Source of the DNA: Lentzea sp. NEAU-D7
GTDB taxonomy: Bacteria > Actinomycetota > Actinomycetes > Mycobacteriales > Pseudonocardiaceae
Direction of reading: 5' to 3'
Length of the DNA: 64,000 nt
NCBI RefSeq assembly: GCF_026242055.1
Contig: NZ_JAPJDL010000027.1
Span: forward strand, 1-64,000
Numbering within the stretch: the stretch's first letter is position 1; each line of letters opens with the position of its first letter. Positions 1 through 64,000 of this stretch are shown one piece after another. The notes below the pieces were generated by a model. That model was not told the DNA's origin. It saw only the letters and a program-made list of their open reading frames with translations, and made no database searches. Made by a program: the position numbers and the translations under genes.

Positions 1-244
1 GGGGTGAGACGGGGGGCCGCGCGCCGGGCCGTGTCCAACGACACTGCCGGGCGCGCGAGGCTCCTCCATTGATCAGCTAGACTGTGCTGTACACCGATGA
101 AGGCTTGACGGCCGTTGACCGGTGTTTCCACCCACTCATCAGCGGCGTGACCATCACGCCGGGCCCGTCCTTGTGATCGGCACCGCGGTAGCTCGCGGGG
201 CAGCCTCGAGACGTGCCATGTCCCGGAGGTTTGTTTTGCCATCA

Positions 245-1792
245 ATGTCCGAAGGCCGTTCCGAGCGTGGGCAAAGCCGCAGGTCACCGCGGCGCCGCTC
301 GGGTCGCCAGGGCAATTCCTCGCGTCCGCAGCAGCGGGTCGAGGAACCGATCGTCGCCGAGCCGTTCGAGAGCACGCTGCCGGAAGGCCCGTTGCCCTCG
401 TTCGCTGAACTCGGCCTTGCCGACGCGCTGATCCGCTCGCTCGTCGCCAACGAAATCACCGAGCCGTTCCCGATCCAGGCGGCCACCCTTCCCGACGCCA
501 TGGCCGGCCGCGACATCCTCGGCCGTGGTCAGACCGGCTCCGGCAAGACGCTGGCGTTCGGTCTCGCGATGCTGTCCCGCCTCGCGGGCGGCCGTTCCGT
601 GCCTCACAAGCCGCGTGGCCTGATCCTCGTTCCGACCCGCGAGCTCGCGATGCAGGTGGAGACGGCGCTCATGCCGCACGCCCGCTCGCTGGGCCTGTGG
701 TGCCGCGTCGTCGTCGGCGGCACGTCGTTCCCGCGCCAGATCGATCACCTGCGCCGCGGCGTCGACCTGCTGATCGCCACGCCGGGCCGCCTGTCCGACC
801 ACGTCCGCCAGGGCACGTGCGACCTCGGCTCCGTCGAGATCACCGCGCTGGACGAGGCCGACCAGATGGCCGACATGGGCTTCATGCCCCAGGTCCGCGC
901 GATCCTCGACCTGACCCCGCAGGACGGGCAGCGCCTGCTGTTCTCCGCGACGCTCGACGGCGACGTGGACAAGCTGGTCCGCCAGTACCTGCACTCCCCG
1001 GTGACGCACTCGGTGGCCCCGGCCACGGCGAGCGTCACGACGATGGAGCACCACCTGCTGCTCGTGTCCGCTGAGGACAAGCAGAACGTGGTGACCGAGG
1101 TGGCCGCGCGCGAGGGCCGCACGATCATGTTCGTGCGCACCAAGCACCACGTCGACCGCCTGGCCAAGAAGCTCCGCTCGGTCGGCGTCCACGCCGGCGC
1201 GCTGCACGGCGGCAAGGCTCAGAGCGCGCGCACCCGCGTGCTCGGCGAGTTCCGCGAGGGCACCACCCCCGTGCTGATCGCCACCGACGTCGCCGCCCGC
1301 GGCATCCACGTCGACGACGTGTCCCTGGTCGTCCACGTCGACCCGCCCGCCGACCCGAAGGACTACCTGCACCGCGCCGGCCGCACGGCCCGCGCCGGTC
1401 AGTCCGGCACGGTCGTCACGCTGGTCACGCACGACCAGCGCCGCGCGGTCCAGGGCATGGCCGCGCGAGCGGGCATCCGTCCGGAGAGCACGAAGGTGCG
1501 CCCCGGCGACGACGACCTGGCCCGCATCACCGGCGCCCGCACGCCGTCCGGCGAGCCGATCATCGAACGCGAGAAGCCGGCCCGCCGCAGCAGTGGCTCC
1601 GGCCGTCGCTTCGGTGCCCCGGCCGCCGCCGGTGCCGCCCGCGGTGAGTACCGCGGTGGCTCCGGCCGTCGCACCGAGGGCGGCGAGTTCCGCGGTGGAC
1701 CGCGCCGTTCGGAGCGGACCGAGGGTGGTCGCGCGTTCGGGCGGACCGAGCGCGGCGCGGGTCGTCCGCGCCGGGCAGCTCCGCAGCACTGA
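245..1792 (+). CDS. DEAD-box ATP-dependent RNA helicase (RhlE/CsdA-like)
   Basis: ATP-dependent RNA helicase that should unwind or remodel RNA in the cytoplasm, for example in cold adaptation, ribosome assembly or mRNA decay. From this ATG (515 aa) the helicase motifs occur in order: Q motif (FPIQ, about residue 75), Walker A GQTGSGKT (95-102), PTRELA, DEAD (203-206), SAT (234-236), then the second RecA domain with ARGIHV and HRAGRTARAG. A basic, Arg/Ser-rich N-terminal arm and a C-terminal tail of GG/RR repeats (RGEYRGGSGRR-like) are typical RNA-binding extensions. The start is uncertain. GGAGG at 225-229 is 15 nt from this ATG but ideally spaced from an in-frame TTG at 236; the frame is open back to 122. 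A strong terminator follows the stop. Family assignment is firm; the exact cellular role is inferred. Confidence 0.93.
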   Translation: MSEGRSERGQSRRSPRRRSGRQGNSSRPQQRVEEPIVAEPFESTLPEGPLPSFAELGLADALIRSLVANEITEPFPIQAATLPDAMAGRDILGRGQTGSGKTLAFGLAMLSRLAGGRSVPHKPRGLILVPTRELAMQVETALMPHARSLGLWCRVVVGGTSFPRQIDHLRRGVDLLIATPGRLSDHVRQGTCDLGSVEITALDEADQMADMGFMPQVRAILDLTPQDGQRLLFSATLDGDVDKLVRQYLHSPVTHSVAPATASVTTMEHHLLLVSAEDKQNVVTEVAAREGRTIMFVRTKHHVDRLAKKLRSVGVHAGALHGGKAQSARTRVLGEFREGTTPVLIATDVAARGIHVDDVSLVVHVDPPADPKDYLHRAGRTARAGQSGTVVTLVTHDQRRAVQGMAARAGIRPESTKVRPGDDDLARITGARTPSGEPIIEREKPARRSSGSGRRFGAPAAAGAARGEYRGGSGRRTEGGEFRGGPRRSERTEGGRAFGRTERGAGRPRRAAPQH

Positions 1793-1813
1793 GCTTGATC
1801 TGATCGACGGTGG

Positions 1814-1843
1814 AGGCCGCTTCCCTTTCGGGAGGCGGCCTTT
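1814..1843 (+). terminator. Intrinsic terminator of the helicase gene
   Basis: A 12-bp stem (left arm 1814-1825, right arm 1830-1841) with a TTTC tetraloop and one G-T wobble is followed by a short T run, 21 bp after the helicase stop codon. It is the expected rho-independent terminator. Confidence 0.8.
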
Positions 1844-1852
1844 GCCGTGTCT

Positions 1853-2083
1853 GAGGCCGAGTTGTCCGCAGGAGGCGGCCTTCGACACCGCTCAACGGTT
1901 CCGTGGTCAGCGGCAGAGGCTGCCTTCCTCGTTGTGGGAACGGCCTTCACCACACAGGCCTCCGAGCCACACTCCGAGCCGCCCGCGAACAAGATGCGCG
2001 CGTCTCCTCGGCGACGGTTGTCCTGATCGCTGGTCGGGGCTGCCTCCCGCACGGTGGCCTTCGCCGGCGAGGCCGAGTTGTCC
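1853..2083. repeat. Degenerate direct repeats in gene-free spacer
   Basis: The 15-mer GAGGCCGAGTTGTCC occurs at 1853-1867 and again at 2069-2083. Between and around the copies there are degenerate variants of GGAGGCGGCCTTC (at 1831 and 1872, and GAGGCTGCCTTCC near 1917). I find no convincing gene from 1793 to 2411: open frames here lack Shine-Dalgarno sites and family similarity. The spacer looks like decayed repetitive sequence followed by the phased 20-bp array. Confidence 0.5.
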
Positions 2084-2180
2084 ACAGATCGGTGAGCGGT
2101 GGGTTGACAGGCGCGAATCGTCGCTAGGTTGAGTGGAGGTTGGTGGTCAGCCCCCTGGGTGGGCGGGGCCTGAGCGGCGG

Positions 2181-2400
2181 TTGGTTTTGTTTGCGCGACG
2201 GTTAGTTCGCCAGCGCAGTGGTTGGCTCGCCTGCACAACGGTCGGCTCGCCAGCACAGCGACTAGCTCGCCAGCACAGCGGTTAGCTCGCCAACGCAGCG
2301 GTCAGTTCGCCAACGCAGCGGTCAGTTCGCCAACGCAGCGGTCGGCTCGCCAGCACAGCGACTAGCTCGCCAGCACAGCGGTCGGCTCGCCTGCGGCACG
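2181..2400. repeat. Phased 20-bp tandem repeat array (10-11 units)
   Basis: Eleven consecutive 20-bp units begin at 2181, 2201, 2221 and so on to 2381; the first is strongly degenerate. The core is TCGCCA(A/G)C(G/A)CAGCG preceded by G-T/A-C/T-A/G-G-C/T. Units 2301 and 2321 are identical, and the 40-bp pair at 2241-2280 recurs exactly at 2341-2380, so there is a higher-order duplication of 100 bp. The period of 20 is not a multiple of three, which argues against coding. The array ends 11 bp before the start of the MFS gene, so it occupies that gene's promoter or 5' leader region. Confidence 0.9.
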
Positions 2401-2411
2401 TAGGGTGTCGC

Positions 2412-3590
2412 ATGGGGCGGAACTGGTACCTGCTGTGGAGCGGTAGCGCCATCTCGGCGTTGGGGGACGGCATCTTCCTGGCGGCGCTTCCGTTGCTCGC
2501 CGCGACCATCACGCAGGATCCGAAGCTGATCGCCGGCGTGAGCTTCTTCGGCGCGCTTCCCTGGCTGCTGGCCGCGCTGCCGGCCGGGGCGGCGGCGGAT
2601 CGGTATGACGGCAGGCGCCTTCTGCTGGTGGCGTTGTGGGTTCAGTGCGTGCTCATGGGCTTGCTTGCCGCATTCCATAGCCAGCACATCGCGTTTGTGT
2701 ACGGCATGGCCTTTTTGATCGGTACGGCTGCGAACGTGCCACGGGCCGTGGGGCAGCCGCTCATCAAGGCCACCGTGGAGAACCATCTGCTGGAGCGTGC
2801 GAACGGTCGGTTGTTCGCCTCGCAGGCGGTTGCATTGCAGTTCGTGGGGCCGCCGGTGGGTGGGCTGCTGTTCGCGATCGCTGTGCCTGTGCCGTTCTGG
2901 GTCAACGCGCTGACGTTCGCTATCGCGGCGTTGCTGGTCACCAGGATGCGTACGGAACGCAAGGAGCCGACGGGTAGACCGCGAGTCAGGGAAGGCTTGC
3001 GGTGGTTGGTTAAGCACGAGGCGTTGAGGGTTATCACGGTTGTGTCGGCGACGACGAATCTGTGCATTGCGATGACCATGGCGACGTTGGTGTTGTTCGC
3101 GCAGCAACGGCTCGGGGTGACCGGTGCTGGGTTCGGCGTCTTCCTGGCCACGCTGGCGTGCGGCGGTGTTGCGGGCGGGTTGCTCGCCGAGCGGTTGCTC
3201 TCGCGGTACCGGAACACGGTCGCGGTCACGGTGGTGCTGATTCCGTTGATGTGGCTGGGAATCGCCACGGTTGCCCGCGACCTCGTGACGGTCGCTGTGT
3301 TCGCGGTGGTGAGTTCGTTCTGCACGGCGGTGTGGGGTGTGGCTACAGCCAGCTTCCGGCAGCGGGTGGTGCCCACGGAGCTGCTTGGTCGCGTCAGCAG
3401 TGCGCAGACGCTGATCACCTGGGGTGTTCAGCCCGTCGGGGCGCTGCTGGGCGGGCTGACGGCGGACTGGTTCGGGCTGCTGGCGCCCTGGTACGTCGCC
3501 GTGGCGCTCCGCACCGCGGTGGGGCTTCTCAGCCTGAAGTCACTGCGCACGCACTGGGCAGCACCGGACCGGTGGACTCATGCGGCATGA
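2412..3590 (+). CDS. MFS transporter (EntS/antibiotic exporter-like)
   Basis: Twelve-helix major facilitator superfamily permease of 392 aa, likely an efflux protein in the cytoplasmic membrane. The N-terminus opens directly with a hydrophobic helix (WYLLWSGSAISALGDGIF), a layout typical of EntS-like MFS_3 exporters. A loop after the second helix carries ADRYDGRRLL, the classical MFS motif A position, and a Lys/Arg-rich cytoplasmic loop (about residues 178-200) separates the two six-helix halves. ATG at 2412 is preceded by TAGGGTG at a workable distance. The substrate cannot be read from sequence. The 20-bp array directly upstream could affect its expression. Confidence 0.88.
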   Translation: MGRNWYLLWSGSAISALGDGIFLAALPLLAATITQDPKLIAGVSFFGALPWLLAALPAGAAADRYDGRRLLLVALWVQCVLMGLLAAFHSQHIAFVYGMAFLIGTAANVPRAVGQPLIKATVENHLLERANGRLFASQAVALQFVGPPVGGLLFAIAVPVPFWVNALTFAIAALLVTRMRTERKEPTGRPRVREGLRWLVKHEALRVITVVSATTNLCIAMTMATLVLFAQQRLGVTGAGFGVFLATLACGGVAGGLLAERLLSRYRNTVAVTVVLIPLMWLGIATVARDLVTVAVFAVVSSFCTAVWGVATASFRQRVVPTELLGRVSSAQTLITWGVQPVGALLGGLTADWFGLLAPWYVAVALRTAVGLLSLKSLRTHWAAPDRWTHAA

Positions 3591-3624
3591 GCGCGGAGTC
3601 CACCGGTGGCGCGAAGAGAGCTGT

Positions 3625-4833
3625 CTAGCTGTTCGCGGGAGCGATGTCCGCTACCGGGCCCACCACGATGATCGCCGGCGGACGCACCTCCCAGGCCTTC
3701 ACGTCCGCGCCCAGGGTGTCCAAAGTGGACCGGTAGACGCGCTGGGACGCCGTGCTGCCCTCCTGGATCACGGCGACAGGCGTCGAGCCGGGGCGGCCTG
3801 CCATCAACGCCGTGGCGAACGCACCGGCCCGTTCTACCGCCATCATCAGCACGACGGTGCCTCGAAGGCGTGCGATCGCGGGCCAGTCGACGAGAGAGCG
3901 CGGGTCGTCCGGTGCGACGTGACCGGAGACGACGACTACCTCGTGCGCCACGCCTCGGTGCGTCACCGGCACACCTGCCAATGCGGGCACACCGAACGCC
4001 GACGTCACGCCCGGCACCACGGTCACCGGGATCCCGGCCTCCGCGCAGGCCAGCAGTTCCTCGAAACCGCGGCCGAAGACGTACGGGTCGCCGCCCTTGA
4101 GCCGGACGACGAACTTGCCCTCCTTGGCGCGATCGATCAGCGTCTGGTTGATGAACTCCTGCGTCGCCGCGCGGCCGTAGGGGATCTTCGCCGCGTCCAC
4201 GACCTCGACGTGCGCGGGCAGGTCCTCCAGCAGCTCACGCGGCGCGAGCCGGTCCGCGACGACCACGTCCGCGTGCGCCAGCAAGCGCTTGCCCTTGACG
4301 GTGATCAGCTCGGGGTCACCGGGGCCGCCACCGACCAGGGCGACACCGACAGGCGGCGCGGCCTGGTCCGCGATGCGGCCGTCGCGCAACGCCGCCATGA
4401 GTCCGTCCCGCACCGAGGCCGACCGGCGGTGCTCACCACCCGCGAGCACACCGATCAGCATGCCGTCGTGCATGCCGGAGGCCGGTGTGACGGCCGTGCC
4501 CTCTACGGCGATGTCCGCGCGCACGCAGAACACACGCTGTGAGAGCGCTTCTTCACCGATCTGCGTGTTCACCTCGATGTCGGACGTGCACGCCACCACG
4601 TACCACGCGCCCTCGACGTCACCGGCCTCGAAAAGCCTCTGGTGCCACGTCAGCTCTCCCGCGTCGACCATGCCCTGCACGGCGGGGGTGACGGACGGCG
4701 ACACGAGCTCGACGACGGCGCCGGAGGCGATCAGGCGAGGTAGACGGCGCTGCGCGACCGTGCCACCGCCGACCACGAGGACGCGCCGGCCCCGGAGGTC
4801 GAGGCCGGCCAGGTAGTGCTGTTCAAAGGGCAT
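3625..4833 (-). CDS. cysG: Siroheme synthase / uroporphyrinogen-III C-methyltransferase fusion
   Basis: Bifunctional enzyme at the branch from uroporphyrinogen III to siroheme and cobalamin. The N-terminal third (from LRGRRVLVVGGGTVAQRRL) is the NAD-binding precorrin-2 dehydrogenase/ferrochelatase domain. The C-terminal two thirds is the SAM-dependent SUMT domain, with VGGGPGDPELIT, VVADRL, the intact catalytic loop RLKGGDPYVFGRG, and VVPGVTSAF. The two domains are joined as in CysG, but the linker is short and the protein (402 aa) is smaller than E. coli CysG (457 aa). I start at MPFEQHYLAG, because the six extra residues upstream have no ribosome-binding support. Its intact GGDP loop contrasts with the damaged loops in the B12 operon at 8.0-11.1 kb. 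The gene could equally be labelled cobA. Confidence 0.92.
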   Translation of the reverse strand: MPFEQHYLAGLDLRGRRVLVVGGGTVAQRRLPRLIASGAVVELVSPSVTPAVQGMVDAGELTWHQRLFEAGDVEGAWYVVACTSDIEVNTQIGEEALSQRVFCVRADIAVEGTAVTPASGMHDGMLIGVLAGGEHRRSASVRDGLMAALRDGRIADQAAPPVGVALVGGGPGDPELITVKGKRLLAHADVVVADRLAPRELLEDLPAHVEVVDAAKIPYGRAATQEFINQTLIDRAKEGKFVVRLKGGDPYVFGRGFEELLACAEAGIPVTVVPGVTSAFGVPALAGVPVTHRGVAHEVVVVSGHVAPDDPRSLVDWPAIARLRGTVVLMMAVERAGAFATALMAGRPGSTPVAVIQEGSTASQRVYRSTLDTLGADVKAWEVRPPAIIVVGPVADIAPANS

Positions 4834-4884
4834 GCGTAGAAGCATCCACACGGGACACGCCGTGTCCAGCCGAAGGGAACATGG

Positions 4885-5598
4885 TCACACGGACAGCAGC
4901 TCGAAAGAAGTGGCCAGCACGCCTCCGAAGCGCTCGCCGACCGCTTCTGCCATCGAACGGAGGAACGGCTCCGGGTCCGCCATGTCGCCGCTCAACGCCT
5001 CCAGGTACGCCTTGTGCGCGCGCAGAGAGGCCACCGAGGCGTCGAACGAGTCGGTGATGTCCACGGCGTGCGTCGCCAACGGCGAGGACGCCGCCGCCAC
5101 GTACTTCACGCCTTCCCACTTCTCCAGGCCGAGCTCCGGGAAGATCCACCGGTTGCCCGCGTCCCTGACCGCGTCGACGGCGGCGCGGCCGACGGCGATG
5201 TGGTCCGCCATGTTCAGGCCACCGCCGGGCCAGGTCTCGCGGTAGTTGCCGGTGATCACGAACTCCGGCCGGTGGCGGCGGATGGCGGCCGCGATGTCAC
5301 GCCGCAGCGGGATGCCGTACTCGATGGTGCCGTCCGGGTGGTCCAGGAACTCGACCTCGGTCACGCCGACGGCCGCGCAGGAAGCGATCTGCTCCTCGAC
5401 CCGCAACGGCGCGCAGACGGCCGGTTCCATCGAGTCGATGCCGTTCTCACCACGGCACGCGAGCAGGTACCTGATGTTCTTGCCTTGGGCGGTCCAACGC
5501 GCGATGGCGCCCGCACCGCCGTACTCCATGTCATCGGGATGAGCGACGACGACCAGAGCGCTCGACCAGTCTTCGGGCACAGGTTCCAGATCAGCCAT
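4885..5598 (-). CDS. PIG-L (LmbE-type) deacetylase family protein
   Basis: Zinc-dependent N-acetylglucosaminyl-type deacetylase fold, 237 aa from the ATG at MADLEPVPEDW. The diagnostic metal-binding AHPDD motif lies near residue 20 (VVVAHPDDMEYGGAG), and NMADH about two thirds along supplies a further metal-ligand His. In actinomycetes this family includes MshB and Mca of the mycothiol pathway and deacetylases of glycopeptide and sugar metabolites. The protein is shorter than typical MshB (about 290 aa), so I do not assign it to mycothiol synthesis. It sits between cysG and a secreted protease, with no obvious operon partner. Confidence 0.85.
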   Translation of the reverse strand: MADLEPVPEDWSSALVVVAHPDDMEYGGAGAIARWTAQGKNIRYLLACRGENGIDSMEPAVCAPLRVEEQIASCAAVGVTEVEFLDHPDGTIEYGIPLRRDIAAAIRRHRPEFVITGNYRETWPGGGLNMADHIAVGRAAVDAVRDAGNRWIFPELGLEKWEGVKYVAAASSPLATHAVDITDSFDASVASLRAHKAYLEALSGDMADPEPFLRSMAEAVGERFGGVLATSFELLSV

Positions 5599-5646
5599 GC
5601 GTGCAGGGTGCGCGCCGGAGCACGCACCCTGCAACACAAACGCGGC

Positions 5647-6423
5647 TTACAGCTGAGCGGTGATCACGTCGTAGTAGGTGGCGATGCGGCCGTACACGCC
5701 GGGGTAACCGGCGGCGGCGCAGCCACGGCCCCACGAGGTGTCACCGATGAGCTTGCCGCCGAACACCAGCGGGCCACCGGAGTCGCCCTGGCAGGTGTCC
5801 ACGCCGCCCTGCGGGAAGCCGGCGCACACCATCGAGGAGTTGCTGTACTGCGAGTACGCGGTCTTGCAGGTCGCGTCCGAGGTCAGCGGCACGTTGGCCT
5901 TGAGCAGGTAGCGCGAGGCGGAACCACCGGAGGAGGTGGTGCCCCAGCCGAGGATCAGCGCCGAGTTGCCCGCCGCGTAGAGCGCGGTGTCGGACGGCGT
6001 GGCCAGCGGCAGGGTGGCCGAGCTGATGTTGCGGTCCAGCGTCAGCACGGCGACGTCGAAGCCGGACGTCGCGGTGCGGTAGCTCGGGTGGACCCAGATG
6101 CGGGTGACGCTCGCGACGGTGCCCGCGGTGCTCTGCTTGTCGTCACGTCCGTGCACGACGCGCGTGCTGGAGGCCGAGCGGCCGGACACGCAGTGGGCGG
6201 CCGTGACGACCTTGTTGGCCTTCACGAGCGTTCCACCGCAGAACTGCGATCCGGAGGTCGACGCCAGGTAGACGACCCACGGATAGGTCGAGGTGCTCGC
6301 CCGCGTGCCACCGACGATCATCGGCGACACGTCCCCGGCGTTGGCCGCGGGGGCGACGAAGAAGATGCTCGCGAGAGCGGACACCACGACGGACACGATC
6401 AGGCGATGCAGGGTTTTCGCCAT
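5647..6423 (-). CDS. Secreted trypsin-like serine protease (S1)
   Basis: Extracellular chymotrypsin-fold endopeptidase, 258 aa from MAKTLHRLIV, supported by GGAAGGA about 10 nt upstream. A Sec signal peptide (about residues 1-29, ending AANA) is followed by a very short propeptide and the activation site IVGG. Catalytic triad: His in TAAHC, Asp in FDVAVL, Ser in GDSGGP. The Asp in DTCQGDSGG, six residues before the Ser, predicts trypsin-like Arg/Lys specificity. Six Cys residues sit at usual S1 disulfide positions. It is one of three S1 paralogues in this window (others at 20.5 and 24.2 kb). Confidence 0.95.
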   Translation of the reverse strand: MAKTLHRLIVSVVVSALASIFFVAPAANAGDVSPMIVGGTRASTSTYPWVVYLASTSGSQFCGGTLVKANKVVTAAHCVSGRSASSTRVVHGRDDKQSTAGTVASVTRIWVHPSYRTATSGFDVAVLTLDRNISSATLPLATPSDTALYAAGNSALILGWGTTSSGGSASRYLLKANVPLTSDATCKTAYSQYSNSSMVCAGFPQGGVDTCQGDSGGPLVFGGKLIGDTSWGRGCAAAGYPGVYGRIATYYDVITAQL

Positions 6424-6547
6424 GTTGCCAGTCCTTCCCGATGACACTGTGTGTGCAGGGTGTACAGCGACAGCACACACAGCGTCACGGGCGGAGATTC
6501 AGCAGCACAACCGCCTTTTGTCTGTTCAGGGCGGTTTGACTTTTGAC

Positions 6548-7924
6548 TTACTTCTTTTCGATTCCGCGAGCGTCGAAAACAGATCGGACGGATGCTGCGG
6601 CCGTGTCACCGTAAAGTTTCCTGGCGGTTTCGACGGTCACCGTGGCGGCCCGCGCGAAGTCCGTCGTGGGCGAGTACGAGAACTGCGCCTCCAGCACGAT
6701 CTTCGCCGACTTGTCCCGGCCGAACTTCTGGTAGATGTCCCACAGGGCCCGCGACCAGATCTGACCGTCGAAGTGCACCTCGCCCTTGCGGTCGGCGTAC
6801 TTCAGGTCGGTGTCGGTGCGACGCAGGCAGTGCGGCGTCTCGGTCGTGTAGGACGTGGCGTCCCAGTCCATGATGCACGCCAGCGGGACCGTCGCCGTGT
6901 CCTTGGCGTCCGCGGAGGACATGATCAACGCCCACCAGTCGCCGAAGCCCTCGCCGATCGAGCCGCCCTCGACGCTGGAGCCGAAGCCGGGCACCTGGGC
7001 GTCCTGGATCGCGTGGCCGAGCTCGTGCCACACCACCTCGACGTCCTCGGCGTCGTCCACCCCGCCCGTGCCGAACGTGATCTGGTCCTTGTTCGGGTCG
7101 TAGAACGAGTTGTCCGCGGTCAGGCCGAGCGTGGTGATCTTCTGCGACTCGTTGTTGACGTTCTTGAAGCCGAGGCTCTGGATGTACTTCTGCGACTCCG
7201 TGACGCCCCAGTAGGCGTTGACCTGCTCGAAGAGGTCGTTGGAGCGCGTGTACTCGAACTTGTTGCCCTTGTTGTAGGCGAGCTTGCTCTTGGCACCGGT
7301 CAGCTGGGCGTAGCTGCCCCTGAGGTAGCCGGAACCGTCCAGGTTGGACAGGGTGACCGACCTGTACGCGGCGGCGGGCACCGCCGAGTCGGCGTCGTCG
7401 CCGTCGGTGAGGTTCTGGTTCTGCTGCGACGACACGGGGTTCGGGCTGAACACCTTGCCGGTGCCGTCCGCGTGCTTGACCAGGCTCTCGGTCCTGACGA
7501 CGGCACCGGACTCCGCGTGCACCAGCGTGCGCTCGGATCCCTTGCCGCTGTCGGAGATCACCTCGTAGACGAGCCCGGTGCCGGGCAGCACCTTCAGGCT
7601 CGCGCCTTCGGGAGCACCGGCGGACTTCGCCCTGGCGTCCTCGGCGGACACCGCGGGCGTGACGTCGACCGAGCCGACGGGCAGCCGGCCGTCGTCCACG
7701 GTCTTCTCGCCTGTCGACTTGTCCACGTGCTCGACGTAGTACGCGCCCAGCACCGGCTTGCCGTCGTAGGTCTGTTCGTACCAGGTGTGCGTGGCGGTCA
7801 GCGAGTCGCGAACTGCCAGCAGCCGCAGGCCTTCCGCGGGCGCGGCGGCCTGGGCGCTGATCGTCAGCAGGGACAGTGCGACGCCGGCGGTGCAGGCGAC
7901 AGCGACGAGACGACGGGCTCTCAT
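6548..7924 (-). CDS. Secreted gluzincin metalloprotease (M4/M36-like) with propeptide
   Basis: Zinc endopeptidase exported by a signal peptide (MRARRLVAVACTAG to SAQAA). Residues about 30-160 form an FTP/PepSY-like propeptide. The catalytic half contains HELGH in VVWHELGHAIQDAQ and the downstream Glu ligand in GEGFGDWW, the HExxH plus GExxxD pattern of thermolysin/fungalysin-type gluzincins. At 458 aa it matches actinobacterial M36-like proteases and has no extra C-terminal binding domain. It probably acts in nutrient scavenging beside the neighbouring trypsin gene. The precise MEROPS family (M4 or M36) cannot be settled by eye. Confidence 0.87.
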   Translation of the reverse strand: MRARRLVAVACTAGVALSLLTISAQAAAPAEGLRLLAVRDSLTATHTWYEQTYDGKPVLGAYYVEHVDKSTGEKTVDDGRLPVGSVDVTPAVSAEDARAKSAGAPEGASLKVLPGTGLVYEVISDSGKGSERTLVHAESGAVVRTESLVKHADGTGKVFSPNPVSSQQNQNLTDGDDADSAVPAAAYRSVTLSNLDGSGYLRGSYAQLTGAKSKLAYNKGNKFEYTRSNDLFEQVNAYWGVTESQKYIQSLGFKNVNNESQKITTLGLTADNSFYDPNKDQITFGTGGVDDAEDVEVVWHELGHAIQDAQVPGFGSSVEGGSIGEGFGDWWALIMSSADAKDTATVPLACIMDWDATSYTTETPHCLRRTDTDLKYADRKGEVHFDGQIWSRALWDIYQKFGRDKSAKIVLEAQFSYSPTTDFARAATVTVETARKLYGDTAAASVRSVFDARGIEKK

Positions 7925-8025
7925 GCCGGTCTCCAGTGCATTCGGGCCCGGGCAGGGTGGGCCGTGTGCATGGCGACGCTAATCGGCAAAACTTCGACGG
8001 AGACCCTACGAAAGAAGGAAAAACA

Positions 8026-9282
8026 TCAGCCTTCCAGAACTCCGGGAACAACAATCACGTCGGCTTCGACCGGAATGTCCAGTGTCGGTCCGGCTCCGAA
8101 AGCGATGAACGCGACCGCCGCACCACGAGCGGCCAGGTCGAACGCGCCCTCGTGCCCGACCTCGGTGCCGGAGCGCAGCAGCGGGCGCACGGACTCGATC
8201 GCCTCGGGCGACCCGATCACGAACGCCGCACGCCGGATCTCCGCCTCCGCGCGAGGCGTGCGCTGCTCGGCCGGACCCGGCCCGAGCCCGACCAGCGCGA
8301 GCCGGCCGCGCGGCAGCACCCGCGCCGCGGCCACCGTCACGTTGTCCCGCTTGAACTTCTCGGCCGCCAGCTCGATCGGCCCGCCGAGCCCGACGCTGCG
8401 CGCGCCGCGCAACGCGGCCGCCTCCGCGACGCTCGCGGTGCCCATCGAGTTGCGCACCACCGAGCTCGGGTTCGGCACCCCGATCTCGGCGAGCTCGCCT
8501 GTCGGGAACGTCAGCAGCTCGGCCGTGTCGCCGTGCCAGAAACCCCAGTCCTCCACCGCGTCCACGATGCCGGGTTCGTCCGCCTTGACGTCCGCCGTCG
8601 CGAACGCCTTGATGGCACGCAGGTCCAGGCCGCCCTGAACGTCCAGCTCGGACAGTGCGGCACCCACGCTCGTGGCCGACGCACCGCGCGTCGACCCCAC
8701 TCCGACGACGAGCGTGCGCGGCACGATCCGCAGCACGTTCTCCTTCGCCGCGGCGGCCCGGTCGTCCACGACGATGACCCACGTCGCGTCCTCACCACCT
8801 GCCACGACGTTGGGCGGCAACGCGGGCAGCGGAAAGTTCAGCGGGTTGCGCAGCACGACCTTCTCGCCCGCCTCGATGGCGGCGGTGCAGGCCTCGACGT
8901 CGCCGACCGCGGTGGCGTCGAGCTGCTCGACCAGCTCGTCCAGCATCGAGTCGACCAGCGGACCGCTCGTCACCACGGCGGTGCGGTTCAGCACGTCGGC
9001 GACGTGGCGGGTGAACACGTCCGCGTCGCCGGCCAGCGCGACGACGAAGTGCTCGTCCACGCACACCACGGCGGGGTCGGATCGCTTGTCCCGCAACAGG
9101 GGCGCGACCAGCCGCACGGCGGAGCCCGCGTCCAGGAACAGCACGACGGCGCCCAGGCGGGGCCAGAGGCTGCGGACGGCGGGCTTGACCGGGCCGTCGG
9201 GGACGACGGCATCGGCTCCGAGCAGCCCGGCGAGGTCGGCGGCGTCACCGCGCTGCGCCGGGCCGGCGAACACTCCGATCAC
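8026..9282 (-). CDS. CbiG fused to a truncated CobJ domain (B12 operon, last gene)
   Basis: CbiG is cobalt-precorrin-5A hydrolase, the acetaldehyde-releasing step of corrin synthesis; in actinobacteria it is often fused to CobJ (precorrin-3B C17-methyltransferase). GTG at 9282 gives 418 aa with a 4-bp GTGA overlap with cobL. Residues 1-190 resemble CbiG N-terminal and middle regions (VRLVAPLLRDKRSDP), but the usual GGHxxGAN segment is replaced by AGDADVF (83-89). Residues 190-320 are the CbiG C-terminal domain (VVGVGSTRG, ADVKADEPG, VPNPSSVV). Residues 326-418 begin as a CobJ domain (VGLGPG) but stop right after VPGV (412-415). The GDxGVY catalytic segment and the whole second half, about 150 residues, are missing. 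The frame itself is intact. The enzyme is either non-functional or repurposed. Confidence 0.82.
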   Translation of the reverse strand: MIGVFAGPAQRGDAADLAGLLGADAVVPDGPVKPAVRSLWPRLGAVVLFLDAGSAVRLVAPLLRDKRSDPAVVCVDEHFVVALAGDADVFTRHVADVLNRTAVVTSGPLVDSMLDELVEQLDATAVGDVEACTAAIEAGEKVVLRNPLNFPLPALPPNVVAGGEDATWVIVVDDRAAAAKENVLRIVPRTLVVGVGSTRGASATSVGAALSELDVQGGLDLRAIKAFATADVKADEPGIVDAVEDWGFWHGDTAELLTFPTGELAEIGVPNPSSVVRNSMGTASVAEAAALRGARSVGLGGPIELAAEKFKRDNVTVAAARVLPRGRLALVGLGPGPAEQRTPRAEAEIRRAAFVIGSPEAIESVRPLLRSGTEVGHEGAFDLAARGAAVAFIAFGAGPTLDIPVEADVIVVPGVLEG

Positions 9283-10100
9283 TTCTTGCTTCCCCACAAC
9301 ACGGTCACCGGGACCGCCGGGGCGAATCCCGAGTCCAGCAGGCGCGAGGCCGTCCAGTGCACGCCCTCGACCTCGTACCCGGCGGCCTGCAACGCGTCGC
9401 GCGCGGGCACGATCTCGTCGACGCTCTCCGTCACGACCACGACCCGGCGCGCCGACACCGCCGCCGAGGCCTTGACCGCGCTCAGCTGACCACGGCCGAC
9501 GAACACCGAGTCCGGGCGCGGCAGCGAAGGCGCGTCCAGCTCGGACTCCTCGACGCGGACGTCGACGCCGTGCGCGGAGGCGTTCGCGATGATCCGCACG
9601 CACTCGACGGGGTCCGGCTCGACCGCGATCACGGCGGCACCCAGCCGGGCGCACTCCACACCGACCGCACCGGAACCCGCGAGCACGTCCCACACCAGCA
9701 CGCCGGGACGCGGGGCGAGGCGGGCCAGCACGAACGCGCGCACCTCGGCGCCGAGCACGTGGGCGCGGCTCGAGAAGGCGTCGTCCGGAAGTGCCCAGCC
9801 GTCGTTCGAACGGAGGAACTCGTTGTCCGCCAGGCACAACACGGCGTCCGGGGCGGTCCAGCGGCGCGTCACCGCGTCCCTCGGGTCGACGGCGACCAGC
9901 TCACCGGCGTCCTGCACCGTCAGCGTGCGGCGCCAGCCCGCGAGGCCGGCACCGATCTCGGCAGGCCCGATGCCCTCGGCGAGCCTGACGATCACGGCGG
10001 AGTGGGCGCGGCACACGTTCAGCGCGGGCCGCAGGCCGTCCTCGACGTCGACGACCTCGACGGGACGGCCCGCTGCCTCGCGCAGCTTCTCCAGCGACAT
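9279..10100 (-). CDS. Truncated CobL: partial CbiE plus CbiT-type methyltransferase domain
   Basis: CobL is precorrin-6Y C5,15-methyltransferase (decarboxylating), normally about 400 aa: a CbiE half (C5 methylation) and a CbiT half (C15 methylation, decarboxylation). Here only 273 aa remain. Residues 1-92 match just the second half of CbiE; its SAM-binding first half with the GDP loop is absent. Residues 93-273 are a Rossmann-type CbiT domain with WDVLAGSG at 137-144 (usually DVGAGSG) and VEPDP. The ATG overlaps the cobM stop by one base (TGATG), and a stop codon in the same frame lies immediately upstream at 10104-10106, so no longer product is encoded. The C15 activity might survive; the C5 activity should not. 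Confidence 0.8.
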   Translation of the reverse strand: MSLEKLREAAGRPVEVVDVEDGLRPALNVCRAHSAVIVRLAEGIGPAEIGAGLAGWRRTLTVQDAGELVAVDPRDAVTRRWTAPDAVLCLADNEFLRSNDGWALPDDAFSSRAHVLGAEVRAFVLARLAPRPGVLVWDVLAGSGAVGVECARLGAAVIAVEPDPVECVRIIANASAHGVDVRVEESELDAPSLPRPDSVFVGRGQLSAVKASAAVSARRVVVVTESVDEIVPARDALQAAGYEVEGVHWTASRLLDSGFAPAVPVTVLWGSKK

Positions 10101-11137
10101 CAGTCAGCAGACCGCTTGGGCTTGCGGGCCGGCTTCTTCCTCGGCGTGGACGTCGAGGCGTTGACCGTCGGCGGCTTCGGCTTCCCCGCCGCGACCACCG
10201 TCAGCTTCGGCTTCGGCGCCGGCTCCTCGGCGGGCTTGCGCACGGACTGCTGTATTTCCTCCACCGCCGTCCACGCCGGGTTCGGCTCGGCCGCGGGGGT
10301 GGTGGGCACGGCGGGAGCGGGAGCCGGGATCGGCTCGTCCGTGCGCGTCGCGATGCGCGAGGCGGCGCGGCGCGACCAGCGGGTGGGGCGGGCGGCGCGC
10401 AGCGGTTCGTCCGCCGAGCCCGTGGCCGTCGCCGAGACACGACGCGTGGGCGCCTTCACCGCGGCACCGACGAGGAACAACGTCGGGCGGTACAGCTTGT
10501 GCTGCTTCACGACCGACTCCAGCTCGGCGATCGTGGTGTGCACGACCAGCTCGTCGGCCTGGCTCACCTTGTACGCGACGACGACCGGCGTGGTCTCGGA
10601 GTACCCGCCCTGCAGCAGCTTCTCCACGAACTGGCCGGTGCGCGCGCCCGAGACCGTGGCGGCCATCGTGGTCTGCAGCGCGGCGAACTCGCTCACGAGC
10701 TCGCTGCTCTCCGGCGAGATCAGCACCGTGGACGACGCCTCGGTCTGCGTGAGCTCGCGGCCGATCTTGGCGGCCGCGGCGGCGACGACGGAGACGCCCG
10801 GCACGACCTCGACCTCGAGGCCGAGACGCACGCACAGGTCGTGCTGCTCCTGAACGCCACCACCGGTCGCGGCGTCCCCCGCGTGCAGGCGCACGACGAC
10901 CTGGCGCGCGGCGGCCGCACGGCGGTACACGTCCGTGATCTCCTCGGGCGTGACGCGCGAGAAGTCGACCAGCTCGGCGTCGGCGCGGGCGTGCTCGCGG
11001 ACGCACTCGGCGTCCACCGCGCTGGGTGCCCAGACGACCACGTCGGCTTCGGCGATGCGGCGAGCGCCTCGGAGGGTGATGAGGTCGGCGGCACCGGGAC
11101 CGGCGCCGACGAAGGAGACCCGACCGGTCGTCGTCAC
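10100..11137 (-). CDS. CobM/CbiF-like precorrin-4 C11-methyltransferase, divergent, with Lys/Pro-rich tail
   Basis: CobM methylates C11 of precorrin-4 using SAM. The N-terminal 230 residues are clearly of this family: VGAGPGAADLIT, VVRLH, VPGVS, and a VVVAYK-like segment. The catalytic loop, normally HSGDP followed by (S/A)-hydrophobic-(Y/W)-G, reads HAGDAATGGG (85-94), so the Pro and aromatic residue are lost. The usual ELT(I/V)P segment reads ELTQT. The conserved C-terminus is replaced by a 115-residue low-complexity tail (231-345) rich in Ala, Pro, Lys and Arg, ending KKPARKPKRSAD. GTG at 11137 has GGAG at good spacing. It is probably impaired as a methyltransferase; the basic tail could bind nucleic acid or simply be drift. 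Confidence 0.8.
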   Translation of the reverse strand: MTTTGRVSFVGAGPGAADLITLRGARRIAEADVVVWAPSAVDAECVREHARADAELVDFSRVTPEEITDVYRRAAAARQVVVRLHAGDAATGGGVQEQHDLCVRLGLEVEVVPGVSVVAAAAAKIGRELTQTEASSTVLISPESSELVSEFAALQTTMAATVSGARTGQFVEKLLQGGYSETTPVVVAYKVSQADELVVHTTIAELESVVKQHKLYRPTLFLVGAAVKAPTRRVSATATGSADEPLRAARPTRWSRRAASRIATRTDEPIPAPAPAVPTTPAAEPNPAWTAVEEIQQSVRKPAEEPAPKPKLTVVAAGKPKPPTVNASTSTPRKKPARKPKRSAD

Positions 11138-11167
11138 GACAGCTCCACAGGGGGTTTGGGAAGAGGC

Positions 11168-12544
11168 TTAAGCGATGACCGTACCGTCTGCCACTCCGGC
11201 CACGAACGGGTGGCAGGCCCGCACGAAACGGGCTACGGCCTCCGGATCACCGGCCGGGTGCGTGTGGAGGTACGACGCGTGCACGCCGCCCGCCACGAAG
11301 CCCTCGGCGACCGGCCGCGAGTCGACTCCGCGCCAGTGCCACGCGGGCGGGACGGAGTGCGGTGTGGACAGCTGCGTGCGGTGGAACTCGTGCCCGGTCA
11401 CGCGGCTGCCCGGCGGGTGCAGCGGCGAACCCGTGGACGCCACCGCGTCACGGTACCCCAGCGTCAGCTTCGGCGTCATGAACCCGTCGGCGTCGAGCAC
11501 GCCGCACATCGGGTGTCCGTCGAGCGACCTCGCGAGGTACAGCAACCCTCCGCACTCGGCGTGGACCGGCGCACCCGATCGAGCGAACCGCGCCACCGCG
11601 TCGCGCAGCTTCACGTTGGCCGACAGCGCTTCCGCGTGCTGCTCGGGAAAACCGCCGGGCAGGACGAGTCCCGCCGTGCCCTCCGGGAGATCTTCGTCGT
11701 GCAGCGGGTCGAGCACGGCCACGGCCGCGCCCGCCGCCTTCAGCACCTCCACGTGCTCGGCGTAGCCGAAGGTGAAGGCCGCTCCCCCGGCGACCGCGAT
11801 CACCGGTTCGTCCTCGACGCGCTCGACCCGGGGTTCCCACGCGGAGACCGCCATCGTGGGCACCGACGACGCCAGCCTGCGCACCGCGTCGAGATCGACG
11901 TGCTTGGCCACCGCGGCGGCGATCGCGTCCACCGCGGCCACGGCCTCCGGGCCGTGCTCCGCCGCCGTCACGAGCCCCAGGTGCCGTGAGGGCAAGGAGA
12001 ACTGCGGATCGCGCGGCAGCACGCCGAGCACGTCGAGGCCGACCTCGTCGCACGCGGACCGGAGCACCTGCTCGTGCCGTTCCGACCCGACCTGGTTGAG
12101 GATCACGCCGCCGAGCCGGACCGTCGGGTCGTAGCCGCGGAACCCGTGCAACAGCGCGGCGAGCGACCGGCTCTGCCCGCGGGCGTCCACGACGAACAGC
12201 ACCGGTGCGTTGATCAGCTTGGCGACGTGCGCGGTGGAGCCGATGCCCGCGGTGTCGATGCGGCCGTCGAACAGCCCCATCACGCCCTCGACCACGGCGA
12301 TGTCGCAGCCCTTCGAGCCGTGCGCGAACAGGCCGGGGATGCGGTGCTCACCGACCATGACCGGGTCGAGGTTGCGGCCCGGTCTCCCGGTCGCCAGCGA
12401 GTGGTAGCCGGGGTCGATGTAGTCGGGCCCCACCTTGAACGGCGCGACCCGCGACCCGGCCGCGCGCAACGCGGCCATCAGCCCCGTCGCGACCGTGGTC
12501 TTGCCGCTGCCCGAGGCCGGGGCCGCGACGACCAGCCTGGTCAC
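11168..12544 (-). CDS. cobB: Cobyrinate a,c-diamide synthase
   Basis: ATP- and glutamine-dependent amidation of the a and c side chains of cobyrinic acid (or hydrogenobyrinic acid). The 458-aa protein has the N-terminal P-loop ASGSGKTT (residues 10-17), then VGPDYIDPGYH and EGVMGLFDG typical of CobB/CbiA, and a C-terminal class I glutamine amidotransferase domain with the nucleophile in HAECGGLLYL. The start is GTG at 12544, giving a GTGA overlap with cobO; a GTG three bases upstream is an alternative. Unlike the three genes downstream, every expected motif is present. Confidence 0.94.
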   Translation of the reverse strand: MTRLVVAAPASGSGKTTVATGLMAALRAAGSRVAPFKVGPDYIDPGYHSLATGRPGRNLDPVMVGEHRIPGLFAHGSKGCDIAVVEGVMGLFDGRIDTAGIGSTAHVAKLINAPVLFVVDARGQSRSLAALLHGFRGYDPTVRLGGVILNQVGSERHEQVLRSACDEVGLDVLGVLPRDPQFSLPSRHLGLVTAAEHGPEAVAAVDAIAAAVAKHVDLDAVRRLASSVPTMAVSAWEPRVERVEDEPVIAVAGGAAFTFGYAEHVEVLKAAGAAVAVLDPLHDEDLPEGTAGLVLPGGFPEQHAEALSANVKLRDAVARFARSGAPVHAECGGLLYLARSLDGHPMCGVLDADGFMTPKLTLGYRDAVASTGSPLHPPGSRVTGHEFHRTQLSTPHSVPPAWHWRGVDSRPVAEGFVAGGVHASYLHTHPAGDPEAVARFVRACHPFVAGVADGTVIA

Positions 12545-13155
12545 CACTCGATCCCCCGCTGGCCCTTCTGCCCGGCGTCCATCGGGTGCTTGACCTTGGT
12601 CATCTCCACCACGAGGTCGGCGGCGTCGACCAGCTTCTGCGGCGCGTACCGGCCGGTGATGACGACGTGCTGGTGCCCTGGGCGGTTCGTCAGCGTCTCC
12701 ACGACCTCGTCGACGTCGATCCAGCCCCAGTGCAGCGGGTAGGTGAACTCGTCGAGCACGTAGAAGCCGTGGCGTTCGGCGTTGATCCTGCGCTGGATCT
12801 CGTGCCAGCCCTCGAGCGCGGCCGTGGCGTGGTCGTCCTCGGTGCCCTGCTTGCGGGTCCAGGACCAGCCCTCGCCCATCTTGTGCCACTCGACGGCGCC
12901 GCCCTCGCCGGTCTCGTCGTGCAGCCGGCCGAGCGCCTTGAACGCGGACTCCTCGCCCACCTTCCACTTGGCGGACTTCACGAACTGGAACACGCCGATG
13001 TCCCAGCCCTGGTTCCAGCCGCGCAACGCCATGCCGAAGGCCGACGTCGACTTCCCCTTCATCTCACCGGTGTGCAGCATCAGCAACGGCCTGTTCCGGC
13101 GCTGGCGCGTGGTCAGGCCGTCCTTCGGCACCTCGGTGGGTTGTCCTTGAGGCAC
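12541..13155 (-). CDS. cobO: Cob(I)alamin/cob(I)yrinate a,c-diamide adenosyltransferase
   Basis: Transfers adenosyl from ATP to Co(I) corrinoids (CobO/BtuR type), used in both de novo synthesis and salvage. The Walker A region reads HTGEMKGKSTSAFG; WNQGWDIGVFQF, MGEGWSW, VLDEFTYPLHWGW and the ending AGQKGQRGIEW follow the family closely. The start is GTG at 13155 (204 aa), with AGGAG about 9 nt upstream; the ATG at 13236 would add an unsupported 27-residue extension. It overlaps cobB by 4 bp. All catalytic motifs look intact. Confidence 0.95.
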   Translation of the reverse strand: MPQGQPTEVPKDGLTTRQRRNRPLLMLHTGEMKGKSTSAFGMALRGWNQGWDIGVFQFVKSAKWKVGEESAFKALGRLHDETGEGGAVEWHKMGEGWSWTRKQGTEDDHATAALEGWHEIQRRINAERHGFYVLDEFTYPLHWGWIDVDEVVETLTNRPGHQHVVITGRYAPQKLVDAADLVVEMTKVKHPMDAGQKGQRGIEW

Positions 13156-13232
13156 TGGGTTCTCCTTGCTCGTGGGTCGCTGCTCCGCAGACTCCGGTGA
13201 GTTCGCCGGGAAGCTGGTCGTCCGGCGCGAAC

Positions 13233-15155
13233 TCACGCGGCCCGGACGACGCCGGCGAGGTGGTCGGCGCTGAGCTGGTCGAGCTGGACGCAGGTGCCCC
13301 GCAGCGCGTCGGCGATCTTCTGGGCGAGGCCGAGGCGGACGTGGCCCTGTTCGCAGTCCACGACCACGACAGCGGTCTTCTCGAGCAGTCCGGCGGCCTT
13401 CAACGCGTCCTTCGTCGGGTCGCCGCCCAGGCCGGACGACGTCGCGCGGCCGTCCGTCAGCAGCACCACGAGCGGGCGCTTGCGCGGGTCGCGCATCCGT
13501 TCGACCTCCAGGACGCGGTGGGCCTTCAGCAGGCCGTCGGCGAGCGGCGTCCGGCCGCCGGTGCGCATCTTCTTCAGGCGCGTGGCCGCCGCGTCGACCG
13601 ACGTCGTCGGGGGCAGCGCGAGCTCGGCCTGGCTGCCGCGGAACGTCACCACGCCGACCTTGTCCCGGCGCTGGTAGGCGTCGCGCAGCAGCGAGATCAC
13701 CGCGCCGCTGACGGCCGACATCCGCTTCTGCGCGGCCATCGAGCCGGAGGCGTCGACGACGAAGAGGACGAGGTTCGACTCCTTGCCCTCCCGGACGGCC
13801 TTGCGCAGGTCGGCGGCGGTGAGCAGCAGTCCGGGACCGCTGCGCCCCCGCTCCGCCTGGTGGGGTGCCGCGTTCGTGAGCGTGTCGACCAGGTGCAGGC
13901 CGCTGCCGTCCACCTTGGACGAACGGACGATCCGGCCGGTGCGGGCGCGGGCCCGGGAACGCTTGCCGGGCGCGCCTTCGCCGACTCCGGGGACCTCCAG
14001 CAGCCGCGCCTTGAACGCGGGCGCGGGCTCCGGTGCCGGACGGTCCTGGGGCGCGTTCCCGTTGCCCTTGGGGCCTTCCTGCGGTTCGGGCAGCTCACCA
14101 CCGCCGGGACCGTCGTCGTCCGGGCCTTCGTCGTCCGGGCCTTCGTCGTCCGGTTCCCCGGCGTGCTCGGCCGCCTCGCGCATCGCGTCCTCGAGCTGCT
14201 GCTCCTCGATGCCGGGCTCGTCGAACGGGTCGCGGCGGCGCCGGTGCGGCAGGGCGAGCCTGACCGCCGCCTCGACGTCCTGCTCCTCGACCTCGGTCGC
14301 GCCCCGCCAGGCCGCGTGGGCGGTGGCGGTACGGGCGACGACGAGGTCCGCGCGCATGCCGTCGACCTCGAAAGCCGCGCAGACGGCGGCGATGCGGCGC
14401 ACCTCACCGTCCGGAAGGGACACGTGGGGCAGCCTGGTGCGCGCGTCGATGATCTGCTGCTTGAGCGCGGCGTCGTGGTCCGACCAGACGGCGGCGAACT
14501 CCCCGGGGCTGTTCTCGTAGCCGAGCCGGCGCTTGATCACCTCGTAGCGCGTGGAGACGTCCCGCGACGCCTTGACGGCCACCGTGAGCCCGAACCGGTC
14601 GAGCAGCTGCGGCCGCAGCTCGCCCTCCTCCGGGTTCATGGTGCCCACCAGCAGGAACTGCGACGGGTGCGAGACCGAGACGCCCTCGCGCTCGACGTGC
14701 GCGCGACCCATCGCGGCGGCGTCGAGCAGCAGGTCGACCAGGTGGTCGTGCAGCAGGTTGACCTCGTCGACGTAGAGCACGCCGCGGTGCGCCGCGGCCA
14801 GCAGGCCGGGCTGGAACGCCCGCACGCCCTCGGTCAGGGCCTTCTCCAGGTCGAGCGAGCCGACCAGCCGGTCCTCGGTGGCGCCGACGGGCAGTTCCAC
14901 GAGCCGGGCCGGGCGCCGTTCGACACCGTCGTGCGGCGCGTCGGGGCAGTCGGTGGTGCCCGGCGCGCAGCCGAAGCGGCAGCCCCGGGACACGTCGAGC
15001 TCGGGCAGCAACGCGGCGAGGGCGCGCACGATCGTCGACTTCGCCGTGCCCTTCTCACCGCGGACGAGCACGCCGCCGATGGCGGGGTGCACCGCGTTCA
15101 GCAGCAGGGCGAGCCGGAGGTCGTCATGGCCGACGACAGCCGAAAAGGGGTACAT
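13233..15155 (-). CDS. BchI/BchD-like AAA+ plus VWA chelatase protein (putative cobaltochelatase subunit)
   Basis: A 640-aa fusion of a magnesium-chelatase subunit I-like AAA+ ATPase and a subunit D-like von Willebrand A domain, thought to drive CobN-dependent cobalt insertion in actinobacteria. Walker A is [23 protein letters not shown] is the Walker B/sensor region. An acidic linker of DDEGP repeats follows (about residues 345-370), then the VWA domain with the MIDAS motif DASGSM. ATG at 15155 follows a GGAAGGA. It is the first gene after the cobalamin riboswitch and precedes cobO by 77 bp. The large CobN subunit is not in this window. Confidence 0.9.
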
Positions 15156-15184
15156 GCTCGGCGAAGTCCTTCCTCGGGTGTCCA

Positions 15185-15340
15185 CGCCCGCGGTCGGTGA
15201 TCAAGAGGGGAACGAGTTCCTGACTCCCGGTTCTCTCACTACCGGTCACAGTCGCGGGACGGCGCCGGATTCGCACCGGCTTCCTCGCACTCCCCTCACA
15301 GCCCCGGCATCGTCGCACTTCGCACCGCCAGGTCCAACAG
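15185..15340 (-). promoter_or_regulatory. Cobalamin (AdoCbl) riboswitch
   Basis: On the minus strand this leader contains the conserved cobalamin-riboswitch core: GGAAGCCGGTGCGAATCCGGC, then GTCCCGCGACTGTGACCGG, then the B12 box region GGGAGTCAGGAACTC. It also has the 5' GGTGC element further upstream near 15315-15325. The leader sits 30 to 185 nt before the chelatase-like gene and should repress the chelatase-cobO-cobB-cobM-cobL-cbiG operon when adenosylcobalamin is plentiful. The outer boundaries are approximate; the core identification is firm. Confidence 0.95.
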
Positions 15341-15359
15341 CCAGGTGAGCGACGTCGCC

Positions 15360-16319
15360 CTAGATCAAGCTCTGGAACTCCGCCCAGGCCTGCCGCACCT
15401 CGTCCGCCGTCCACTCCAGGGCGGGCTCGGCGATGGTGATCTCGCTCTTCGCGAGCGTCCCCTCCCGCCAGAAGTTGCCGAGGAACTCACCGCTCACCTC
15501 GGTCAGCCGCCGCGGGTCGCCGGGCAGGTGCAGCGCGAACTGGTGGGTGTGCGGCTCGGGCAGCCCCATGGCCGACGCCACGACCTTGGCGTGCTCGACG
15601 TACGTGCCGAGCCTTGGCAGCACGGTGTCCAGGCCGTGCAACGCGGACAGCGCCGCCGGCCACTGCTGGAACAGCATGCCGCCGTACCGGTGCCGCCACA
15701 CCCGTGCCTGGTCGACGAAGTCCTGGGTGCCGGCGAGCGCGGCGCCGGAGATGCCTTCGAGGGACTTGTAGAACGACACGTAGACCGAGTCGAACAGGCC
15801 CGCGATCTCCGGCAGCGGCTTGCCCAGGCCGAAGGTGCTCTCCCACAGCCGAGCGCCGTCGAGGTGCACGACCGCGTCCCGTTCACGGGCGGCTTCGACG
15901 AGCGAGGTCAGCTCGTCGAAGGAAGGCAGGACGAACCCGGCCTCGCGGTCCGGCACCTCCAGCAGCAGCGTCCCGTACGGCTCAGGGCAGGTCGCGACCT
16001 CCGAGTTCGGCACCTTGATCGGCCGCAGGCCGGACAGCACGGTGAGCGCGTCGTCCTCGTGGTTGAGCTGGTGGGCCCGCGGGTGCATCGCCACGATCGG
16101 GTTCTGCGTGCGGTCCGCCCAGCACTTGAGGGCGATCTGCTGCGCCATGGTCCCCGTCGGCACGAACAGCGCGGCCTCGGTGCCCAGCAGCTGCGCGACC
16201 CGCGTCTCCAGCGCGCCCACCGGGCCGCCGTCGCCGTAGCGGTCGGGGTCGACGTCCGGCACCGGGCCGAGCCTCTCCAGGAGCGTCTTCTTGCGGGTTC
16301 CGGAGAGCTGTCGGTTCAT
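15360..16319 (-). CDS. Low-specificity threonine aldolase / beta-eliminating lyase family
   Basis: PLP-dependent fold-type I enzyme of the threonine aldolase family, which cleaves L-threonine or allo-threonine to glycine and acetaldehyde. Seen in the sequence: YGDGGPVGALE near the N-terminus, VPTGTMAQQ, the PLP-contacting HLDGARLW, and the Schiff-base lysine in SVYVSFYKSLEG. At about 319 aa it is slightly shorter than usual (330-360). Its 5' end lies 10 bp from the end of the tetR-like gene on the same strand, so the two could be co-transcribed. The cobalamin riboswitch lies just downstream of its stop and belongs to the next operon. Confidence 0.88.
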   Translation of the reverse strand: MNRQLSGTRKKTLLERLGPVPDVDPDRYGDGGPVGALETRVAQLLGTEAALFVPTGTMAQQIALKCWADRTQNPIVAMHPRAHQLNHEDDALTVLSGLRPIKVPNSEVATCPEPYGTLLLEVPDREAGFVLPSFDELTSLVEAARERDAVVHLDGARLWESTFGLGKPLPEIAGLFDSVYVSFYKSLEGISGAALAGTQDFVDQARVWRHRYGGMLFQQWPAALSALHGLDTVLPRLGTYVEHAKVVASAMGLPEPHTHQFALHLPGDPRRLTEVSGEFLGNFWREGTLAKSEITIAEPALEWTADEVRQAWAEFQSLI

Positions 16320-16329
16320 CACACCGGCA

Positions 16330-16836
16330 TCAAACCTCAGCGGCGAGCGTGTCGGCGAGCGAGATGACGCCCGCCCGGATCTCGTCGGCCGTCATGCCCT
16401 GGGCCAGCAGGAACTCGATGTGCTCGCCGCGCAGCACGGCCAGCAGGGTGTGCGCCCTGAAGGTCGAGCCGACCAGTTCGGCGAGCCGCTCGACGGTGAT
16501 GCGGAAGTTGCCCTCGCAGCTGCGCACCGTCGTCCGCTCGACGGCGATGACCAGCGGCAACGACGCCAGCACGTGGTCGAACAGGGTGCCCGCGAACTCC
16601 CCTGCCGTGCGGCACTCCAGCGACGCGACCTGGATCCACGAGGCGGCCGTCTCGTCGACCACCGCCCGGACCAGTCCCGCCTTGTCGCCGAACCGCCGGA
16701 ACACCGTGCCCTTGCCGACCCCCGCCGCCGTGGCGACGTCCTCCACCGACACGGTTTCGATACCTCGCTCGCTGATCAGCCGGGTGGCGGCGGCCAGGAT
16801 CGCGGCACGGTTGCGGGCGGCGTCGGCGCGTTCCAC
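16330..16836 (-). CDS. TetR-family transcriptional repressor
   Basis: One-component regulator of 168 aa. The N-terminal TetR helix-turn-helix is clear (residues about 8-55: RNRAAILAAATRLI, VEDVATAAGVGKGTVFRRFGDK). The C-terminal ligand-binding half is short and of unknown specificity. It is divergent from the oxidoreductase at 16920, and the 83-bp gap contains two identical inverted repeats, CGGAC-N5-GTCCG, that are good operator candidates. It most likely represses itself and the oxidoreductase. Confidence 0.92.
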   Translation of the reverse strand: MERADAARNRAAILAAATRLISERGIETVSVEDVATAAGVGKGTVFRRFGDKAGLVRAVVDETAASWIQVASLECRTAGEFAGTLFDHVLASLPLVIAVERTTVRSCEGNFRITVERLAELVGSTFRAHTLLAVLRGEHIEFLLAQGMTADEIRAGVISLADTLAAEV

Positions 16837-16856
16837 GGGCTCTCCCTCGACACAAG

Positions 16857-16898
16857 CGGACTGATGGTCCGTATAGTAGCAACCGGACCGACGGTCCG
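16857..16898. promoter_or_regulatory. Two identical TetR operator palindromes
   Basis: CGGAC-N5-GTCCG occurs at 16857-16871 and at 16884-16898, 27 bp centre to centre, between divergent tetR-like and oxidoreductase genes. TATAGT at 16873-16878, between the two sites, could be a -10 element. The arrangement is typical of TetR autoregulation with repression of the divergent gene. Confidence 0.75.
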
Positions 16899-16919
16899 CT
16901 TATCCAGGGGAGGACGACG

Positions 16920-17753
16920 ATGAAGGCAGTGCGGTTCCACGAGTTCGGCGGGCCCGAGGTGCTGAGGGTCGAGGAGGTGCCGGACCCGGTCGGCGACACG
17001 CTCGTCGACGTCACCGCGATCGGCCTCAACTACGGGGAGACGGTCATCCGCAGGGGCAAGGGCCGCGAGCTGTTCCCGTGGTACCCGGGACCGGGCCTGC
17101 CGGCCGTGCTGGGCTCGGAGGTCGTGGGCACCACCGCGGAGGGCCGCCGGGTGATGGGCGTCCCGCGCGACGGCGCGTACGCCACGAAGGCCGTCATCGA
17201 GCACCCGGTCGACGTGCCAGACGGCGTGAGCGACCACGAGGCGCTCGCCCTCCTGCTGCAAGGCACCACCGCGGTCGCGGCGGCCAAGGCGGCGCGGATC
17301 CAGCCCGGCGACCGGGTGCTGGTCGAGGCGGCGACCGGCGGTGTCGGCAGCCTGCTGGTCCAGCTCGCACAACGGGCGGGGGCGACGGTCCTCGCCGCGT
17401 CCAGCAAGGGCGGCATCGGCTACGACTGGGACGACCTCGACCCGGTCGACGTCGTGTTCGAGTCGATCGGCGGCGCCGTCGGAAGACGTGCGTTCGAGCT
17501 GCTCAGGGACGGCGCCGGGCGGATGGTCGTGTTCGGGTACGCCAGCGGCGAGCCGCTGGACGTCACCGCGAGCGACATCTTCCGCAAGGGCGTCGCGGTC
17601 ATGGGCCTTTCGCACGGCACCACGCCCGAAGAGGTGCTCGGCATGGGCCTCAAGCCCGTGCTCGGCGACGTCTACCGGTTCGACGAGATCGCCGAGGCGC
17701 ACCGCGCACTCGAGGCCCGCACCACGACGGGCAAGCTCATCGCGCGACCGTGA
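16920..17753 (+). CDS. Zinc-type alcohol dehydrogenase / quinone oxidoreductase family (MDR)
   Basis: Medium-chain dehydrogenase/reductase of 277 aa, most like NADPH:quinone oxidoreductases: N-terminal MKAVRFHEFGGPEVLRVEEVPDP, LNYGETVIRRG, then a Rossmann domain with VEAATGGVGSLLVQLAQ. No cluster of zinc-ligand cysteines is visible, so it is the zinc-free quinone reductase type. It is shorter than the usual 320-330 aa, mainly in the cofactor-domain region after residue 160. GGGGAGG sits 8 nt before the ATG. It is probably controlled by the divergent TetR protein. Confidence 0.9.
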   Translation: MKAVRFHEFGGPEVLRVEEVPDPVGDTLVDVTAIGLNYGETVIRRGKGRELFPWYPGPGLPAVLGSEVVGTTAEGRRVMGVPRDGAYATKAVIEHPVDVPDGVSDHEALALLLQGTTAVAAAKAARIQPGDRVLVEAATGGVGSLLVQLAQRAGATVLAASSKGGIGYDWDDLDPVDVVFESIGGAVGRRAFELLRDGAGRMVVFGYASGEPLDVTASDIFRKGVAVMGLSHGTTPEEVLGMGLKPVLGDVYRFDEIAEAHRALEARTTTGKLIARP

Positions 17754-18807
17754 CCGACTTCGGCGCGCGGAACGACAGCAGGTTCAGCCACTCCGGCTCC
17801 GGCCCCACCAGGTGCAACGACGGCTCGTGCTCGGCGACGGTCCGCAACGTGACGGCGGCCTCCAGCCGGGCCAGCCCCGCCCCGAGGCAGAAGTGCCGGC
17901 CGTAGCCGAACGCGAGATGCCGGGGGTCGGTCTCCTTGCCGCTCAACAACAACACGAGCTCCGCACCGGCAGGTACGCGCACACCGGACAGCACGACCTC
18001 ACGCGCGGTCAGCCGCCGCCACGTCACCACGGGCGTCTCGGTCCGCAGCACGTCCTCGACGAACGACTCGGCGACGCCGGGTTCGGGCAGCCGCGCCCAC
18101 AGCGAGCGGTCCTGCAACGCACGGCGCAACGCCGTGGACAACAACTGGGTCGTCGTCTCCTGGCCCGCGATCAGCAGGAAGTAGCAGAGACCGGCGGAGT
18201 CCTCGGCGGACACTCCGGCGTCGGCCAGCGCGCAGAACAGCTCGCCGTCCCGCGCGTGGTAGCGCTTGACCAGCCACTGGTGGAAGTCGCCGACGTCGTC
18301 GACCAGCTCCATCTGCCGTTCGCGGGTGATGTCGCCCCAGAAGAACTCCAGCGAGCCGGTGCTCCAGCGCTTCAGCGTCGGGATGTCGACGTTCGGCAGC
18401 CCCAGCAGGTCCATCAGCACGATCGCGGGCAGGTCCCACGCGAGCGAGCGCACGAGATCCGTGCCACCCAGGCGTTCCGAAACCAGGGACCGGATGCGAG
18501 GCTCCGCAGCGGCGACACGGGCCGGCGTGAAGAACGAGGCCACGAGCCGCCGCAGGCCGGCGTGCGACGAGGACCCGTTGTTCGCGAGCGTCGGCGGCAA
18601 CGAGAAGCGGGCCCTCACCAGGGCGCGCAGGGCGGCCGGAGCCACCGGGGTGACGGCGGTCAGCGCGTTGTCGGGCAGGAAGGTGACCGGATCGGCCAGC
18701 ACGGCGCGCACGTCGTCGTAGGCCGAGACCACCCAGCGGCCGCCGATGAACTGCACCGGCGAGGTGAGTTCGGCGCGCGTGAAGGTGAACAGGTCCACGA
18801 GCGGCAC
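17737..18807 (-). CDS. Cytochrome P450, head-to-head with bioF
   Basis: Heme monooxygenase. The I-helix reads FLLIAGQETTTQL (Glu in place of the common Asp), and the Cys-ligand loop FGYGRHFCLGAGLAR is intact. The start is uncertain. GTG at 18807 (356 aa) avoids overlap with bioF; GTG at 18849 (370 aa) would overlap the bioF start; the open frame continues to 18987. Either way the N-terminus is short for a P450 (about 400 aa), so part of the substrate-recognition region may be reduced. It overlaps the oxidoreductase gene by 17 bp tail to tail. Electron partners are not in the window. Its place beside bioF invites comparison with BioI, but that is only a contextual idea. Confidence 0.85.
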   Translation of the reverse strand: MPLVDLFTFTRAELTSPVQFIGGRWVVSAYDDVRAVLADPVTFLPDNALTAVTPVAPAALRALVRARFSLPPTLANNGSSSHAGLRRLVASFFTPARVAAAEPRIRSLVSERLGGTDLVRSLAWDLPAIVLMDLLGLPNVDIPTLKRWSTGSLEFFWGDITRERQMELVDDVGDFHQWLVKRYHARDGELFCALADAGVSAEDSAGLCYFLLIAGQETTTQLLSTALRRALQDRSLWARLPEPGVAESFVEDVLRTETPVVTWRRLTAREVVLSGVRVPAGAELVLLLSGKETDPRHLAFGYGRHFCLGAGLARLEAAVTLRTVAEHEPSLHLVGPEPEWLNLLSFRAPKSVTVAR

Positions 18808-18835
18808 GCTAGCGGGCGGATGGGAGACTCGGTCG

Positions 18836-20035
18836 GTGACCGTGAGCACAACTGAGGTGATTTCCAGCGGTGGTGAGTCGACGCTCGACTGGATCGACGT
18901 CCGCTCTGAAGCGAGGGCCAAGGCCGGTCTGAGCCGGCGGCTGCGGCCGCGCACGTCGGACTCGACGGACCTCGACCTCGCGAGCAACGACTACCTGGGC
19001 CTCGCCAAGGACAAGCGCGTCGCGGGCGCGGCGGCCGCCGCCACGCTGAAGTGGGGCTCCGGCTCGACGGGATCGCGCCTGGTCACGGGCTCAACGGAGC
19101 TGCACGCCGAGCTGGAGTTCGAGCTCGCGAACTTCTGCGGCTCGCAGTCGGCGCTGGTGTTCAGCAGCGGGTACATGGCGAACCTCGCCGCGGTCACGGC
19201 GCTGACGGGCCCCGGCACGGCGATCGTCGCCGACCAGCACATCCACGCCTCGCTGATCGACGGCACGCGCCTGTCCAAGGCCGATGTCGTGGTCGCGGAC
19301 CACTGCGACGTCGGCAAGGTCCGGCACGCGCTGGAGACGCGCGGCAAGCGACGCGCGATCGTCGTCACGGACTCGGTGTTCAGCGTCGACGGCGACATCG
19401 CTCCGCTGAACGAACTGCACGACGTCTGCCGCGCCACCGGTGCGGCGCTGGTGGTCGACGACGCGCACGGCCTCGGTGTCGTCGGGCCGGGTGGCCGGGG
19501 CGCGGTCGCCGAGGCGGGCATCATCAAGGCGCCGGACGTGATCACCACGCTGACGCTGAGCAAGTCGCTGGGTGCGCAGGGCGGCGCGGTCCTCGGCCCG
19601 AGCCGGGTGATCAGGCACCTGATCGACACCGCGCGGCCGTTCATCTTCGACACCGGTCTCGCGCCGAGCAGCGCGGCGGCGGCCCTCACGGCGATCAAGA
19701 TCCTGCGCGAGGAGCCGGACCGCCCCGAGCGGGCGCTGACCGTGGCGCACGACCTGAGCAACCGCCTGAAGGAGGCCGGTTTCCAGGTCAGCACGCCGAC
19801 CGCGGCCGTGGTGAGCGTGCGGGCGCCCTCGCCGGAGCAGGCGTTCCAGTGGGCCGAGACGTGCCGCACGAGCGGTGTCGTCGTCGGCTGCTTCCGGCCG
19901 CCGTCGGTGCCGGACCAGATCAGCAGGCTGCGGCTCACCGCGCGCGCCGATCTGACCGAGGCCGACATCGAGCGCGCGGTGCGCGTGATCAGGGAGAGCG
20001 CCGCATCCGCAGGTGTGGAATCCCGTCCTCGATGA
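18836..20035 (+). CDS. bioF: 8-amino-7-oxononanoate synthase (biotin synthesis)
   Basis: PLP-dependent alpha-oxoamine synthase that condenses pimeloyl-ACP/CoA with L-alanine in biotin synthesis. Landmarks: LASNDYLGLA, GSTGSRLVTGSTELH, VVDDAHGLGVVG, and the PLP lysine in TLSKSLGAQGGAVLG. GTG at 18836 follows GGGAG by 9 nt and gives 399 aa, longer than many BioF by a short N-terminal segment. The other biotin genes are not in the window. Its 3' end overlaps the convergent GNAT gene by 47 bp. Another alpha-oxoamine synthase role (for example KBL-like) is less likely but not excluded. Confidence 0.87.
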   Translation: MTVSTTEVISSGGESTLDWIDVRSEARAKAGLSRRLRPRTSDSTDLDLASNDYLGLAKDKRVAGAAAAATLKWGSGSTGSRLVTGSTELHAELEFELANFCGSQSALVFSSGYMANLAAVTALTGPGTAIVADQHIHASLIDGTRLSKADVVVADHCDVGKVRHALETRGKRRAIVVTDSVFSVDGDIAPLNELHDVCRATGAALVVDDAHGLGVVGPGGRGAVAEAGIIKAPDVITTLTLSKSLGAQGGAVLGPSRVIRHLIDTARPFIFDTGLAPSSAAAALTAIKILREEPDRPERALTVAHDLSNRLKEAGFQVSTPTAAVVSVRAPSPEQAFQWAETCRTSGVVVGCFRPPSVPDQISRLRLTARADLTEADIERAVRVIRESAASAGVESRPR

Positions 20036-20447
20036 ACTCCTCGCCCTCGGCGACGAACCCGAACGACGCGTAGAAGTCGACGACGTACGTCTGCGCGTCG
20101 AGCACTGACGGCGCGTTGCCGATGTCCACGAGCGCGGCCTGCATGAGCCGGCGGCTGTAACCGCGGCCGCGGGCCATGCGCGCCGTGGCGACGCGTCCGA
20201 CGCGGAACGTGCCGTCGGGTTCTTCGAGCAGCCGCAGGTAGGCGAGCGGGTCGAGCGTTCCCTCCGTCTCCAGCCAGAAGTGCCGCGTGCCCTGTTCGAG
20301 ATCACGGCCGTCCACGTCGGCGTAGACGCAGTTCTGCTCCACGACGAAGACGTCCTGGCGCAGCCGCAGGATCGCGTAGAGCTGGGCGGGGCTCAGATCG
20401 AGCCCCCACTGCCTGCGCAGGGTGGCGGGAAACTGTGTGGTTCGCAC
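19989..20447 (-). CDS. GNAT acetyltransferase, ElaA-like
   Basis: Small N-acetyltransferase (152 aa from GTG at 20447). The ElaA signature is visible: LYAILRLRQDVFVVEQNCVYADVDG split over the first half, then the acetyl-CoA loop RVATARMARGRGYSRRLM and the terminal YASFGFVAEG. ElaA-type proteins are GNATs of poorly defined substrate. The open frame extends upstream to 20615 into the protease gene, but similarity starts at this GTG. The tail-to-tail overlap with bioF is 47 bp. Confidence 0.85.
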   Translation of the reverse strand: MRTTQFPATLRRQWGLDLSPAQLYAILRLRQDVFVVEQNCVYADVDGRDLEQGTRHFWLETEGTLDPLAYLRLLEEPDGTFRVGRVATARMARGRGYSRRLMQAALVDIGNAPSVLDAQTYVVDFYASFGFVAEGEEFIEDGIPHLRMRRSP

Positions 20448-20460
20448 CTGGTCGTGGATA

Positions 20461-21195
20461 TCAGAAGCCCAGCGTCTGCCGGTAGTTCGCGAGCCGGGTG
20501 TAGACACCGGGTTCATCGGGCCGCGCGCAGCCGCGACCGAACGACACGACGCCCGCGAGCCTGCCGCGCACCACGAGCGGACCGCCCGAGTCGCCGGTGC
20601 AGGCGTCCCGGCCACCGCGCCCGGCGCACAGCATCGCGCCCTGCCGGTAGTCCGGTTCCTTCTGCAGGCACTCGGAGTCGGGCAGGATCGGCACCGTCAC
20701 CTTGCGCAGCGACATGGCGGGCGGGGAGTCCTCGGCGGTGCGGCCCCAGCCGAGCACCACGCCGTCGTCACCGGTCTCGCCGAGCGCGATCGTCCGGTAC
20801 TGGAGGGCCTGGGCCAGCGTCAGGACCGCCACGTCGTCGCCCTTGGTGACCTCGACGTAGTCGGGGTGCCGCCACACGCTCGCGACCGCCGCCTCGACGC
20901 CCTCCACCTTGCTCCGGAGGTCCGTGCGGCCGGCGACCACGCGCAGCTGCTCGGCGGGACGCTGGTTCTTGCCCAGCACGCCCTTCGGCACCACGCAGTG
21001 CGCGGCGGTCACGACCTTGTCCGGGGCGACGAGCGCGCCACCGCAGATCAGCTGACCGTCCGTGGTGGTGATCGCCACAACCCACGGGGTGTCGGCCACC
21101 CGCGCGGGTGTCCCCCCGACGATCGCATCCGCCGACGTCGCACCGCTGACCAGGGCGATCACCGCCACCAGCACGGCAAAACGCTTACCCCTCAC
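20461..21195 (-). CDS. Secreted trypsin-like serine protease (S1)
   Basis: Chymotrypsin-fold secreted endopeptidase of 244 aa. The signal peptide runs to about residue 24 (TSADA) and is followed immediately by the mature N-terminus IVGG, so there is almost no propeptide. Triad: TAAHC, DDVAVL, GDSGGP; DACTGDSGG gives the Asp of a trypsin-like S1 pocket. It differs from its two window paralogues by a longer loop after the active-site His (PKGVLGKNQRPAEQ). The upstream intergenic region contains no regulatory motif I can name. Confidence 0.95.
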   Translation of the reverse strand: MRGKRFAVLVAVIALVSGATSADAIVGGTPARVADTPWVVAITTTDGQLICGGALVAPDKVVTAAHCVVPKGVLGKNQRPAEQLRVVAGRTDLRSKVEGVEAAVASVWRHPDYVEVTKGDDVAVLTLAQALQYRTIALGETGDDGVVLGWGRTAEDSPPAMSLRKVTVPILPDSECLQKEPDYRQGAMLCAGRGGRDACTGDSGGPLVVRGRLAGVVSFGRGCARPDEPGVYTRLANYRQTLGF

Positions 21196-21343
21196 GGACC
21201 ACTCCTCGTTGCGCCAGGTGGACGATCGGTCACCAACGGTAGCGATCGCGCTAGGACGGCGTCAAAACCGGAGATTCTCGTGTTAGTGTCCCATTAGGCC
21301 GGAGATTTTGCGGTCAGTGGCGTAGATCACGGGGGTATGTACG

Positions 21344-21952
21344 GTGTTGTTCGACTTCGGCCAGGTTCCGGCCTTCCTCATCGCGTGCGCGGTCGTCATC
21401 GTGACCCCCGGCGTGGACGCGTTCCTGCTCCTGCGCACGTCACTGCGGTCGGGCACCCGCGCGGGCCTGCTCGCGCTGGGCGGTATCCACACGGCCGCGG
21501 CGGTCCAGGTCGCACTGGTCATCTCGGGCCTCGGGGTGGTGCTGGCGCAGTACCCGATGGTGCTCGCGGCACTGCGCTGGATCGGCGCCGGCTACCTGCT
21601 CTACCTGGCGATCTCCATCACGCGCGGGCTCGTCAAGCGCACCGGGGACGCCCCGGAGGAGGTCATGAGCGCGCGGCCGTTCCGGCAGGGCTTCCTGACC
21701 AACATCACGAACCCCAAGATGATCCTGTTCTCGCTGGCGTTCCTGCCGCAGTTCATCGGATCGGGTGAACCGGCACCGCAGCTCGCGATGCTCGCGGTCG
21801 TGTTCCTCGGACTCGCGGCGGTGTGGGAGCTGATGATCGTCCTGGCGGCGTCGCGGGTGGCCGGGAAGCTCAAGCGGCCTGGCGTGACGACGGCGCTCGA
21901 CGCGGTCTGCGCCGCCGTCTTCCTGACCATGTCCGTGGGCCTCGTGCTCTGA
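21344..21952 (+). CDS. LysE/RhtB-family amino-acid exporter
   Basis: Cytoplasmic membrane exporter of the LysE superfamily, 202 aa with about six hydrophobic segments. Family hallmarks: the N-terminal VIVTPGVDAFLLLRTSLRSGTRAG (the P-G-P-like motif as TPGVD), GAGYLLYLA, and FLTNITNPKMILFSLAFLPQF. GTG at 21344 is preceded by GGGGG at 8 nt. The substrate (an amino acid or derivative) is unknown. The start of the STAND regulator lies 15 bp beyond its stop, so the two may be co-transcribed. Confidence 0.92.
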   Translation: MLFDFGQVPAFLIACAVVIVTPGVDAFLLLRTSLRSGTRAGLLALGGIHTAAAVQVALVISGLGVVLAQYPMVLAALRWIGAGYLLYLAISITRGLVKRTGDAPEEVMSARPFRQGFLTNITNPKMILFSLAFLPQFIGSGEPAPQLAMLAVVFLGLAAVWELMIVLAASRVAGKLKRPGVTTALDAVCAAVFLTMSVGLVL

Positions 21953-21967
21953 GGCACACTCGGTGAC

Positions 21968-24163
21968 GTGGTGGATCGACTGCAGTCACTGCGCGACGCG
22001 CTGGCCGCACGTTCCGGCGAGGCCGTGCCGTTCGACGTGCTGACCGCCGAGGTGTGGCCCGACGAGCCGCCGATGCATCCGCGCGCGGCGTTGCGGACGC
22101 TGGTCAGCCGGTTGCGCGGCACCGAGCAGGTGATCACCGAACCGACCGGGTACCGGCTCGTGCCGCGGCCTCCCGCTCCGTGCCAGCTGCCCGCCGACCT
22201 GCCGGACTTCGTGGGCCGAAGAGAAGAGATCGCGCGGCTGGAGCTCCTCGACGCACCTGTGCGGGCGATCACCGGACTGCCCGGAGTCGGCAAGACCGCG
22301 CTCGCGATCAGGGAGGCGCACCGGCTGCGGCCCCAGTTCCCGGACGGGCAGCTCTACGTCGACCTGCGCGGCTTCTCCACCGGGCCGTCGATGACGGTCG
22401 AGCAGGCGCTCGCGCGGTTCGTGAAGGCGCTGGGCGGCGGGCCGGACGACGACTACCGCGAGCTCCTGCGCAACCGGCGGGTGCTGGTGGTGCTCGACAA
22501 CGCGACCGCCGAGGTGGTCGAGCCCCTCCTGCCCGCCACCCCCGGCTGCGCCGCGCTGATCACGAGCCGCCAGGACCTGCCGCGGTTCGCGCAGGTCACC
22601 CTGCCCGTGCTGACCGAGCAGGAGGCACGGGAGCTGCTCAAGGGCATGCGGGTCGACGGCGACACGAGCGAGCTGGTCAGGCTGTGCGGACGGCTGCCGC
22701 TGGCGTTGCGGATCGCCGGGGCGAACCTCGCCGGGCGGCATCTGCCGGACTACGTCGAGGAGCTGCGCGAGCACCGCCTCGAGGCGCTGGAGATCGACAA
22801 CGACGACACGGCCGTGCAGGCGACGTTCGACCTGTCGTACCGGAAGCTCTCGCCGCGGGCGCGCCGGACTTTCGACTTCCTCGGCGCGGTGCCCGGCCCG
22901 GACGTTCCGCGCGACCTGGCCGGAGCCGGAGCCGACGAGCTGGTCGCGGCGAACCTGGTGCAGCGCGATGGCGACCGCTACCGGCTGCACGACCTGCTGC
23001 GCCTCTACGCGCACGAACGGGCGACCGAGCAGGACCGGCGGACCGTGTTCGACTGGTACCTCAGGCGGGCCGACGGAGCCGAAGCCCGGATGCAGATCGG
23101 TTTCACCCGCCTGCTCCCGTCCACTCCGGACCCCGTCGCGTTCGCGGACCGCGAGGAGGCGATGGCCTGGTTCGAGGTGGAACGGCCGAACCTCGTCGCG
23201 CTCGCCGCCGACCGCGCGGACGCGGCGCTGGTCGTGGCCATCAGGCCGTACCTGCTGCTCACCGGCCAGTACGCCGACCTGCGCACGGTCGCGCGCGCCG
23301 CGCTGGACGGCGGCGAGACCGGGCAGCGCGCGGCGGCGATGCGGGTGTGCCTCGCGCACCTCGACTGGCGGTCCGGCGAGCACCGGACGGCGATCGAGCA
23401 CAGCGAGCGGGCCATCGCCGAGTACCGCGCCGCCGGCTCGCAGGCCCCGGAGGCCGCCGCGCTCAACACCCTCGCCGGGATCTACCACGACCTCGGTGAG
23501 CTGGACCGCGCCCGCGAGCACCTCGCGTCGGCGATCGAGCTCTACGGACCCAACGGCATGCGGGCACAGCTGATCGGCGGTCTCGGCAACCTCGGGCTGG
23601 TCGACCTGGAGCTCGGCAGGCTCTCCTCCGCCGAGGACGCGCTGCGCCGGTCCGTCGAGCTGGCCAGGGAGATCGACGACTGGCAGCACCTCGCGAACGG
23701 CCTCAGCAACCTCGGCGTCGTGCTCGCCGCCCGGCAGCGGCACGCGGACTCGGAGGCCGCCTTCAGCGAGTCCCTCGACCTGGCGCGCCGGCACGGGCTG
23801 CGACCGGTCGAGATGTCCGCGCGGGTCGAGCACGCGGAGCTGCTCATCGCCACCGGTCGCCGCGAACAAGCTCGTGACCAGGCGGAACGCGCACTGGAAC
23901 TGGCAGGGGACGACGACCTCTTCATCGAGGTCGACGCCTGCCTGGTGCTCGCGGAGGTCAACCGCTCTGCCGCCGAGTACGACGAGGTGCTGCGCCGCGC
24001 GACGGACGCCGGGTTCCGCATCATCGAGGTGCGCGCCCTGGCGGGCAAAGCCGCGCTGACGCGGGACGAGGCGTTGTACGACAAGGCGATCGAACGAGCG
24101 GAGAGCGCCGGACTGCGCTACCGCGCCGACCTGGTCAGGAAGCTCCGCTCAGCTACGTCGTGA
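21968..24163 (+). CDS. AfsR/SARP-related STAND regulator, compact (no BTAD)
   Basis: Large signal-responsive ATPase/regulator, 731 aa. Residues about 1-65 resemble the C-terminal part of a winged-helix DNA-binding domain (AEVWPDEPP, LVSRLRG, TGYRL). The bacterial transcriptional activation domain (BTAD), usual in SARPs, is absent. The NB-ARC ATPase follows at once: FVGRREEIARLE, Walker A GLPGVGKT (103-110), RVLVVLDN, and GRLPLALRIAGANL. The C-terminal half is a TPR array (AALNTLAGIYHDLGELDRA and similar 34-residue units). Such proteins control secondary metabolism or development; no biosynthetic cluster is adjacent. The start is GTG. Confidence 0.85.
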   Translation: MVDRLQSLRDALAARSGEAVPFDVLTAEVWPDEPPMHPRAALRTLVSRLRGTEQVITEPTGYRLVPRPPAPCQLPADLPDFVGRREEIARLELLDAPVRAITGLPGVGKTALAIREAHRLRPQFPDGQLYVDLRGFSTGPSMTVEQALARFVKALGGGPDDDYRELLRNRRVLVVLDNATAEVVEPLLPATPGCAALITSRQDLPRFAQVTLPVLTEQEARELLKGMRVDGDTSELVRLCGRLPLALRIAGANLAGRHLPDYVEELREHRLEALEIDNDDTAVQATFDLSYRKLSPRARRTFDFLGAVPGPDVPRDLAGAGADELVAANLVQRDGDRYRLHDLLRLYAHERATEQDRRTVFDWYLRRADGAEARMQIGFTRLLPSTPDPVAFADREEAMAWFEVERPNLVALAADRADAALVVAIRPYLLLTGQYADLRTVARAALDGGETGQRAAAMRVCLAHLDWRSGEHRTAIEHSERAIAEYRAAGSQAPEAAALNTLAGIYHDLGELDRAREHLASAIELYGPNGMRAQLIGGLGNLGLVDLELGRLSSAEDALRRSVELAREIDDWQHLANGLSNLGVVLAARQRHADSEAAFSESLDLARRHGLRPVEMSARVEHAELLIATGRREQARDQAERALELAGDDDLFIEVDACLVLAEVNRSAAEYDEVLRRATDAGFRIIEVRALAGKAALTRDEALYDKAIERAESAGLRYRADLVRKLRSATS

Positions 24164-24164
24164 C

Positions 24165-24941
24165 CTACGGGTCGACAACCGCCGGCGGCGAAGCGTCGAC
24201 GACCGAGTGGAGCTCCTCGGCGTAGCGGGAGATCCGGACGTACACGCCCGGCTTGTTCCTGCGCGCGCAGCCCTCGCCCCACGACGTGACGCCGACGAGC
24301 TTGCCGCCCACCACGATCGGGCCGCCCGAGTCGCCCTGGCAGGTGTCGACCTTGCCGCCCTCGTACCCGGCGCAGAACATGTCCGCCTTCACGAACTGCG
24401 GGTAGGTGTCCACGCAGAACTCGTCCGGCAGCACCGGCAGGCTGGCCTGCATCAGGAAGCGGGACGTCTTGCCGTTCTCGGACGTGCGCCCCCAGCCGAG
24501 CGCGCGCAGCATCGTGCCGGGCTCGTACAGCGCCTGGTCGGACGGTTCGGCGAACGGCAGCGGCTCGTACGGCAGCGGCTCCTGCAGGGTCAGGACGGCG
24601 ACGTCCTCGCCCTCGTCCGCGGAGACGTACTGCTGGTGGATCCAGATCTTCGCGACACCGGCCACCACCCCGGCCCTGCGGTCCTGCTTGTCCTCGCGAC
24701 CGGCGACGACCTGCAGTTCCCTCGGCGAGCGGCCGAGCGCGCAGTGGGCGGCGGTGAGCACCTTCGACGGTGCGACGATCGTGCCGCCGCAGAACTGGGC
24801 GCCGCGGGCGTCGACCAGGTAGACGGCCCACGGGTTGGCCTTGATGGACGCCCGCTCGCCGCCGACGATCCGTTCGTCGGCGGCGGCGGTGCCCGTTGCG
24901 GCGAGCATTGTGGAGAGAACCAACACCAGGAGTCGTCTCAT
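24165..24941 (-). CDS. Secreted trypsin-like serine protease (S1)
   Basis: Third S1 paralogue of the window, 258 aa. The signal peptide ends near residue 21 (GTAAA); the mature N-terminus is IVGG after a DER tripeptide. Triad: TAAHC, EDVAVL, GDSGGP, with the trypsin-type Asp in VDTCQGDSGG. A Pro/Val-rich tail (DASPPAVVDP) extends past the catalytic domain. The gene ends one base from the convergent STAND-regulator stop. Confidence 0.95.
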   Translation of the reverse strand: MRRLLVLVLSTMLAATGTAAADERIVGGERASIKANPWAVYLVDARGAQFCGGTIVAPSKVLTAAHCALGRSPRELQVVAGREDKQDRRAGVVAGVAKIWIHQQYVSADEGEDVAVLTLQEPLPYEPLPFAEPSDQALYEPGTMLRALGWGRTSENGKTSRFLMQASLPVLPDEFCVDTYPQFVKADMFCAGYEGGKVDTCQGDSGGPIVVGGKLVGVTSWGEGCARRNKPGVYVRISRYAEELHSVVDASPPAVVDP

Positions 24942-24956
24942 GACTCCAGATGGTAG

Positions 24957-25979
24957 CTACTCAGCTGAGCCATTTGGAGCAACCTTGCTCCAGAGTTTTC
25001 CGGCAGCGCCCATGACCGACTCGCCGATGTCGTTGATCGTCTTGATCAACGGGTCGGCGGAGTTGCTCATGGACTCCTTGTACGACCGGGCCGCGCCCTT
25101 GATGTCGTCGGTGAGGTTGGTCGTCGGCCGGTCGTCCTCGCGGCGCGCGTACGTGCCGGTCAGGATCTCGCGGTACTCCTCACTCGCCGACCAGCGCTGC
25201 AGCTCGGCGGCCCGCACCACGACCAGCGGGTGCGTGCGGTGCTCGGTGTGCAGGAGCTTGAGGAGGCTGTCGCGGATGTCCTCGACCTCCTCGTACTCCT
25301 TGGCCTGGGCGAGGAACGACGCGATGTCGACCTGGCCACCGAGGTCACCGGCCAGCGCGAGGTGCGTGCGCAGCGCGGCCTGCGGGTCCTGGCAGGCGAG
25401 CAGCCCGGCCCGGTCGCAGGAGAGCTCGGTCTTGCGCTGCCACTCGCGCAACGCCGCGATGACCGCGCGCATCGCGATCGCGCCCGCGGGCACCCACGCG
25501 AAGGACGTGGTCAGGTCGATCAGCCGGCGCAGCAGCGTGTTGTACAGCGCGTGGCCCGACATCGCGTGGCCCATCTCGTGACCGATCAGGAAGCGCAGCG
25601 ACTCGTTGTCGAGCAGGTCGACCGAGCCGGTGCTGATCACGATGAACGGCTTGTCGATGCCGTAGGTGTAGCCGTACGCCTGGGCGTTGCGCTCGACGAA
25701 GAGCTCGGGCACCTCGGCCAGGTCGAACGTGGCCGCGACCTCGTTGCGGATGCGGTCGAGCTGCGGGTACTGCTTGGGGCCGACCCGGACGGAGGACGCC
25801 ACCTGGAGCAGGCGCTCACCCCGCTCGGTGAAGGCTCCGGCGACCGCCTTGAGGATCGGTGCCACGGCGGGCACCGCCCTCAGCACCGCGAGGGCGCCTC
25901 GGTCGGCAGGGTGCTCATAGGCGCGCGGGCTGATGCCCGGGAACCGCACTCTCGATGACTGCTCAATGTCCCCCGTCAT
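24957..25979 (-). CDS. M48-family zinc metallopeptidase
   Basis: Ste24/HtpX-class gluzincin of 340 aa. Catalytic zinc site HEMGHAMSGH near residue 134, with the third ligand Glu in KTELSCDRAG about 60 residues on. Hydrophobic stretches around FAWVPAGAIAMRAVIAAL could anchor it in the membrane, but there is no signal peptide. The C-terminal part (ADPLIKTINDIGESVMGAAG) is amphipathic. Likely role is membrane-protein quality control, by family analogy. The start ATG lies 69 bp from the divergent hydrolase. Confidence 0.9.
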   Translation of the reverse strand: MTGDIEQSSRVRFPGISPRAYEHPADRGALAVLRAVPAVAPILKAVAGAFTERGERLLQVASSVRVGPKQYPQLDRIRNEVAATFDLAEVPELFVERNAQAYGYTYGIDKPFIVISTGSVDLLDNESLRFLIGHEMGHAMSGHALYNTLLRRLIDLTTSFAWVPAGAIAMRAVIAALREWQRKTELSCDRAGLLACQDPQAALRTHLALAGDLGGQVDIASFLAQAKEYEEVEDIRDSLLKLLHTEHRTHPLVVVRAAELQRWSASEEYREILTGTYARREDDRPTTNLTDDIKGAARSYKESMSNSADPLIKTINDIGESVMGAAGKLWSKVAPNGSAE

Positions 25980-26048
25980 TCCCCCAGGTTAGACACGATC
26001 CGGACAAGCCTGCAGGGAATCGGCGTCAGACCGTTGCAAACTTGCCCG

Positions 26049-26945
26049 GTGAGCAGCGACGAAGACACCACAGTTCTGCCGTTGCGCGGCGGAGCCTCCG
26101 CGACCCTGGTCCGCCGGCGCGCCGCGGCCAACGACCGGGGCGCGATCCTCTACGTGCACGGTTTCGCGGACTACTTCTTCCAGGAGCACGTGGCCGAGCA
26201 CTACACGGCCCAGGGGTACGACTTCTACGCCGTCGACCTGCGGGGATACGGCCGGTCGCTGCGCGACGGCGAGGTGCCCAACTACACGACCGACATGGCC
26301 GTGTACTTCGAGGAGATCGACGCGGCGATCGCCGTCATCCGTGAAGAGCACTCGCGGGTGGTCCTCATGGGCCACTCGACCGGTGGCCTCACCACGTCGT
26401 TGTGGGCGCATGAACGGCGCTCCAGCGACCTCATCGACGCGTTGGTGCTCAACAGCCCGTGGCTGGACGTCGTCGAGCCACCGCTCATGCGGCGGGTCGT
26501 GAAGCTCATCGGCGGCATCGCGCCGAAGGTGAAGATCCGCGCGAACCTCGGTGACGCGTACGGAGCCGCGATCCACAACTCGCGCAACGGGGAGTGGGAC
26601 TTCGACCTGAAGTGGAAGCCGCTCGCGGGCTTCCCCGTGCTGGCCGGGTGGATCCGCGCGGTGCTGCTGGCGCAGGAGAAGGTCCACAAGGGACTCGACG
26701 TGCGGGTGCCGGTGCTGGTGCTGCACTCCGACAGGAGCATGTTGAACGCTCGTGAGTGGAGCGAGGACGTCTCGAAGGCGGACGCCGTGCTCGACGTCGA
26801 GGGAATGCGCAAGTGGGGTCCGAAGATCGGATCATCGGTCAAGGTCGTGGAGATCAAGGCCGGCATGCACGACCTGTTCCTGTCGCCCGAGCCGGTGCGT
26901 GCGGCGGCCCTGGCCGAGGTCGACGAGTTCCTGAAAACAGCTTGA
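26049..26945 (+). CDS. Alpha/beta hydrolase (serine aminopeptidase S33 / monoacylglycerol lipase-like)
   Basis: Cytosolic alpha/beta-hydrolase, about 298 aa. Nucleophile elbow GHSTG in VVLMGHSTGG; oxyanion-hole strand ILYVHGFADYFFQEHVAEHY; catalytic Asp likely in VLHSDRS; His in KAGMHDLFLS. The pattern matches Hydrolase_4 lipases and lysophospholipases. GTG at 26049 is my choice; a TTG 15 bp upstream is the alternative, and neither has a strong Shine-Dalgarno. The substrate is unknown. Confidence 0.87.
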   Translation: MSSDEDTTVLPLRGGASATLVRRRAAANDRGAILYVHGFADYFFQEHVAEHYTAQGYDFYAVDLRGYGRSLRDGEVPNYTTDMAVYFEEIDAAIAVIREEHSRVVLMGHSTGGLTTSLWAHERRSSDLIDALVLNSPWLDVVEPPLMRRVVKLIGGIAPKVKIRANLGDAYGAAIHNSRNGEWDFDLKWKPLAGFPVLAGWIRAVLLAQEKVHKGLDVRVPVLVLHSDRSMLNAREWSEDVSKADAVLDVEGMRKWGPKIGSSVKVVEIKAGMHDLFLSPEPVRAAALAEVDEFLKTA

Positions 26946-26979
26946 CCTCGTTGTAGGTCGAGGTTCGAGACTGGTCGTC

Positions 26980-28854
26980 ATGAACATCGACTTCAACGCC
27001 TGGTACGCGCTCGAAAGCGCGATGCAGGACGAGCAGAGCCGTCGCGTGAGCCGGGCGACGTTGAAGCGTGTCGCCCGGTTCGCCCACCCGCAGCGCCGTG
27101 CCGTGTACGCGTTGCTCGCCACCAGCGCGGTCGCGGCCGTGCTCGCGGTCGCCTCCCCCGTGCTGGCCGGACGGGTCGTCGACACCATCATCGGCGGCCG
27201 CGACTTCGGTCTGGTCGTGTGGCTCGCGCTGGCGATCGCCGGCGTCGCGGTGCTGGAGGCCGGGTTCTCGCTGGCCGAGCGGTGGCAGTCGTCGCGGGTG
27301 GGTGAGGACCTGATCCTGCGGCTGCGCCAGGCCGTCTTCGACCACGTGCAACGGATGCCGATCGCGTTCTTCACCCGCACGCGCACCGGTGCGCTGGTGT
27401 CGCGGCTGAACAACGACGTGATCGCGGCGCAGCGGGCGTTCTCCGAGACGATCTCCGGCGTCGTCACGAACGTGATCGCGCTGGTCCTGACCCTGGTCGT
27501 GATGCTGACGCTGTCGTGGCAGGTCACGCTGCTCGCGATGGTGCTGCTGCCGATCTTCCTGATCCCGGCGCGGCGGATGGGCAAGCGTTTGGCGTCCATG
27601 CACCGCGAGGCCGCGAACCTCGACTCGGCGATGACCACGCAGATGACCGAGCGGTTCTCCGCTCCGGGCGCGACGTTGATCAAGCTGTTCGGGCGGCCGT
27701 CGCTGGAGAGCGCCGAGTTCGGCGCGCGGGCGCGGCGGGTGCGCGACATCGGCGTGCGGACCGCGGTGGCGCAGTGGCTGTTCCTGGTGGCGCTGACGCT
27801 GGTGTCGTCGCTGGCACTGGCGCTGGTCTACGGCCTGGGCGGGTACTTCGTGTTCGCCGGGGAGATGGCTCCCGGCACGATCGTGACGCTCGCGCTGCTG
27901 CTGACGAGGCTGTACGCGCCGTTGACGGCGCTGGCCGGCGCACGGGTGGACGTGATGACGGCGCTGGTGTCGTTCGAGCGGGTCTTCGAGGTGCTGGACC
28001 TGCCGCCGCTGATCAAGGAGAAGCCCTCGCCGGTGTCCGTGCCCGACGGGCCGGTGTCCGTCGAGTTCTCCGACGTGAAGTTCGCCTACCCGTCCGCGGA
28101 CAAGGTGTCGCTGGCCTCGCTGGAGGAGGTGGCGACGCTCGACACCCGCGGCGGCGAGGAGATCCTGGGCGGGGTGTCGTTCGTCGCCGAGCCCGGTTCG
28201 CTGATCGCGCTGGTCGGCGCGTCGGGCGCGGGCAAGTCGACGATCGCGTCGCTGGTGCCCCGCCTGTACGACGCGGACTCCGGCGCCGTGCGGCTGTCCG
28301 GTGTGGACGTCCGCGACCTGTCGTTCGACTCGATCCGCGAGACCGTGGGCATGGTGACGCAGGACGGGCACCTGTTCCACGAGTCGATCGGCGCGAACCT
28401 GCGGCTCGCCGCCCCCGCGGCCACCGACGAGGAGATCTGGGACGCGCTGACCCGCGCCCGGCTCGCGGACCTGGTGTCGTCGCTGCCGGATCAGTTGGAC
28501 ACCGTCGTCGGCGAACGCGGCTACCGTCTTTCGGGTGGCGAACGGCAACGGCTGACCATCGCGCGGTTGCTGCTGGCCAAGCCCCGCGTGGTGATCCTGG
28601 ACGAGGCGACCGCGCACCTGGACTCGCGATCGGAGGCCGCCGTGCAGGAGGCGCTGGTCGAGGCGCTCGCCGGCCGGACGTCGCTGGTGATCGCGCACCG
28701 GCTCTCGACCATCCGGGCGGCCGACCAGATCCTGGTCGTGGACAAGGGGCAGATCGTCGAACGTGGTACGCATGAAGCGTTGCTGGCCCTGGAGGGCCAC
28801 TACGCCAAGCTGTACCGCACTCAGTTCAGCGAAGAGCCGATCGGAGCACCGTGA
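26980..28854 (+). CDS. ABC exporter, fused membrane and ATPase domains
   Basis: Half-size ABC exporter (624 aa), presumably a homodimer in the cytoplasmic membrane. Six transmembrane helices (about residues 35-310) precede an ATPase domain with Walker A GASGAGKST, Q-loop VTQDG, signature LSGGERQRLTIARLL, Walker B VVILDEATAHLDS and switch His in IAHRLS. Between the transmembrane region and Walker A there is a short insertion (DKVSLASLEEVATLDTRGGEE) not seen in most exporters. It overlaps the acetyltransferase gene by 4 bp, so export and acylation probably serve the same compound. Lipid A/multidrug-type exporter is a class-level call only. Confidence 0.92.
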   Translation: MNIDFNAWYALESAMQDEQSRRVSRATLKRVARFAHPQRRAVYALLATSAVAAVLAVASPVLAGRVVDTIIGGRDFGLVVWLALAIAGVAVLEAGFSLAERWQSSRVGEDLILRLRQAVFDHVQRMPIAFFTRTRTGALVSRLNNDVIAAQRAFSETISGVVTNVIALVLTLVVMLTLSWQVTLLAMVLLPIFLIPARRMGKRLASMHREAANLDSAMTTQMTERFSAPGATLIKLFGRPSLESAEFGARARRVRDIGVRTAVAQWLFLVALTLVSSLALALVYGLGGYFVFAGEMAPGTIVTLALLLTRLYAPLTALAGARVDVMTALVSFERVFEVLDLPPLIKEKPSPVSVPDGPVSVEFSDVKFAYPSADKVSLASLEEVATLDTRGGEEILGGVSFVAEPGSLIALVGASGAGKSTIASLVPRLYDADSGAVRLSGVDVRDLSFDSIRETVGMVTQDGHLFHESIGANLRLAAPAATDEEIWDALTRARLADLVSSLPDQLDTVVGERGYRLSGGERQRLTIARLLLAKPRVVILDEATAHLDSRSEAAVQEALVEALAGRTSLVIAHRLSTIRAADQILVVDKGQIVERGTHEALLALEGHYAKLYRTQFSEEPIGAP

Positions 28855-29486
28855 CCATCCCCTCGCCCGACAACCTCTACCCGTTGCCGGACTACGCGCG
28901 CACGGTGCTGCTCAAGCCGTTGGTGAAGAACCCGCAGATCGAGATCGGCGAGTACACCTACTACGACGACCCGCACCACGCCACGGAGTTCGAGCAGCGC
29001 AACGTGCTCTACAACTACGGCGCGGAAAAGCTGGTCATCGGACGCTACTGCGCGCTGGCGGAGGGCGTGCGGTTCATCATGTCCGGCGCCAACCACAGCA
29101 TGGCGGGCGTGTCGACGTTCCCGTTCACGATCTTCGGCGGCGTCTGGGGCGAGAAGACGCTCGACATCGCGCTGGGAGCACCGAGCCGCGGCGACACGGT
29201 GGTGGGCAACGACGTCTGGATCGGCTACAACGCGGTGATCATGCCGGGCGTGCGGATCGGCAACGGCGCGATCATCGCCGCCGGTTCGGTGGTCGTGTCG
29301 GACGTCCCGGCGTACGGCATCGTGGGCGGCAACCCGGCCGGGTTGATCAAGAGGCGGTACAGCGACTCGGACGTCGAGCTGCTGGAACGCATCGCGTGGT
29401 GGGACTGGCCGGTGGAGAAGGTGACGGAACACGTCCGCGTGATCATGGCAGGCACGCCCGCCGAGCTCGCGGAGATCGCCGGGTGA
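28851..29486 (+). CDS. Xenobiotic acetyltransferase, CatB/Vat-like hexapeptide type
   Basis: Left-handed beta-helix acetyltransferase of 211 aa. It shows the Vat/CatB pattern: NVLYNYGAEKLVIGRYCALAEG split over two turns, catalytic His in SGANHSMAG, hexapeptide repeats (VVGNDVWIGYNAVIMPGV, IGNGAIIAAGSVV) and the C-terminal GGNPAGLIKRRY. These enzymes inactivate chloramphenicol or streptogramin A by acetyl-CoA transfer, though environmental members often act on other small molecules. It is coupled to the ABC exporter by GTGA and to the kinase gene by GTGA. Confidence 0.9.
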   Translation: MTIPSPDNLYPLPDYARTVLLKPLVKNPQIEIGEYTYYDDPHHATEFEQRNVLYNYGAEKLVIGRYCALAEGVRFIMSGANHSMAGVSTFPFTIFGGVWGEKTLDIALGAPSRGDTVVGNDVWIGYNAVIMPGVRIGNGAIIAAGSVVVSDVPAYGIVGGNPAGLIKRRYSDSDVELLERIAWWDWPVEKVTEHVRVIMAGTPAELAEIAG

Positions 29487-30022
29487 AGGCCCTGCTGATC
29501 ACCGGTCCCGTCGGCGTGGGCAAGACGACGATCGCCGAGGCCGTCGGCGCGCGGCTGGCCGAGGCGGAGGTCCCGCACGCGTTGATCGACCTCGACTGGC
29601 TGTCGTCGTGCTGGCCCGCGCCGGCGGACGACCCGTTCCACTTCTCCTTGCAGCTGCGGAACCTCCGGGCCGTGGTGCGCAACTACGTCGACGCCGGCGT
29701 GCACCGCGTCGTGCTCGCGGGCGTCGTGGAGAGCCGGGCCGACCGCGAGCGGTACGCCGAGGCCATCGGCGCGAAGCTCAACGTCTGCCGGCTGAAGGCG
29801 GACCTGTCCGTCCTGCACCGGCGGCTCGCGCGGCGGCACCACGACGAGGCGGATCTGCGGTGGCACCTGAACCGGGCCGAGGAGCTGGAGATGCTCTTCG
29901 CGGCATCCTGGATCGAGGACTTCGTGGTCGACGCCGACCAGCCGGTGGCCGAGGTGGCGCAGGACGTGGTCACCGGGTGGCTGGCCGCGGAACGGCTCCC
30001 GATCGAGTCGGCGTCCGACTGA
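29483..30022 (+). CDS. P-loop NTPase/kinase of the AAA_33 / adenylylsulfate-kinase-like class
   Basis: Small soluble P-loop protein, 179 aa, with Walker A GPVGVGKTT at residues 8-16 and the substrate-binding region LIDLDWLSSCWP. The second half has lid-like RRLARRHHDEAD. It resembles uncharacterised nucleoside/drug kinases such as chloramphenicol phosphotransferase-like proteins, but I cannot name the substrate. It starts by GTGA overlap with the acetyltransferase gene and is the last gene of the operon. An exporter, an acetyltransferase and a possible phosphotransferase in one coupled unit suggest a resistance cassette. Confidence 0.8.
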   Translation: MKALLITGPVGVGKTTIAEAVGARLAEAEVPHALIDLDWLSSCWPAPADDPFHFSLQLRNLRAVVRNYVDAGVHRVVLAGVVESRADRERYAEAIGAKLNVCRLKADLSVLHRRLARRHHDEADLRWHLNRAEELEMLFAASWIEDFVVDADQPVAEVAQDVVTGWLAAERLPIESASD

Positions 30023-30025
30023 ACG

Positions 30026-30685
30026 TCAGATCGGGTAACCGGTCGCGATGACTTCGTCGGCGACGGCGGCCAGGGTGGTGGCGGGGTTGAGCGCGGTCAC
30101 GACGTCCGCGGTCAGCGGCAGCCCGGCGTAGAAGTGCCGCACCGCGCCGAGATCGACCGGCATCTCGTAGTAGTCCTGCGCCCAGTCCTGGAACGCCTCG
30201 GGCGTGCCGTCGGTCAGCAGGGCGAACAGCCAGTCGGCCCCGTCATCGCCGTCGTCGGGGAAGGCGATGTCCCCATGCCGCCAGGCAGTGTCGCCGTGTT
30301 CACGCCACAGGCACACCGTGAGGTACGGCATGTCGAACTCATCAGTGAACGCCGGTTCCTCGACGCACGCCCGAAACACGTCGGGCACGGTGTCGAGCAC
30401 ACCGGGCCACGGCTCGTCGTCATCGGTGGCGTAGGGACTCATGGGCGACTCGTGGTCGAAGCCGCGCACGAACGCCCCCGCGGCCGTGAACACGATGTCG
30501 TACTCGTTGCCCGCTCCGTCCCGCTTGGACGCCAGCTCCTCACCGGGCGCCCAAGCGGTGCCGTAGAGGTGGTGCCGGTCATCGCTGTCAGGGCTGAGCA
30601 CGACGTCCAGCGCGGCCTGCGCACGGCACAGCGCGCGCAGTTCCGGGATGGCGGGCAGGCGCCGAGCGACGTCGTACACGGTCAT
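30026..30685 (-). CDS. Hypothetical protein, acidic, Trp/Asp-rich
   Basis: I do not recognise this 219-aa protein. It has no signal peptide or membrane segment and is strongly acidic (stretches such as YATDDDEPWPG and FPDDGDDGADW). It contains a repeated pattern of Asp/Trp around EFDMPYLTVCLWREHGDTAWRHG. Codon use matches its neighbours, and the frame is open over its whole length. The start is uncertain: M at 30685 is preferred over ATGs at 30694 and 30724. It is convergent with the kinase gene 3 bp away and divergent from the patatin-like gene. Confidence 0.7.
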   Translation of the reverse strand: MTVYDVARRLPAIPELRALCRAQAALDVVLSPDSDDRHHLYGTAWAPGEELASKRDGAGNEYDIVFTAAGAFVRGFDHESPMSPYATDDDEPWPGVLDTVPDVFRACVEEPAFTDEFDMPYLTVCLWREHGDTAWRHGDIAFPDDGDDGADWLFALLTDGTPEAFQDWAQDYYEMPVDLGAVRHFYAGLPLTADVVTALNPATTLAAVADEVIATGYPI

Positions 30686-30780
30686 ACCCGGCATCCAAGC
30701 AGGCAGTGCACGACACCTGTTCACCGTGGCGTCCGAGTGATTTTTCCGACGGACCGCGTTGATCGCGCGATCATGGGCAC

Positions 30781-32661
30781 ATGGAGTACGACCGCTACTG
30801 CGACCTGACCATGCGGGGCGGCACGACCAGCGGAGTCGTGTACCCCCTCGCGGTCGCCTCGCTGGCCCGCCACTACGAGTTCAAGCAGATCGGTGGCGCG
30901 TCCGCCGGAGCGATCGCCGCGGGGTTCACGGCGGCGGCCGAACGCGGCCGCGCCTCGGGTGGCTTCGAGAAGCTGGCCGGGCTGATCGACTGGTTCACGT
31001 CCGGGTCGGGCGCCGAGCGGTGGCGGATGGCGCAGCTGTTCCAGCCCGGCGAGAAGACGCGTGCGCTGTACCGGATCGTGGTCGCGTCCATGCAGAAGCG
31101 GGAGACGACGGGGCGCAGCGCGATCTCGTGCCTGTTCTTCGCGCTGCTCGGCGCCGTCGGGTGGCGCGCGAAGTCCGTGCTGGCGCTGATGGCGTTGCTG
31201 TGGCTGGGCGGTCCCGTGCTGTTCTCGGCGTACCTCGCCCCCGCGGCTTATCCGGGCTGGCTCGCGGCGGTCGTCGTCCTGGTGGCGCTGGCGTGCCTGG
31301 TGATCGTGCTGTGGCCGTTGCGGTCGAGTCTGCCCTGGCCAGCCTGGGTGTTCGTGGCGGTGCCGCTCGTGCTGGGGCTGGCGTTCTCCCGGCATTACGC
31401 GACCGCGGCGATCGTGTTGCTGGTGTGGCTCGTGCTGTCGCTGGCGGCCGTCAGCGCACTGATCGTCACGTACGGGTACGCGATGCAGCGGTTCCTGGCG
31501 AACCACGCGCGGTCCATCCACTTCGGACTCGTGCCCGGCACCGGCGACTTCAGGCCGTCGTGGCTCGACCGGCTGGCCGGGGTGCCGAAGTCGACGGGCG
31601 TGCCGCCACTGGCGGACTGGGTCACGGACCAGCTCGACGACATCGCGGGAACGTCCGAGGCGTTGACGTTCGGCGACCTCGGCGACATCAACCTCGTGCT
31701 GATGACGACCGACCTGTCCGAGGGACGGCCGTACCGGTTGCCGTTCAAGGAGGAGTGGCAGTACTGCGACGAGTGTCTCGGCCACGTGCTGCCGCGCCGG
31801 GTGGTCGAGCAGCTCAACGGTCCCGAGACGGCTTCGAAGTGCCCGCTGCACGAGTACATGCCGTTGCGGGAACTGCCTGCACGCGACCAGCTGCCGGTCG
31901 TGCTCGCCGTGCGGATGTCGCTGTCGTTCCCCGGCCTGATCGCCGCCGTGCCGCTGTGCCGGGACGGGCGCGTGCACTGGTTCTCCGACGGTGGCATCAC
32001 CAGCAACTTCCCGATCCACTTCTTCGACGCGCTGCTGCCGCGCTGGCCCACGTTCGGCCTGAGCCTGCAGCCCTTCCCGAACGGCGACACGAACGAGGTG
32101 TGGCTGCCGGAACAGGACGCGTCGGCCTCGGGCACGCCCTACTCGTCGATCGGTTCCGTGCCGCGGTTCCTCGTGTCCATCCTGGACACCTTCCTGGACT
32201 GGCGCGACACCATGCAGTCGGCGCTGCCCGGCTACCGGGGCCGCATCGCGCACGTGCGCCAGTCGGCCGACGAGGGCGGCTCGAACCTGTTCATGCCGCC
32301 GGCCACGATCCGCAAGCTCGCGCTGCGCGGCCAGCGGGCAGGCGACCTGCTGCGCGAACGCTTCCAGCAGCAGCGCAACACCGACCGCTACCGCTGGATC
32401 CGGCTGCGGATCGCCCTGCGCGAGTACCACGACCTCGGCGCGCAGGCGGCCGACCGCGACGCGCTGTACGAGGAGCTGTTGCGGCGGTTCGAGATCCCCG
32501 AGGAGCTGCACGACTGGTTCCGCACTCCCCCTGTCGACGGTGATCCGTTCCGGGACGGGATCGAGGTCGCGCTGGACCACGTCGGGCGGCTCGAGAACGA
32601 CGGGCCGTTCGACGGGGTGCCGCCGGTCGACCCGGATTTGCGGCTGACGCCGCCCGAGTAG
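30781..32661 (+). CDS. Large patatin-like phospholipase with internal membrane segment
   Basis: Probable membrane-associated lipid acyl hydrolase, 626 aa. The patatin elements are split. The glycine-rich oxyanion loop (MRGGTTSGVVYP) and nucleophile elbow GASAG lie within residues 10-45, but the catalytic Asp motif DGG (FSDGGITSNFP) lies near residue 403. Between them are four or five hydrophobic helices (about residues 113-235) and a C-x2-C ... C-x2-H group (YCDEC, KCPLH) that could bind zinc. Classical patatins have neither insertion. The C-terminal 180 residues are charged and hydrophilic. Lipase activity is inferred from the Ser/Asp dyad. The ATG start lies 95 bp from the divergent hypothetical gene. 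Confidence 0.85.
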   Translation: MEYDRYCDLTMRGGTTSGVVYPLAVASLARHYEFKQIGGASAGAIAAGFTAAAERGRASGGFEKLAGLIDWFTSGSGAERWRMAQLFQPGEKTRALYRIVVASMQKRETTGRSAISCLFFALLGAVGWRAKSVLALMALLWLGGPVLFSAYLAPAAYPGWLAAVVVLVALACLVIVLWPLRSSLPWPAWVFVAVPLVLGLAFSRHYATAAIVLLVWLVLSLAAVSALIVTYGYAMQRFLANHARSIHFGLVPGTGDFRPSWLDRLAGVPKSTGVPPLADWVTDQLDDIAGTSEALTFGDLGDINLVLMTTDLSEGRPYRLPFKEEWQYCDECLGHVLPRRVVEQLNGPETASKCPLHEYMPLRELPARDQLPVVLAVRMSLSFPGLIAAVPLCRDGRVHWFSDGGITSNFPIHFFDALLPRWPTFGLSLQPFPNGDTNEVWLPEQDASASGTPYSSIGSVPRFLVSILDTFLDWRDTMQSALPGYRGRIAHVRQSADEGGSNLFMPPATIRKLALRGQRAGDLLRERFQQQRNTDRYRWIRLRIALREYHDLGAQAADRDALYEELLRRFEIPEELHDWFRTPPVDGDPFRDGIEVALDHVGRLENDGPFDGVPPVDPDLRLTPPE

Positions 32662-32679
32662 GCGCGCTAGCCTGGTCCC

Positions 32680-32746
32680 GTGACGCGATTTAGCCACCCC
32701 CGACCCGCGTGGGTGGCGCGCGCCTGAAATTCCCGTTGGTCGGGGG
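32680..32746 (+). promoter_or_regulatory. Possible attenuator leader: 15-codon uORF and competing hairpins
   Basis: A GTG-initiated 15-codon frame (32680-32727) precedes the PheRS-like gene and includes one rare TTT Phe codon at position 4. CCACCC (32694-32699) can pair with GGGTGG (32711-32716), or the overlapping CCCCCGACC (32697-32705) can pair with GGTCGGGGG (32738-32746). The two hairpins exclude each other. This is the geometry of a translation-controlled attenuator; function is inference only. Confidence 0.35.
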
Positions 32747-32783
32747 ACTTCCGCACCCACTCGACCAGATGAACGGGAAACCC

Positions 32784-33812
32784 ATGTACCGCACCGAAGA
32801 ACTCGTGCACGCCCTGAACGTCCGCGACCTCACCGATCCCGCGCAGGGCCCGCACGCGATGCAGCTCCTGATCGGCGACCTCGCGGCCGTGCTGGACCGC
32901 CCGAGGGAAGTCCGCCACCACCCGCTCGTCCCGGTGGAGCACAACTACGAGCACCTCGGCTACCCGCGCGACGCGATCACCCGCGACGCCCGGTACACCA
33001 GGTACGTCAGCGAGACGTGCATGCTGCGCAGCCACACCACGGCGATGATCCCGCCCGCGCTCAGGACCGCGTCCCCGGACGTGACGCTGCTCTGCCCCGG
33101 CCTCGTCTACCGCCGCGACACGGTCGACCGCCTGCACACCGGCACACCGCACCAGCTCGACGTCTGGCGGATCAGCACCGCTCCCGAACCGCTCGACGAC
33201 CTGATCCACGCGGTCGTCACGACCCTGTTGCCCGGCAGGCGTTATCGCACGACCGACGCCGAACACCCGTACACCACGCACGGCAAGCAGATCGACGTCG
33301 AGCACGACGGCCGGTGGGTCGAGGTCGGCGAGTGCGGACGGGCCGCGCGGCACGTGCTGAAACACCACCCGCACGGCCTGGCGATGGGACTCGGCCTGGA
33401 CCGGATCCTGATGCTGCGCAAGGGAATCCCGGACATCCGCCTGCTGCGCAACCCGGACCGGCGCATCAGCGCGCAGATGCTGGACCTCACCGAGTACCGG
33501 CCGATCTCCCGGCACCCGGCCGCGATCAGGGACATCTCGATCGTCGCGAACGCCGACGAAGACGCCGAGACGCTGGGCGACCGGATCCGCGCGCTGGTGC
33601 CCGAGGACGTCGTCGAGGAGATCGAGATCCTCAGCGAAACGCCGTCGGAACAGCTGCCGGCGCACGTCCAGGAGAGGCTGGAAGCGAAACCGGGCCAGAA
33701 GAACGTGCTCATCCGCGTGACGATGAGGGCGCCGGAGCGCACCCTCACCGACCGCGAGACCAACGAGATCAGGGACAGGCTGCTTCAGGGCTTGCGGGCG
33801 ACGGCGCCGTAG
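32784..33812 (+). CDS. Orphan single-chain phenylalanyl-tRNA synthetase-like protein
   Basis: About 342 aa combining a class II PheRS-alpha-type catalytic core with a C-terminal FDX-ACB (ferredoxin-fold anticodon-binding) domain normally found on PheT. In the core: HPLVPVEHNYEHLGYP, SETCMLRSHTT, motif-2-like LVYRRDTVD, and motif-3-like AMGLGLDRILMLRKG. The last 95 residues (ISRHPAAIRDISIV to PERTLTDRETNEIRDR) are the FDX-ACB domain. The N-terminal coiled-coil arm of PheS is absent. This domain set matches mitochondrial PheRS, but a bacterium should have a separate pheST. It may be an alternative synthetase, an immunity copy or a non-tRNA ligase. ATG at 32784 has GGGAA 5 nt upstream; an in-frame ATG at 32769 is possible. 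Confidence 0.82.
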   Translation: MYRTEELVHALNVRDLTDPAQGPHAMQLLIGDLAAVLDRPREVRHHPLVPVEHNYEHLGYPRDAITRDARYTRYVSETCMLRSHTTAMIPPALRTASPDVTLLCPGLVYRRDTVDRLHTGTPHQLDVWRISTAPEPLDDLIHAVVTTLLPGRRYRTTDAEHPYTTHGKQIDVEHDGRWVEVGECGRAARHVLKHHPHGLAMGLGLDRILMLRKGIPDIRLLRNPDRRISAQMLDLTEYRPISRHPAAIRDISIVANADEDAETLGDRIRALVPEDVVEEIEILSETPSEQLPAHVQERLEAKPGQKNVLIRVTMRAPERTLTDRETNEIRDRLLQGLRATAP

Positions 33813-34582
33813 ATGCCCACGTGGGCTTCGTCGAAGGAGTCCGGGCGCCAGTCGTTGACCGCGACGACGCCCGGCTCCAGCATCTCCATGCCGTCGAAGA
33901 ACCGCGTCACCTCGGCGTGCGTGCGCATCGTGAGCTTGTTGTCCGAGTTGCTGTAGATCTTGGCGACCTCACGTGCCTCGGCGAGCTCCTCGTCGGACAG
34001 CGTGTCCCAGGTGGCGTGGGTGATGGCGAGGTACGAACCGGACGGCAGGTCGGCCATGTACTGGGCGATGGCCTCGTACGGGCTGTCGGTGTCCGGGACG
34101 AAGTGCAGCGCGGCGATCACGAGCACGCCGACCGGGCGGGAGAAGTCGAGCGTCTCGCGGGCGCCGGCGAGGACCGTGGAGGTCGCGCGGAGGTCGGCGA
34201 GGATCGCGTTGGCGTTGGGGTTGTCGGCCAGCAGGGCGTTGCTGTGCGAGACGGCGACCGGCTCGAAGTCGACGTAGACGACGCGGGCGTCCGGGTTGTC
34301 GTGCTGGGCGATCTCGTGGACGTTGCCCACGGTCGGGATGCCCGATCCGAGGTCGAGGAACTGGTCGACGCCCTCCGCCATCAGGTGGCGGACGACGCGG
34401 CGCAGGAACGAGCGGTTCGCCTGCGCGCTCTGGGCGACGCCGGGGAAGATCTGCTCCACCTGCTTGGCGGCGGCGCGGTCGGCTTCGAAGTTGTGCGAGC
34501 CACCCAGGTAGTAGTCGTACATCCGAGCCACGCTCGGACGCGTGACGTCGACCGTGGACGGGACCCACTTCAGCTCTTCCAT
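33785..34582 (-). CDS. SAM-dependent methyltransferase, actinobacterial DUF574 type
   Basis: Class I SAM-dependent methyltransferase family expanded in actinomycetes, roughly 265 aa. It has the family opening VDVTRPSVARMYDYYLGGSHN in two parts, VEQIFPGV, NRSFLRRVVRHL, then the SAM site FLDLGSGIPT and VVYVDFEPVAV. The start is uncertain: M at 34582 has GGAGG about 12 nt upstream and lies just before the first conserved residues, while M at 34627 adds 15 unconserved residues. Its 3' end overlaps the PheRS-like gene by 28 bp. The substrate is unknown. Confidence 0.87.
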   Translation of the reverse strand: MEELKWVPSTVDVTRPSVARMYDYYLGGSHNFEADRAAAKQVEQIFPGVAQSAQANRSFLRRVVRHLMAEGVDQFLDLGSGIPTVGNVHEIAQHDNPDARVVYVDFEPVAVSHSNALLADNPNANAILADLRATSTVLAGARETLDFSRPVGVLVIAALHFVPDTDSPYEAIAQYMADLPSGSYLAITHATWDTLSDEELAEAREVAKIYSNSDNKLTMRTHAEVTRFFDGMEMLEPGVVAVNDWRPDSFDEAHVGIYGAVARKP

Positions 34583-34667
34583 CACGTGCGCATCCTCCGT
34601 CGTCGCCGCACGGGTGTCCACCGCCACACCACCGAACCGAGATGGTTTCGGTCACGTGTGGAGAACC

Positions 34668-35378
34668 ATGCACTCCAGCACCGCTGAACGCCACGCGAGG
34701 TTCCGCCTTCTCAGGGAACGCTCGCCGGTGCACTTCGACGCCGATATCGGCGGGTGGTGCATCACCCGTTACGACGACGTGCTCACAGTGCTCGGCATCG
34801 ATTCCGGTGATCCGGAACCGCTACCCAAAAGGGTGATCGCGCACGCCGTGAAGCTCGCCCGGCCGGTGATCACCCTGAGCACGCTCGAAATGCTCGACGC
34901 CGACGACTGCCTGTTCGCGCGGTCGGTCGCGGCGACGGCGGCGGAGGCGTTCACGCTCGCGCACGGCGTGGAGGCGTTCGCGGCCAGCGCCTTGGCCACC
35001 ACCCAGGCGTTCCTGGTCAACGCGTTGCGCGCACTGCGCGACCACCCCGGTCAGGCCGAGCTGCTCAGGACCTCCCCGGAGCTCGCCAGGGACGCCACGG
35101 AGGAGCTGCTGCGGTTCGACACCCCGATCCCCGTCGCTCCCGCGCGCCGCACACCCCACCCGGTCGTGCTGAGCGGGCGTACGGTCGAGGCAGGTGAGGT
35201 GCTCGTGCCGGTCGTCGCGGCGGCCAACCGGTGTTCGGTGAGGTTTCCCGGTGGCGACCGCCTCGACCTGCGCCGCAGGCCCGTCGGTGTGCTGGCCGCA
35301 TGTCCCACGAGCACCGCGCTCGCCCGCGTGACCGGCGAGATCGCGCTGGTCAGACGCCTCCGGGCAGCCGCTCGCTGA
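34668..35378 (+). CDS. Truncated, degenerate cytochrome P450-like protein
   Basis: The 236-aa product keeps short stretches of the P450 fold: the N-terminal RFRLLRERSPVHFDADIGGW and YDDVLTVL, the K-helix-side ATEELLRFDTPIP, and GRTVEAGEVLVPVVAAANR. It lacks the region up to the I-helix AGxET motif. The heme loop FGxGxHxC is replaced by VGVLAACPTSTALAR, which retains a Cys but not the glycines. It is about 160 residues shorter than a P450. Start ATG 34668 has GGAG 6 nt upstream and the frame is open, so it may still be expressed. Either a decaying pseudogene or a non-heme derivative. Confidence 0.7.
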   Translation: MHSSTAERHARFRLLRERSPVHFDADIGGWCITRYDDVLTVLGIDSGDPEPLPKRVIAHAVKLARPVITLSTLEMLDADDCLFARSVAATAAEAFTLAHGVEAFAASALATTQAFLVNALRALRDHPGQAELLRTSPELARDATEELLRFDTPIPVAPARRTPHPVVLSGRTVEAGEVLVPVVAAANRCSVRFPGGDRLDLRRRPVGVLAACPTSTALARVTGEIALVRRLRAAAR

Positions 35379-35417
35379 CAGCGAACACGGCAGGGGAACA
35401 CCAACCCGCTCCATTTG

Positions 35418-35438
35418 GTTGAGCGATACAGACTCAAC
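35418..35438 (+). promoter_or_regulatory. HAIR-like HspR operator upstream of lon
   Basis: GTTGAGC-N7-ACTCAAC (35418-35424 and 35432-35438) closely matches the HspR-associated inverted repeat CTTGAGT-N7-ACTCAAG known from Streptomyces and mycobacteria. It ends 16 bp before the lon ATG. Lon is an established member of the HspR heat-shock regulon in Streptomyces, which supports the call. Confidence 0.8.
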
Positions 35439-35454
35439 TTTGGAGGGTGACGAG

Positions 35455-37803
<2,349 letters not shown>

Positions 37804-37814
37804 CGGAAGAGACC

Positions 37815-37858
37815 CCTCGTGGGGCAGCAGCGGCGACTGCTGCCCCACGAGGCTTTGC
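37815..37858 (+). terminator. Strong terminator after lon
   Basis: A perfect 16-bp stem (37815-37830 with 37837-37852) and a CGGCGA loop followed by CTTTGCTC, 12 bp after the lon stop. It lies between convergent genes and may act in both directions. Confidence 0.85.
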
Positions 37859-37863
37859 TCTGT

Positions 37864-38340
37864 CTACAGGCCGACGTCGATGACGAGCCGGTTCGGGCTG
37901 GTCAGCGTGAACACCCGGTGCCACGAGTAGGGATTGCCGTACCCGACGGCGATCCCGAGCGTGGCCTCGAAGTCGCACGTGAGCGCGACTCCGCGGATGT
38001 GGCTCAGGCCAGGCGTCGCGAAGTTCTGCGACCCCGTGTAGGTCAGGTTCCCGTTGTCGTCGTGCGCGGCCGCGCCGATCAACGTGACCGACAGGATCTC
38101 GTTGATCCCGGGCCCCGCAACGGTGATCGGGTTCCCGGACGCGCAGTGCGACACGCTGGTGACCTCGCTGACCCGGTGCTCCGTCGGCAGCCCGGACAGG
38201 TCCAGCACCACGCGGCTGAAGCCGGCGTGCTGCCCGGTCCGGATGTTCGACAGAGTGGGCGTGCTCTGCGCCGACGCGTTCGGGACGAACGTGAAGACCG
38301 CCAGTACCGCCACCATCAGTGCGACAAGACGTTTGCTCAT
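37864..38340 (-). CDS. Secreted AMIN-like domain protein
   Basis: Small exported protein of 158 aa with a Sec signal peptide (residues 1-24, ending ASA). The mature part follows the AMIN-like pattern of actinobacterial secreted proteins: LSNIRTGQHAGFSRVVLDLSG in the first strands, two conserved Cys (SHCASG and LTCDFEA) likely forming a disulfide, and a C-terminal strand RLVIDVGL. Its function is unknown; AMIN domains in other bacteria target proteins to the envelope. It is paralogous to the gene at 38451. Confidence 0.82.
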   Translation of the reverse strand: MSKRLVALMVAVLAVFTFVPNASAQSTPTLSNIRTGQHAGFSRVVLDLSGLPTEHRVSEVTSVSHCASGNPITVAGPGINEILSVTLIGAAAHDDNGNLTYTGSQNFATPGLSHIRGVALTCDFEATLGIAVGYGNPYSWHRVFTLTSPNRLVIDVGL

Positions 38341-38450
38341 CTTCGGCCCCCTCTCAGGGCTCGCTCGATGTCTTCAGGACGTGTGACTCAGGCCACAGTT
38401 GCGTCAGAACGGGTAAGCGAGGAGCCGGTCCTCATTCGTCCCGCTCGGCG

Positions 38451-38897
38451 TCAGTGGTCGATGTCGACGACGACACGGGTCGGGTTGTCGAGGAACGAGA
38501 CCCGGTAGGCCCGTCCCGCACCCGCGTACCCGATCGCGAAGCCCAGGTGCGCCTCGAAGTCGCACGTGTTCGTGACGCTCCGGACGTTCAGGAGCCCAGG
38601 CGTGTCGAACGAGCGCGGCCCGGTGTAGCCGTGGGCGTCGGCGGGCCACATGGTGACTTCCAGGAACTCGTCACCCTTGGCCGTGATCGGCTTGCCGGAC
38701 CCGCAGTGGTACGGCTCGGACGTCCGCCCCGCCACCACCTCGGGCCGAGGCCCGCTGAAGTCGAACACGACCCGGTCGAACCCGGCGTGCCGCCCGGTCC
38801 GGATGTTCGCGAGCTCGGTTCCCTCGGCCGCCGACGCGGCCGGCACGACGCTCATCGCCATCCCCAAGGCGACGAGCACGACAACGATGCGCTTCAT
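38451..38897 (-). CDS. Secreted AMIN-like domain protein, paralogue
   Basis: Exported protein of 148 aa with a signal peptide (1-23, ending ASA). It shares with the preceding gene NIRTGRHAGFDRVVFDFSG, the paired Cys (YHCGSG, NTCDFEA), LGFAIGY and a terminal VVVDI strand. The two genes are tandem on the minus strand with 110 bp between them and look like an old local duplication. Function unknown. Confidence 0.82.
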   Translation of the reverse strand: MKRIVVVLVALGMAMSVVPAASAAEGTELANIRTGRHAGFDRVVFDFSGPRPEVVAGRTSEPYHCGSGKPITAKGDEFLEVTMWPADAHGYTGPRSFDTPGLLNVRSVTNTCDFEAHLGFAIGYAGAGRAYRVSFLDNPTRVVVDIDH

Positions 38898-38957
38898 CTC
38901 TCCCCCTCCCGAAAGACCCCCACGTTCACACGCCGGACGAGCCCCCGGGGTTGCCCG

Positions 38958-39728
38958 CTACCCGAGGAAGTCCTCCAGCGGCACCGGCGTCAGCCCGTCC
39001 TGCTTCGCCCGGTTCAGGAAGGCCGTGAAGTCCTCGACGAACGTCGTGCGGAAGTGCATGAGCACGATGTCTCCAGGGGTGAGCTTGTCCCCCTGCTGGA
39101 ACTGCACCCGCCCGTCGTTGACAGCGGCAGTCCAGTTCACCAGCGCCTTGAACCCGCAACTGGCCGCCGCCTGGCGGGTCGTCGCGTCGTAGTTCCCGAA
39201 CGGCGGCCGGAACAACGCAGGCCGCTTCCCGTAGTCCCCGGCGAGGAAGTCGGCGTTGCCGCAGATCTCGTTCTTCTGGAACTCGAACCCCTTCCCCAGA
39301 AGGTTCGGGTGATTCGACGTGTGGCTGTGCACCGTCACGGGCAACCGCTTGAAGTAGTCCTTGTGCCCCTCGGCGTACTTCGTGTTCAGGAACACCGACG
39401 GCCACACCCCGGCCTGGATCATCAGCTCACGAGCCTTGGGGTGCTGCACAGCTCCGTCGTCGATCGTGATGAACACGTACGGCTTGTCCGTCTGGATCCG
39501 CGTGACGACGGGCACCATCCCGTCCACGACAGCAGGCGCCTTGGCCTGCACGGTCCCATAAGGATAAGGCGGCTCGAACATCCTCTTGGGCCGCTCCTGC
39601 ACGCTGGTCGTCACCGGCGGAGAAGACGTCGTCAACACCGGCCCGCCGGTCTGGGTCCCAGGCGCGTCCCCACACGCCACAACCCCGGCAACCAGCAAAA
39701 AGGCAGCGAAAAGCCGCAACATGGACAT
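38958..39728 (-). CDS. Polysaccharide deacetylase-family lipoprotein (CE4-like)
   Basis: Membrane-anchored carbohydrate deacetylase homologue of 256 aa. The lipobox VAGVVAC marks lipid modification at Cys19, followed by a Thr/Ser/Pro linker. NodB-fold motifs: TIDDGA (motif 1, with Gly-Ala in place of GPH), HSHTSNHPNL (motif 2, metal His residues), RPPFGNYD (motif 3) and DIVLMHF (motif 5). Motif 1 keeps both Asp residues, so activity is possible. Likely substrate is cell-wall peptidoglycan or chitin-type polymer, inferred from the family. GGAGGGGG precedes the ATG by 7 nt. Confidence 0.9.
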   Translation of the reverse strand: MSMLRLFAAFLLVAGVVACGDAPGTQTGGPVLTTSSPPVTTSVQERPKRMFEPPYPYGTVQAKAPAVVDGMVPVVTRIQTDKPYVFITIDDGAVQHPKARELMIQAGVWPSVFLNTKYAEGHKDYFKRLPVTVHSHTSNHPNLLGKGFEFQKNEICGNADFLAGDYGKRPALFRPPFGNYDATTRQAAASCGFKALVNWTAAVNDGRVQFQQGDKLTPGDIVLMHFRTTFVEDFTAFLNRAKQDGLTPVPLEDFLG

Positions 39729-39817
39729 CAGGAATCCCCCTCCACGCGAAAGACGTCGCGCAGGCCCTCATGGTTGCACGGGACTAGGGTCGAAGTGATC
39801 ACAAAAGGAGGACCCCC

Positions 39818-40345
39818 ATGAGCCTCGAGCGCCCAGTCGCTCCCGACCCCTACGAGCTGCTGCCGCAGGTCGGCACCTTCACCGTCACCTCGACGGACGT
39901 GCGCGACGGCGAGCAACTCCCCGACGCCCAGGTCTTCGAGGGCGGCAACACCTCCCCCCACCTGGCCTGGTCGGGCTTCCCCGAGGAGACCCGCAGCTTC
40001 GTGGTCACCTGCTTCGACCCGGACGCCCCCACCCCGTCGGGCTTCTGGCACTGGGTGGCCGTGAACATCCCGGCAACGACAACCCACCTGGACACCGGCG
40101 CAGGCGCCGAAGACGCCACACTCCCAGGTGACGCCTTCCACGTCCGCTCCGACTACAGCACCCGAGCCTTCGGCGGCGCGGCCCCACCGAAGGGCGACCA
40201 CCCGCACCGCTACTACTTCGTGGTGCACGCGGTGGACGTCGAAAAGCTGGACGTGGACGAGAACGCCTCACCAGCGGTGGTGAGCTTCAACCTGGCGTTC
40301 CACACCCTGGCAAGGGCCATCATCACCCCCACCTACCAGCACTAA
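39818..40345 (+). CDS. YbhB/YbcL-family (PEBP-like) protein
   Basis: Cytosolic protein of 175 aa of the phosphatidylethanolamine-binding/Raf-kinase-inhibitor fold. Landmarks are [22 protein letters not shown] in two stretches, the anion-site strand [23 protein letters not shown] and [16 protein letters not shown] perfect AAAGGAGG Shine-Dalgarno sits 7 nt upstream of the ATG. The biological role of bacterial members is unclear. A large nested palindrome begins 64 bp after the stop. Confidence 0.93.
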
Positions 40346-40408
40346 CGCCAAAACCCGAGCCGCCCACCCAAGCGAAGCCGAAGGCGAGCCGTCTTTCCAT
40401 ACGGGCTG

Positions 40409-40552
40409 GGCGGTGGGGTCCCATCACGAGTCGCGCCACAGCACTTGCTGCACCTGAGGAGGGGTGTCAAGCGGACACGCTTTTCGTCCGTTTGACACCC
40501 CTCCTCAGGTGTGGCCCGCTCCTGGTGCGGCTCGTGATGGGACCCCACCGCC
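40409..40552. repeat. 144-bp nested palindrome (MITE-like or strong terminator)
   Basis: Outer arms are perfect inverted repeats of 22 bp (40409-40430 and 40531-40552). Inner arms of 26 bp (40451-40476 and 40486-40511) match except for one G-T position and flank a 9-nt loop ACGCTTTTC. The 19-20 nt between inner and outer arms pair only partly. It lies in the 640-bp gene-free region between the PEBP-like gene and mycothione reductase. No transposase is present and I see no clear target-site duplication. Confidence 0.85.
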
Positions 40553-40640
40553 AACGCAACCCACGAAGCAACAGGCAGCCGCCCAACTCAACAGGCGTGC
40601 CATCTACCTACGGGCGGCGTGGCCCCCTGATCAGATTGCC

Positions 40641-40665
40641 GGGGGTCTGGGGGCAGCGCCCCCAG
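40641..40665. repeat. G/C-rich hairpin element
   Basis: GGGGGTCTGGGGGC followed by GCCCCCAG makes an 8-bp stem (40647-40654 with 40658-40665) with a 3-nt loop. Sequences of this kind recur in intergenic regions of actinomycete genomes and may be terminators or REP-like elements. Dispersal in this genome cannot be judged from one window. Confidence 0.5.
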
Positions 40666-40693
40666 GGGAAGCACGCAACCCAAGCCGCCGCCC

Positions 40694-40844
40694 GCAAGGC
40701 GACCACCCACAAAGCCGCGGCAGGCAAAGGCGACCACCCGCCAGGTCGCCGCCCGCAAAGTGACCACCCGCAAGCCGCCCACCCGCACGGTCGCCGCCCG
40801 CACGGTCGCTGCTCGCACGGTCGCTGCTCGCACGGTCACCACCC
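40694..40844. repeat. Degenerate 15-bp tandem array (10 units)
   Basis: Ten consecutive units of 15 bp (one of 16) start at 40694; examples are GCACGGTCGCTGCTC at 40800 and 40815 (identical), GCAAAGTGACCACCC at 40755 and GCCAGGTCGCCGCCC at 40740. The period is a multiple of three, and several frames on both strands stay open. On the minus strand 40891-40631 reads as five-residue units such as DRASS and DLAGG. I do not call a gene because no start or ribosome-binding site is convincing. The rest of 40845-40984 is C-rich and holds nothing I recognise. Confidence 0.75.
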
Positions 40845-40984
40845 ACCAGGCCGCCACCATCAGTCCCGCAGCCCACACCCCACCCACCCACCCACCCACG
40901 TCACCGCCCCCAAGCCCCCCGCGTAAGCCCCCCGTAACCCCCAACCGGGGAACACCCCCCACCCCGAAATGGTTGGATCCACAC

Positions 40985-42358
40985 GTGAGGCACTTCGACC
41001 TGGTCATCATCGGCACCGGCTCCGGCAACAGCATCCCGACGGAAGCCATGGCAGGCTGGCAGATCGCCATCCTGGAAAAGGGCACCTTCGGCGGCACCTG
41101 CCTGAACGTGGGCTGCATCCCGACAAAGATGTTCGTCCACACCGCGGACCAGGCAGCAGCCCCGGCCAACGCCAAGAAGCTGGGCGTGGACGCCACCCTG
41201 GACGCGGTCCACTGGCCGGAGATCCGGGACCGGATCTTCAACAGGATCGACCCGATCGCCGAGGGCGGCCGCAACTGGCGCGCCAACGAGAACGCGAACG
41301 TGACGGTCTACGAGGGCACGGCGCACTTCATCGACGCGCACACGATCGACACCGGTACGGGCGAGACGATCACCGCCGACCGGATCGTGGTGGCCGCGGG
41401 CAGCCGTCCGACCGTCCCGGACATCGCGGACCTGGACACCACGGGCTTCCACACGAGCGACACCGTCATGCGCCTCGACGAGCTCCCCGAGAGCATGATC
41501 ATCGTCGGTAGCGGTTTCATCGCTTCGGAGTTCGCGCACGTCTTCAGCAGCTTCGGCGTCGACGTCACGCTGATCGCCCGGTCGAACCTCCTGCTCCGCC
41601 ACGAGGACCTGGAGATCGCCCAGCGCTTCACCGAGGTCGCCAAGGGCAAGTGGAACGTCCTGCTCAACCGCAAGACGACCCGCGCCGAGAAGACCGCGAC
41701 CGGTGTGAAGCTCCACCTCGAGGGTCCCAACGGCGAGGAAACCGTTGAGGCGCAACAGCTCCTCGTCGCGGTCGGCCGGCAGCCCAACAGCGACCTGCTC
41801 CAGGTCCAGAACGCCGGTCTCGAGCAGCACCGGGACGGTCGCGTCAAGGTCGACGAGTTCCAGCGCACGAGCCAGCCGCACATCTACGCCCTGGGCGACA
41901 TCAGCTCCGACTACCAGCTCAAGCACGTCGCCAACCACGAGGCCAAGGTCGTCCAGCACAACCTGCTGCACCCCGACGACCAGATCAGGAGCGACCACCG
42001 GTTCGTCCCGGCCGCCGTCTTCTCCAGCCCGCAGATCGCGAGCGTCGGCCTGACCGAGGAACAGGCCAAGGAGAAGGGCATCCGCTACGTCACCGCCAGC
42101 CAGGCCTACGCCTCCATCGCGTACGGCTGGGCCATGGAGGACACGACCGGCTTCGCGAAGCTGATCGCGGACCCGGCCACGGGGCAGCTCCTCGGCGCGC
42201 ACATCATCGGCCCGCAGGCTTCGTCGGTGATCCAGCCGCTGATCCAGGCGATGAGCTTCGGACTGGACGCGAAGTCCATGGCACGTGGCCAGTACTGGAT
42301 CCACCCGGCGATGCCCGAGCTGGTCGAGAACGCGCTGCTGAACCTGCCGCTGGACTGA
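40985..42358 (+). CDS. mtr: Mycothione reductase
   Basis: NADPH-dependent flavoprotein that reduces mycothiol disulfide, the actinobacterial counterpart of glutathione reductase. It is 457 aa from GTG 40985 (VRHFDLVIIGTGSG, FAD-binding). The redox-active cysteines are in GGTCLNVGCIPTK, the NADPH Rossmann motif is MIIVGSGFIASEFAH, the second FAD site is YALGDISSDYQLKH, and the dimer-interface His-Glu pair is in WIHPAMPELVENALL. The open frame extends upstream to 40760 through the 15-bp repeats, but that part is low complexity and is excluded. Its presence indicates that the organism makes mycothiol. Confidence 0.95.
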   Translation: MRHFDLVIIGTGSGNSIPTEAMAGWQIAILEKGTFGGTCLNVGCIPTKMFVHTADQAAAPANAKKLGVDATLDAVHWPEIRDRIFNRIDPIAEGGRNWRANENANVTVYEGTAHFIDAHTIDTGTGETITADRIVVAAGSRPTVPDIADLDTTGFHTSDTVMRLDELPESMIIVGSGFIASEFAHVFSSFGVDVTLIARSNLLLRHEDLEIAQRFTEVAKGKWNVLLNRKTTRAEKTATGVKLHLEGPNGEETVEAQQLLVAVGRQPNSDLLQVQNAGLEQHRDGRVKVDEFQRTSQPHIYALGDISSDYQLKHVANHEAKVVQHNLLHPDDQIRSDHRFVPAAVFSSPQIASVGLTEEQAKEKGIRYVTASQAYASIAYGWAMEDTTGFAKLIADPATGQLLGAHIIGPQASSVIQPLIQAMSFGLDAKSMARGQYWIHPAMPELVENALLNLPLD

Positions 42359-42383
42359 AAGGCCTGAAAGACGGGGACTTCCG

Positions 42384-42403
42384 CCGCTGCCCAAAAGCAG
42401 CGG
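42384..42403 (+). terminator. Small hairpin after mtr
   Basis: CCGCTGC (42384-42390) pairs with GCAGCGG (42397-42403) around a CCAAAA loop, 25 bp after the mtr stop. There is no T run, so termination may be partial. Confidence 0.45.
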
Positions 42404-42422
42404 CACCGGCGACGATGCAGCG

Positions 42423-42836
42423 ATGACAGACAGAGTCCTCGTCGCCCACACGTCGAAAATCGCCGCCACGGACGAAATCGCCGAGATCATCGGCACCGAA
42501 CTCGCGGGCTGCGGGCTGAGAGTCACCGTGCTCCCGGTCGCCGCGGCCGAGTCGCTCTACGGGTTCGGTGCCGTGATCATGGGCGACGCGGCGACCCGTG
42601 ACGCGCATCGGTTCGTGAAGCGGCACAGGGTTTCCCTCAAGCACACGCCCATCTGGTTGTTCCACCGCGGCACGCCGCCCGTGCCGAACGACGTCATGCG
42701 CATGGTCCGCAAGCTCGGTGCCGGCGCGCCGATCAGCTTCGGCGGCGCGGCACCCGACTGGGACCGCGCCCACGCCTGGGCCCGCTACCTCGCCGACCGG
42801 CTCGCGGTGCTGCACCGCGGTTTCGTCTCCAACTAG
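42423..42836 (+). CDS. Flavodoxin-like protein
   Basis: Small protein of 137 aa with a flavodoxin-type FMN fold: VLVAHTSKIAATDEIAEIIG corresponds to the phosphate-binding loop strand and helix (usually T-x-T-x-N/T-T), followed by a VTVLPV strand, and GAVIMGDAATRDAH and IWLFHRGTPP near the isoalloxazine-contact positions. It resembles HemG-type flavodoxins, in which protoporphyrinogen IX is oxidised, but specificity is unproven. It begins 64 bp after mtr and ends just before the convergent VOC gene. Confidence 0.82.
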   Translation: MTDRVLVAHTSKIAATDEIAEIIGTELAGCGLRVTVLPVAAAESLYGFGAVIMGDAATRDAHRFVKRHRVSLKHTPIWLFHRGTPPVPNDVMRMVRKLGAGAPISFGGAAPDWDRAHAWARYLADRLAVLHRGFVSN

Positions 42837-43241
42837 CTAGGCCTGCTGGATGCGGACGGTGTTGCCGGCCGGGTCGCGGAACACGCAGTCCCGCGCGCCC
42901 CACGGCTGATCCGCCGGCTCCTGCACGACGTCCGCGCCACCGGCCTGAAGCTTCTCGAACGCGCCGTCGAGATCCGACGTGGCGAGGTTGATGAACGCGT
43001 ACGACCCGTTCTCGATCATCTCGGCGATCGCGGTGCGCTGACCGTCCGTCAGCCCTTCGGCCATGGCCGGCGGTTCCAGGACGACGGCGGAGCCGCCCCC
43101 GGCGGGCGCGACGGTGATCCAGCGCATCGTGCCCTGGCCGACGTCGGCACGGACCTCCCAGCCGAGCAGATCGCGGTAGAACGCGAGCGAGGCCTCGGGG
43201 TCGGTGTGCGGGAGGAACGTGGCGTGAATGGTGATGTCCAT
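42837..43241 (-). CDS. VOC-family (glyoxalase/bleomycin-resistance fold) protein
   Basis: 134-aa vicinal-oxygen-chelate protein: MDITIHATFLPHTDPEASLAFYRDLLGWEV is split over the first beta-alpha unit, the second half has YAFINLATSDLDGAFEKL, and it ends with RDPAGNTVRIQQ, the usual C-terminal metal-ligand strand. It may be a dioxygenase/lyase or a drug-binding protein; no substrate is evident. It is the downstream neighbour of the MFS gene on the same strand, with 56 bp between them. Confidence 0.9.
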   Translation of the reverse strand: MDITIHATFLPHTDPEASLAFYRDLLGWEVRADVGQGTMRWITVAPAGGGSAVVLEPPAMAEGLTDGQRTAIAEMIENGSYAFINLATSDLDGAFEKLQAGGADVVQEPADQPWGARDCVFRDPAGNTVRIQQA

Positions 43242-43297
43242 GCCCGCAACGCTAGGACCAGCGCGAACGCGAAGCTTCTCGATTCCTGACCGACTGG

Positions 43298-44536
43298 CTA
43301 GACGTAGCGGGGACGCCCGGCGATCATGCCGAGCACGGTCAGCGCGGCCAGCAGCACCAGCTGCAGCGTGAGCGACGTGGTCCACGTCCCGGTGGCCTCG
43401 CGCAGCACGCCGAACGCGAACGGCCCGGAGGCCGCGATCAGGTAGCCGATGCTCTGCGCCATCGCCGACAGCCGGGCGGTGTCCGAAGTGGACTTGGTCC
43501 GCAGCGACATCACCAGCAGCGCCAGCGGGAACATGCCCATGCCGAACCCGATCAGCACCACCCAGAGCCCGGGAGCGGCCGCGGGCGCCACCAGCACGCC
43601 CAGGATCCCGGCGAACGACAGCACGCCCAGCACCAGGACCATCGGCCCCTGGCTCGAGAACCGGGCGGCGATCGGCGGCACGAACAGGCTCACCGGAACG
43701 CTCAGCAGCATCGAGACCGCGAGCAGCATGCCGGCGGTGTTCCGGTCGACGCCGGAGTCGACGAGCATCGCGGGCAGCCAGCCCATGACGGTGTAGGCGA
43801 ACAACGACTGCAGCCCGAAGAACACCGTGATCACCCACGCCAGCGGGCTGCGCAGCAACGACCGCTTCTCCACCGGCGCGACCGAGCGCACCACGGTCGA
43901 CGCGGCCCCGTGCCGGGCGCCGGCGAACCACATGACCAGAGCACCGGCCGACAGCAGCGCCCACGCGCCGACGGCCAGGCGCCACGAGCCGAGCCAGTCC
44001 TCCAGGCGGGGCGTCAGCGCGGCGGCCAGGGCCGCGCCCGCGGCGAGCGTTCCCGTGTACACACCGGTGAGCAGCCCGACCTTGTTCGGGAAGGACGCCT
44101 TCACCACCACCGGGATCAGCACGTTGGACACCGCGATGCCCGCGCACGCGATGAAGGTGCCGCCCAGCACGACCCACGGACCGTCGATCACGCGCAGCAC
44201 GAGGCCGAGCGTGAGCACCCCCAGTGAAAGTCCGATCGCGCGAGCCATGCCGAGGCGGCGACCCAGCCAGGGGGCCGCGAACGCCGCGAAGCCGAAACAA
44301 AGCGCCGGAACGGCCGTCAGCGCGCTGGTCCATGCGGCCGAAACCCCAAGGGCGGCGCGGACATCACCGAGCACCGAGGCCAGACTGGTCACCGCAGGGC
44401 GGAGATTCGCGGCAGCGAGGGCGACCCCGATCGCGAGCAGCGTGGACCCGACCAGCGGAACGTGACGATTCATGACGACCGTCACCCTGCGACCTGGATC
44501 GGTGGCAGTCTGTGCGGCAAGAGTCGTCTGCTTCAT
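43298..44536 (-). CDS. CynX/NimT-family MFS transporter
   Basis: Twelve-transmembrane MFS permease of 412 aa, of the cyanate/2-nitroimidazole transporter type. The hallmark first loop AAANLRPAVTSLASVLGDVRAALGVS is present. Helical hairpins follow in the order of the family, with FPNKVGLLTGVYTGTLAAGAAL and SLFAYTVMGWLPAML. The start could also be ATG 44473 (MNRHVPLVG), just before the first helix. It is divergent from a FadR-type regulator, which probably controls it. Confidence 0.88.
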   Translation of the reverse strand: MKQTTLAAQTATDPGRRVTVVMNRHVPLVGSTLLAIGVALAAANLRPAVTSLASVLGDVRAALGVSAAWTSALTAVPALCFGFAAFAAPWLGRRLGMARAIGLSLGVLTLGLVLRVIDGPWVVLGGTFIACAGIAVSNVLIPVVVKASFPNKVGLLTGVYTGTLAAGAALAAALTPRLEDWLGSWRLAVGAWALLSAGALVMWFAGARHGAASTVVRSVAPVEKRSLLRSPLAWVITVFFGLQSLFAYTVMGWLPAMLVDSGVDRNTAGMLLAVSMLLSVPVSLFVPPIAARFSSQGPMVLVLGVLSFAGILGVLVAPAAAPGLWVVLIGFGMGMFPLALLVMSLRTKSTSDTARLSAMAQSIGYLIAASGPFAFGVLREATGTWTTSLTLQLVLLAALTVLGMIAGRPRYV

Positions 44537-44590
44537 CGTCACGCGCACCACTATCGCAGACGTAGGATGTTCGGATGAAAGGATGACGCT

Positions 44591-45262
44591 GTGCCGTTGG
44601 CCACTACCCGACGGGCGGGCCTCGTCGACCAGGTGATCGAGCAGATGCGCGGCGCGATCACGTCTGGTGAATGGCCCGTCGGGCAGCGCATCCCGCCCGA
44701 ACCCGAGCTGGTCACCGCGCTCGGGGTGGGGCGGAACACGGTCAGAGAGGCCGTGCGCGCGCTCTCCCACGCCGGACTGCTGGAGGTGCGGCAGGGCGAT
44801 GGCACGTTCGTCCGCGCGACCAGCGAGATCTCCGGTGCGGTCCGCCGCATGTGCGGGACCGAACTCAAGGAAGTGCTCCAGGTCCGCCGCACCCTCGAGA
44901 TGGAGGGCGCGCGCCTGGCCGCCAAGCACCGCACGGACGCCGAGCTGGCGCGCCTCACCGAGTTGCTGCACAAGCGCGACGCGGCGATGGAGAGCGAGCA
45001 GTGGGCCGAGGTGATCGAGCACGACACCGCGTTCCACGTGCTGCTCGTGCAGTGCTCGCACAACACGCTTCTAGCCGAGCTCTACCAGGGCTTGACCGAG
45101 GCGGTCAAAGCTTCGGTGGCGGCCTCTGTCGACACCAGCCAGCCCGGCCAGGACCAGGTGTCGCACACCGGGCTGCTGCACGCGGTCCGGGACGGTGACC
45201 AGGAGAAGGCGGCGATCGAGGCGGGCGGTTTCTTCGAGGAGCTGATCGAGAAGTTCTGCTAA
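44591..45262 (+). CDS. GntR-family regulator, FadR (FCD) subfamily
   Basis: 223-aa transcription factor. The winged helix at residues 10-75 has the GntR pattern (IPPEPELVTALGVGRNTVREAVRALSHAGLLEVRQGDGTFV, in short segments). The C-terminal all-helical FCD effector domain has ARLAAKH, FHVLLVQCSHN and QVSHTGLLHAVRDGD, with His residues that normally bind a metal. GTG start with AAAGGATG upstream. Given the divergent layout it most likely controls the CynX-like transporter. Confidence 0.92.
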   Translation: MPLATTRRAGLVDQVIEQMRGAITSGEWPVGQRIPPEPELVTALGVGRNTVREAVRALSHAGLLEVRQGDGTFVRATSEISGAVRRMCGTELKEVLQVRRTLEMEGARLAAKHRTDAELARLTELLHKRDAAMESEQWAEVIEHDTAFHVLLVQCSHNTLLAELYQGLTEAVKASVAASVDTSQPGQDQVSHTGLLHAVRDGDQEKAAIEAGGFFEELIEKFC

Positions 45263-45305
45263 TCGCGGACAAGGGCTGTCCGCATGAGCTCATAGCGTGG
45301 GGGCC

Positions 45306-46409
45306 ATGGAGATCACGCCGTTCCGCATCGAGATCCCGCAGGCGGAGATCGACGACCTCCGCTCCCGCCTGGCCCGCACGCGCTGGCCGGAGGAGGACCT
45401 GCCGGGCGTCGGCTGGTCCTACGGCATCCCGCTGAGCTACCTGCGCCCGCTGGCTGAGTACTGGCGCGACGGGTTCGACTGGCGCGCGCAGGAAGAGCGG
45501 CTCAACTCCTACCCCCAGTTCACGACCGAGATCAGCGGGCAGCGCATCCACTTCCTGCACGTCCGCTCGAAGAACCCGGACGCGACACCGCTGCTGCTCG
45601 TCCACGGCTGGCCCGGCTCGGTCGTCGAGTTCCTCAACGTCGTCGAGCCGCTGTCCGAGGACTTCCACCTCGTCATCCCGTCGATCCCCGGCTTCGGCTT
45701 CTCCGGCCCCGTCCGCAAGCCCGGCTGGAACGTCCTGCGCGTCTCGTGGGCGTTCGCGAAGCTGATGGAGGGCCTGGGCTACGACCGCTACGGCACGCAG
45801 GGCGGCGACTGGGGTTCGGGCATCGCGCAGGAGATCGGCCGGGTGTTCCCCGAGCAGGTCATCGGCGTGCACGTGAACATGCTGCAGACCTTCCGGCCGC
45901 AGGGCGTCAACGACCTGTCGGACGAGGAGATGCGGGCGCTGGAATCGCTCGACCACTACCAGAAGGAGCTCTCCGGCTACATGCACCTGCAGCGCAGCCG
46001 GCCGCGCACGCTGTCGTACGCGCTGACGGACTCGCCCGTCGGCCAGCTCGCGTGGATCGCGGAGAAGTTCCACGACTGGACGGACAACGAGGGCGTGCCC
46101 GAGGACGCGGTGGACCGCGACCAGATGCTGACCAACGTGTCCGTCTACTGGTTCACCGGCACGGCGGGCTCCTCGGCGGCGCTGTACAAGGAGCAGTCGG
46201 CGTCCTGGGGCCAGCAACAGCCCTCGACGGTGCCGACGGGCGTCGCGATCTTCCCGCACGACCTGAGCCTGCCGGTGCGGTCGCTGGCGGAGAAGACGAT
46301 CCCGTCGATCGTGCACTGGACCGAGTTCGACCGCGGCGGTCACTTCGCCGCGATGGAGGAGCCGGACCTGCTGGTCCAAGACATCAGGAAGTTCTTCGAA
46401 TCGCTGTGA
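45306..46409 (+). CDS. Epoxide hydrolase (EHN-domain, microsomal type)
   Basis: Alpha/beta-hydrolase of 367 aa with the EHN domain typical of microsomal-type epoxide hydrolases ([23 protein letters not shown] in two parts). Oxyanion hole HGWPGS, nucleophile Asp in GTQGGDWGS, and catalytic His in [11 protein letters not shown]. Epoxide-activating Tyr candidates are in the lid (SVYWFTGT). Such enzymes open epoxides in lipid, xenobiotic or polyketide intermediates. It overlaps the next gene by GTGA. ATG 45306 is preferred over the in-frame start 9 bp upstream. Confidence 0.92.
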
Positions 46410-47497
46410 GCACAACACTCTCGAACCGCACCCTCAACCGGACCCTCCTGGCGCGGCAACTGCTCCTGGAGCGGACGTCCATGCCGATCGTGGAGGCCGT
46501 CGAGCACCTCGGCGGCCTGCAGGCCCAGGCACCGATTCCTCCGTATCTCGCGCTGTGGACGCGGCTGAAGCCGTACAAGGTCGACGCGCTGAGCAAGCTC
46601 ATCATCGACCGTTCGCTGGTGCGGATGACGTTGTGGCGCGGCACCCTGCACCTGATCTCGGCCGATGACGTGTACCTGATGCGCACGGCGTTGCAGCCGG
46701 AGCTCAACAAGTGGGCGAAGATCGTGATGCCACCCGCCACCCGCGTCGAGATCGACCTCGACAAGCTGGCCCGCATCACGCGCGAGTACATCGACGCCGA
46801 ACCGCGCACGGTAGCGGAGATCGGCGCGCACCTGGAGGAGCACTTCCCCGAGGCCAAGGCGCGCGAGATGTCCACGCAGGCGCAGATGCTGGTGCCGATG
46901 ATCCAGGTGCCGCCGCGCGGGATCTGGGGCGTGGGCGGCGTTCCGCAGAACGTCGCGATGGCGACGTGGCTCGGGCGCGAGCTTCCCGAGCGGGCCGCGG
47001 TGCCGGAGCTGATCAAGCGGTACCTGCGGGCGTTCGGACCGGCGACGCTCGCGGACATGCAGGCCTGGTCCCGGTTGATCGGGCTCAAGGCGCACGCGGC
47101 GGACCTCGACCTGGTGGAGTACAAGAACGAGGACGGCAAGGTGCTGCTCGACGTGCCGGACGGCGTGATCGTGTCCGAGGACGTGCCCGCGCCCGCACGG
47201 CTGCTGCCCGCTTTCGACAACGTGTTGCTCGGGCACGCGGACCGAAAGCGGATCATGAGCGAGGACGCGCGGTCGCGCTGGGGCGCGGTGCGCAACGGCG
47301 TCTTCCCGCCGACGTTCCTGGTGGACGGGTTCCTGCGCGGCACGTGGAACGTGGTGGAGAACAAGGACGCGGCGACGCTGACGATCGAGCCGTACTTCAG
47401 GACCACCAAGAAGGACATGGCCGGGGTGATCCGCGAGGCCAAGGCGGTGCTGAAGGTGATGGCACCCAAGAAACCGCACGTGATCGTCGCCCCTTAG
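46406..47497 (+). CDS. Winged-helix DNA-binding domain protein (HTH_42/YcaQ-like)
   Basis: 363-aa protein of the actinobacterial winged-helix (AlkX/YcaQ-related) family, whose members include DNA glycosylases that unhook interstrand crosslinks. Landmarks: [30 protein letters not shown] (two segments), [33 protein letters not shown] and [15 protein letters not shown]. The QxD-type catalytic motif of YcaQ is not obvious, so glycosylase activity is uncertain. It starts by GTGA overlap with the epoxide hydrolase; linking an epoxide-detoxifying enzyme with an alkylation-repair-like protein makes functional sense. Confidence 0.82.
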
Positions 47498-48387
47498 AGC
47501 GCCATCTGCTTGATCACGTCGAGGGTCGCGGTGATGGCGGGCCTGCGCGAGGCCTGCGTCCGCCACACCGCGTACAGCCGCCGCGTGGGCGTGGGCCGCA
47601 AGGGCACGGCCTTGACGCCGTCCGGCACCTCTCCCCTGCCCAGCCGCGGGATCAGCGCCACCCCGATCCCCTTGGCCAGCAACGCCATCTGCGTTCGGTA
47701 CTCGCTGATCCGGTACGCCACCACGGGTTCGATGCCCGCGCCGTGGAACGTCCGCTCCAGCCAGTCGAAGCAGATCGACCCCTCGGTCTGGCAGATCCAC
47801 CGCTCGCCGGCGAGGTCGACCGGTTCGAGGAACTCCCTGCGCGACAACGGGTTCGTGACCGGGATCAGCACCTCGGCGACGTCGTTGACGATGAACGTGC
47901 GCGACAGCGACGCCGGCACGGGCAGTGGCGTGTTCGCCCAGTCGTGCACGATCGCCATGTCGAGCTCACCGCGTGCGACGGCCTCGGTGGCGTAGGGCGG
48001 GTCGATCTCCGTGAGCCGCACGTCGAGGGCCGGGTGCTGCTCGGTCAGCCTCACGAGGACGTCGGGCAGGAGGCCGCGCGCGGCCGTGGCGAACGAGCCG
48101 ATGCAGAGACGGCCGATCGCGGCGCCTCTCTGCTCCTCCAGCGCCACCTCGGCCTCCTCGACGAGCTTGAGGACCTGGCTCGCGGTGTCGGCGAGCAGGC
48201 GCGCGGCGTCGGTGAGGCGGACGCCGCGGCCACTGCGTTCCAGCAGCGTGGTGCGGGTCTCGCGTTCGAGCTTGGCGATCTGCTGCGACACCGCGGACGG
48301 CGTGTAGCCGAGCACGTCCGCTGCCGCCCCGACCGTGCCGTGCACGGCGACGGCGTGCAGAGCCTTCAGCCTTCCGAGATCGAGCAT
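47494..48387 (-). CDS. LysR-family transcriptional regulator
   Basis: 297 aa, with N-terminal LysR helix-turn-helix LDLGRLKALHAVAVHGTVGAAADVLGYTPSAVSQQIAKLE (given as family landmarks: HGTVGAAADVL, SAVSQQIA) and a C-terminal periplasmic-binding-protein-like effector domain (IGRLCIGSFATAA). It is divergent from an EamA exporter with a perfect TTAGCA-N11-TGCTAA site between them, the usual LysR autoregulation layout. Its stop overlaps the convergent winged-helix gene. Confidence 0.92.
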   Translation of the reverse strand: MLDLGRLKALHAVAVHGTVGAAADVLGYTPSAVSQQIAKLERETRTTLLERSGRGVRLTDAARLLADTASQVLKLVEEAEVALEEQRGAAIGRLCIGSFATAARGLLPDVLVRLTEQHPALDVRLTEIDPPYATEAVARGELDMAIVHDWANTPLPVPASLSRTFIVNDVAEVLIPVTNPLSRREFLEPVDLAGERWICQTEGSICFDWLERTFHGAGIEPVVAYRISEYRTQMALLAKGIGVALIPRLGRGEVPDGVKAVPLRPTPTRRLYAVWRTQASRRPAITATLDVIKQMAL

Positions 48388-48410
48388 GTAGCAATACTAA
48401 ACTCAGCACC

Positions 48411-48433
48411 TTAGCAATCGGAACTAGTGCTAA
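48411..48433. promoter_or_regulatory. LysR-type operator (T-N11-A)
   Basis: A perfect inverted repeat TTAGCA-N11-TGCTAA lies between the divergent lysR-like and eamA-like genes. A second TAGCAAT occurs at about 48389. This is the standard recognition geometry for LysR regulators. Confidence 0.75.
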
Positions 48434-48459
48434 ATAGTTGTCACGCGCAAGCTTGAGGC

Positions 48460-49353
48460 ATGAGTCCCCGTCACGTCCTGCTCGCTGTGCTGGTTGCCGC
48501 CATCTGGGGCTTCAACTTCGTCGTGCTCAAGGTCGGCCTGGACGAGTTCCCGCCGATCCTGTTCTCCGCGCTGCGGTTCCTCGCGGCGGCGGTGCCCGCG
48601 CTGTTCTTCGTCGGCCGCCCGTCGGTGGCGTGGCGCTGGGTCGTCGCGGTCGGTCTGGTGCTGGGCGTCGCGAAGTTCAGCTTCCTGTTCATCGGCCTCC
48701 AGGCGGGCATGCCGGCGGGGCTGTCGAGCCTGGTGCTGCAGAGCCAGGTCATCTTCACGGCGGTGTTCGCGGCGGTCGTGCTGCGCGAACGGCCGAAGCC
48801 CGTGCAGATCACCGGCATCGCGCTGGCCCTCGCGGGGATCGGCGTGATCGCGTGGGACTACGGCCTCTCGTCGCCGCTGCTCGGGTTCGCGCTGCTCATC
48901 GCGGCGGCGGCCTGCTGGGGCGTGTCGAACGTGCTGATGCGGTACGCGCGGCCGGCGGACACGCTGCGGTTCATGGTGTGGGTGAGCGCCGTCGCGGTGC
49001 TTCCGCTGTTCGCCCTGTCGGCGCTGACCGAGGACATGAGCGCGCTCGGCCGCCTCGACTGGGCCGGTGTGGGCGCGATCGGGTACGTCGCGTGGATCTC
49101 GACGTTGCTCGGGTTCGGCATCTGGGGATTCCTGCTGCGCCAGTACGAGTCGTCCGTCGTGGCGCCGTTCTCGTTGCTGGTGCCGGTGTTCGGGATGTTC
49201 TCGGCATGGGCGTTCCTCGGTGAGGACCTGAGCGGGCTGCAGGCCGTCGCCGGTGGCGTGGTGCTGGTCGGGCTGGCTATTCCGCAGCTGCTGGGGCGCC
49301 GGGCGGCACGAACGGAAGTCCTGCCGGAGCCCCTCGTTCCAGCAGGTCGATGA
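48460..49353 (+). CDS. EamA-family (DMT) transporter
   Basis: Ten-helix drug/metabolite exporter of 297 aa built of two EamA repeats: the first begins [23 protein letters not shown] (two parts), the second begins [22 protein letters not shown]. The WG motif at each repeat start is characteristic. It is likely an amino-acid or metabolite exporter induced through the LysR neighbour. Its 3' end overlaps convergent cobQ by 77 bp. Confidence 0.92.
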
Positions 49354-50776
49354 CGGCCTTGGTGTCGAGGTGGTCGGCCACCAGGTCGCCCAGCAGGTCC
49401 AGCTGGGCTTCGCGGGCGGCCTGGAAGCTCACCTCGCCCGGTTCGAAGTCGCGGCCCGCGCGGTCGGCCGCCCAGCGCAGGAACCTGCGGCGGAACGCGT
49501 CGTTCTCCAGCAGGCCGTGCCAGTGGGTGCCGAGCACGCGGTCGGTCTGGGCACCTTCGTCACCGATGAGCGGGGTCTCGCCGCTGCGGACGACCTGGCC
49601 GTGGTGGATCTCGTAGCCGGTGACGGGCTCGTCCCACGCGGTGCCCGACGGCGTGGCGAGCGTCTTGCGCGGCTGGAAGCGGATGTCGACGTCGAGCAGG
49701 CCGATGCCGTCGACCGTGCCGCGGCCCGATTCCACGTCGTCCTCGATGCGCCTGGACAGCATCTGGAACCCGCCGCAGATGCCGAGCACCGGGCCGTCGA
49801 AGCGCTGGATCGCCCGCGCCAGGCCGGTTTCCCGCAGCCAGGCGAGGTCGGAGACGGTCGCCTTCGAACCGGGCAGCACGACCAGGTCCGCGTCGGCCAG
49901 CCGGGACGGCTCGGTCACGAACCGCACCGAGACGCCGGGCTCGCAGGCCAGCGCCTCGACGTCGGTGGCGTTCGACACGCGCGGCAACCGGATCACGGCG
50001 ACCCGCAGCCAGTCGCGCTTGGGCGGCGACGGCCTGCCGATCACGCCGTCCGCGTTGTAGGACAACGAGTCCTCGGCGTCGAGCCACAGTTCCTCGCTCC
50101 ACGGCAGCACACCGAGCACCGGGCGGCCGGTGAGCTGCTTCAGCTGCCTCAGGCCCGGCTCGAGCAGGCGCTGGTCGCCGCGGAACTTGTTGACGACGAA
50201 GCCGGAGACCAACGCCTGGTCCGCGGCGTCGAGCACCGCGACCGTGCCGAAGAGGTGTGCGAACACGCCCCCGCGGTCGATGTCGCCGACGACGAGCACC
50301 GGCAGGTTCGCGTTGACGGCCAGGCCCATGTTCGCGATGTCGTTGGCGCGCAGGTTGATCTCGGCCGGCGAGCCCGCGCCCTCGCAGATCACGACCTCGT
50401 GGTCGCGCCTGAGGCCGTCCAAAGTGGACAACACGGTGCCGAGCAGCTGCTGCTTGTGGTCGCGGTAGCTCAGCGCGGAGACCTCGCCGACCGCCTGGCC
50501 GAGCACGACGACCTGGGACGTGCGGTCGCTGCCGGGCTTGAGCAGCACCGGGTTGAACCTGACGCTGGGCTCCTTGAACGCCGCCCGCGCCTGCACCGCC
50601 TGAGCGCGCCCGATCTCCCCGCCGTCGAGTGTGACGAACGAGTTGTTCGACATGTTCTGCGCCTTGAACGGCACGACGTCGACGCCCTGGCGTGCCAGAA
50701 AGCGGCACAGACCGGCCACCAAGACGCTCTTGCCCGCGTCCGAGGTCGTCCCACAGATCAACATCGCGCCCCGCAT
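49277..50776 (-). CDS. cobQ: Cobyric acid synthase
   Basis: Amidates the b, d, e and g side chains of adenosylcobyrinate a,c-diamide using glutamine and ATP. The 499-aa protein has N-terminal [11 protein letters not shown] (P-loop), [13 protein letters not shown] and VLLKPGSDR, then [12 protein letters not shown]. The C-terminal glutaminase has the nucleophile Cys in [10 protein letters not shown] and His in THWHGLLEN. The start is at MRGAMLICG; more upstream methionines are unsupported. It is far from the riboswitch operon, and I see no riboswitch next to it. Together with cobO and cobB it preserves the late B12 steps. Confidence 0.95.
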
Positions 50777-50804
50777 GGACGCCAATGCTGCCATCATCAC
50801 CCCC

Positions 50805-51485
50805 ATGCTCACCGTCGTGCTCATGCACAGCCCGTTCCTCGGCCCGTCGAGCATGCGCCCGCTCGCCGACGAACTGGCCTCCGACGGGGTGGCCGTCCTG
50901 CTGGTCGACCTGCAGATGAGGATCAACGAGGCGCCCGTGCACCAGCGGCTGATCGGCGCCTTCGCCGACGCCCTGGAGGACGCGGGCGTCGGCGGCCCGC
51001 TCGTGCTGGTGGGTCACAGCGGCGCGGGTCCGCTGCTGCCGGCCTTCGCCGACGCCCTCGAACTGGACGTGGCCGGTCTGGTGTTCCTCGACTCCGACCT
51101 GCCGACGCCGGGCAGGGCGTGGCGCGAGACCGTCGATCCGGCGCTCGTGAGCCAGCTCAAGGCGTCCGTGCGGGACGGCAGGCTGCCGCGCTGGGACCGC
51201 TGGTTCGACTCGGACCCGCTGAAGCTCGTGCCCGCCGGCCTGCGCGAGGAGATGCGCGACGAGGCGCCCGAGGTGCCGTGGGAGTTCCTGAAGGAGCAGC
51301 GCCCGACCGTCGAGTGGTCCGGCGCGTGCGGGTACGTGCTGCTGTCGTCGTTCTACGAGGACGCGGCAGCGCGGGCCGCGGAACTCGGCTGGCCCGTGGA
51401 GCGCCTGGAGTCGCACCACCTGGCGGCCGCGACGTCGCCGTCGGCTGTCGCGGCCGCGCTGAAGGCCGTCGTCAGCAGACTGTGA
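50805..51485 (+). CDS. Alpha/beta-fold hydrolase
   Basis: 226-aa soluble hydrolase. N-terminal strand [21 protein letters not shown] and nucleophile GHSGAG in [13 protein letters not shown]. The terminal region supplies a His in [15 protein letters not shown] catalytic acid is not obvious. It resembles short actinobacterial alpha/beta hydrolases of unknown substrate. Its ATG is 28 bp from the divergent cobQ start, and it overlaps map by 14 bp tail to tail. Confidence 0.82.
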
Positions 51486-52329
51486 GGATCTCCGAGCCCG
51501 TCTCGGTCACGACGATCGTGTGCTCGAACTGAGCGGTCCAGCTCTTGTCCTTCGTGGTGACGGTCCAGCCGTCGTCCCACATCTCGCCCTCGTAGTTCCC
51601 GAGCGTGATCATCGGCTCGATCGTGAACGTCATGCCGGGCTCCAGCACCGTCTTCACCGACGGCTCGTCGTAGTGCAGGACCACGAGCCCGCTGTGGAAG
51701 GTGCGGCCGATGCCGTGGCCGGTGAAGTCGCGCACGACGCCGTAGCCGAACCGGTTCGCGTACGCCTCGATGACGCGGCCGACGACGTTGAGCTCGCGGC
51801 CGGGCTTCACGGCCTTGATGGCGCGCATCGTCGCCTCGTGCGTGCGCTCGACGAGGAGCTTGGCCTCCTCGGAGACGTTGCCCGCGAGGAAGGTGGCGTT
51901 CGTGTCGCCGTGCACGCCACCGATGAACGCGGTGACGTCGATGTTCACGATGTCGCCGTCCTCGACGACGGTGCTGTCCGGGATGCCGTGGCAGATGACC
52001 TCGTTGAGCGAGGTGCAGCACGACTTCGGGAAGCCGCGGTAGCCCAGCGTCGACGGGTACGCGCCGTTGTCACACAGGAACTCGTGCGCCACCGCGTCGA
52101 TCTCGTCCGTCGTGACGCCGGGCACGACGACCTTGCCGGCCTCCTGCAGCGCCTGGGCGGCGAGGCGCCCGGCGATCCGCATGGCTTCGATGATCTCCGG
52201 CGTCTGCACCCACGGGTCGGTGCCGCGCGTCGGCGCGGGCTTGCCCACGTACTCGGGACGCACGATGCGCGAGGGCACCTGACGCCGCGGAGATTGCACA
52301 CCGGGTTGCAGCGGAGCACGAACAGACAT
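51472..52329 (-). CDS. map: Methionine aminopeptidase, type I
   Basis: Removes the initiator methionine from nascent proteins; 285 aa. The dinuclear metal site is complete: Asp in VNIDVTAF, Asp in GDTNATF, His in [11 protein letters not shown], Glu in FTIEPMI and Glu in AQFEHTIVV. The N-terminal extension of about 40 residues includes [11 protein letters not shown], as in mycobacterial MapB, and provides an SH3-binding-like PxxP surface. It is the downstream gene of a pbp-small ORF-map string on the minus strand. Confidence 0.95.
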
Positions 52330-52339
52330 GCTCTCCAGA

Positions 52340-52468
52340 TTAGCCTTGTGCGCGTCGCACGCCCTGAGCCTGGTCCTCCGCCCTGGGCTCGGGCAGCCTG
52401 GGCGCCGGCAGGAGGATGCCGGCGCGGATCAGCCGTTCACGCGTGGTCAGGTCCTTGGTCTTGCTCAT
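52340..52468 (-). CDS. Small hypothetical protein, translationally coupled
   Basis: A 42-aa frame, [20 protein letters not shown] followed by a Pro/Arg/Glu-rich tail, sits between the penicillin-binding protein gene and map. Its ATG shares one base with the upstream stop (TGATG), so translation is likely coupled. It ends 10 bp before the map start. I do not recognise a family. The helical basic N-terminus could be a short DNA- or ribosome-associated peptide, but that is a guess. Confidence 0.55.
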
Positions 52469-54258
52469 CAGGGCACCGCCTTGAGGAAACTCGCCGCCAC
52501 CTCCACGGCTGGTGTCGAAGTCTCCCCGCTGAGCACCAGGGTCGCGAACGCGAGATCGCCCCGGTAGCCCATGAACCACCCGTGTGAGTGCACGCCGTCA
52601 CCGAACTGCGCCGTACCAGTCTTGCCCCGCACGTCTCCGTACGGCTTGAGTTGCGGTGCAGTGCCCGACTCGACGACCTCGCGCATCATGGCGCGCACCG
52701 GCTCCAGCGCGGCCGCGGGCGGGGCGGCGGGCTGCTTGTCCGCCTTGGTCTCCTTGCCCCGCACCAGCTGCGGCACCGGCACCGAGCCCTTCACGATCGA
52801 CGCAGAGACGAGCGCCATGCCGAACGGCGAGGCCAGCACCTTGCCCTGGCCGAACGCGTCCTCGGCCCGTTCCACGACGTCGGTCGCGGGCGGCACGGAC
52901 CCGGTGATCGTGGTGAGGCCCGCGATGTCGAAGTCGACGCCGAGGCCCAGCGACAGCGCGGCACCCGGCAGCAGGTCCGGCGGCATGTCGACGGCCAGCT
53001 GAGCGAACGAGGTGTTGCAGGAGAACGCGAACGCCGAGCGCAGCGGGATCGTGCCCTTGTCGAACTCGTTCGAGTTCGGCACGATCCGCCGCCCGTCGAT
53101 GGTGGTCTTGCCGGGGCACGGCACCGGGGTGTCGGCGGTGACCTTGCCGGACTGGATCGCGGCCAGCGCCGAGACCGCCTTCATCGTCGAGCCGGGCGGG
53201 AACCGGCCGGTCAGCGCGAGCGCGCCCTGGGCGTCGGCCGGGTCGTTCTGCGCGACGGCCAGGATGTCGCCGGTGGACGGCTGGATGGCCACCAGGATCG
53301 TGGGCTGCGTGAGCGGCTCGACGGCGTCCTCCGCGGCGGCCTGGACCGCCCGCGACAGCGCGATGTTCACGGCCTTGGCGGGCTCGGCGGCCTTCGAGTG
53401 CAGTTCCTCGACCTCGGTGCCCTGCGCGTCGACCGTGCTGACGCGGAACCCCGCGTTGCCGGCGATGTCGTTCTCGACGAGCTTGCGCACCGCGGGCAAC
53501 ACCTGGGAGCCGAAGTTGCGGCTCGGCGCCAGCAACGACGTCTGCGAGCTGAACCGCACGCCGGGCAGGTCGTAGATCTTCGGCTTCACCGACTGGTAGT
53601 CGGCGTCCCGCAGCGCCGCCACCTGGTAGGCCTGGCCCTCCGGGGTCTTGGCCACGCCGTCGGTGATCGTCTGCTGGGTGATGGCCTTGTCGAGCGGGTT
53701 CAGCGCGTCCGCGAGGGACTTCGTCACGGCCGCGACGTCACCGGCCTCCTTGCCGACGAGCAGCACCGAGACGACGCGTTCGGGGGCGAGCAGCGGTGTG
53801 CCGTCGCGGTCGAGCACCGGCGCCGGGTCCGGCGTGAGCTCGGTGAGCTTGACCGTCTGCTGCGGTGCGAGCTTCGGGTGCGCCACCGAGGACGCCCAGT
53901 GCACCTTCCACGTGTCGCCGTCCTGGCGCACGTCGAACTTGGTGGGGTACGTCCAGTGGCGGTTCTTGCCGAGGTTCCAGTCGAGCGTGACGGACGCTTC
54001 GGACGCCAGCTCGCCGTTCTTGCGGATCTGGTCGACCTTGGTGCTCAGGCCCTCCGGCTTGAGCGCTCCACGGAACTTCTCGAGGGTGTCCTTGGCGTCG
54101 TTGGGGTTGTCCGTCATCGCGGCGGCGCCCTGCACGTCACCGGACGCGAGCTTGGCCAGGAAGTCGTTGGTGATCTCCGGTGCCCCTGGTTCGGACTCGA
54201 ACAGCCCACAGCCGCTCACCGTCAGCAGGACCACCGTGATCGTCGCGAGAAGGCGCAC
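52468..54258 (-). CDS. Class B penicillin-binding protein (lipoprotein, MecA_N-like)
   Basis: Peptidoglycan transpeptidase anchored by a lipoprotein signal (lipobox VSGC, Cys at about residue 17), 596 aa. An NTF2-like MecA_N domain (about 25-150) is followed by a dimerisation region and the transpeptidase domain. Active-site motifs: SxxK in PPGSTMKAV, SxN in SCNTSF and KTG in GKTGTAQF. The architecture resembles low-affinity PBPs (PBP2a-like) of actinobacteria such as PbpA-related lipoproteins, so it could affect beta-lactam tolerance; that is inference. Confidence 0.93.
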   Translation of the reverse strand: MRLLATITVVLLTVSGCGLFESEPGAPEITNDFLAKLASGDVQGAAAMTDNPNDAKDTLEKFRGALKPEGLSTKVDQIRKNGELASEASVTLDWNLGKNRHWTYPTKFDVRQDGDTWKVHWASSVAHPKLAPQQTVKLTELTPDPAPVLDRDGTPLLAPERVVSVLLVGKEAGDVAAVTKSLADALNPLDKAITQQTITDGVAKTPEGQAYQVAALRDADYQSVKPKIYDLPGVRFSSQTSLLAPSRNFGSQVLPAVRKLVENDIAGNAGFRVSTVDAQGTEVEELHSKAAEPAKAVNIALSRAVQAAAEDAVEPLTQPTILVAIQPSTGDILAVAQNDPADAQGALALTGRFPPGSTMKAVSALAAIQSGKVTADTPVPCPGKTTIDGRRIVPNSNEFDKGTIPLRSAFAFSCNTSFAQLAVDMPPDLLPGAALSLGLGVDFDIAGLTTITGSVPPATDVVERAEDAFGQGKVLASPFGMALVSASIVKGSVPVPQLVRGKETKADKQPAAPPAAALEPVRAMMREVVESGTAPQLKPYGDVRGKTGTAQFGDGVHSHGWFMGYRGDLAFATLVLSGETSTPAVEVAASFLKAVP

Positions 54259-54276
54259 TCGCGCGAGTATGCCCGT

Positions 54277-55128
54277 TCAGAAGAGGACAGTGGCGTATTG
54301 CCCGACTTGTTCGAATCCGATTCGCCGGTAGGCGGCCTGCGCCACGTGGTTGTAGCCGTTGACGTAGAGGCTCGCGGTCCTGTTGAGAACCCTGGTCAGC
54401 CGGTCGGCCACCGCCGCCGTGCCCGCGGTGCCGATGCCCTCGCCGCGGCGGTCCGGGCGGACCCAGACGCCCTGGATCTGGCCGACCTTGCTGGACATGG
54501 CACCGATCTCGGCCTTGAAGACGACCTCGCCGTGCTCGAACCTGGCGAACGCCCTGCCCGCGGCGATCAGCTCGGACACCCGCGCGCGGTAGCCGGCGCC
54601 ACCGTCCTCGGCGCACGGGTCGATGCCGACCTCTTCGACGAACATCGAGATGGCGGCGGGGAGGTAGCGGTTCAGCTCGCTCGGGCGGACCTGGCGGACC
54701 TGCGGGTCCGGCGTGATCTTCGGGGCCGTCGAGAGGGCCATCAGCGGCTGGTCCCCGCGAACCTCCCTGGCCGGGCCCCAGTCGGGCTGGAGCTCGTCCC
54801 AGAGGGTCAGGACCTGCTCGGCCGGGCCGACGAGACTGGAGCACATGCGGCCCCGGCGGCGGGCGCGGTCGGCGAACATGCGCATGGCCGTCGCGCCGCC
54901 CTTGAGCGGGATCAGGTTCGGGCCGGAGAAGCAGAGACCCTCGACCTTGCCCCTGATCGGCTTGGAGTCGGAGCCCCACATCTCGCCGCCCAGGCGCCAC
55001 GGGTCGAGACCCGCCACTTCCACCCGTGCCGCGACCATGCACGCCGCCACGGGGTCGCTGTCGAAGACCCCGCGCACGTCGATCAGGTCGCGCTCGTCGA
55101 GAACGCGCGCTCCGGCAAGCCTCAGCAC
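54277..55128 (-). CDS. GNAT N-acetyltransferase with DUF4081 N-terminal domain
   Basis: 283-aa two-domain protein. Residues 1-110 match the DUF4081 pattern (RVEVAGLDPWRLGGEMWG, LCFSGPNLIPL). The C-terminal half is a GNAT domain with the acetyl-CoA loop VWVRPDRRGEGIGTAGTAAV (in pieces) and YVNGYNHVAQAAYRRIGF. GTG at 55128. These proteins occur near ispG in many actinobacteria, as here, but the substrate is unknown. It ends 18 bp before the PBP gene. Confidence 0.87.
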   Translation of the reverse strand: MLRLAGARVLDERDLIDVRGVFDSDPVAACMVAARVEVAGLDPWRLGGEMWGSDSKPIRGKVEGLCFSGPNLIPLKGGATAMRMFADRARRRGRMCSSLVGPAEQVLTLWDELQPDWGPAREVRGDQPLMALSTAPKITPDPQVRQVRPSELNRYLPAAISMFVEEVGIDPCAEDGGAGYRARVSELIAAGRAFARFEHGEVVFKAEIGAMSSKVGQIQGVWVRPDRRGEGIGTAGTAAVADRLTRVLNRTASLYVNGYNHVAQAAYRRIGFEQVGQYATVLF

Positions 55129-55199
55129 GTCACCTAGCGTGCCAGATGGACCGTGTGTGTGGCATCAGCCAACAGTGCCTTGTGCCTGGACACACGGTG

Positions 55200-55229
55200 A
55201 GGGGCGCCTCACGGCCATGAGGCGCCCCT
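55200..55229 (-). terminator. Terminator after ispG
   Basis: A 12-bp stem (55200-55211 with 55218-55229) and a CGGCCA loop lie 17 bp beyond the ispG stop on the minus strand. There is no long T run. The rest of the 55129-55246 spacer shows nothing clear. Confidence 0.7.
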
Positions 55230-55246
55230 TCAGTTCGTACGTGCTG

Positions 55247-56401
55247 CTAGCCGACCGTGACGGCCGGGGACTCGCCCTCGACCGGTTCCATCTCCTCGGC
55301 GAGGCGCATGGCCTCCTCGATGAGGGTCTCCACGATCGCGTGCTCGGGCACGGTCTTGATGACCTTGCCCTTGACGAAGATCTGGCCCTTGCCGTTGCCG
55401 GAGGCGACACCCAGGTCGGCCTCGCGGGCCTCACCGGGGCCGTTCACGACGCAGCCCATGACCGCGACGCGCAGCGGCACCTCCATGCCCTCCAGACCGG
55501 CCGTGACCTGCTCGGCGAGCGTGTACACGTCGACCTGGGCGCGACCGCACGACGGGCAGGAGACGATCTCCAGCTTGCGCGGGCGCAGGTTGAGCGACTG
55601 GAGGATCTGGTGGCCGACCTTGATCTCCTCGACCGGCGGGGCGGACAACGACACCCGGATGGTGTCGCCGATGCCCTGGCGCAGGAGCGCGCCGAACGCC
55701 ACGGCCGACTTGATGGTGCCCTGGAAGGCGGGGCCGGCCTCCGTGACGCCCAGGTGCAGCGGGTAGTCGCACTGCTCGGCCAGCAGTTCGTACGCGCGCA
55801 CCATGACCACGGGGTCGTTGTGCTTGACGGAGATCTTGATGTCGTGGAAGTCGTGCTCCGCGAAGAGGGACGCCTCCCACATGGCCGACTCGGCCAGCGC
55901 CTCGGGCGTGGCCTTGCCGTACTTGGCGAGCAACCTGGGGTCCAGGGACCCCGCGTTGACGCCGATGCGGATCGGGGTGCCGTGGTCCTTCGCGGCGGCC
56001 GCGATCTCCTTGACCTGGTCGTCGAACTTGCGGATGTTGCCGGGGTTCACCCGGACCGCGGCACAACCAGCCTCGATGGCGGCGAAGACGTACTTCGGCT
56101 GGAAGTGGATGTCGGCGATCACCGGGATCTGGGACTTCTTGGCGATCGCCGGCAGCGCGTCCGCGTCGTCCTGCGAGGGGCAGGCGACCCGGACGATGTC
56201 GCAGCCGGCCGCGGTGAGTTCCGCGATCTGCTGCAACGTCGCGTTGACGTCCGACGTGAGGGTCGTCGTCATCGACTGGACGGAGACGGGGAACTCGCTG
56301 CCGACACCGACGTTGCCGACCATCAGCTGCCGGGTCTTGCGGCGTTCCGACAGCACCGGCGGCGGCAGTGCCGGCATTCCGAGCATCACGCCGTCACTCA
56401 T
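55247..56401 (-). CDS. ispG: 4-hydroxy-3-methylbut-2-en-1-yl diphosphate synthase
   Basis: [4Fe-4S] enzyme of the MEP isoprenoid pathway that converts MEcPP to HMBPP; 384 aa. N-terminal TIM barrel: [24 protein letters not shown] and [10 protein letters not shown]-terminal cluster-binding region with Cys residues in [10 protein letters not shown] and [10 protein letters not shown]. It is the last gene of dxr-rseP-ispG, the standard actinobacterial order. Confidence 0.97.
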
Positions 56402-56427
56402 GGGTTGTGCACCTTTCCGTGGATCAC

Positions 56428-57639
56428 TTATTGCAACCTGATCGGGTTGACGATGTCGGCGGTCACGGTCAGCAGCGTGATGGCGCCGCCGATGAAGATG
56501 ACCACGTAGGTGAGCGGCAACAGGCGCATGTAGTTGACCGGGGCGCCGGCGGGCTTCCCGCGCAGCTTCCTCACCCAGTCTCGCACCCGTTCGTAGAGGT
56601 TGACGGCGATGTGACCACCGTCAAGCGGGAGCAACGGCAGGAGGTTGAACACACCGACGAAGAAGTTCAGACCCGCCAGCATGAGGATGAAGAACGCCCA
56701 CAGGCCCCGTTCCGCGGCGTCGCCACCGAGGCGGGACGCACCGACGACGGAGATCGGGGTGTCGAGGTCGCGCTCGCCGCCACCGATGGCCTTCACGACG
56801 GCCGGGATGCGCTCCGGGAAGCGCATGAGGCCCTTCCAGGTGTTCACGAACATGTCGCCGGTGAACGCGATCGAGGCCGGGACCGCCGCGAGCGGGCTGT
56901 ACTCGAAGTTCTGCTGCCAGGTGACGCCGATGGCGCCGACCTCCTTGACCTCGCGGTTGCCCTTGCCGTCGACCACCTCGCGGGTGACCTTCGGCACGTT
57001 CACCGTGAGAGCGACTTCCTTGCCGTCGCGCAGCACCTTGAACTCGGTCGGCCCGCTGAGGTCGCGGGTCACCTTGAGCATGTCGGACCACGTCGAAATC
57101 GGCTTGCCGGCGATGGCGGTGACCTCGTCGCCGGGCTGCAGGCCCGCGTCCTTGGCCGGGGCCGGGGCGCCGGGCTGGCACGGCGCGGTGAGGCCGACGG
57201 TGTGGTCCTGCACGCAGGGGGTGATCTCGGCGAGGACCGGCTGGTCCTTGTTGTTCGGCAGGCCCAGCGTCATCGCGAGGATCAGCAGGATGAAGAAGCC
57301 GAGGATGAAGTGCGTGATCGAGCCGGCGGACAGCACGACGACGCGCTTCCACACCTTCTGGTTGTAGAAGGCGCGCTTGCGGTCGTCCGGGTGCACCTCG
57401 TCCAGCGCCGTCATGCCCGTGATCTCGCAGAAGCCGCCCGCCGGGATCGCCTTCAGGCCGTACTCGGTCTCGCCCTTGCGGAACGAGAAGAGCTTCGGGC
57501 CGAAACCGATGAAGTAGCGGGTGACCTTCATGCCGTAGAACTTCGCCGTCAGCAGGTGCCCGAACTCGTGCAACGCGATGGAGACCGCGATGCCGAACGC
57601 GAACAACAGCACCCCGAGGATGTTGATGAATGTGTTCAC
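56428..57639 (-). CDS. Site-2 protease (RIP metalloprotease, RseP/Rip1-like)
   Basis: Intramembrane zinc protease, 403 aa from GTG 57639. The active-site HExxH is in the first helix ([14 protein letters not shown]), the third metal ligand region is [12 protein letters not shown] near the C-terminus, and a PDZ domain lies between them ([18 protein letters not shown]). There are about four transmembrane helices. In mycobacteria the orthologue Rip1 cleaves anti-sigma factors. It lies between dxr and ispG, a conserved but functionally unexplained association. Confidence 0.93.
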
Positions 57640-57646
57640 GGAAAGT

Positions 57647-58777
57647 TCAGTTCCTTCCAACCAGCTCGCGGGCACGTGCGCGTGCCCAGTCCTCGGCGGC
57701 CAGGACCTCCGCGACGTCCGCGGGGTCCTTCTGCCAGTCGTTCGCCTCGCCGAGAACCTGGCCGATGGTGTCCACGATCGACAGGAACGACGTGTGGCCG
57801 GCGACGAAGGAGGCGAGTGCCTCCTCGTTCGCGGCGTTGTAGATGGCAGGTAGGCAACCGCCGGCGGTGCCTGCCTGCCGCGCGAGCTCGACCGCCGGGA
57901 AGGTGACGCTGTCCAGGGGTTCGAACGTCCACGAGGTGGCGGTGTCAAAGGTACAGGCGGACGCCGCACCCGCGACGCGCTCTGGCCAGGACAACCCCAA
58001 CGAGATGGGCAGCCGCATGTCCGGAGGCGACGCCTGCGCGAGCGTCGAGCCGTCCGTGAAGGTGACCATGGAGTGGATGATGGACTGAGGGTGCACCACG
58101 ACGTCGACGCGGTCGTAGGGGACCCCGAACAGCAGGTGCGCCTCGATCAGCTCCAGGCCCTTGTTGACCAGGTTCGCCGAGTTGATCGTGACGACCTGCC
58201 CCATCGACCAGGTCGGGTGCGCCATCGCCTGCTGCACGGTGACGGCCTCGAGCTCCCCGCGGCTCCTGCCGCGGAACGGCCCGCCGGACGCCGTGAGCAC
58301 CAGCTTGTGCACCTCGTCCGCCGTGCCCCCGCGGAGGCACTGCGCGAGCGCCGAGTGCTCGGAGTCGACCGGCACGATCTGGTCGGGCTTCGCCGCCTTC
58401 AGCACGAGCGGCCCGCCCGCGATGAGCGACTCCTTGTTGGCGAGCGCGAGCGTCGCCCCCGTCTCGAGCGCCTTCAGCGACGGCTCCAGCCCCCTGGACC
58501 CGTCCATGGCGTTCAGGACGACGTCCGCGGGAGCCGCCTCGACCAGGTCGACCATGCTGGTCAGCGTCCGCACGCCGGGGACCTCGGCACCGTTCGCGAC
58601 GGCGACTGTCTTCACGTCGAACTCCGCTGCCTGCTCTTTCAGCAGGTCGAGCTGACGTCCACCCGCGCCGAGACCGACGACCTGGAAGCGGTCGCGGTTG
58701 CGCCGGATGACGTCGAGCGCCTGGGTGCCGACGGAGCCGGTCGAACCCAGGATCAGGACAGTGCGTGGAGTACTCAT
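57647..58777 (-). CDS. dxr: 1-deoxy-D-xylulose-5-phosphate reductoisomerase
   Basis: NADPH- and divalent-metal-dependent enzyme that makes MEP in the isoprenoid pathway; 376 aa, the usual length. NADPH site [15 protein letters not shown] at the N-terminus; active-site stretch [16 protein letters not shown]; metal ligands and flexible loop around TASGGPFRG and HPTWSMGQ; second Glu/Asn cluster in [13 protein letters not shown]. First gene of the dxr-rseP-ispG operon. Confidence 0.97.
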
Positions 58778-58912
58778 CGCCCCTCATTGTTCCGGAGAGT
58801 GCCTGAGAGCACGGCACAGCCCGCTACTTTGATAACGAAGTGGTCTTGAAGGTGTGAAGTCGCCAGATCGAGGGCATTCCTCCGACGTCAAGTCGTTGGA
58901 AGGAGACTCTCC

Positions 58913-59179
58913 GTGGGCATCCTCGGATGGATCGTGCTCGGTCTGCTGGCTGGGGCCATCGCCAAGGCAATCATGCCTGGTAACGACCCCGGCGGTTTCA
59001 TCATCACGATGCTTCTCGGCATCGTGGGTGCGATTCTCGGTGGATTCATCGGGTCCGCGCTCTTCGGGACCGACCTGGGCTCGTTCTTCGATCTTCGGAC
59101 CTGGCTGCTGGCCATCGTCGGATCGCTGATCCTGCTGGGCATCTACCGCCTGGTAACGGGTAGGCGCAGTCACGCTTAG
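58913..59179 (+). CDS. GlsB/YeaQ/YmgE-family stress-response membrane protein
   Basis: 88-aa integral membrane protein with three hydrophobic helices and the family core LGLLAGAIAKAIMPG, MLLGIVGAILGGFIG and a closing LILLGIYRL. GTG start with GGAAGGAG 8 nt upstream. The family, also called transglycosylase-associated protein, is linked to general stress but the molecular role is unknown. It is divergent from dxr. Confidence 0.9.
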   Translation: MGILGWIVLGLLAGAIAKAIMPGNDPGGFIITMLLGIVGAILGGFIGSALFGTDLGSFFDLRTWLLAIVGSLILLGIYRLVTGRRSHA

Positions 59180-59242
59180 CCGCAACAGACGTTTGAGGCC
59201 GTTCGGGTGACACCCAATGGGTTCGCCGCACGGCACGCAGAG

Positions 59243-59280
59243 CCCCGCGTCTCCTTCCAGGAGGCGCGGGGTTCTGTCTT
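59243..59280 (+). terminator. Terminator after glsB-like gene
   Basis: A 12-bp GC-rich stem with one wobble (59243-59254 with 59260-59271), TTCCA loop and trailing TTCTGTCTTT. It lies between convergent genes and may serve both. Confidence 0.85.
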
Positions 59281-59300
59281 TCGGTCGCTGCTTCGCAGGG

Positions 59301-59951
59301 TCAGGTTGCGATGCCTGCGTCTCGTGCCAGCAGGGCTGCCTGCACGCGGTTGGTCAGGCCCAGCTTGGCCAGTAAACGGGACACGTAGGTCTTCACCGTC
59401 GCCTCGGACATGTGCAGCTTGGCGCCCACGTCGGCGTTGGACATGCCCTGGCCCAGCAGGGCCAGCACCTCCACCTCGCGGTCGGTCAGGCCCTCGACGG
59501 CCTTCTGCGCCTCCTGCCGCTTCGGCTGCCCCGACGTCGCCACCATGCCGACCACGCGTGACGTGACCATCGGCGACAGGTACGCCTCGCCGTTGTGCAC
59601 CGCCCGCACGGCCCTCAGCAGCTCCTCCGGCGCGGAGTCCTTCAGCAGGAAGCCGGCGGCACCATCGGACAGCGCGCGCACGATGTTGTCGTCCTCGCCG
59701 AACGTCGTCAGCATCACGACCCGGACCGAAGGCGCCACCACCCGCAGTTCCTTCGCGCAGGCCAGGCCGTCCATGCGCGGCATGCGGATGTCGAGCACCG
59801 CCACGTCCACCCGGCGCTCGCGCACGATCTGCACGGCCTCGCGGCCGTCGCCTGCCTCCGCCACGAGCTCGATGTCGTCGGCGGTGCCGAGAATGGCCTT
59901 GATGCCGGCGCGCATCAGCGGCTCGTCATCGGCGATGAGCACCCGGATCAT
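59301..59951 (-). CDS. NarL/LuxR-type two-component response regulator
   Basis: 216-aa regulator. Receiver domain: IRVLIADDEPLMRAG, phosphoacceptor Asp in VAVLDIRMPRMDG (about residue 54), Thr/Lys in LLKDSAPE. C-terminal LuxR helix-turn-helix: LTDREVEVLALLGQGMSNADVGAKLHMSEATVKTYVSRLLAKLG (segments). Its ATG overlaps the kinase stop (ATGA), so the two form a cognate pair. Confidence 0.95.
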   Translation of the reverse strand: MIRVLIADDEPLMRAGIKAILGTADDIELVAEAGDGREAVQIVRERRVDVAVLDIRMPRMDGLACAKELRVVAPSVRVVMLTTFGEDDNIVRALSDGAAGFLLKDSAPEELLRAVRAVHNGEAYLSPMVTSRVVGMVATSGQPKRQEAQKAVEGLTDREVEVLALLGQGMSNADVGAKLHMSEATVKTYVSRLLAKLGLTNRVQAALLARDAGIAT

Positions 59952-61552
59952 TGACCTGTCCTCTGCACGTGGATCTTCTTCTCGACCAGCTTGCCGTCCC
60001 GGAAGCAGAAACGCACCACTCGGGTGCCCTTCGCGAGGTACGACTGCTCGTCGGTGATGTGGTAGACGCAGCGCGCGCCCGGCGGTTCGGGGCTGGCCTG
60101 GGACTTGCGCTCACCGTCGGCGACCAGGGGTTCGTCACCGGCCGGGAGCAGCGCGAGCACGTCGGCCTCCGCCTGCCCCTCCTGGATCCTGTCGAGGTTC
60201 TCCTGCGACACGACGTCGGTCACGGGCTGCGCGCCGAGGTAGGTGAAGCCGCCGATGATGACCACCAGCACCAGCGACGCCCCCGCTATCGAGCCGACGC
60301 CCGCCCACTTGCGGATGCCGCGCGGGGACTCGGTCTCGTCCTGCTCGTCCTCCGGCTCGTCCGGGAGCGGCGTCTCCTCGTACGGCAGCACGGCGGCGAT
60401 GCGGAAGCCCCCGGAGGGCAACGCGCCGACGTGCAGGATGCCACCGGCCACGCGCACGCGTTCGGTGAGCCCGATCAGGCCCACGCCCGGCGCCTGGGCC
60501 GGCGAACCGTTGCGACAGGGGTTGTTGCGCACCTCGACGACCAGCGCGTCCGGCTCGTACTTCACCGTCACCTGCACGGCGGCGCCCGGCGCGTGCTTGG
60601 CGGCGTTGGTCAGGCCCTCCTGGGCCACGCGATAGGCCGCGTGGGAGACGCGGGACGGCAACGGGTGCGCCTGCCCGCCGCGCACCAGACTGACCAGAAC
60701 ACCGGCCTTGCGCGCGTCGCTCACCAACGAGTCGATGGACTCCGCGGTCCGTGTCGCGGGGTCGTCGTCGGGACCGTCCTCCGCGCGCAGGACGCCGATG
60801 ATCGCCCGCAGCTCCCCCATGCCGGTCAACGCCGCCGAGCGCAGCACCCCGATGGCCTCGCGCTGCTTGTCCCCCAGCGACGGGTCCAGCGCCAGCGCGC
60901 CGGCGTGCACGGAGATCAGCGACAGCCGGTGGCCGAGGCTGTCGTGCATGTCCTGGGCGATGCGGCTGCGTTCGCGGAGGCGGACCTGCCGCGACAGCAT
61001 CCTGTGCTCGCCGCGCATGCGTGCCTCGCGGTCCTGCATGGCCTGCACAAGCGCCTCGCGCTGCGCGAGGTAGCGGCCGACGAGGAACGGCAGCGCCACG
61101 CCCACGCCGAAGATCGTGACCAGGATGAGCATGCCGTAGACGGGTTCGATGTCGAGCGGCCGCTGGTCCCAGTCCCACAGCAGCACCACGACGACGAACG
61201 TCATCGCGGTCGACACGACGGCCTTGACCCACGACTCGATCCGGCGACCCGCCGTGTAGCTCAGCACGACCATCATGGCGGGGCCGAAGAACGGGATCGC
61301 CGCGCCCGCGATCATGGCCGTCGCCGGCAGCAGGTGCCGCAACGGCAGCACCACCACGTAGACGGCGAAGTAGGCGACGAGCGTCCAGCCCGACGCCTTC
61401 GACTCCGCCCACGGCCCCGGCCACAGGTCCAGCAGCAGCACGCCGACCATGACGAGCAGGTCGCCGACGAGCCGCACCGGGGTCAGCGCCCGAAGCCGGG
61501 CCAGGGTGTCGGCGCGGAACGCCTCGCCCTTGGTCCGCACAGCAGTAATCAC
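59948..61552 (-). CDS. Sensor histidine kinase with extra C-terminal TM and BamE-like outer domain
   Basis: 534-aa HisKA_3 (NarX/DesK-type) kinase. Several membrane helices (residues about 30-165) precede the dimerisation helix with phospho-His203 in AQDMHDSLGHRL; the ATPase region has EGLTNAAKHAPG and GVGLIGLTERVRVAGG. The conserved kinase ends near residue 385. Then follow an acidic linker (DEPEDEQDE), a further transmembrane helix (about 416-441) and a 93-residue external domain with two Cys (ARCVYHI, VRFCFRDG) and a pattern like SmpA/BamE lipoproteins (ENLDRIQEGQAEADVLALLP). This tail is unusual and could be an additional sensor. Confidence 0.88.
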   Translation of the reverse strand: MITAVRTKGEAFRADTLARLRALTPVRLVGDLLVMVGVLLLDLWPGPWAESKASGWTLVAYFAVYVVVLPLRHLLPATAMIAGAAIPFFGPAMMVVLSYTAGRRIESWVKAVVSTAMTFVVVVLLWDWDQRPLDIEPVYGMLILVTIFGVGVALPFLVGRYLAQREALVQAMQDREARMRGEHRMLSRQVRLRERSRIAQDMHDSLGHRLSLISVHAGALALDPSLGDKQREAIGVLRSAALTGMGELRAIIGVLRAEDGPDDDPATRTAESIDSLVSDARKAGVLVSLVRGGQAHPLPSRVSHAAYRVAQEGLTNAAKHAPGAAVQVTVKYEPDALVVEVRNNPCRNGSPAQAPGVGLIGLTERVRVAGGILHVGALPSGGFRIAAVLPYEETPLPDEPEDEQDETESPRGIRKWAGVGSIAGASLVLVVIIGGFTYLGAQPVTDVVSQENLDRIQEGQAEADVLALLPAGDEPLVADGERKSQASPEPPGARCVYHITDEQSYLAKGTRVVRFCFRDGKLVEKKIHVQRTGQ

Positions 61553-61739
61553 GATTTCAACCTACGAGACCTCCCACGTCCGCGCGGCACGCTGGAGTAT
61601 CGGATTCCCGAGACGAAAGTTGACGCCGCGGTCGACCCAGGTCGCTTGGAAGCGCTTAGACGAGGATCGAAGGAGCCGCTCGGCGCGTGATCATCTCGGC
61701 ATACTCCGCCTCCTGCACATCAATCTCTCAGGGGGAGAC

Positions 61740-62192
61740 ATGAGAAAAGCGTTGTGCGTGCTGTTCGCCACCGTCCTGGCGCTGATGTCGTTGCTGGGAA
61801 CCGCTTCGGCGGCGCCGACCGAGATCGACCTGAGCGGCCCCGCCGAGGTGGGGGCACCCGCGGCCGACGTCTCGGCCCAGGCGCTGTCGTGCGGCAGCGG
61901 CAACATGTGCGCGTGGCCGGTCGCCGACGGCAGCAGCAGCCGCTGCAGCTGGGGCAGCGCCGACCCCGACTGGCAGGGCGGGGACGTCCGGTGTTCCTGG
62001 TCGGGCAGCCGTGCGGTGCGGGCGGTCGAGAACGCCGGGGTCAGCACGTCCTACACCAGGGTGTGCCTGTACCCCGGCGCGAACTACTCGGGGAGCGTCG
62101 CCTACTACGTCCTGCGGGGCGCGGAAGCACCGAACTTCCCGAACGTGCTGATCCGCTCCCACAAGTGGGTCACCGGGAACACCTGCTGGTGA
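61740..62192 (+). CDS. Secreted peptidase-inhibitor-like protein (I36 family)
   Basis: 150-aa exported protein with a signal peptide (1-25, ending ASA) and a propeptide-like stretch before LSCGSGNMCAWPVADG. Six Cys and aromatic-rich segments (GSADPDWQGGDVRC, VCLYPGANYSGSVAYYV) resemble peptidase inhibitor I36/beta-gamma crystallin-like proteins such as SMI. GGGGGAG is 6 nt before the ATG. It may protect the cell from its own or foreign proteases, which fits the protease-rich setting. A perfect 18-bp terminator follows. Confidence 0.8.
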   Translation: MRKALCVLFATVLALMSLLGTASAAPTEIDLSGPAEVGAPAADVSAQALSCGSGNMCAWPVADGSSSRCSWGSADPDWQGGDVRCSWSGSRAVRAVENAGVSTSYTRVCLYPGANYSGSVAYYVLRGAEAPNFPNVLIRSHKWVTGNTCW

Positions 62193-62209
62193 CCGGCTGA
62201 CGGTTGGGG

Positions 62210-62250
62210 GGCCACCCGGCAGCGTCCGCAGTGGACGCTGCCGGGTGGCC
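62210..62250. terminator. Shared bidirectional terminator
   Basis: A perfect 18-bp inverted repeat (62210-62227 with 62233-62250) with a GCAGT loop lies between the convergent inhibitor-like gene and the ArsR-like gene. It should stop transcription from both sides. Confidence 0.88.
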
Positions 62251-62251
62251 C

Positions 62252-63088
62252 TCAGCCGCGTTCACCGCCCGCGCCGAGCACCCGCAGTCCCAGCGGGGTG
62301 ATCAGGTGCCGGGCGAAGTTGTCCTCGCGCTCGGTGGCGATGAGCCCCGCCTCGCGCAGGACGCCGGTGTGGTGGCTCACGGTCGCGGGGGCGACGCCCA
62401 CCAGCTTCGCCAGCCTGGTGGTGGTGTTCCCGCCGACCACCGACCGCAGGATCGAGGCCCTGGTGGCGCCCAGCAGCGCGGTCAGCTGGTCACCGCCCGT
62501 GCGCTCGCCCGCCAGCAGGCGGGACTCGGTCCGGATCGGGAGCACCAGCACCGGGCCCGCCGCAGCCACGAGGTGGCGCAGGGCGAAGTAGCAGGGGATC
62601 ACCGTGAGACCCCGCCCGCCGAGGTGCAGGTCCCGGTCGTGCGGGTGGTCGACGGACAGCACGGGCGGATGCCACCGCGTCGCGGTGCCGAGCGTGCTCA
62701 GCAGTCCTTCCGGGCCGCAGTGCAGGTACTGCTGGATCCTCGTGGCCGCATCGGTGCACAGGCTGTCCTCGATGACCGGCAGGTGCGGCTCGATCACGCG
62801 CCGGCGGTAGACGCGCAGCGCCCGGCCCAGCCGGCGAAGCACGGCGGGCCGGGTTGTGGCGAGGTCGTCCGGCAGCGCCGTCACCACGGAGTGCAGCGCC
62901 GTCCGCAGATCCGGGTCGCGCGCGGCGAGCTCGCGCACGTGGCGGCGCCACGGACCGAAGGACAGGTCTGCCTCGGCCTGCCGCAGGACCTGGGCGCTGC
63001 CGACGATCTCCCACATCAGGTCGGTTTCCAGCTTCAACCCCGTGTGCGCGATGTCCCGATCGGTGAAGTGGATGCGCAGCTGCGGCAC
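62252..63088 (-). CDS. ArsR-type winged-helix regulator with large N-terminal domain
   Basis: 278 aa from GTG 63088 (GGAGGA 5-6 nt upstream). The DNA-binding part is C-terminal: TTTRLAKLVGVAPATVSHHTGVLREAGLI, a winged helix of the ArsR kind. The first 200 residues (RIHFTDRDIAHTGL, FGPWRRHVRELAARDP) form the DUF5937-like N-terminal domain common in actinomycetes and probably sense a ligand. Target genes are not obvious; it lies just downstream of the polyamine-type permease gene. Confidence 0.85.
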   Translation of the reverse strand: MPQLRIHFTDRDIAHTGLKLETDLMWEIVGSAQVLRQAEADLSFGPWRRHVRELAARDPDLRTALHSVVTALPDDLATTRPAVLRRLGRALRVYRRRVIEPHLPVIEDSLCTDAATRIQQYLHCGPEGLLSTLGTATRWHPPVLSVDHPHDRDLHLGGRGLTVIPCYFALRHLVAAAGPVLVLPIRTESRLLAGERTGGDQLTALLGATRASILRSVVGGNTTTRLAKLVGVAPATVSHHTGVLREAGLIATEREDNFARHLITPLGLRVLGAGGERG

Positions 63089-63170
63089 GTCTTCCTCCCC
63101 CAAGGAATGCCGTTGGTCTCCAAGGGAGAAGTCGTGCTCACACGACCGGAGATACATCCCTGGCTCGAAG

Positions 63171-63977
63171 TCAGGCCAGCCGCGTGACGGATCCCGCCCT
63201 GCGCGCCCGCCACGACGCGACCACCACGCCGATGATCAGCAGCAGCGCCGTCGCGGCCACCATCAGCGTCGACAACGCCACGATCTCCGGCGAGATCCCG
63301 CGCTTCGACGCCTGCGCGTAGACGAACACCGGCAGCGTCGTCGACCCGACCCCGGTCAGGTACGAGGAGATCACCACGTCGTCGAACGACAGCAGGAACG
63401 CGAACGCCGCACCGGCCGCCACAGCGGGCGCCACCAGCGGCAGCGTCACGGTCCGGAACGCGACGAAGGGCGACGCCCCGAGATCGGCCGCGGCCTCCTC
63501 CATCCGGGCGTCCACCCCGGACACCCGGGACCGCACCACCACGACCACGAAGCTCAGCGAGAACGCCACGTGCGCGAACAGCAGTGCCCCGAACCCCAGG
63601 GGCACACCGGCGAGCTTCACGAAGAACCCCAGCATCGCGACACCCATCACGACCTCGGGCACCACGAGGGGCAGCGACAACAACACGGTCCACAGCCCAC
63701 GACCGGGAAACGCGCGCCGCAGCCCGAACGCCGCCAGCGTCCCGATCACCGTCGAGATCGCCGCCGACGCCAGCGCCAGCTGCAACGTCAGCTGCAGCGA
63801 GGCGAACACGCGCGTGTCGTCGGCCAGTTCGGCGTACCACCGCAGCGAGAACCCGCTGATCCGCGACAACGACCGGGACGAGTTGAACGACGCGACGGCG
63901 AGCCACGCGATCGGTGCGTACAAGAACAGGAAGACCAAGGCCACCACGGCGCCGAGCGCCCACGGACGACGGTTCAC
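63171..63977 (-). CDS. ABC transporter permease, PotC-like (spermidine/putrescine family)
   Basis: 268-aa inner-membrane permease of a binding-protein-dependent importer, with six transmembrane helices. The cytoplasmic coupling EAA loop reads EEAAADLGASPFVAFRTVTLPL (about residues 160-180), and FLLSFDDVVISSYLTG is characteristic of PotC/PotI. GTG 63977 overlaps the upstream stop by GTGA. The other subunits lie beyond the right edge. Confidence 0.92.
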   Translation of the reverse strand: MNRRPWALGAVVALVFLFLYAPIAWLAVASFNSSRSLSRISGFSLRWYAELADDTRVFASLQLTLQLALASAAISTVIGTLAAFGLRRAFPGRGLWTVLLSLPLVVPEVVMGVAMLGFFVKLAGVPLGFGALLFAHVAFSLSFVVVVVRSRVSGVDARMEEAAADLGASPFVAFRTVTLPLVAPAVAAGAAFAFLLSFDDVVISSYLTGVGSTTLPVFVYAQASKRGISPEIVALSTLMVAATALLLIIGVVVASWRARRAGSVTRLA

Positions 63978-64000
63978 AGCACGTCCTCCCCACGACGCCC
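63974..64000 (-). CDS. C-terminal end of the upstream ABC permease gene (partial)
   Basis: The last eight codons, ending GRRGEDVL and TGA, of a gene that continues beyond the window. The GTGA overlap with the PotC-like gene implies that it is the companion PotB-like permease, which is the usual neighbour; the fragment alone cannot prove that. Confidence 0.5.
   Translation of the reverse strand, partial: GRRGEDVL

Follow-up and report, generated by a model that had tools for sequence, protein, structure and literature searches.

Organization of the locus

The window, a stretch of 64,000 nucleotides from Lentzea sp. NEAU-D7, raises the question of why three consecutive corrin-methylase genes that have lost catalytic elements keep open, coupled reading frames. 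We found that this crippled trio is maintained intact and under selection beside working B12 genes in Lentzea and related soil bacteria, and that its products are probably non-enzyme helpers, not methylases. The literature searched contained no paper on Lentzea cobalamin biosynthesis, precorrin pseudoenzymes, or precorrin in Pseudonocardiaceae. The genes of the locus are given below in the order in which they are read, each followed by its internal features.

15194..15309, minus strand: cobalamin riboswitch preceding chlID (49.2 bits for Rfam RF00174, gathering score 31.5)
13233..15185, minus strand: chlID, cobaltochelatase ATPase subunit, complete (TIGR02442, 797 bits, cut-off 779)
12541..13236, minus strand: cobO, corrinoid adenosyltransferase, complete (TIGR00708, 244 bits, cut-off 168)
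11168..12544, minus strand: cobB, a,c-diamide synthase, complete (NF002204, 511 bits, cut-off 254)
10100..11137, minus strand: cobM2, 345 aa, fold of a precorrin-4 methylase that lacks the catalytic loops, followed by a C-terminal tail
10856..10885, minus strand: altered CobM2 GDP loop, HAGDAATGGG (residues 85-94; alignment)
10103..10462, minus strand: low-complexity tail of CobM2, Lys/Arg-rich at its end (residues 226-345; alignment)
10223..10282, minus strand: conserved short motif in the CobM2 tail, NPAWTAVEEIQQSVRKPAEE, found in all 21 other Lentzea loci
9279..10100, minus strand: cobL2, 273 aa, second CbiE domain (residues about 1-100) and CbiT with an altered motif I
8026..9282, minus strand: cbiG-cobJ' (cbiGJ2), 418 aa, CbiG lacking GGHxGGAN and retaining CbiG_C, then a CobJ that ends behind its first domain
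8311..8715, minus strand: CbiG_C/CobE-like domain (residues 190-324), the sole PF01890 match in the genome
8029..8310, minus strand: first domain of CobJ (residues 325-418), with neither the second domain nor the signature loop (Pfam and alignment)

The sequence bore out that the three last genes are consecutive and joined by a 1-bp (TGATG) and a 4-bp (GTGA) overlap, with no frameshift or internal stop in any of them. Scores above the NCBIfam cut-offs were obtained for chlID, cobO, cobB, cobQ and the uroporphyrinogen-methylase domain of cysG, in agreement with the original prediction that the chelatase, cobO, cobB, cobQ and cysG are intact; no trio protein reached the cut-offs for CobM, CbiT, CbiG or CobJ. 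The riboswitch was also found directly upstream of chlID in six of the nine relatives' loci scanned (L045, L067, L069, L072, L077 and L107).

Loss of catalytic elements in the trio

The alignments agreed with the proposal that the GDP loop was lost in a different way in each gene, namely by substitution in CobM2, by deletion of the N-terminal half of CbiE and by deletion of the C-terminal half of CobJ. Further changes had escaped the original prediction: CobM2 lacks an LTRLEGGKTP loop and carries a basic C-terminal tail of about 120 residues, the CbiT part of CobL2 has lost the first Gly of motif I, and the GGHxGGAN motif common to intact relatives is gone from the CbiG part of cbiGJ2. Judged by family name alone, these genes would still be classed as methylases.

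CobM2 has the tetrapyrrole-methylase fold (PF00590, 131.3 bits, cut-off 27.8) and falls below the CobM equivalog score (TIGR01465, 194.4 bits versus a cut-off of 259.65). By sequence, it shares the whole fold with the precorrin-4 methylase CobM/CbiF (4e16, 1cbf); unlike that enzyme, it has lost the GDP loop and a following loop and has acquired a long basic tail with a conserved motif. Its GDP loop reads HAGDAATGGG, compared with HSGDPxLWG in intact relatives, and the GDAAT form, present in all 21 other usable Lentzea loci, was confined to Lentzea among the loci examined.

In the alignment, the first CbiE domain is absent from CobL2, whose N-terminus coincides with the first helix of the second CbiE domain. 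It showed no match to a CbiE model up to E 0.1, and its CbiT part scored below the equivalog level (TIGR02469, 46.4 bits versus a cut-off of 78.3). In cbiGJ2, CbiG_N and CbiG_C lie above their cut-offs (PF11760, 55.8 bits; PF01890, 94.2 bits), the CobJ' part lies under that of PF00590 (26.4 bits), and the CbiG region does not reach the hydrolase equivalog score (best model 87.9 versus 326). CobJ' ends at the interdomain VPGV, and the second domain is absent. Structures predicted for CobL2 and cbiGJ2 from five Lentzea sequences each had mean pLDDT values of 46.6 and 40.9, respectively, too low to be relied on. The same open, disabled trio occurs in all 21 other usable Lentzea loci: the three frames are open, the GGHxGGAN motif is missing from CbiG, and the CobJ truncation falls at one and the same position.

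Selection on the trio

Pairwise counting (Nei-Gojobori style) over 22 Lentzea sequences gave median dN/dS values of 0.219 for cobM2, 0.177 for cobL2 and 0.170 for cbiGJ2, while nine intact cob genes ranged from 0.103 to 0.228. The values of 0.17-0.22 are far from the value near 1 that the original prediction had named as the mark of plain decay. Such pseudogenisation, with the trio disappearing and for now carried along in an operon that is retained for its chlID, cobO and cobB genes, would account for the one-by-one loss of catalytic elements, for the earlier loss of cobI and cbiD, and for the weak constraint on the least constrained parts of the trio, CbiE' (pN/pS 0.37) and the end of the CobM2 tail (0.40). 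A place in a useful operon, however, does not by itself impose selection on amino acids, protein lengths across Lentzea are near-constant (272-275 aa for CobL2, 416-418 aa for cbiGJ2), none of the 21 usable genomes has a broken trio frame, and the shortened CbiE is common to three genera. We consider this explanation very unlikely. Within cbiGJ2, pN/pS in Lentzea was lowest in CbiG_C (0.170 versus 0.249-0.312 elsewhere). Across genera, CbiG_C was not set apart from the middle CbiG stretch, with identity falling from 0.646 to 0.544 and from 0.602 to 0.504.

A complete aerobic corrin set in the same genome

A search of the genome for a second intact corrin set, as the original prediction had suggested, was successful: cobG, cobH, cobIJ, cobK, cobL, cobM and cobN are located on contig C18 and cobF on contig C41, which together make up a complete aerobic set. 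Seen in this wider setting, much of the puzzle is explained. The chlID product is likely the partner of CobN on C18. The idea that methylation, and with it B12 synthesis, is being abandoned for corrinoid salvage draws on the fact that cobO, cobB and cobQ could serve salvage too; against it stand the completeness of the aerobic set, purifying selection in Lentzea on the six of its genes that the dN/dS comparison covered (all but cobF and cobN) and the AdoCbl riboswitch that precedes cobN, and it appears extremely improbable. The alternative offered with it, a new role under riboswitch control, fits our results, with the correction that the trio is a displaced second set and not a degenerating only one.

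We also considered that the proteins have retained enzyme activity with an altered chemistry, the CbiT of CobL2 or CobM2 methylating a late or non-B12 substrate. The CbiT part is well constrained (pN/pS 0.186), the g43 and g44 CobL2 proteins retain much of motif I (GAGPG or AAGPG) together with FVGGG, and GDPSLWG is kept in the CobM2 of four of the six g43 and g44 loci. In contrast, 20 of the 21 other Lentzea loci have LAGSG as motif I and FVGRG as the later motif, all 21 have GDAAT as the CobM2 loop, and the C18 set already contains complete CobL and CobM, so that we regard changed chemistry as unlikely.

Erosion of the operon in relatives

The whole operon, chlID-cobO-cobB-cobI-cobM-cbiD-cobL-cbiG/cobJ, was found in L075, L076, L077, L079, L122, L123 and L142, and whole anaerobic-type operons at this locus belong to relatives without CobG. 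Those of L077 and L122 contain the closest sequence relatives of the trio and, where that part was fetched, have the same order after chlID-cobO-cobB; L077 also has the riboswitch. Compared with them, the trio locus has lost cobI and cbiD, and domains or loops are missing from its CobM, CobL, CbiG and CobJ.

Erosion was compared in 50 loci, 31 with and 19 without CobG in the genome. The old operon was eroded in all 31 loci of CobG-bearing genomes. The CobJ signature loop was found in 0/31 loci with CobG versus 11/19 without, CbiG GGHxGGAN in 0/31 versus 10/19, the CbiE loop in 4/31 versus 16/19 and the CbiT motif in 7/31 versus 15/19. The CobM GDP loop showed no significant link to CobG (12/31 versus 12/19, p 0.14) and the LTRLEGG loop after it was rarer with CobG (3/31 versus 10/19, p 0.0019), these p-values being descriptive only, as the motif patterns were written after viewing the alignments and the genomes are related. 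The CobJ loop is also missing in eight CobG-negative loci (G029, G025, G065, G102, G183, G069, G143 and G076), and cobM and cobJ were found elsewhere for G029 and G025 only. CobJ truncation is the most widespread of the trio losses and probably recurrent. In g49 and g65, CobM2 is present, and neither CobL2 nor CbiG was found in the 7 kb fetched there. As read from these comparisons, the losses in the trio occurred at different times. The loci form a natural series from a whole operon to a single domain, that documents the displacement of one B12 pathway by another and shows what is dropped last.

CobJ' is a first and CbiE' a second domain, and the two complement each other; both are severed at the domain boundary, and their genes are adjacent in Lentzea, g43 and g44, which would suit a split methylase fold paired in trans. 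However, CobJ' occurs alongside full-length CbiE in several genera (G078, G034, G035, G032 and G092), and the two pieces therefore arose separately; CbiE' is weakly constrained, and without the deleted signature loop of CobJ the paired domains would not form an ordinary active site. Such pairing seems highly improbable.

Relationship of cbiGJ2 to CobE

The CobE structure 2w6l matched cbiGJ2 residues 187-325 (E 1.2e-9), and CobE (PDB 2w6l, 2w6k) and this region are homologous and both accompany the aerobic CobG-type pathway. CobE is a single-domain protein, whereas its Lentzea counterpart forms the middle of the longer CbiG-CobJ' protein; the single-domain form was confined to relatives, L072 and L073 among them. 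CbiG_C is all that is left of the third gene in G028 and G029 (crude gene calling gave 136 and 134 aa). It is also the sole CbiG-like stretch found in the CobG-positive G027 (by Pfam only), G039, G047, G050 and G055; it follows directly downstream of cobB in G027, G039 and G055, and the distance is 1.4-2.6 kb in G047 and G050. On this evidence, the last trio protein is probably the CobE equivalent, and cbiGJ2 would replace CobE as an accessory protein of the aerobic pathway. Since ten of the 20 CobG-positive relatives outside Lentzea gave no CbiG_C match, the domain is dispensable in some genomes.

The retained parts of the trio point to non-catalytic functions such as that of CobE. According to one review, additional copies of cobA and cobE raised the yield by 20% in P. 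denitrificans (PMC8123684), and a table in another lists E. coli strains with and without cobE that both make hydrogenobyrinic acid (PMC5282855). The CobE idea leaves CobM2 and CobL2 unexplained.

Possible functions of the remnant proteins

We favor, as the rather probable explanation, that the trio represents the leftovers of a displaced operon whose products persist because they assist the aerobic pathway in a non-catalytic way. The anaerobic-type (CbiD/CbiG) corrin operon would have become redundant once the aerobic-type (CobG/CobF) set was the working pathway. As the trio would be expressed together with CobO, CobB and the chelatase subunit under a B12 riboswitch, we infer that the remnant proteins act, without catalysis, in B12 synthesis. 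CobM2, with its precorrin-binding fold and basic tail, and CobL2 may hold or pass on intermediates or bind working enzymes. A bolder version, which we put forward only tentatively, is that, in Pseudonocardiaceae, disabled corrin methylases repeatedly became a carrier or assembly complex, itself without enzyme activity, that supports the aerobic B12 pathway. In this complex, CbiG_C would serve as CobE, CobM2 would hold intermediates in its fold and dock a working enzyme through its tryptophan motif and basic tail, and the orphaned halves of CobJ and CbiE would be structural.

The tail motif has the lowest pN/pS within CobM2 (0.146). In other genera it takes a (D/E)xAWWAVRxWQExAR-like form, and the pattern was present in 25 of 45 CobM loci. 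We also observed one further weak match to the CobM2 tail in the same genome (E 0.0014).

Operon and gene products in the window

The host Lentzea genome (9.3 Mb, 43 contigs) was found to carry the following features in the window:

15194-15309, minus strand: cobalamin riboswitch, ahead of chlID
15185-8026, minus strand: chlID, cobO, cobB, cobM2, cobL2 and cbiG-cobJ' (cbiGJ2), in this order
10103-10462: basic CobM2 tail whose tryptophan motif is conserved across many Pseudonocardiaceae genera

Inspection of the window sequence confirmed the gene overlaps and the losses of methylase elements that the original prediction had described for the last three genes (the trio). By sequence, CobM2 retained the entire methylase fold (PF00590, 131 bits) and fell below the CobM equivalog cut-off (194 vs 260); in a profile search, CobL2 and cbiGJ2 were below the CbiT, CbiG and CobJ cut-offs. 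CobL2 matched its named relatives in L. californiensis, L. xinjiangensis, L. albidocapillata and L. aerocolonigenes at 88-95%. The window also contains two genes for secreted trypsin-like serine proteases, judged similar by eye, at 5647-6480 and 24165-24941; one adjoins the operon and the other lies ~9 kb past its upstream end.

A second, aerobic corrin set

A search of the same genome revealed the methylase fold at ten places. One contig (C18) carried cobL, cobM, cobK, cobIJ, cobH, cobG and cobN, and CobF was encoded on another (C41). The CobL domains, CobM, CobK, CobI, CobJ, CobH and CobF passed their curated cut-offs, as did CobN (1128 bits vs 822); CobG scored 142 bits, below its cut-off of 235, and both of its cysteine pairs (CX5C, CX3C) were present. 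Given these matches and the CobG cysteines, the second set is complete and aerobic-route B12 synthesis is encoded in this genome; the window's share of the route comprises a chelatase subunit, CobO, CobB, cysG and CobQ. Within the aerobic set, an AdoCbl riboswitch also separates cobG from cobN (L011, 11750-11845), so both loci have a B12 riboswitch.

Whole operons in relatives and erosion of the old operon

In four loci from other families (L075, L076, L077, L079), the gene order was chlID-cobO-cobB-cobI-cobM-cbiD-cobL-cbiG/cobJ, which reads as an anaerobic-type operon; cobI, cobM, cbiD, cobL and a full cbiG/cobJ were likewise together in three Pseudonocardiaceae loci (L122, L123, L142). CobG had no match that counts in these seven genomes, the match in G057 reaching only E 4.5e-4. 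Among 200 Pseudonocardiaceae genomes, CobG was found in 152, and 112 encoded a close relative of CobM2 at E 1e-35 or below. In the CobM domain tree, Lentzea and the genera g43, g44 and g54 formed one clade (100/99).

Across 50 loci (6 Lentzea, 40 other Pseudonocardiaceae, 4 other families), erosion of the old operon followed the presence of the aerobic set. The CobJ loop was retained in 0/31 loci with CobG vs 11/19 without it, the CbiG GGHxGGAN motif in 0/31 vs 10/19, the CbiE loop in 4/31 vs 16/19 and the CbiT motif in 7/31 vs 15/19. The CobM2 GDP loop showed no clear link to CobG in the same loci (12/31 with vs 12/19 without). Eight CobG-negative loci lacked the CobJ loop, and the two genomes followed up (G029, G025) had cobM and cobJ elsewhere; these separate genes were near cbiX, and the old operon (L113, L114) was partly reduced.

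The Lentzea clade, g12/g13/g68 and g10 lie apart in the tree and share the same interdomain CobJ cut point, so CobJ was probably truncated two or three times. In Lentzea, g44 (L116, L118, L147) and g43 (L117, L141), CobL2 begins at a shared helix, give or take a few residues; this suggests a single deletion that predates the genus Lentzea. In CobG-negative genomes of g41 (L124, L143, L144), we observed cobI, a tailed CobM2, CobL and a CbiG ending before CobJ, with a second CobM elsewhere in the genome; in g65 and g49 (L132, L134, L145, L146), the fetched 7 kb contained CobM2 and neither CobL2 nor CbiG.

Conservation and selection in the trio

CobM2 was present in 23/23 other Lentzea genomes, and CobL2 and CbiG_C each in 22/23; the sole gap (G012) is a contig that ends inside cobM2. 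G002 encodes all three, yet frames were broken in 5/6 operon genes of this single-contig genome (L065), otherwise intact ones included, probably through uncorrected assembly. In the remaining 21 genomes, all trio frames were open, lengths were 272-275 aa for CobL2 and 416-418 aa for cbiGJ2, and the loop of CobM2 read GDAAT throughout. Median dN/dS over 22 Lentzea sequences, window included, was 0.219 for cobM2, 0.177 for cobL2 and 0.170 for cbiGJ2, compared with 0.148, 0.180 and 0.103 for the neighbours chlID, cobO and cobB and 0.113-0.228 for six C18 genes (18-20 sequences). Plain decay of the trio was rejected on the open frames, the near-fixed lengths and dN/dS values like those of intact cob genes; that catalytic elements were lost and that purifying selection is acting are both well supported.

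Within Lentzea, pN/pS was lowest in the CobM2 tail motif (0.146), CbiG_C (0.170) and CbiT (0.186), and laxest in CbiE', the remaining second domain of CbiE (0.370), and the CobM2 tail end (0.398). Across genera, identities in intact and eroded operons are rough because the two groups differ in breadth. For cbiGJ2 (7 intact Pseudonocardiaceae members, 11 eroded), the first domain of CobJ, which is the most conserved region where the operon is intact, fell from 0.795 to 0.469, CbiG_N from 0.719 to 0.566, the CbiG middle stretch from 0.602 to 0.504 and CbiG_C from 0.646 to 0.544; by these drops, the CobJ part appears most relaxed, and CbiG_C no more so than the middle stretch. With 7 intact and 12 eroded operons, CobM2 fell from 0.783 to 0.616, the CbiE second domain from 0.663 to 0.508 and CbiT from 0.692 to 0.597.

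Possible accessory roles

We consider it somewhat probable, from sequence comparison, that an anaerobic-type operon was displaced by the aerobic set and that its remnants, the trio, were retained as non-catalytic accessory proteins. The third protein, which bears CbiG_C, would have a CobE-like role in the aerobic pathway, for which there is moderate support; accessory roles of CobM2 and CobL2 are weakly indicated. CobE may serve to carry intermediates. The only CbiG_C in the genome is that of the window operon, and it matched the CobE structures 2w6l and 2w6k. The third gene was shrunk to CbiG_C in G028 and G029 (about 136 and 134 aa), and in five CobG-positive genomes (G027, G039, G047, G050, G055) CbiG_C was the sole CbiG-like stretch found, adjoining cobB or 1.4-2.6 kb from it. 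A CbiG_C match was absent in 10/20 CobG-positive relatives outside Lentzea, which speaks against a universal need. CobK is argued in PMC4663756 to bury its product and hand it on, which makes helper proteins plausible.

The CobM2 tail is a candidate docking element, and we might guess that it binds a working enzyme or the carboxylated intermediates. A low-complexity tail ending in Lys/Arg was present in most Pseudonocardiaceae loci and absent in L128, L133 and all four loci from other families; a (D/E)xAWWAVRxWQExAR-type motif was found in 25/45 CobM loci. The whole operons L122, L123 and L142 also have both tail and motif, which are therefore independent of the loss of catalysis.
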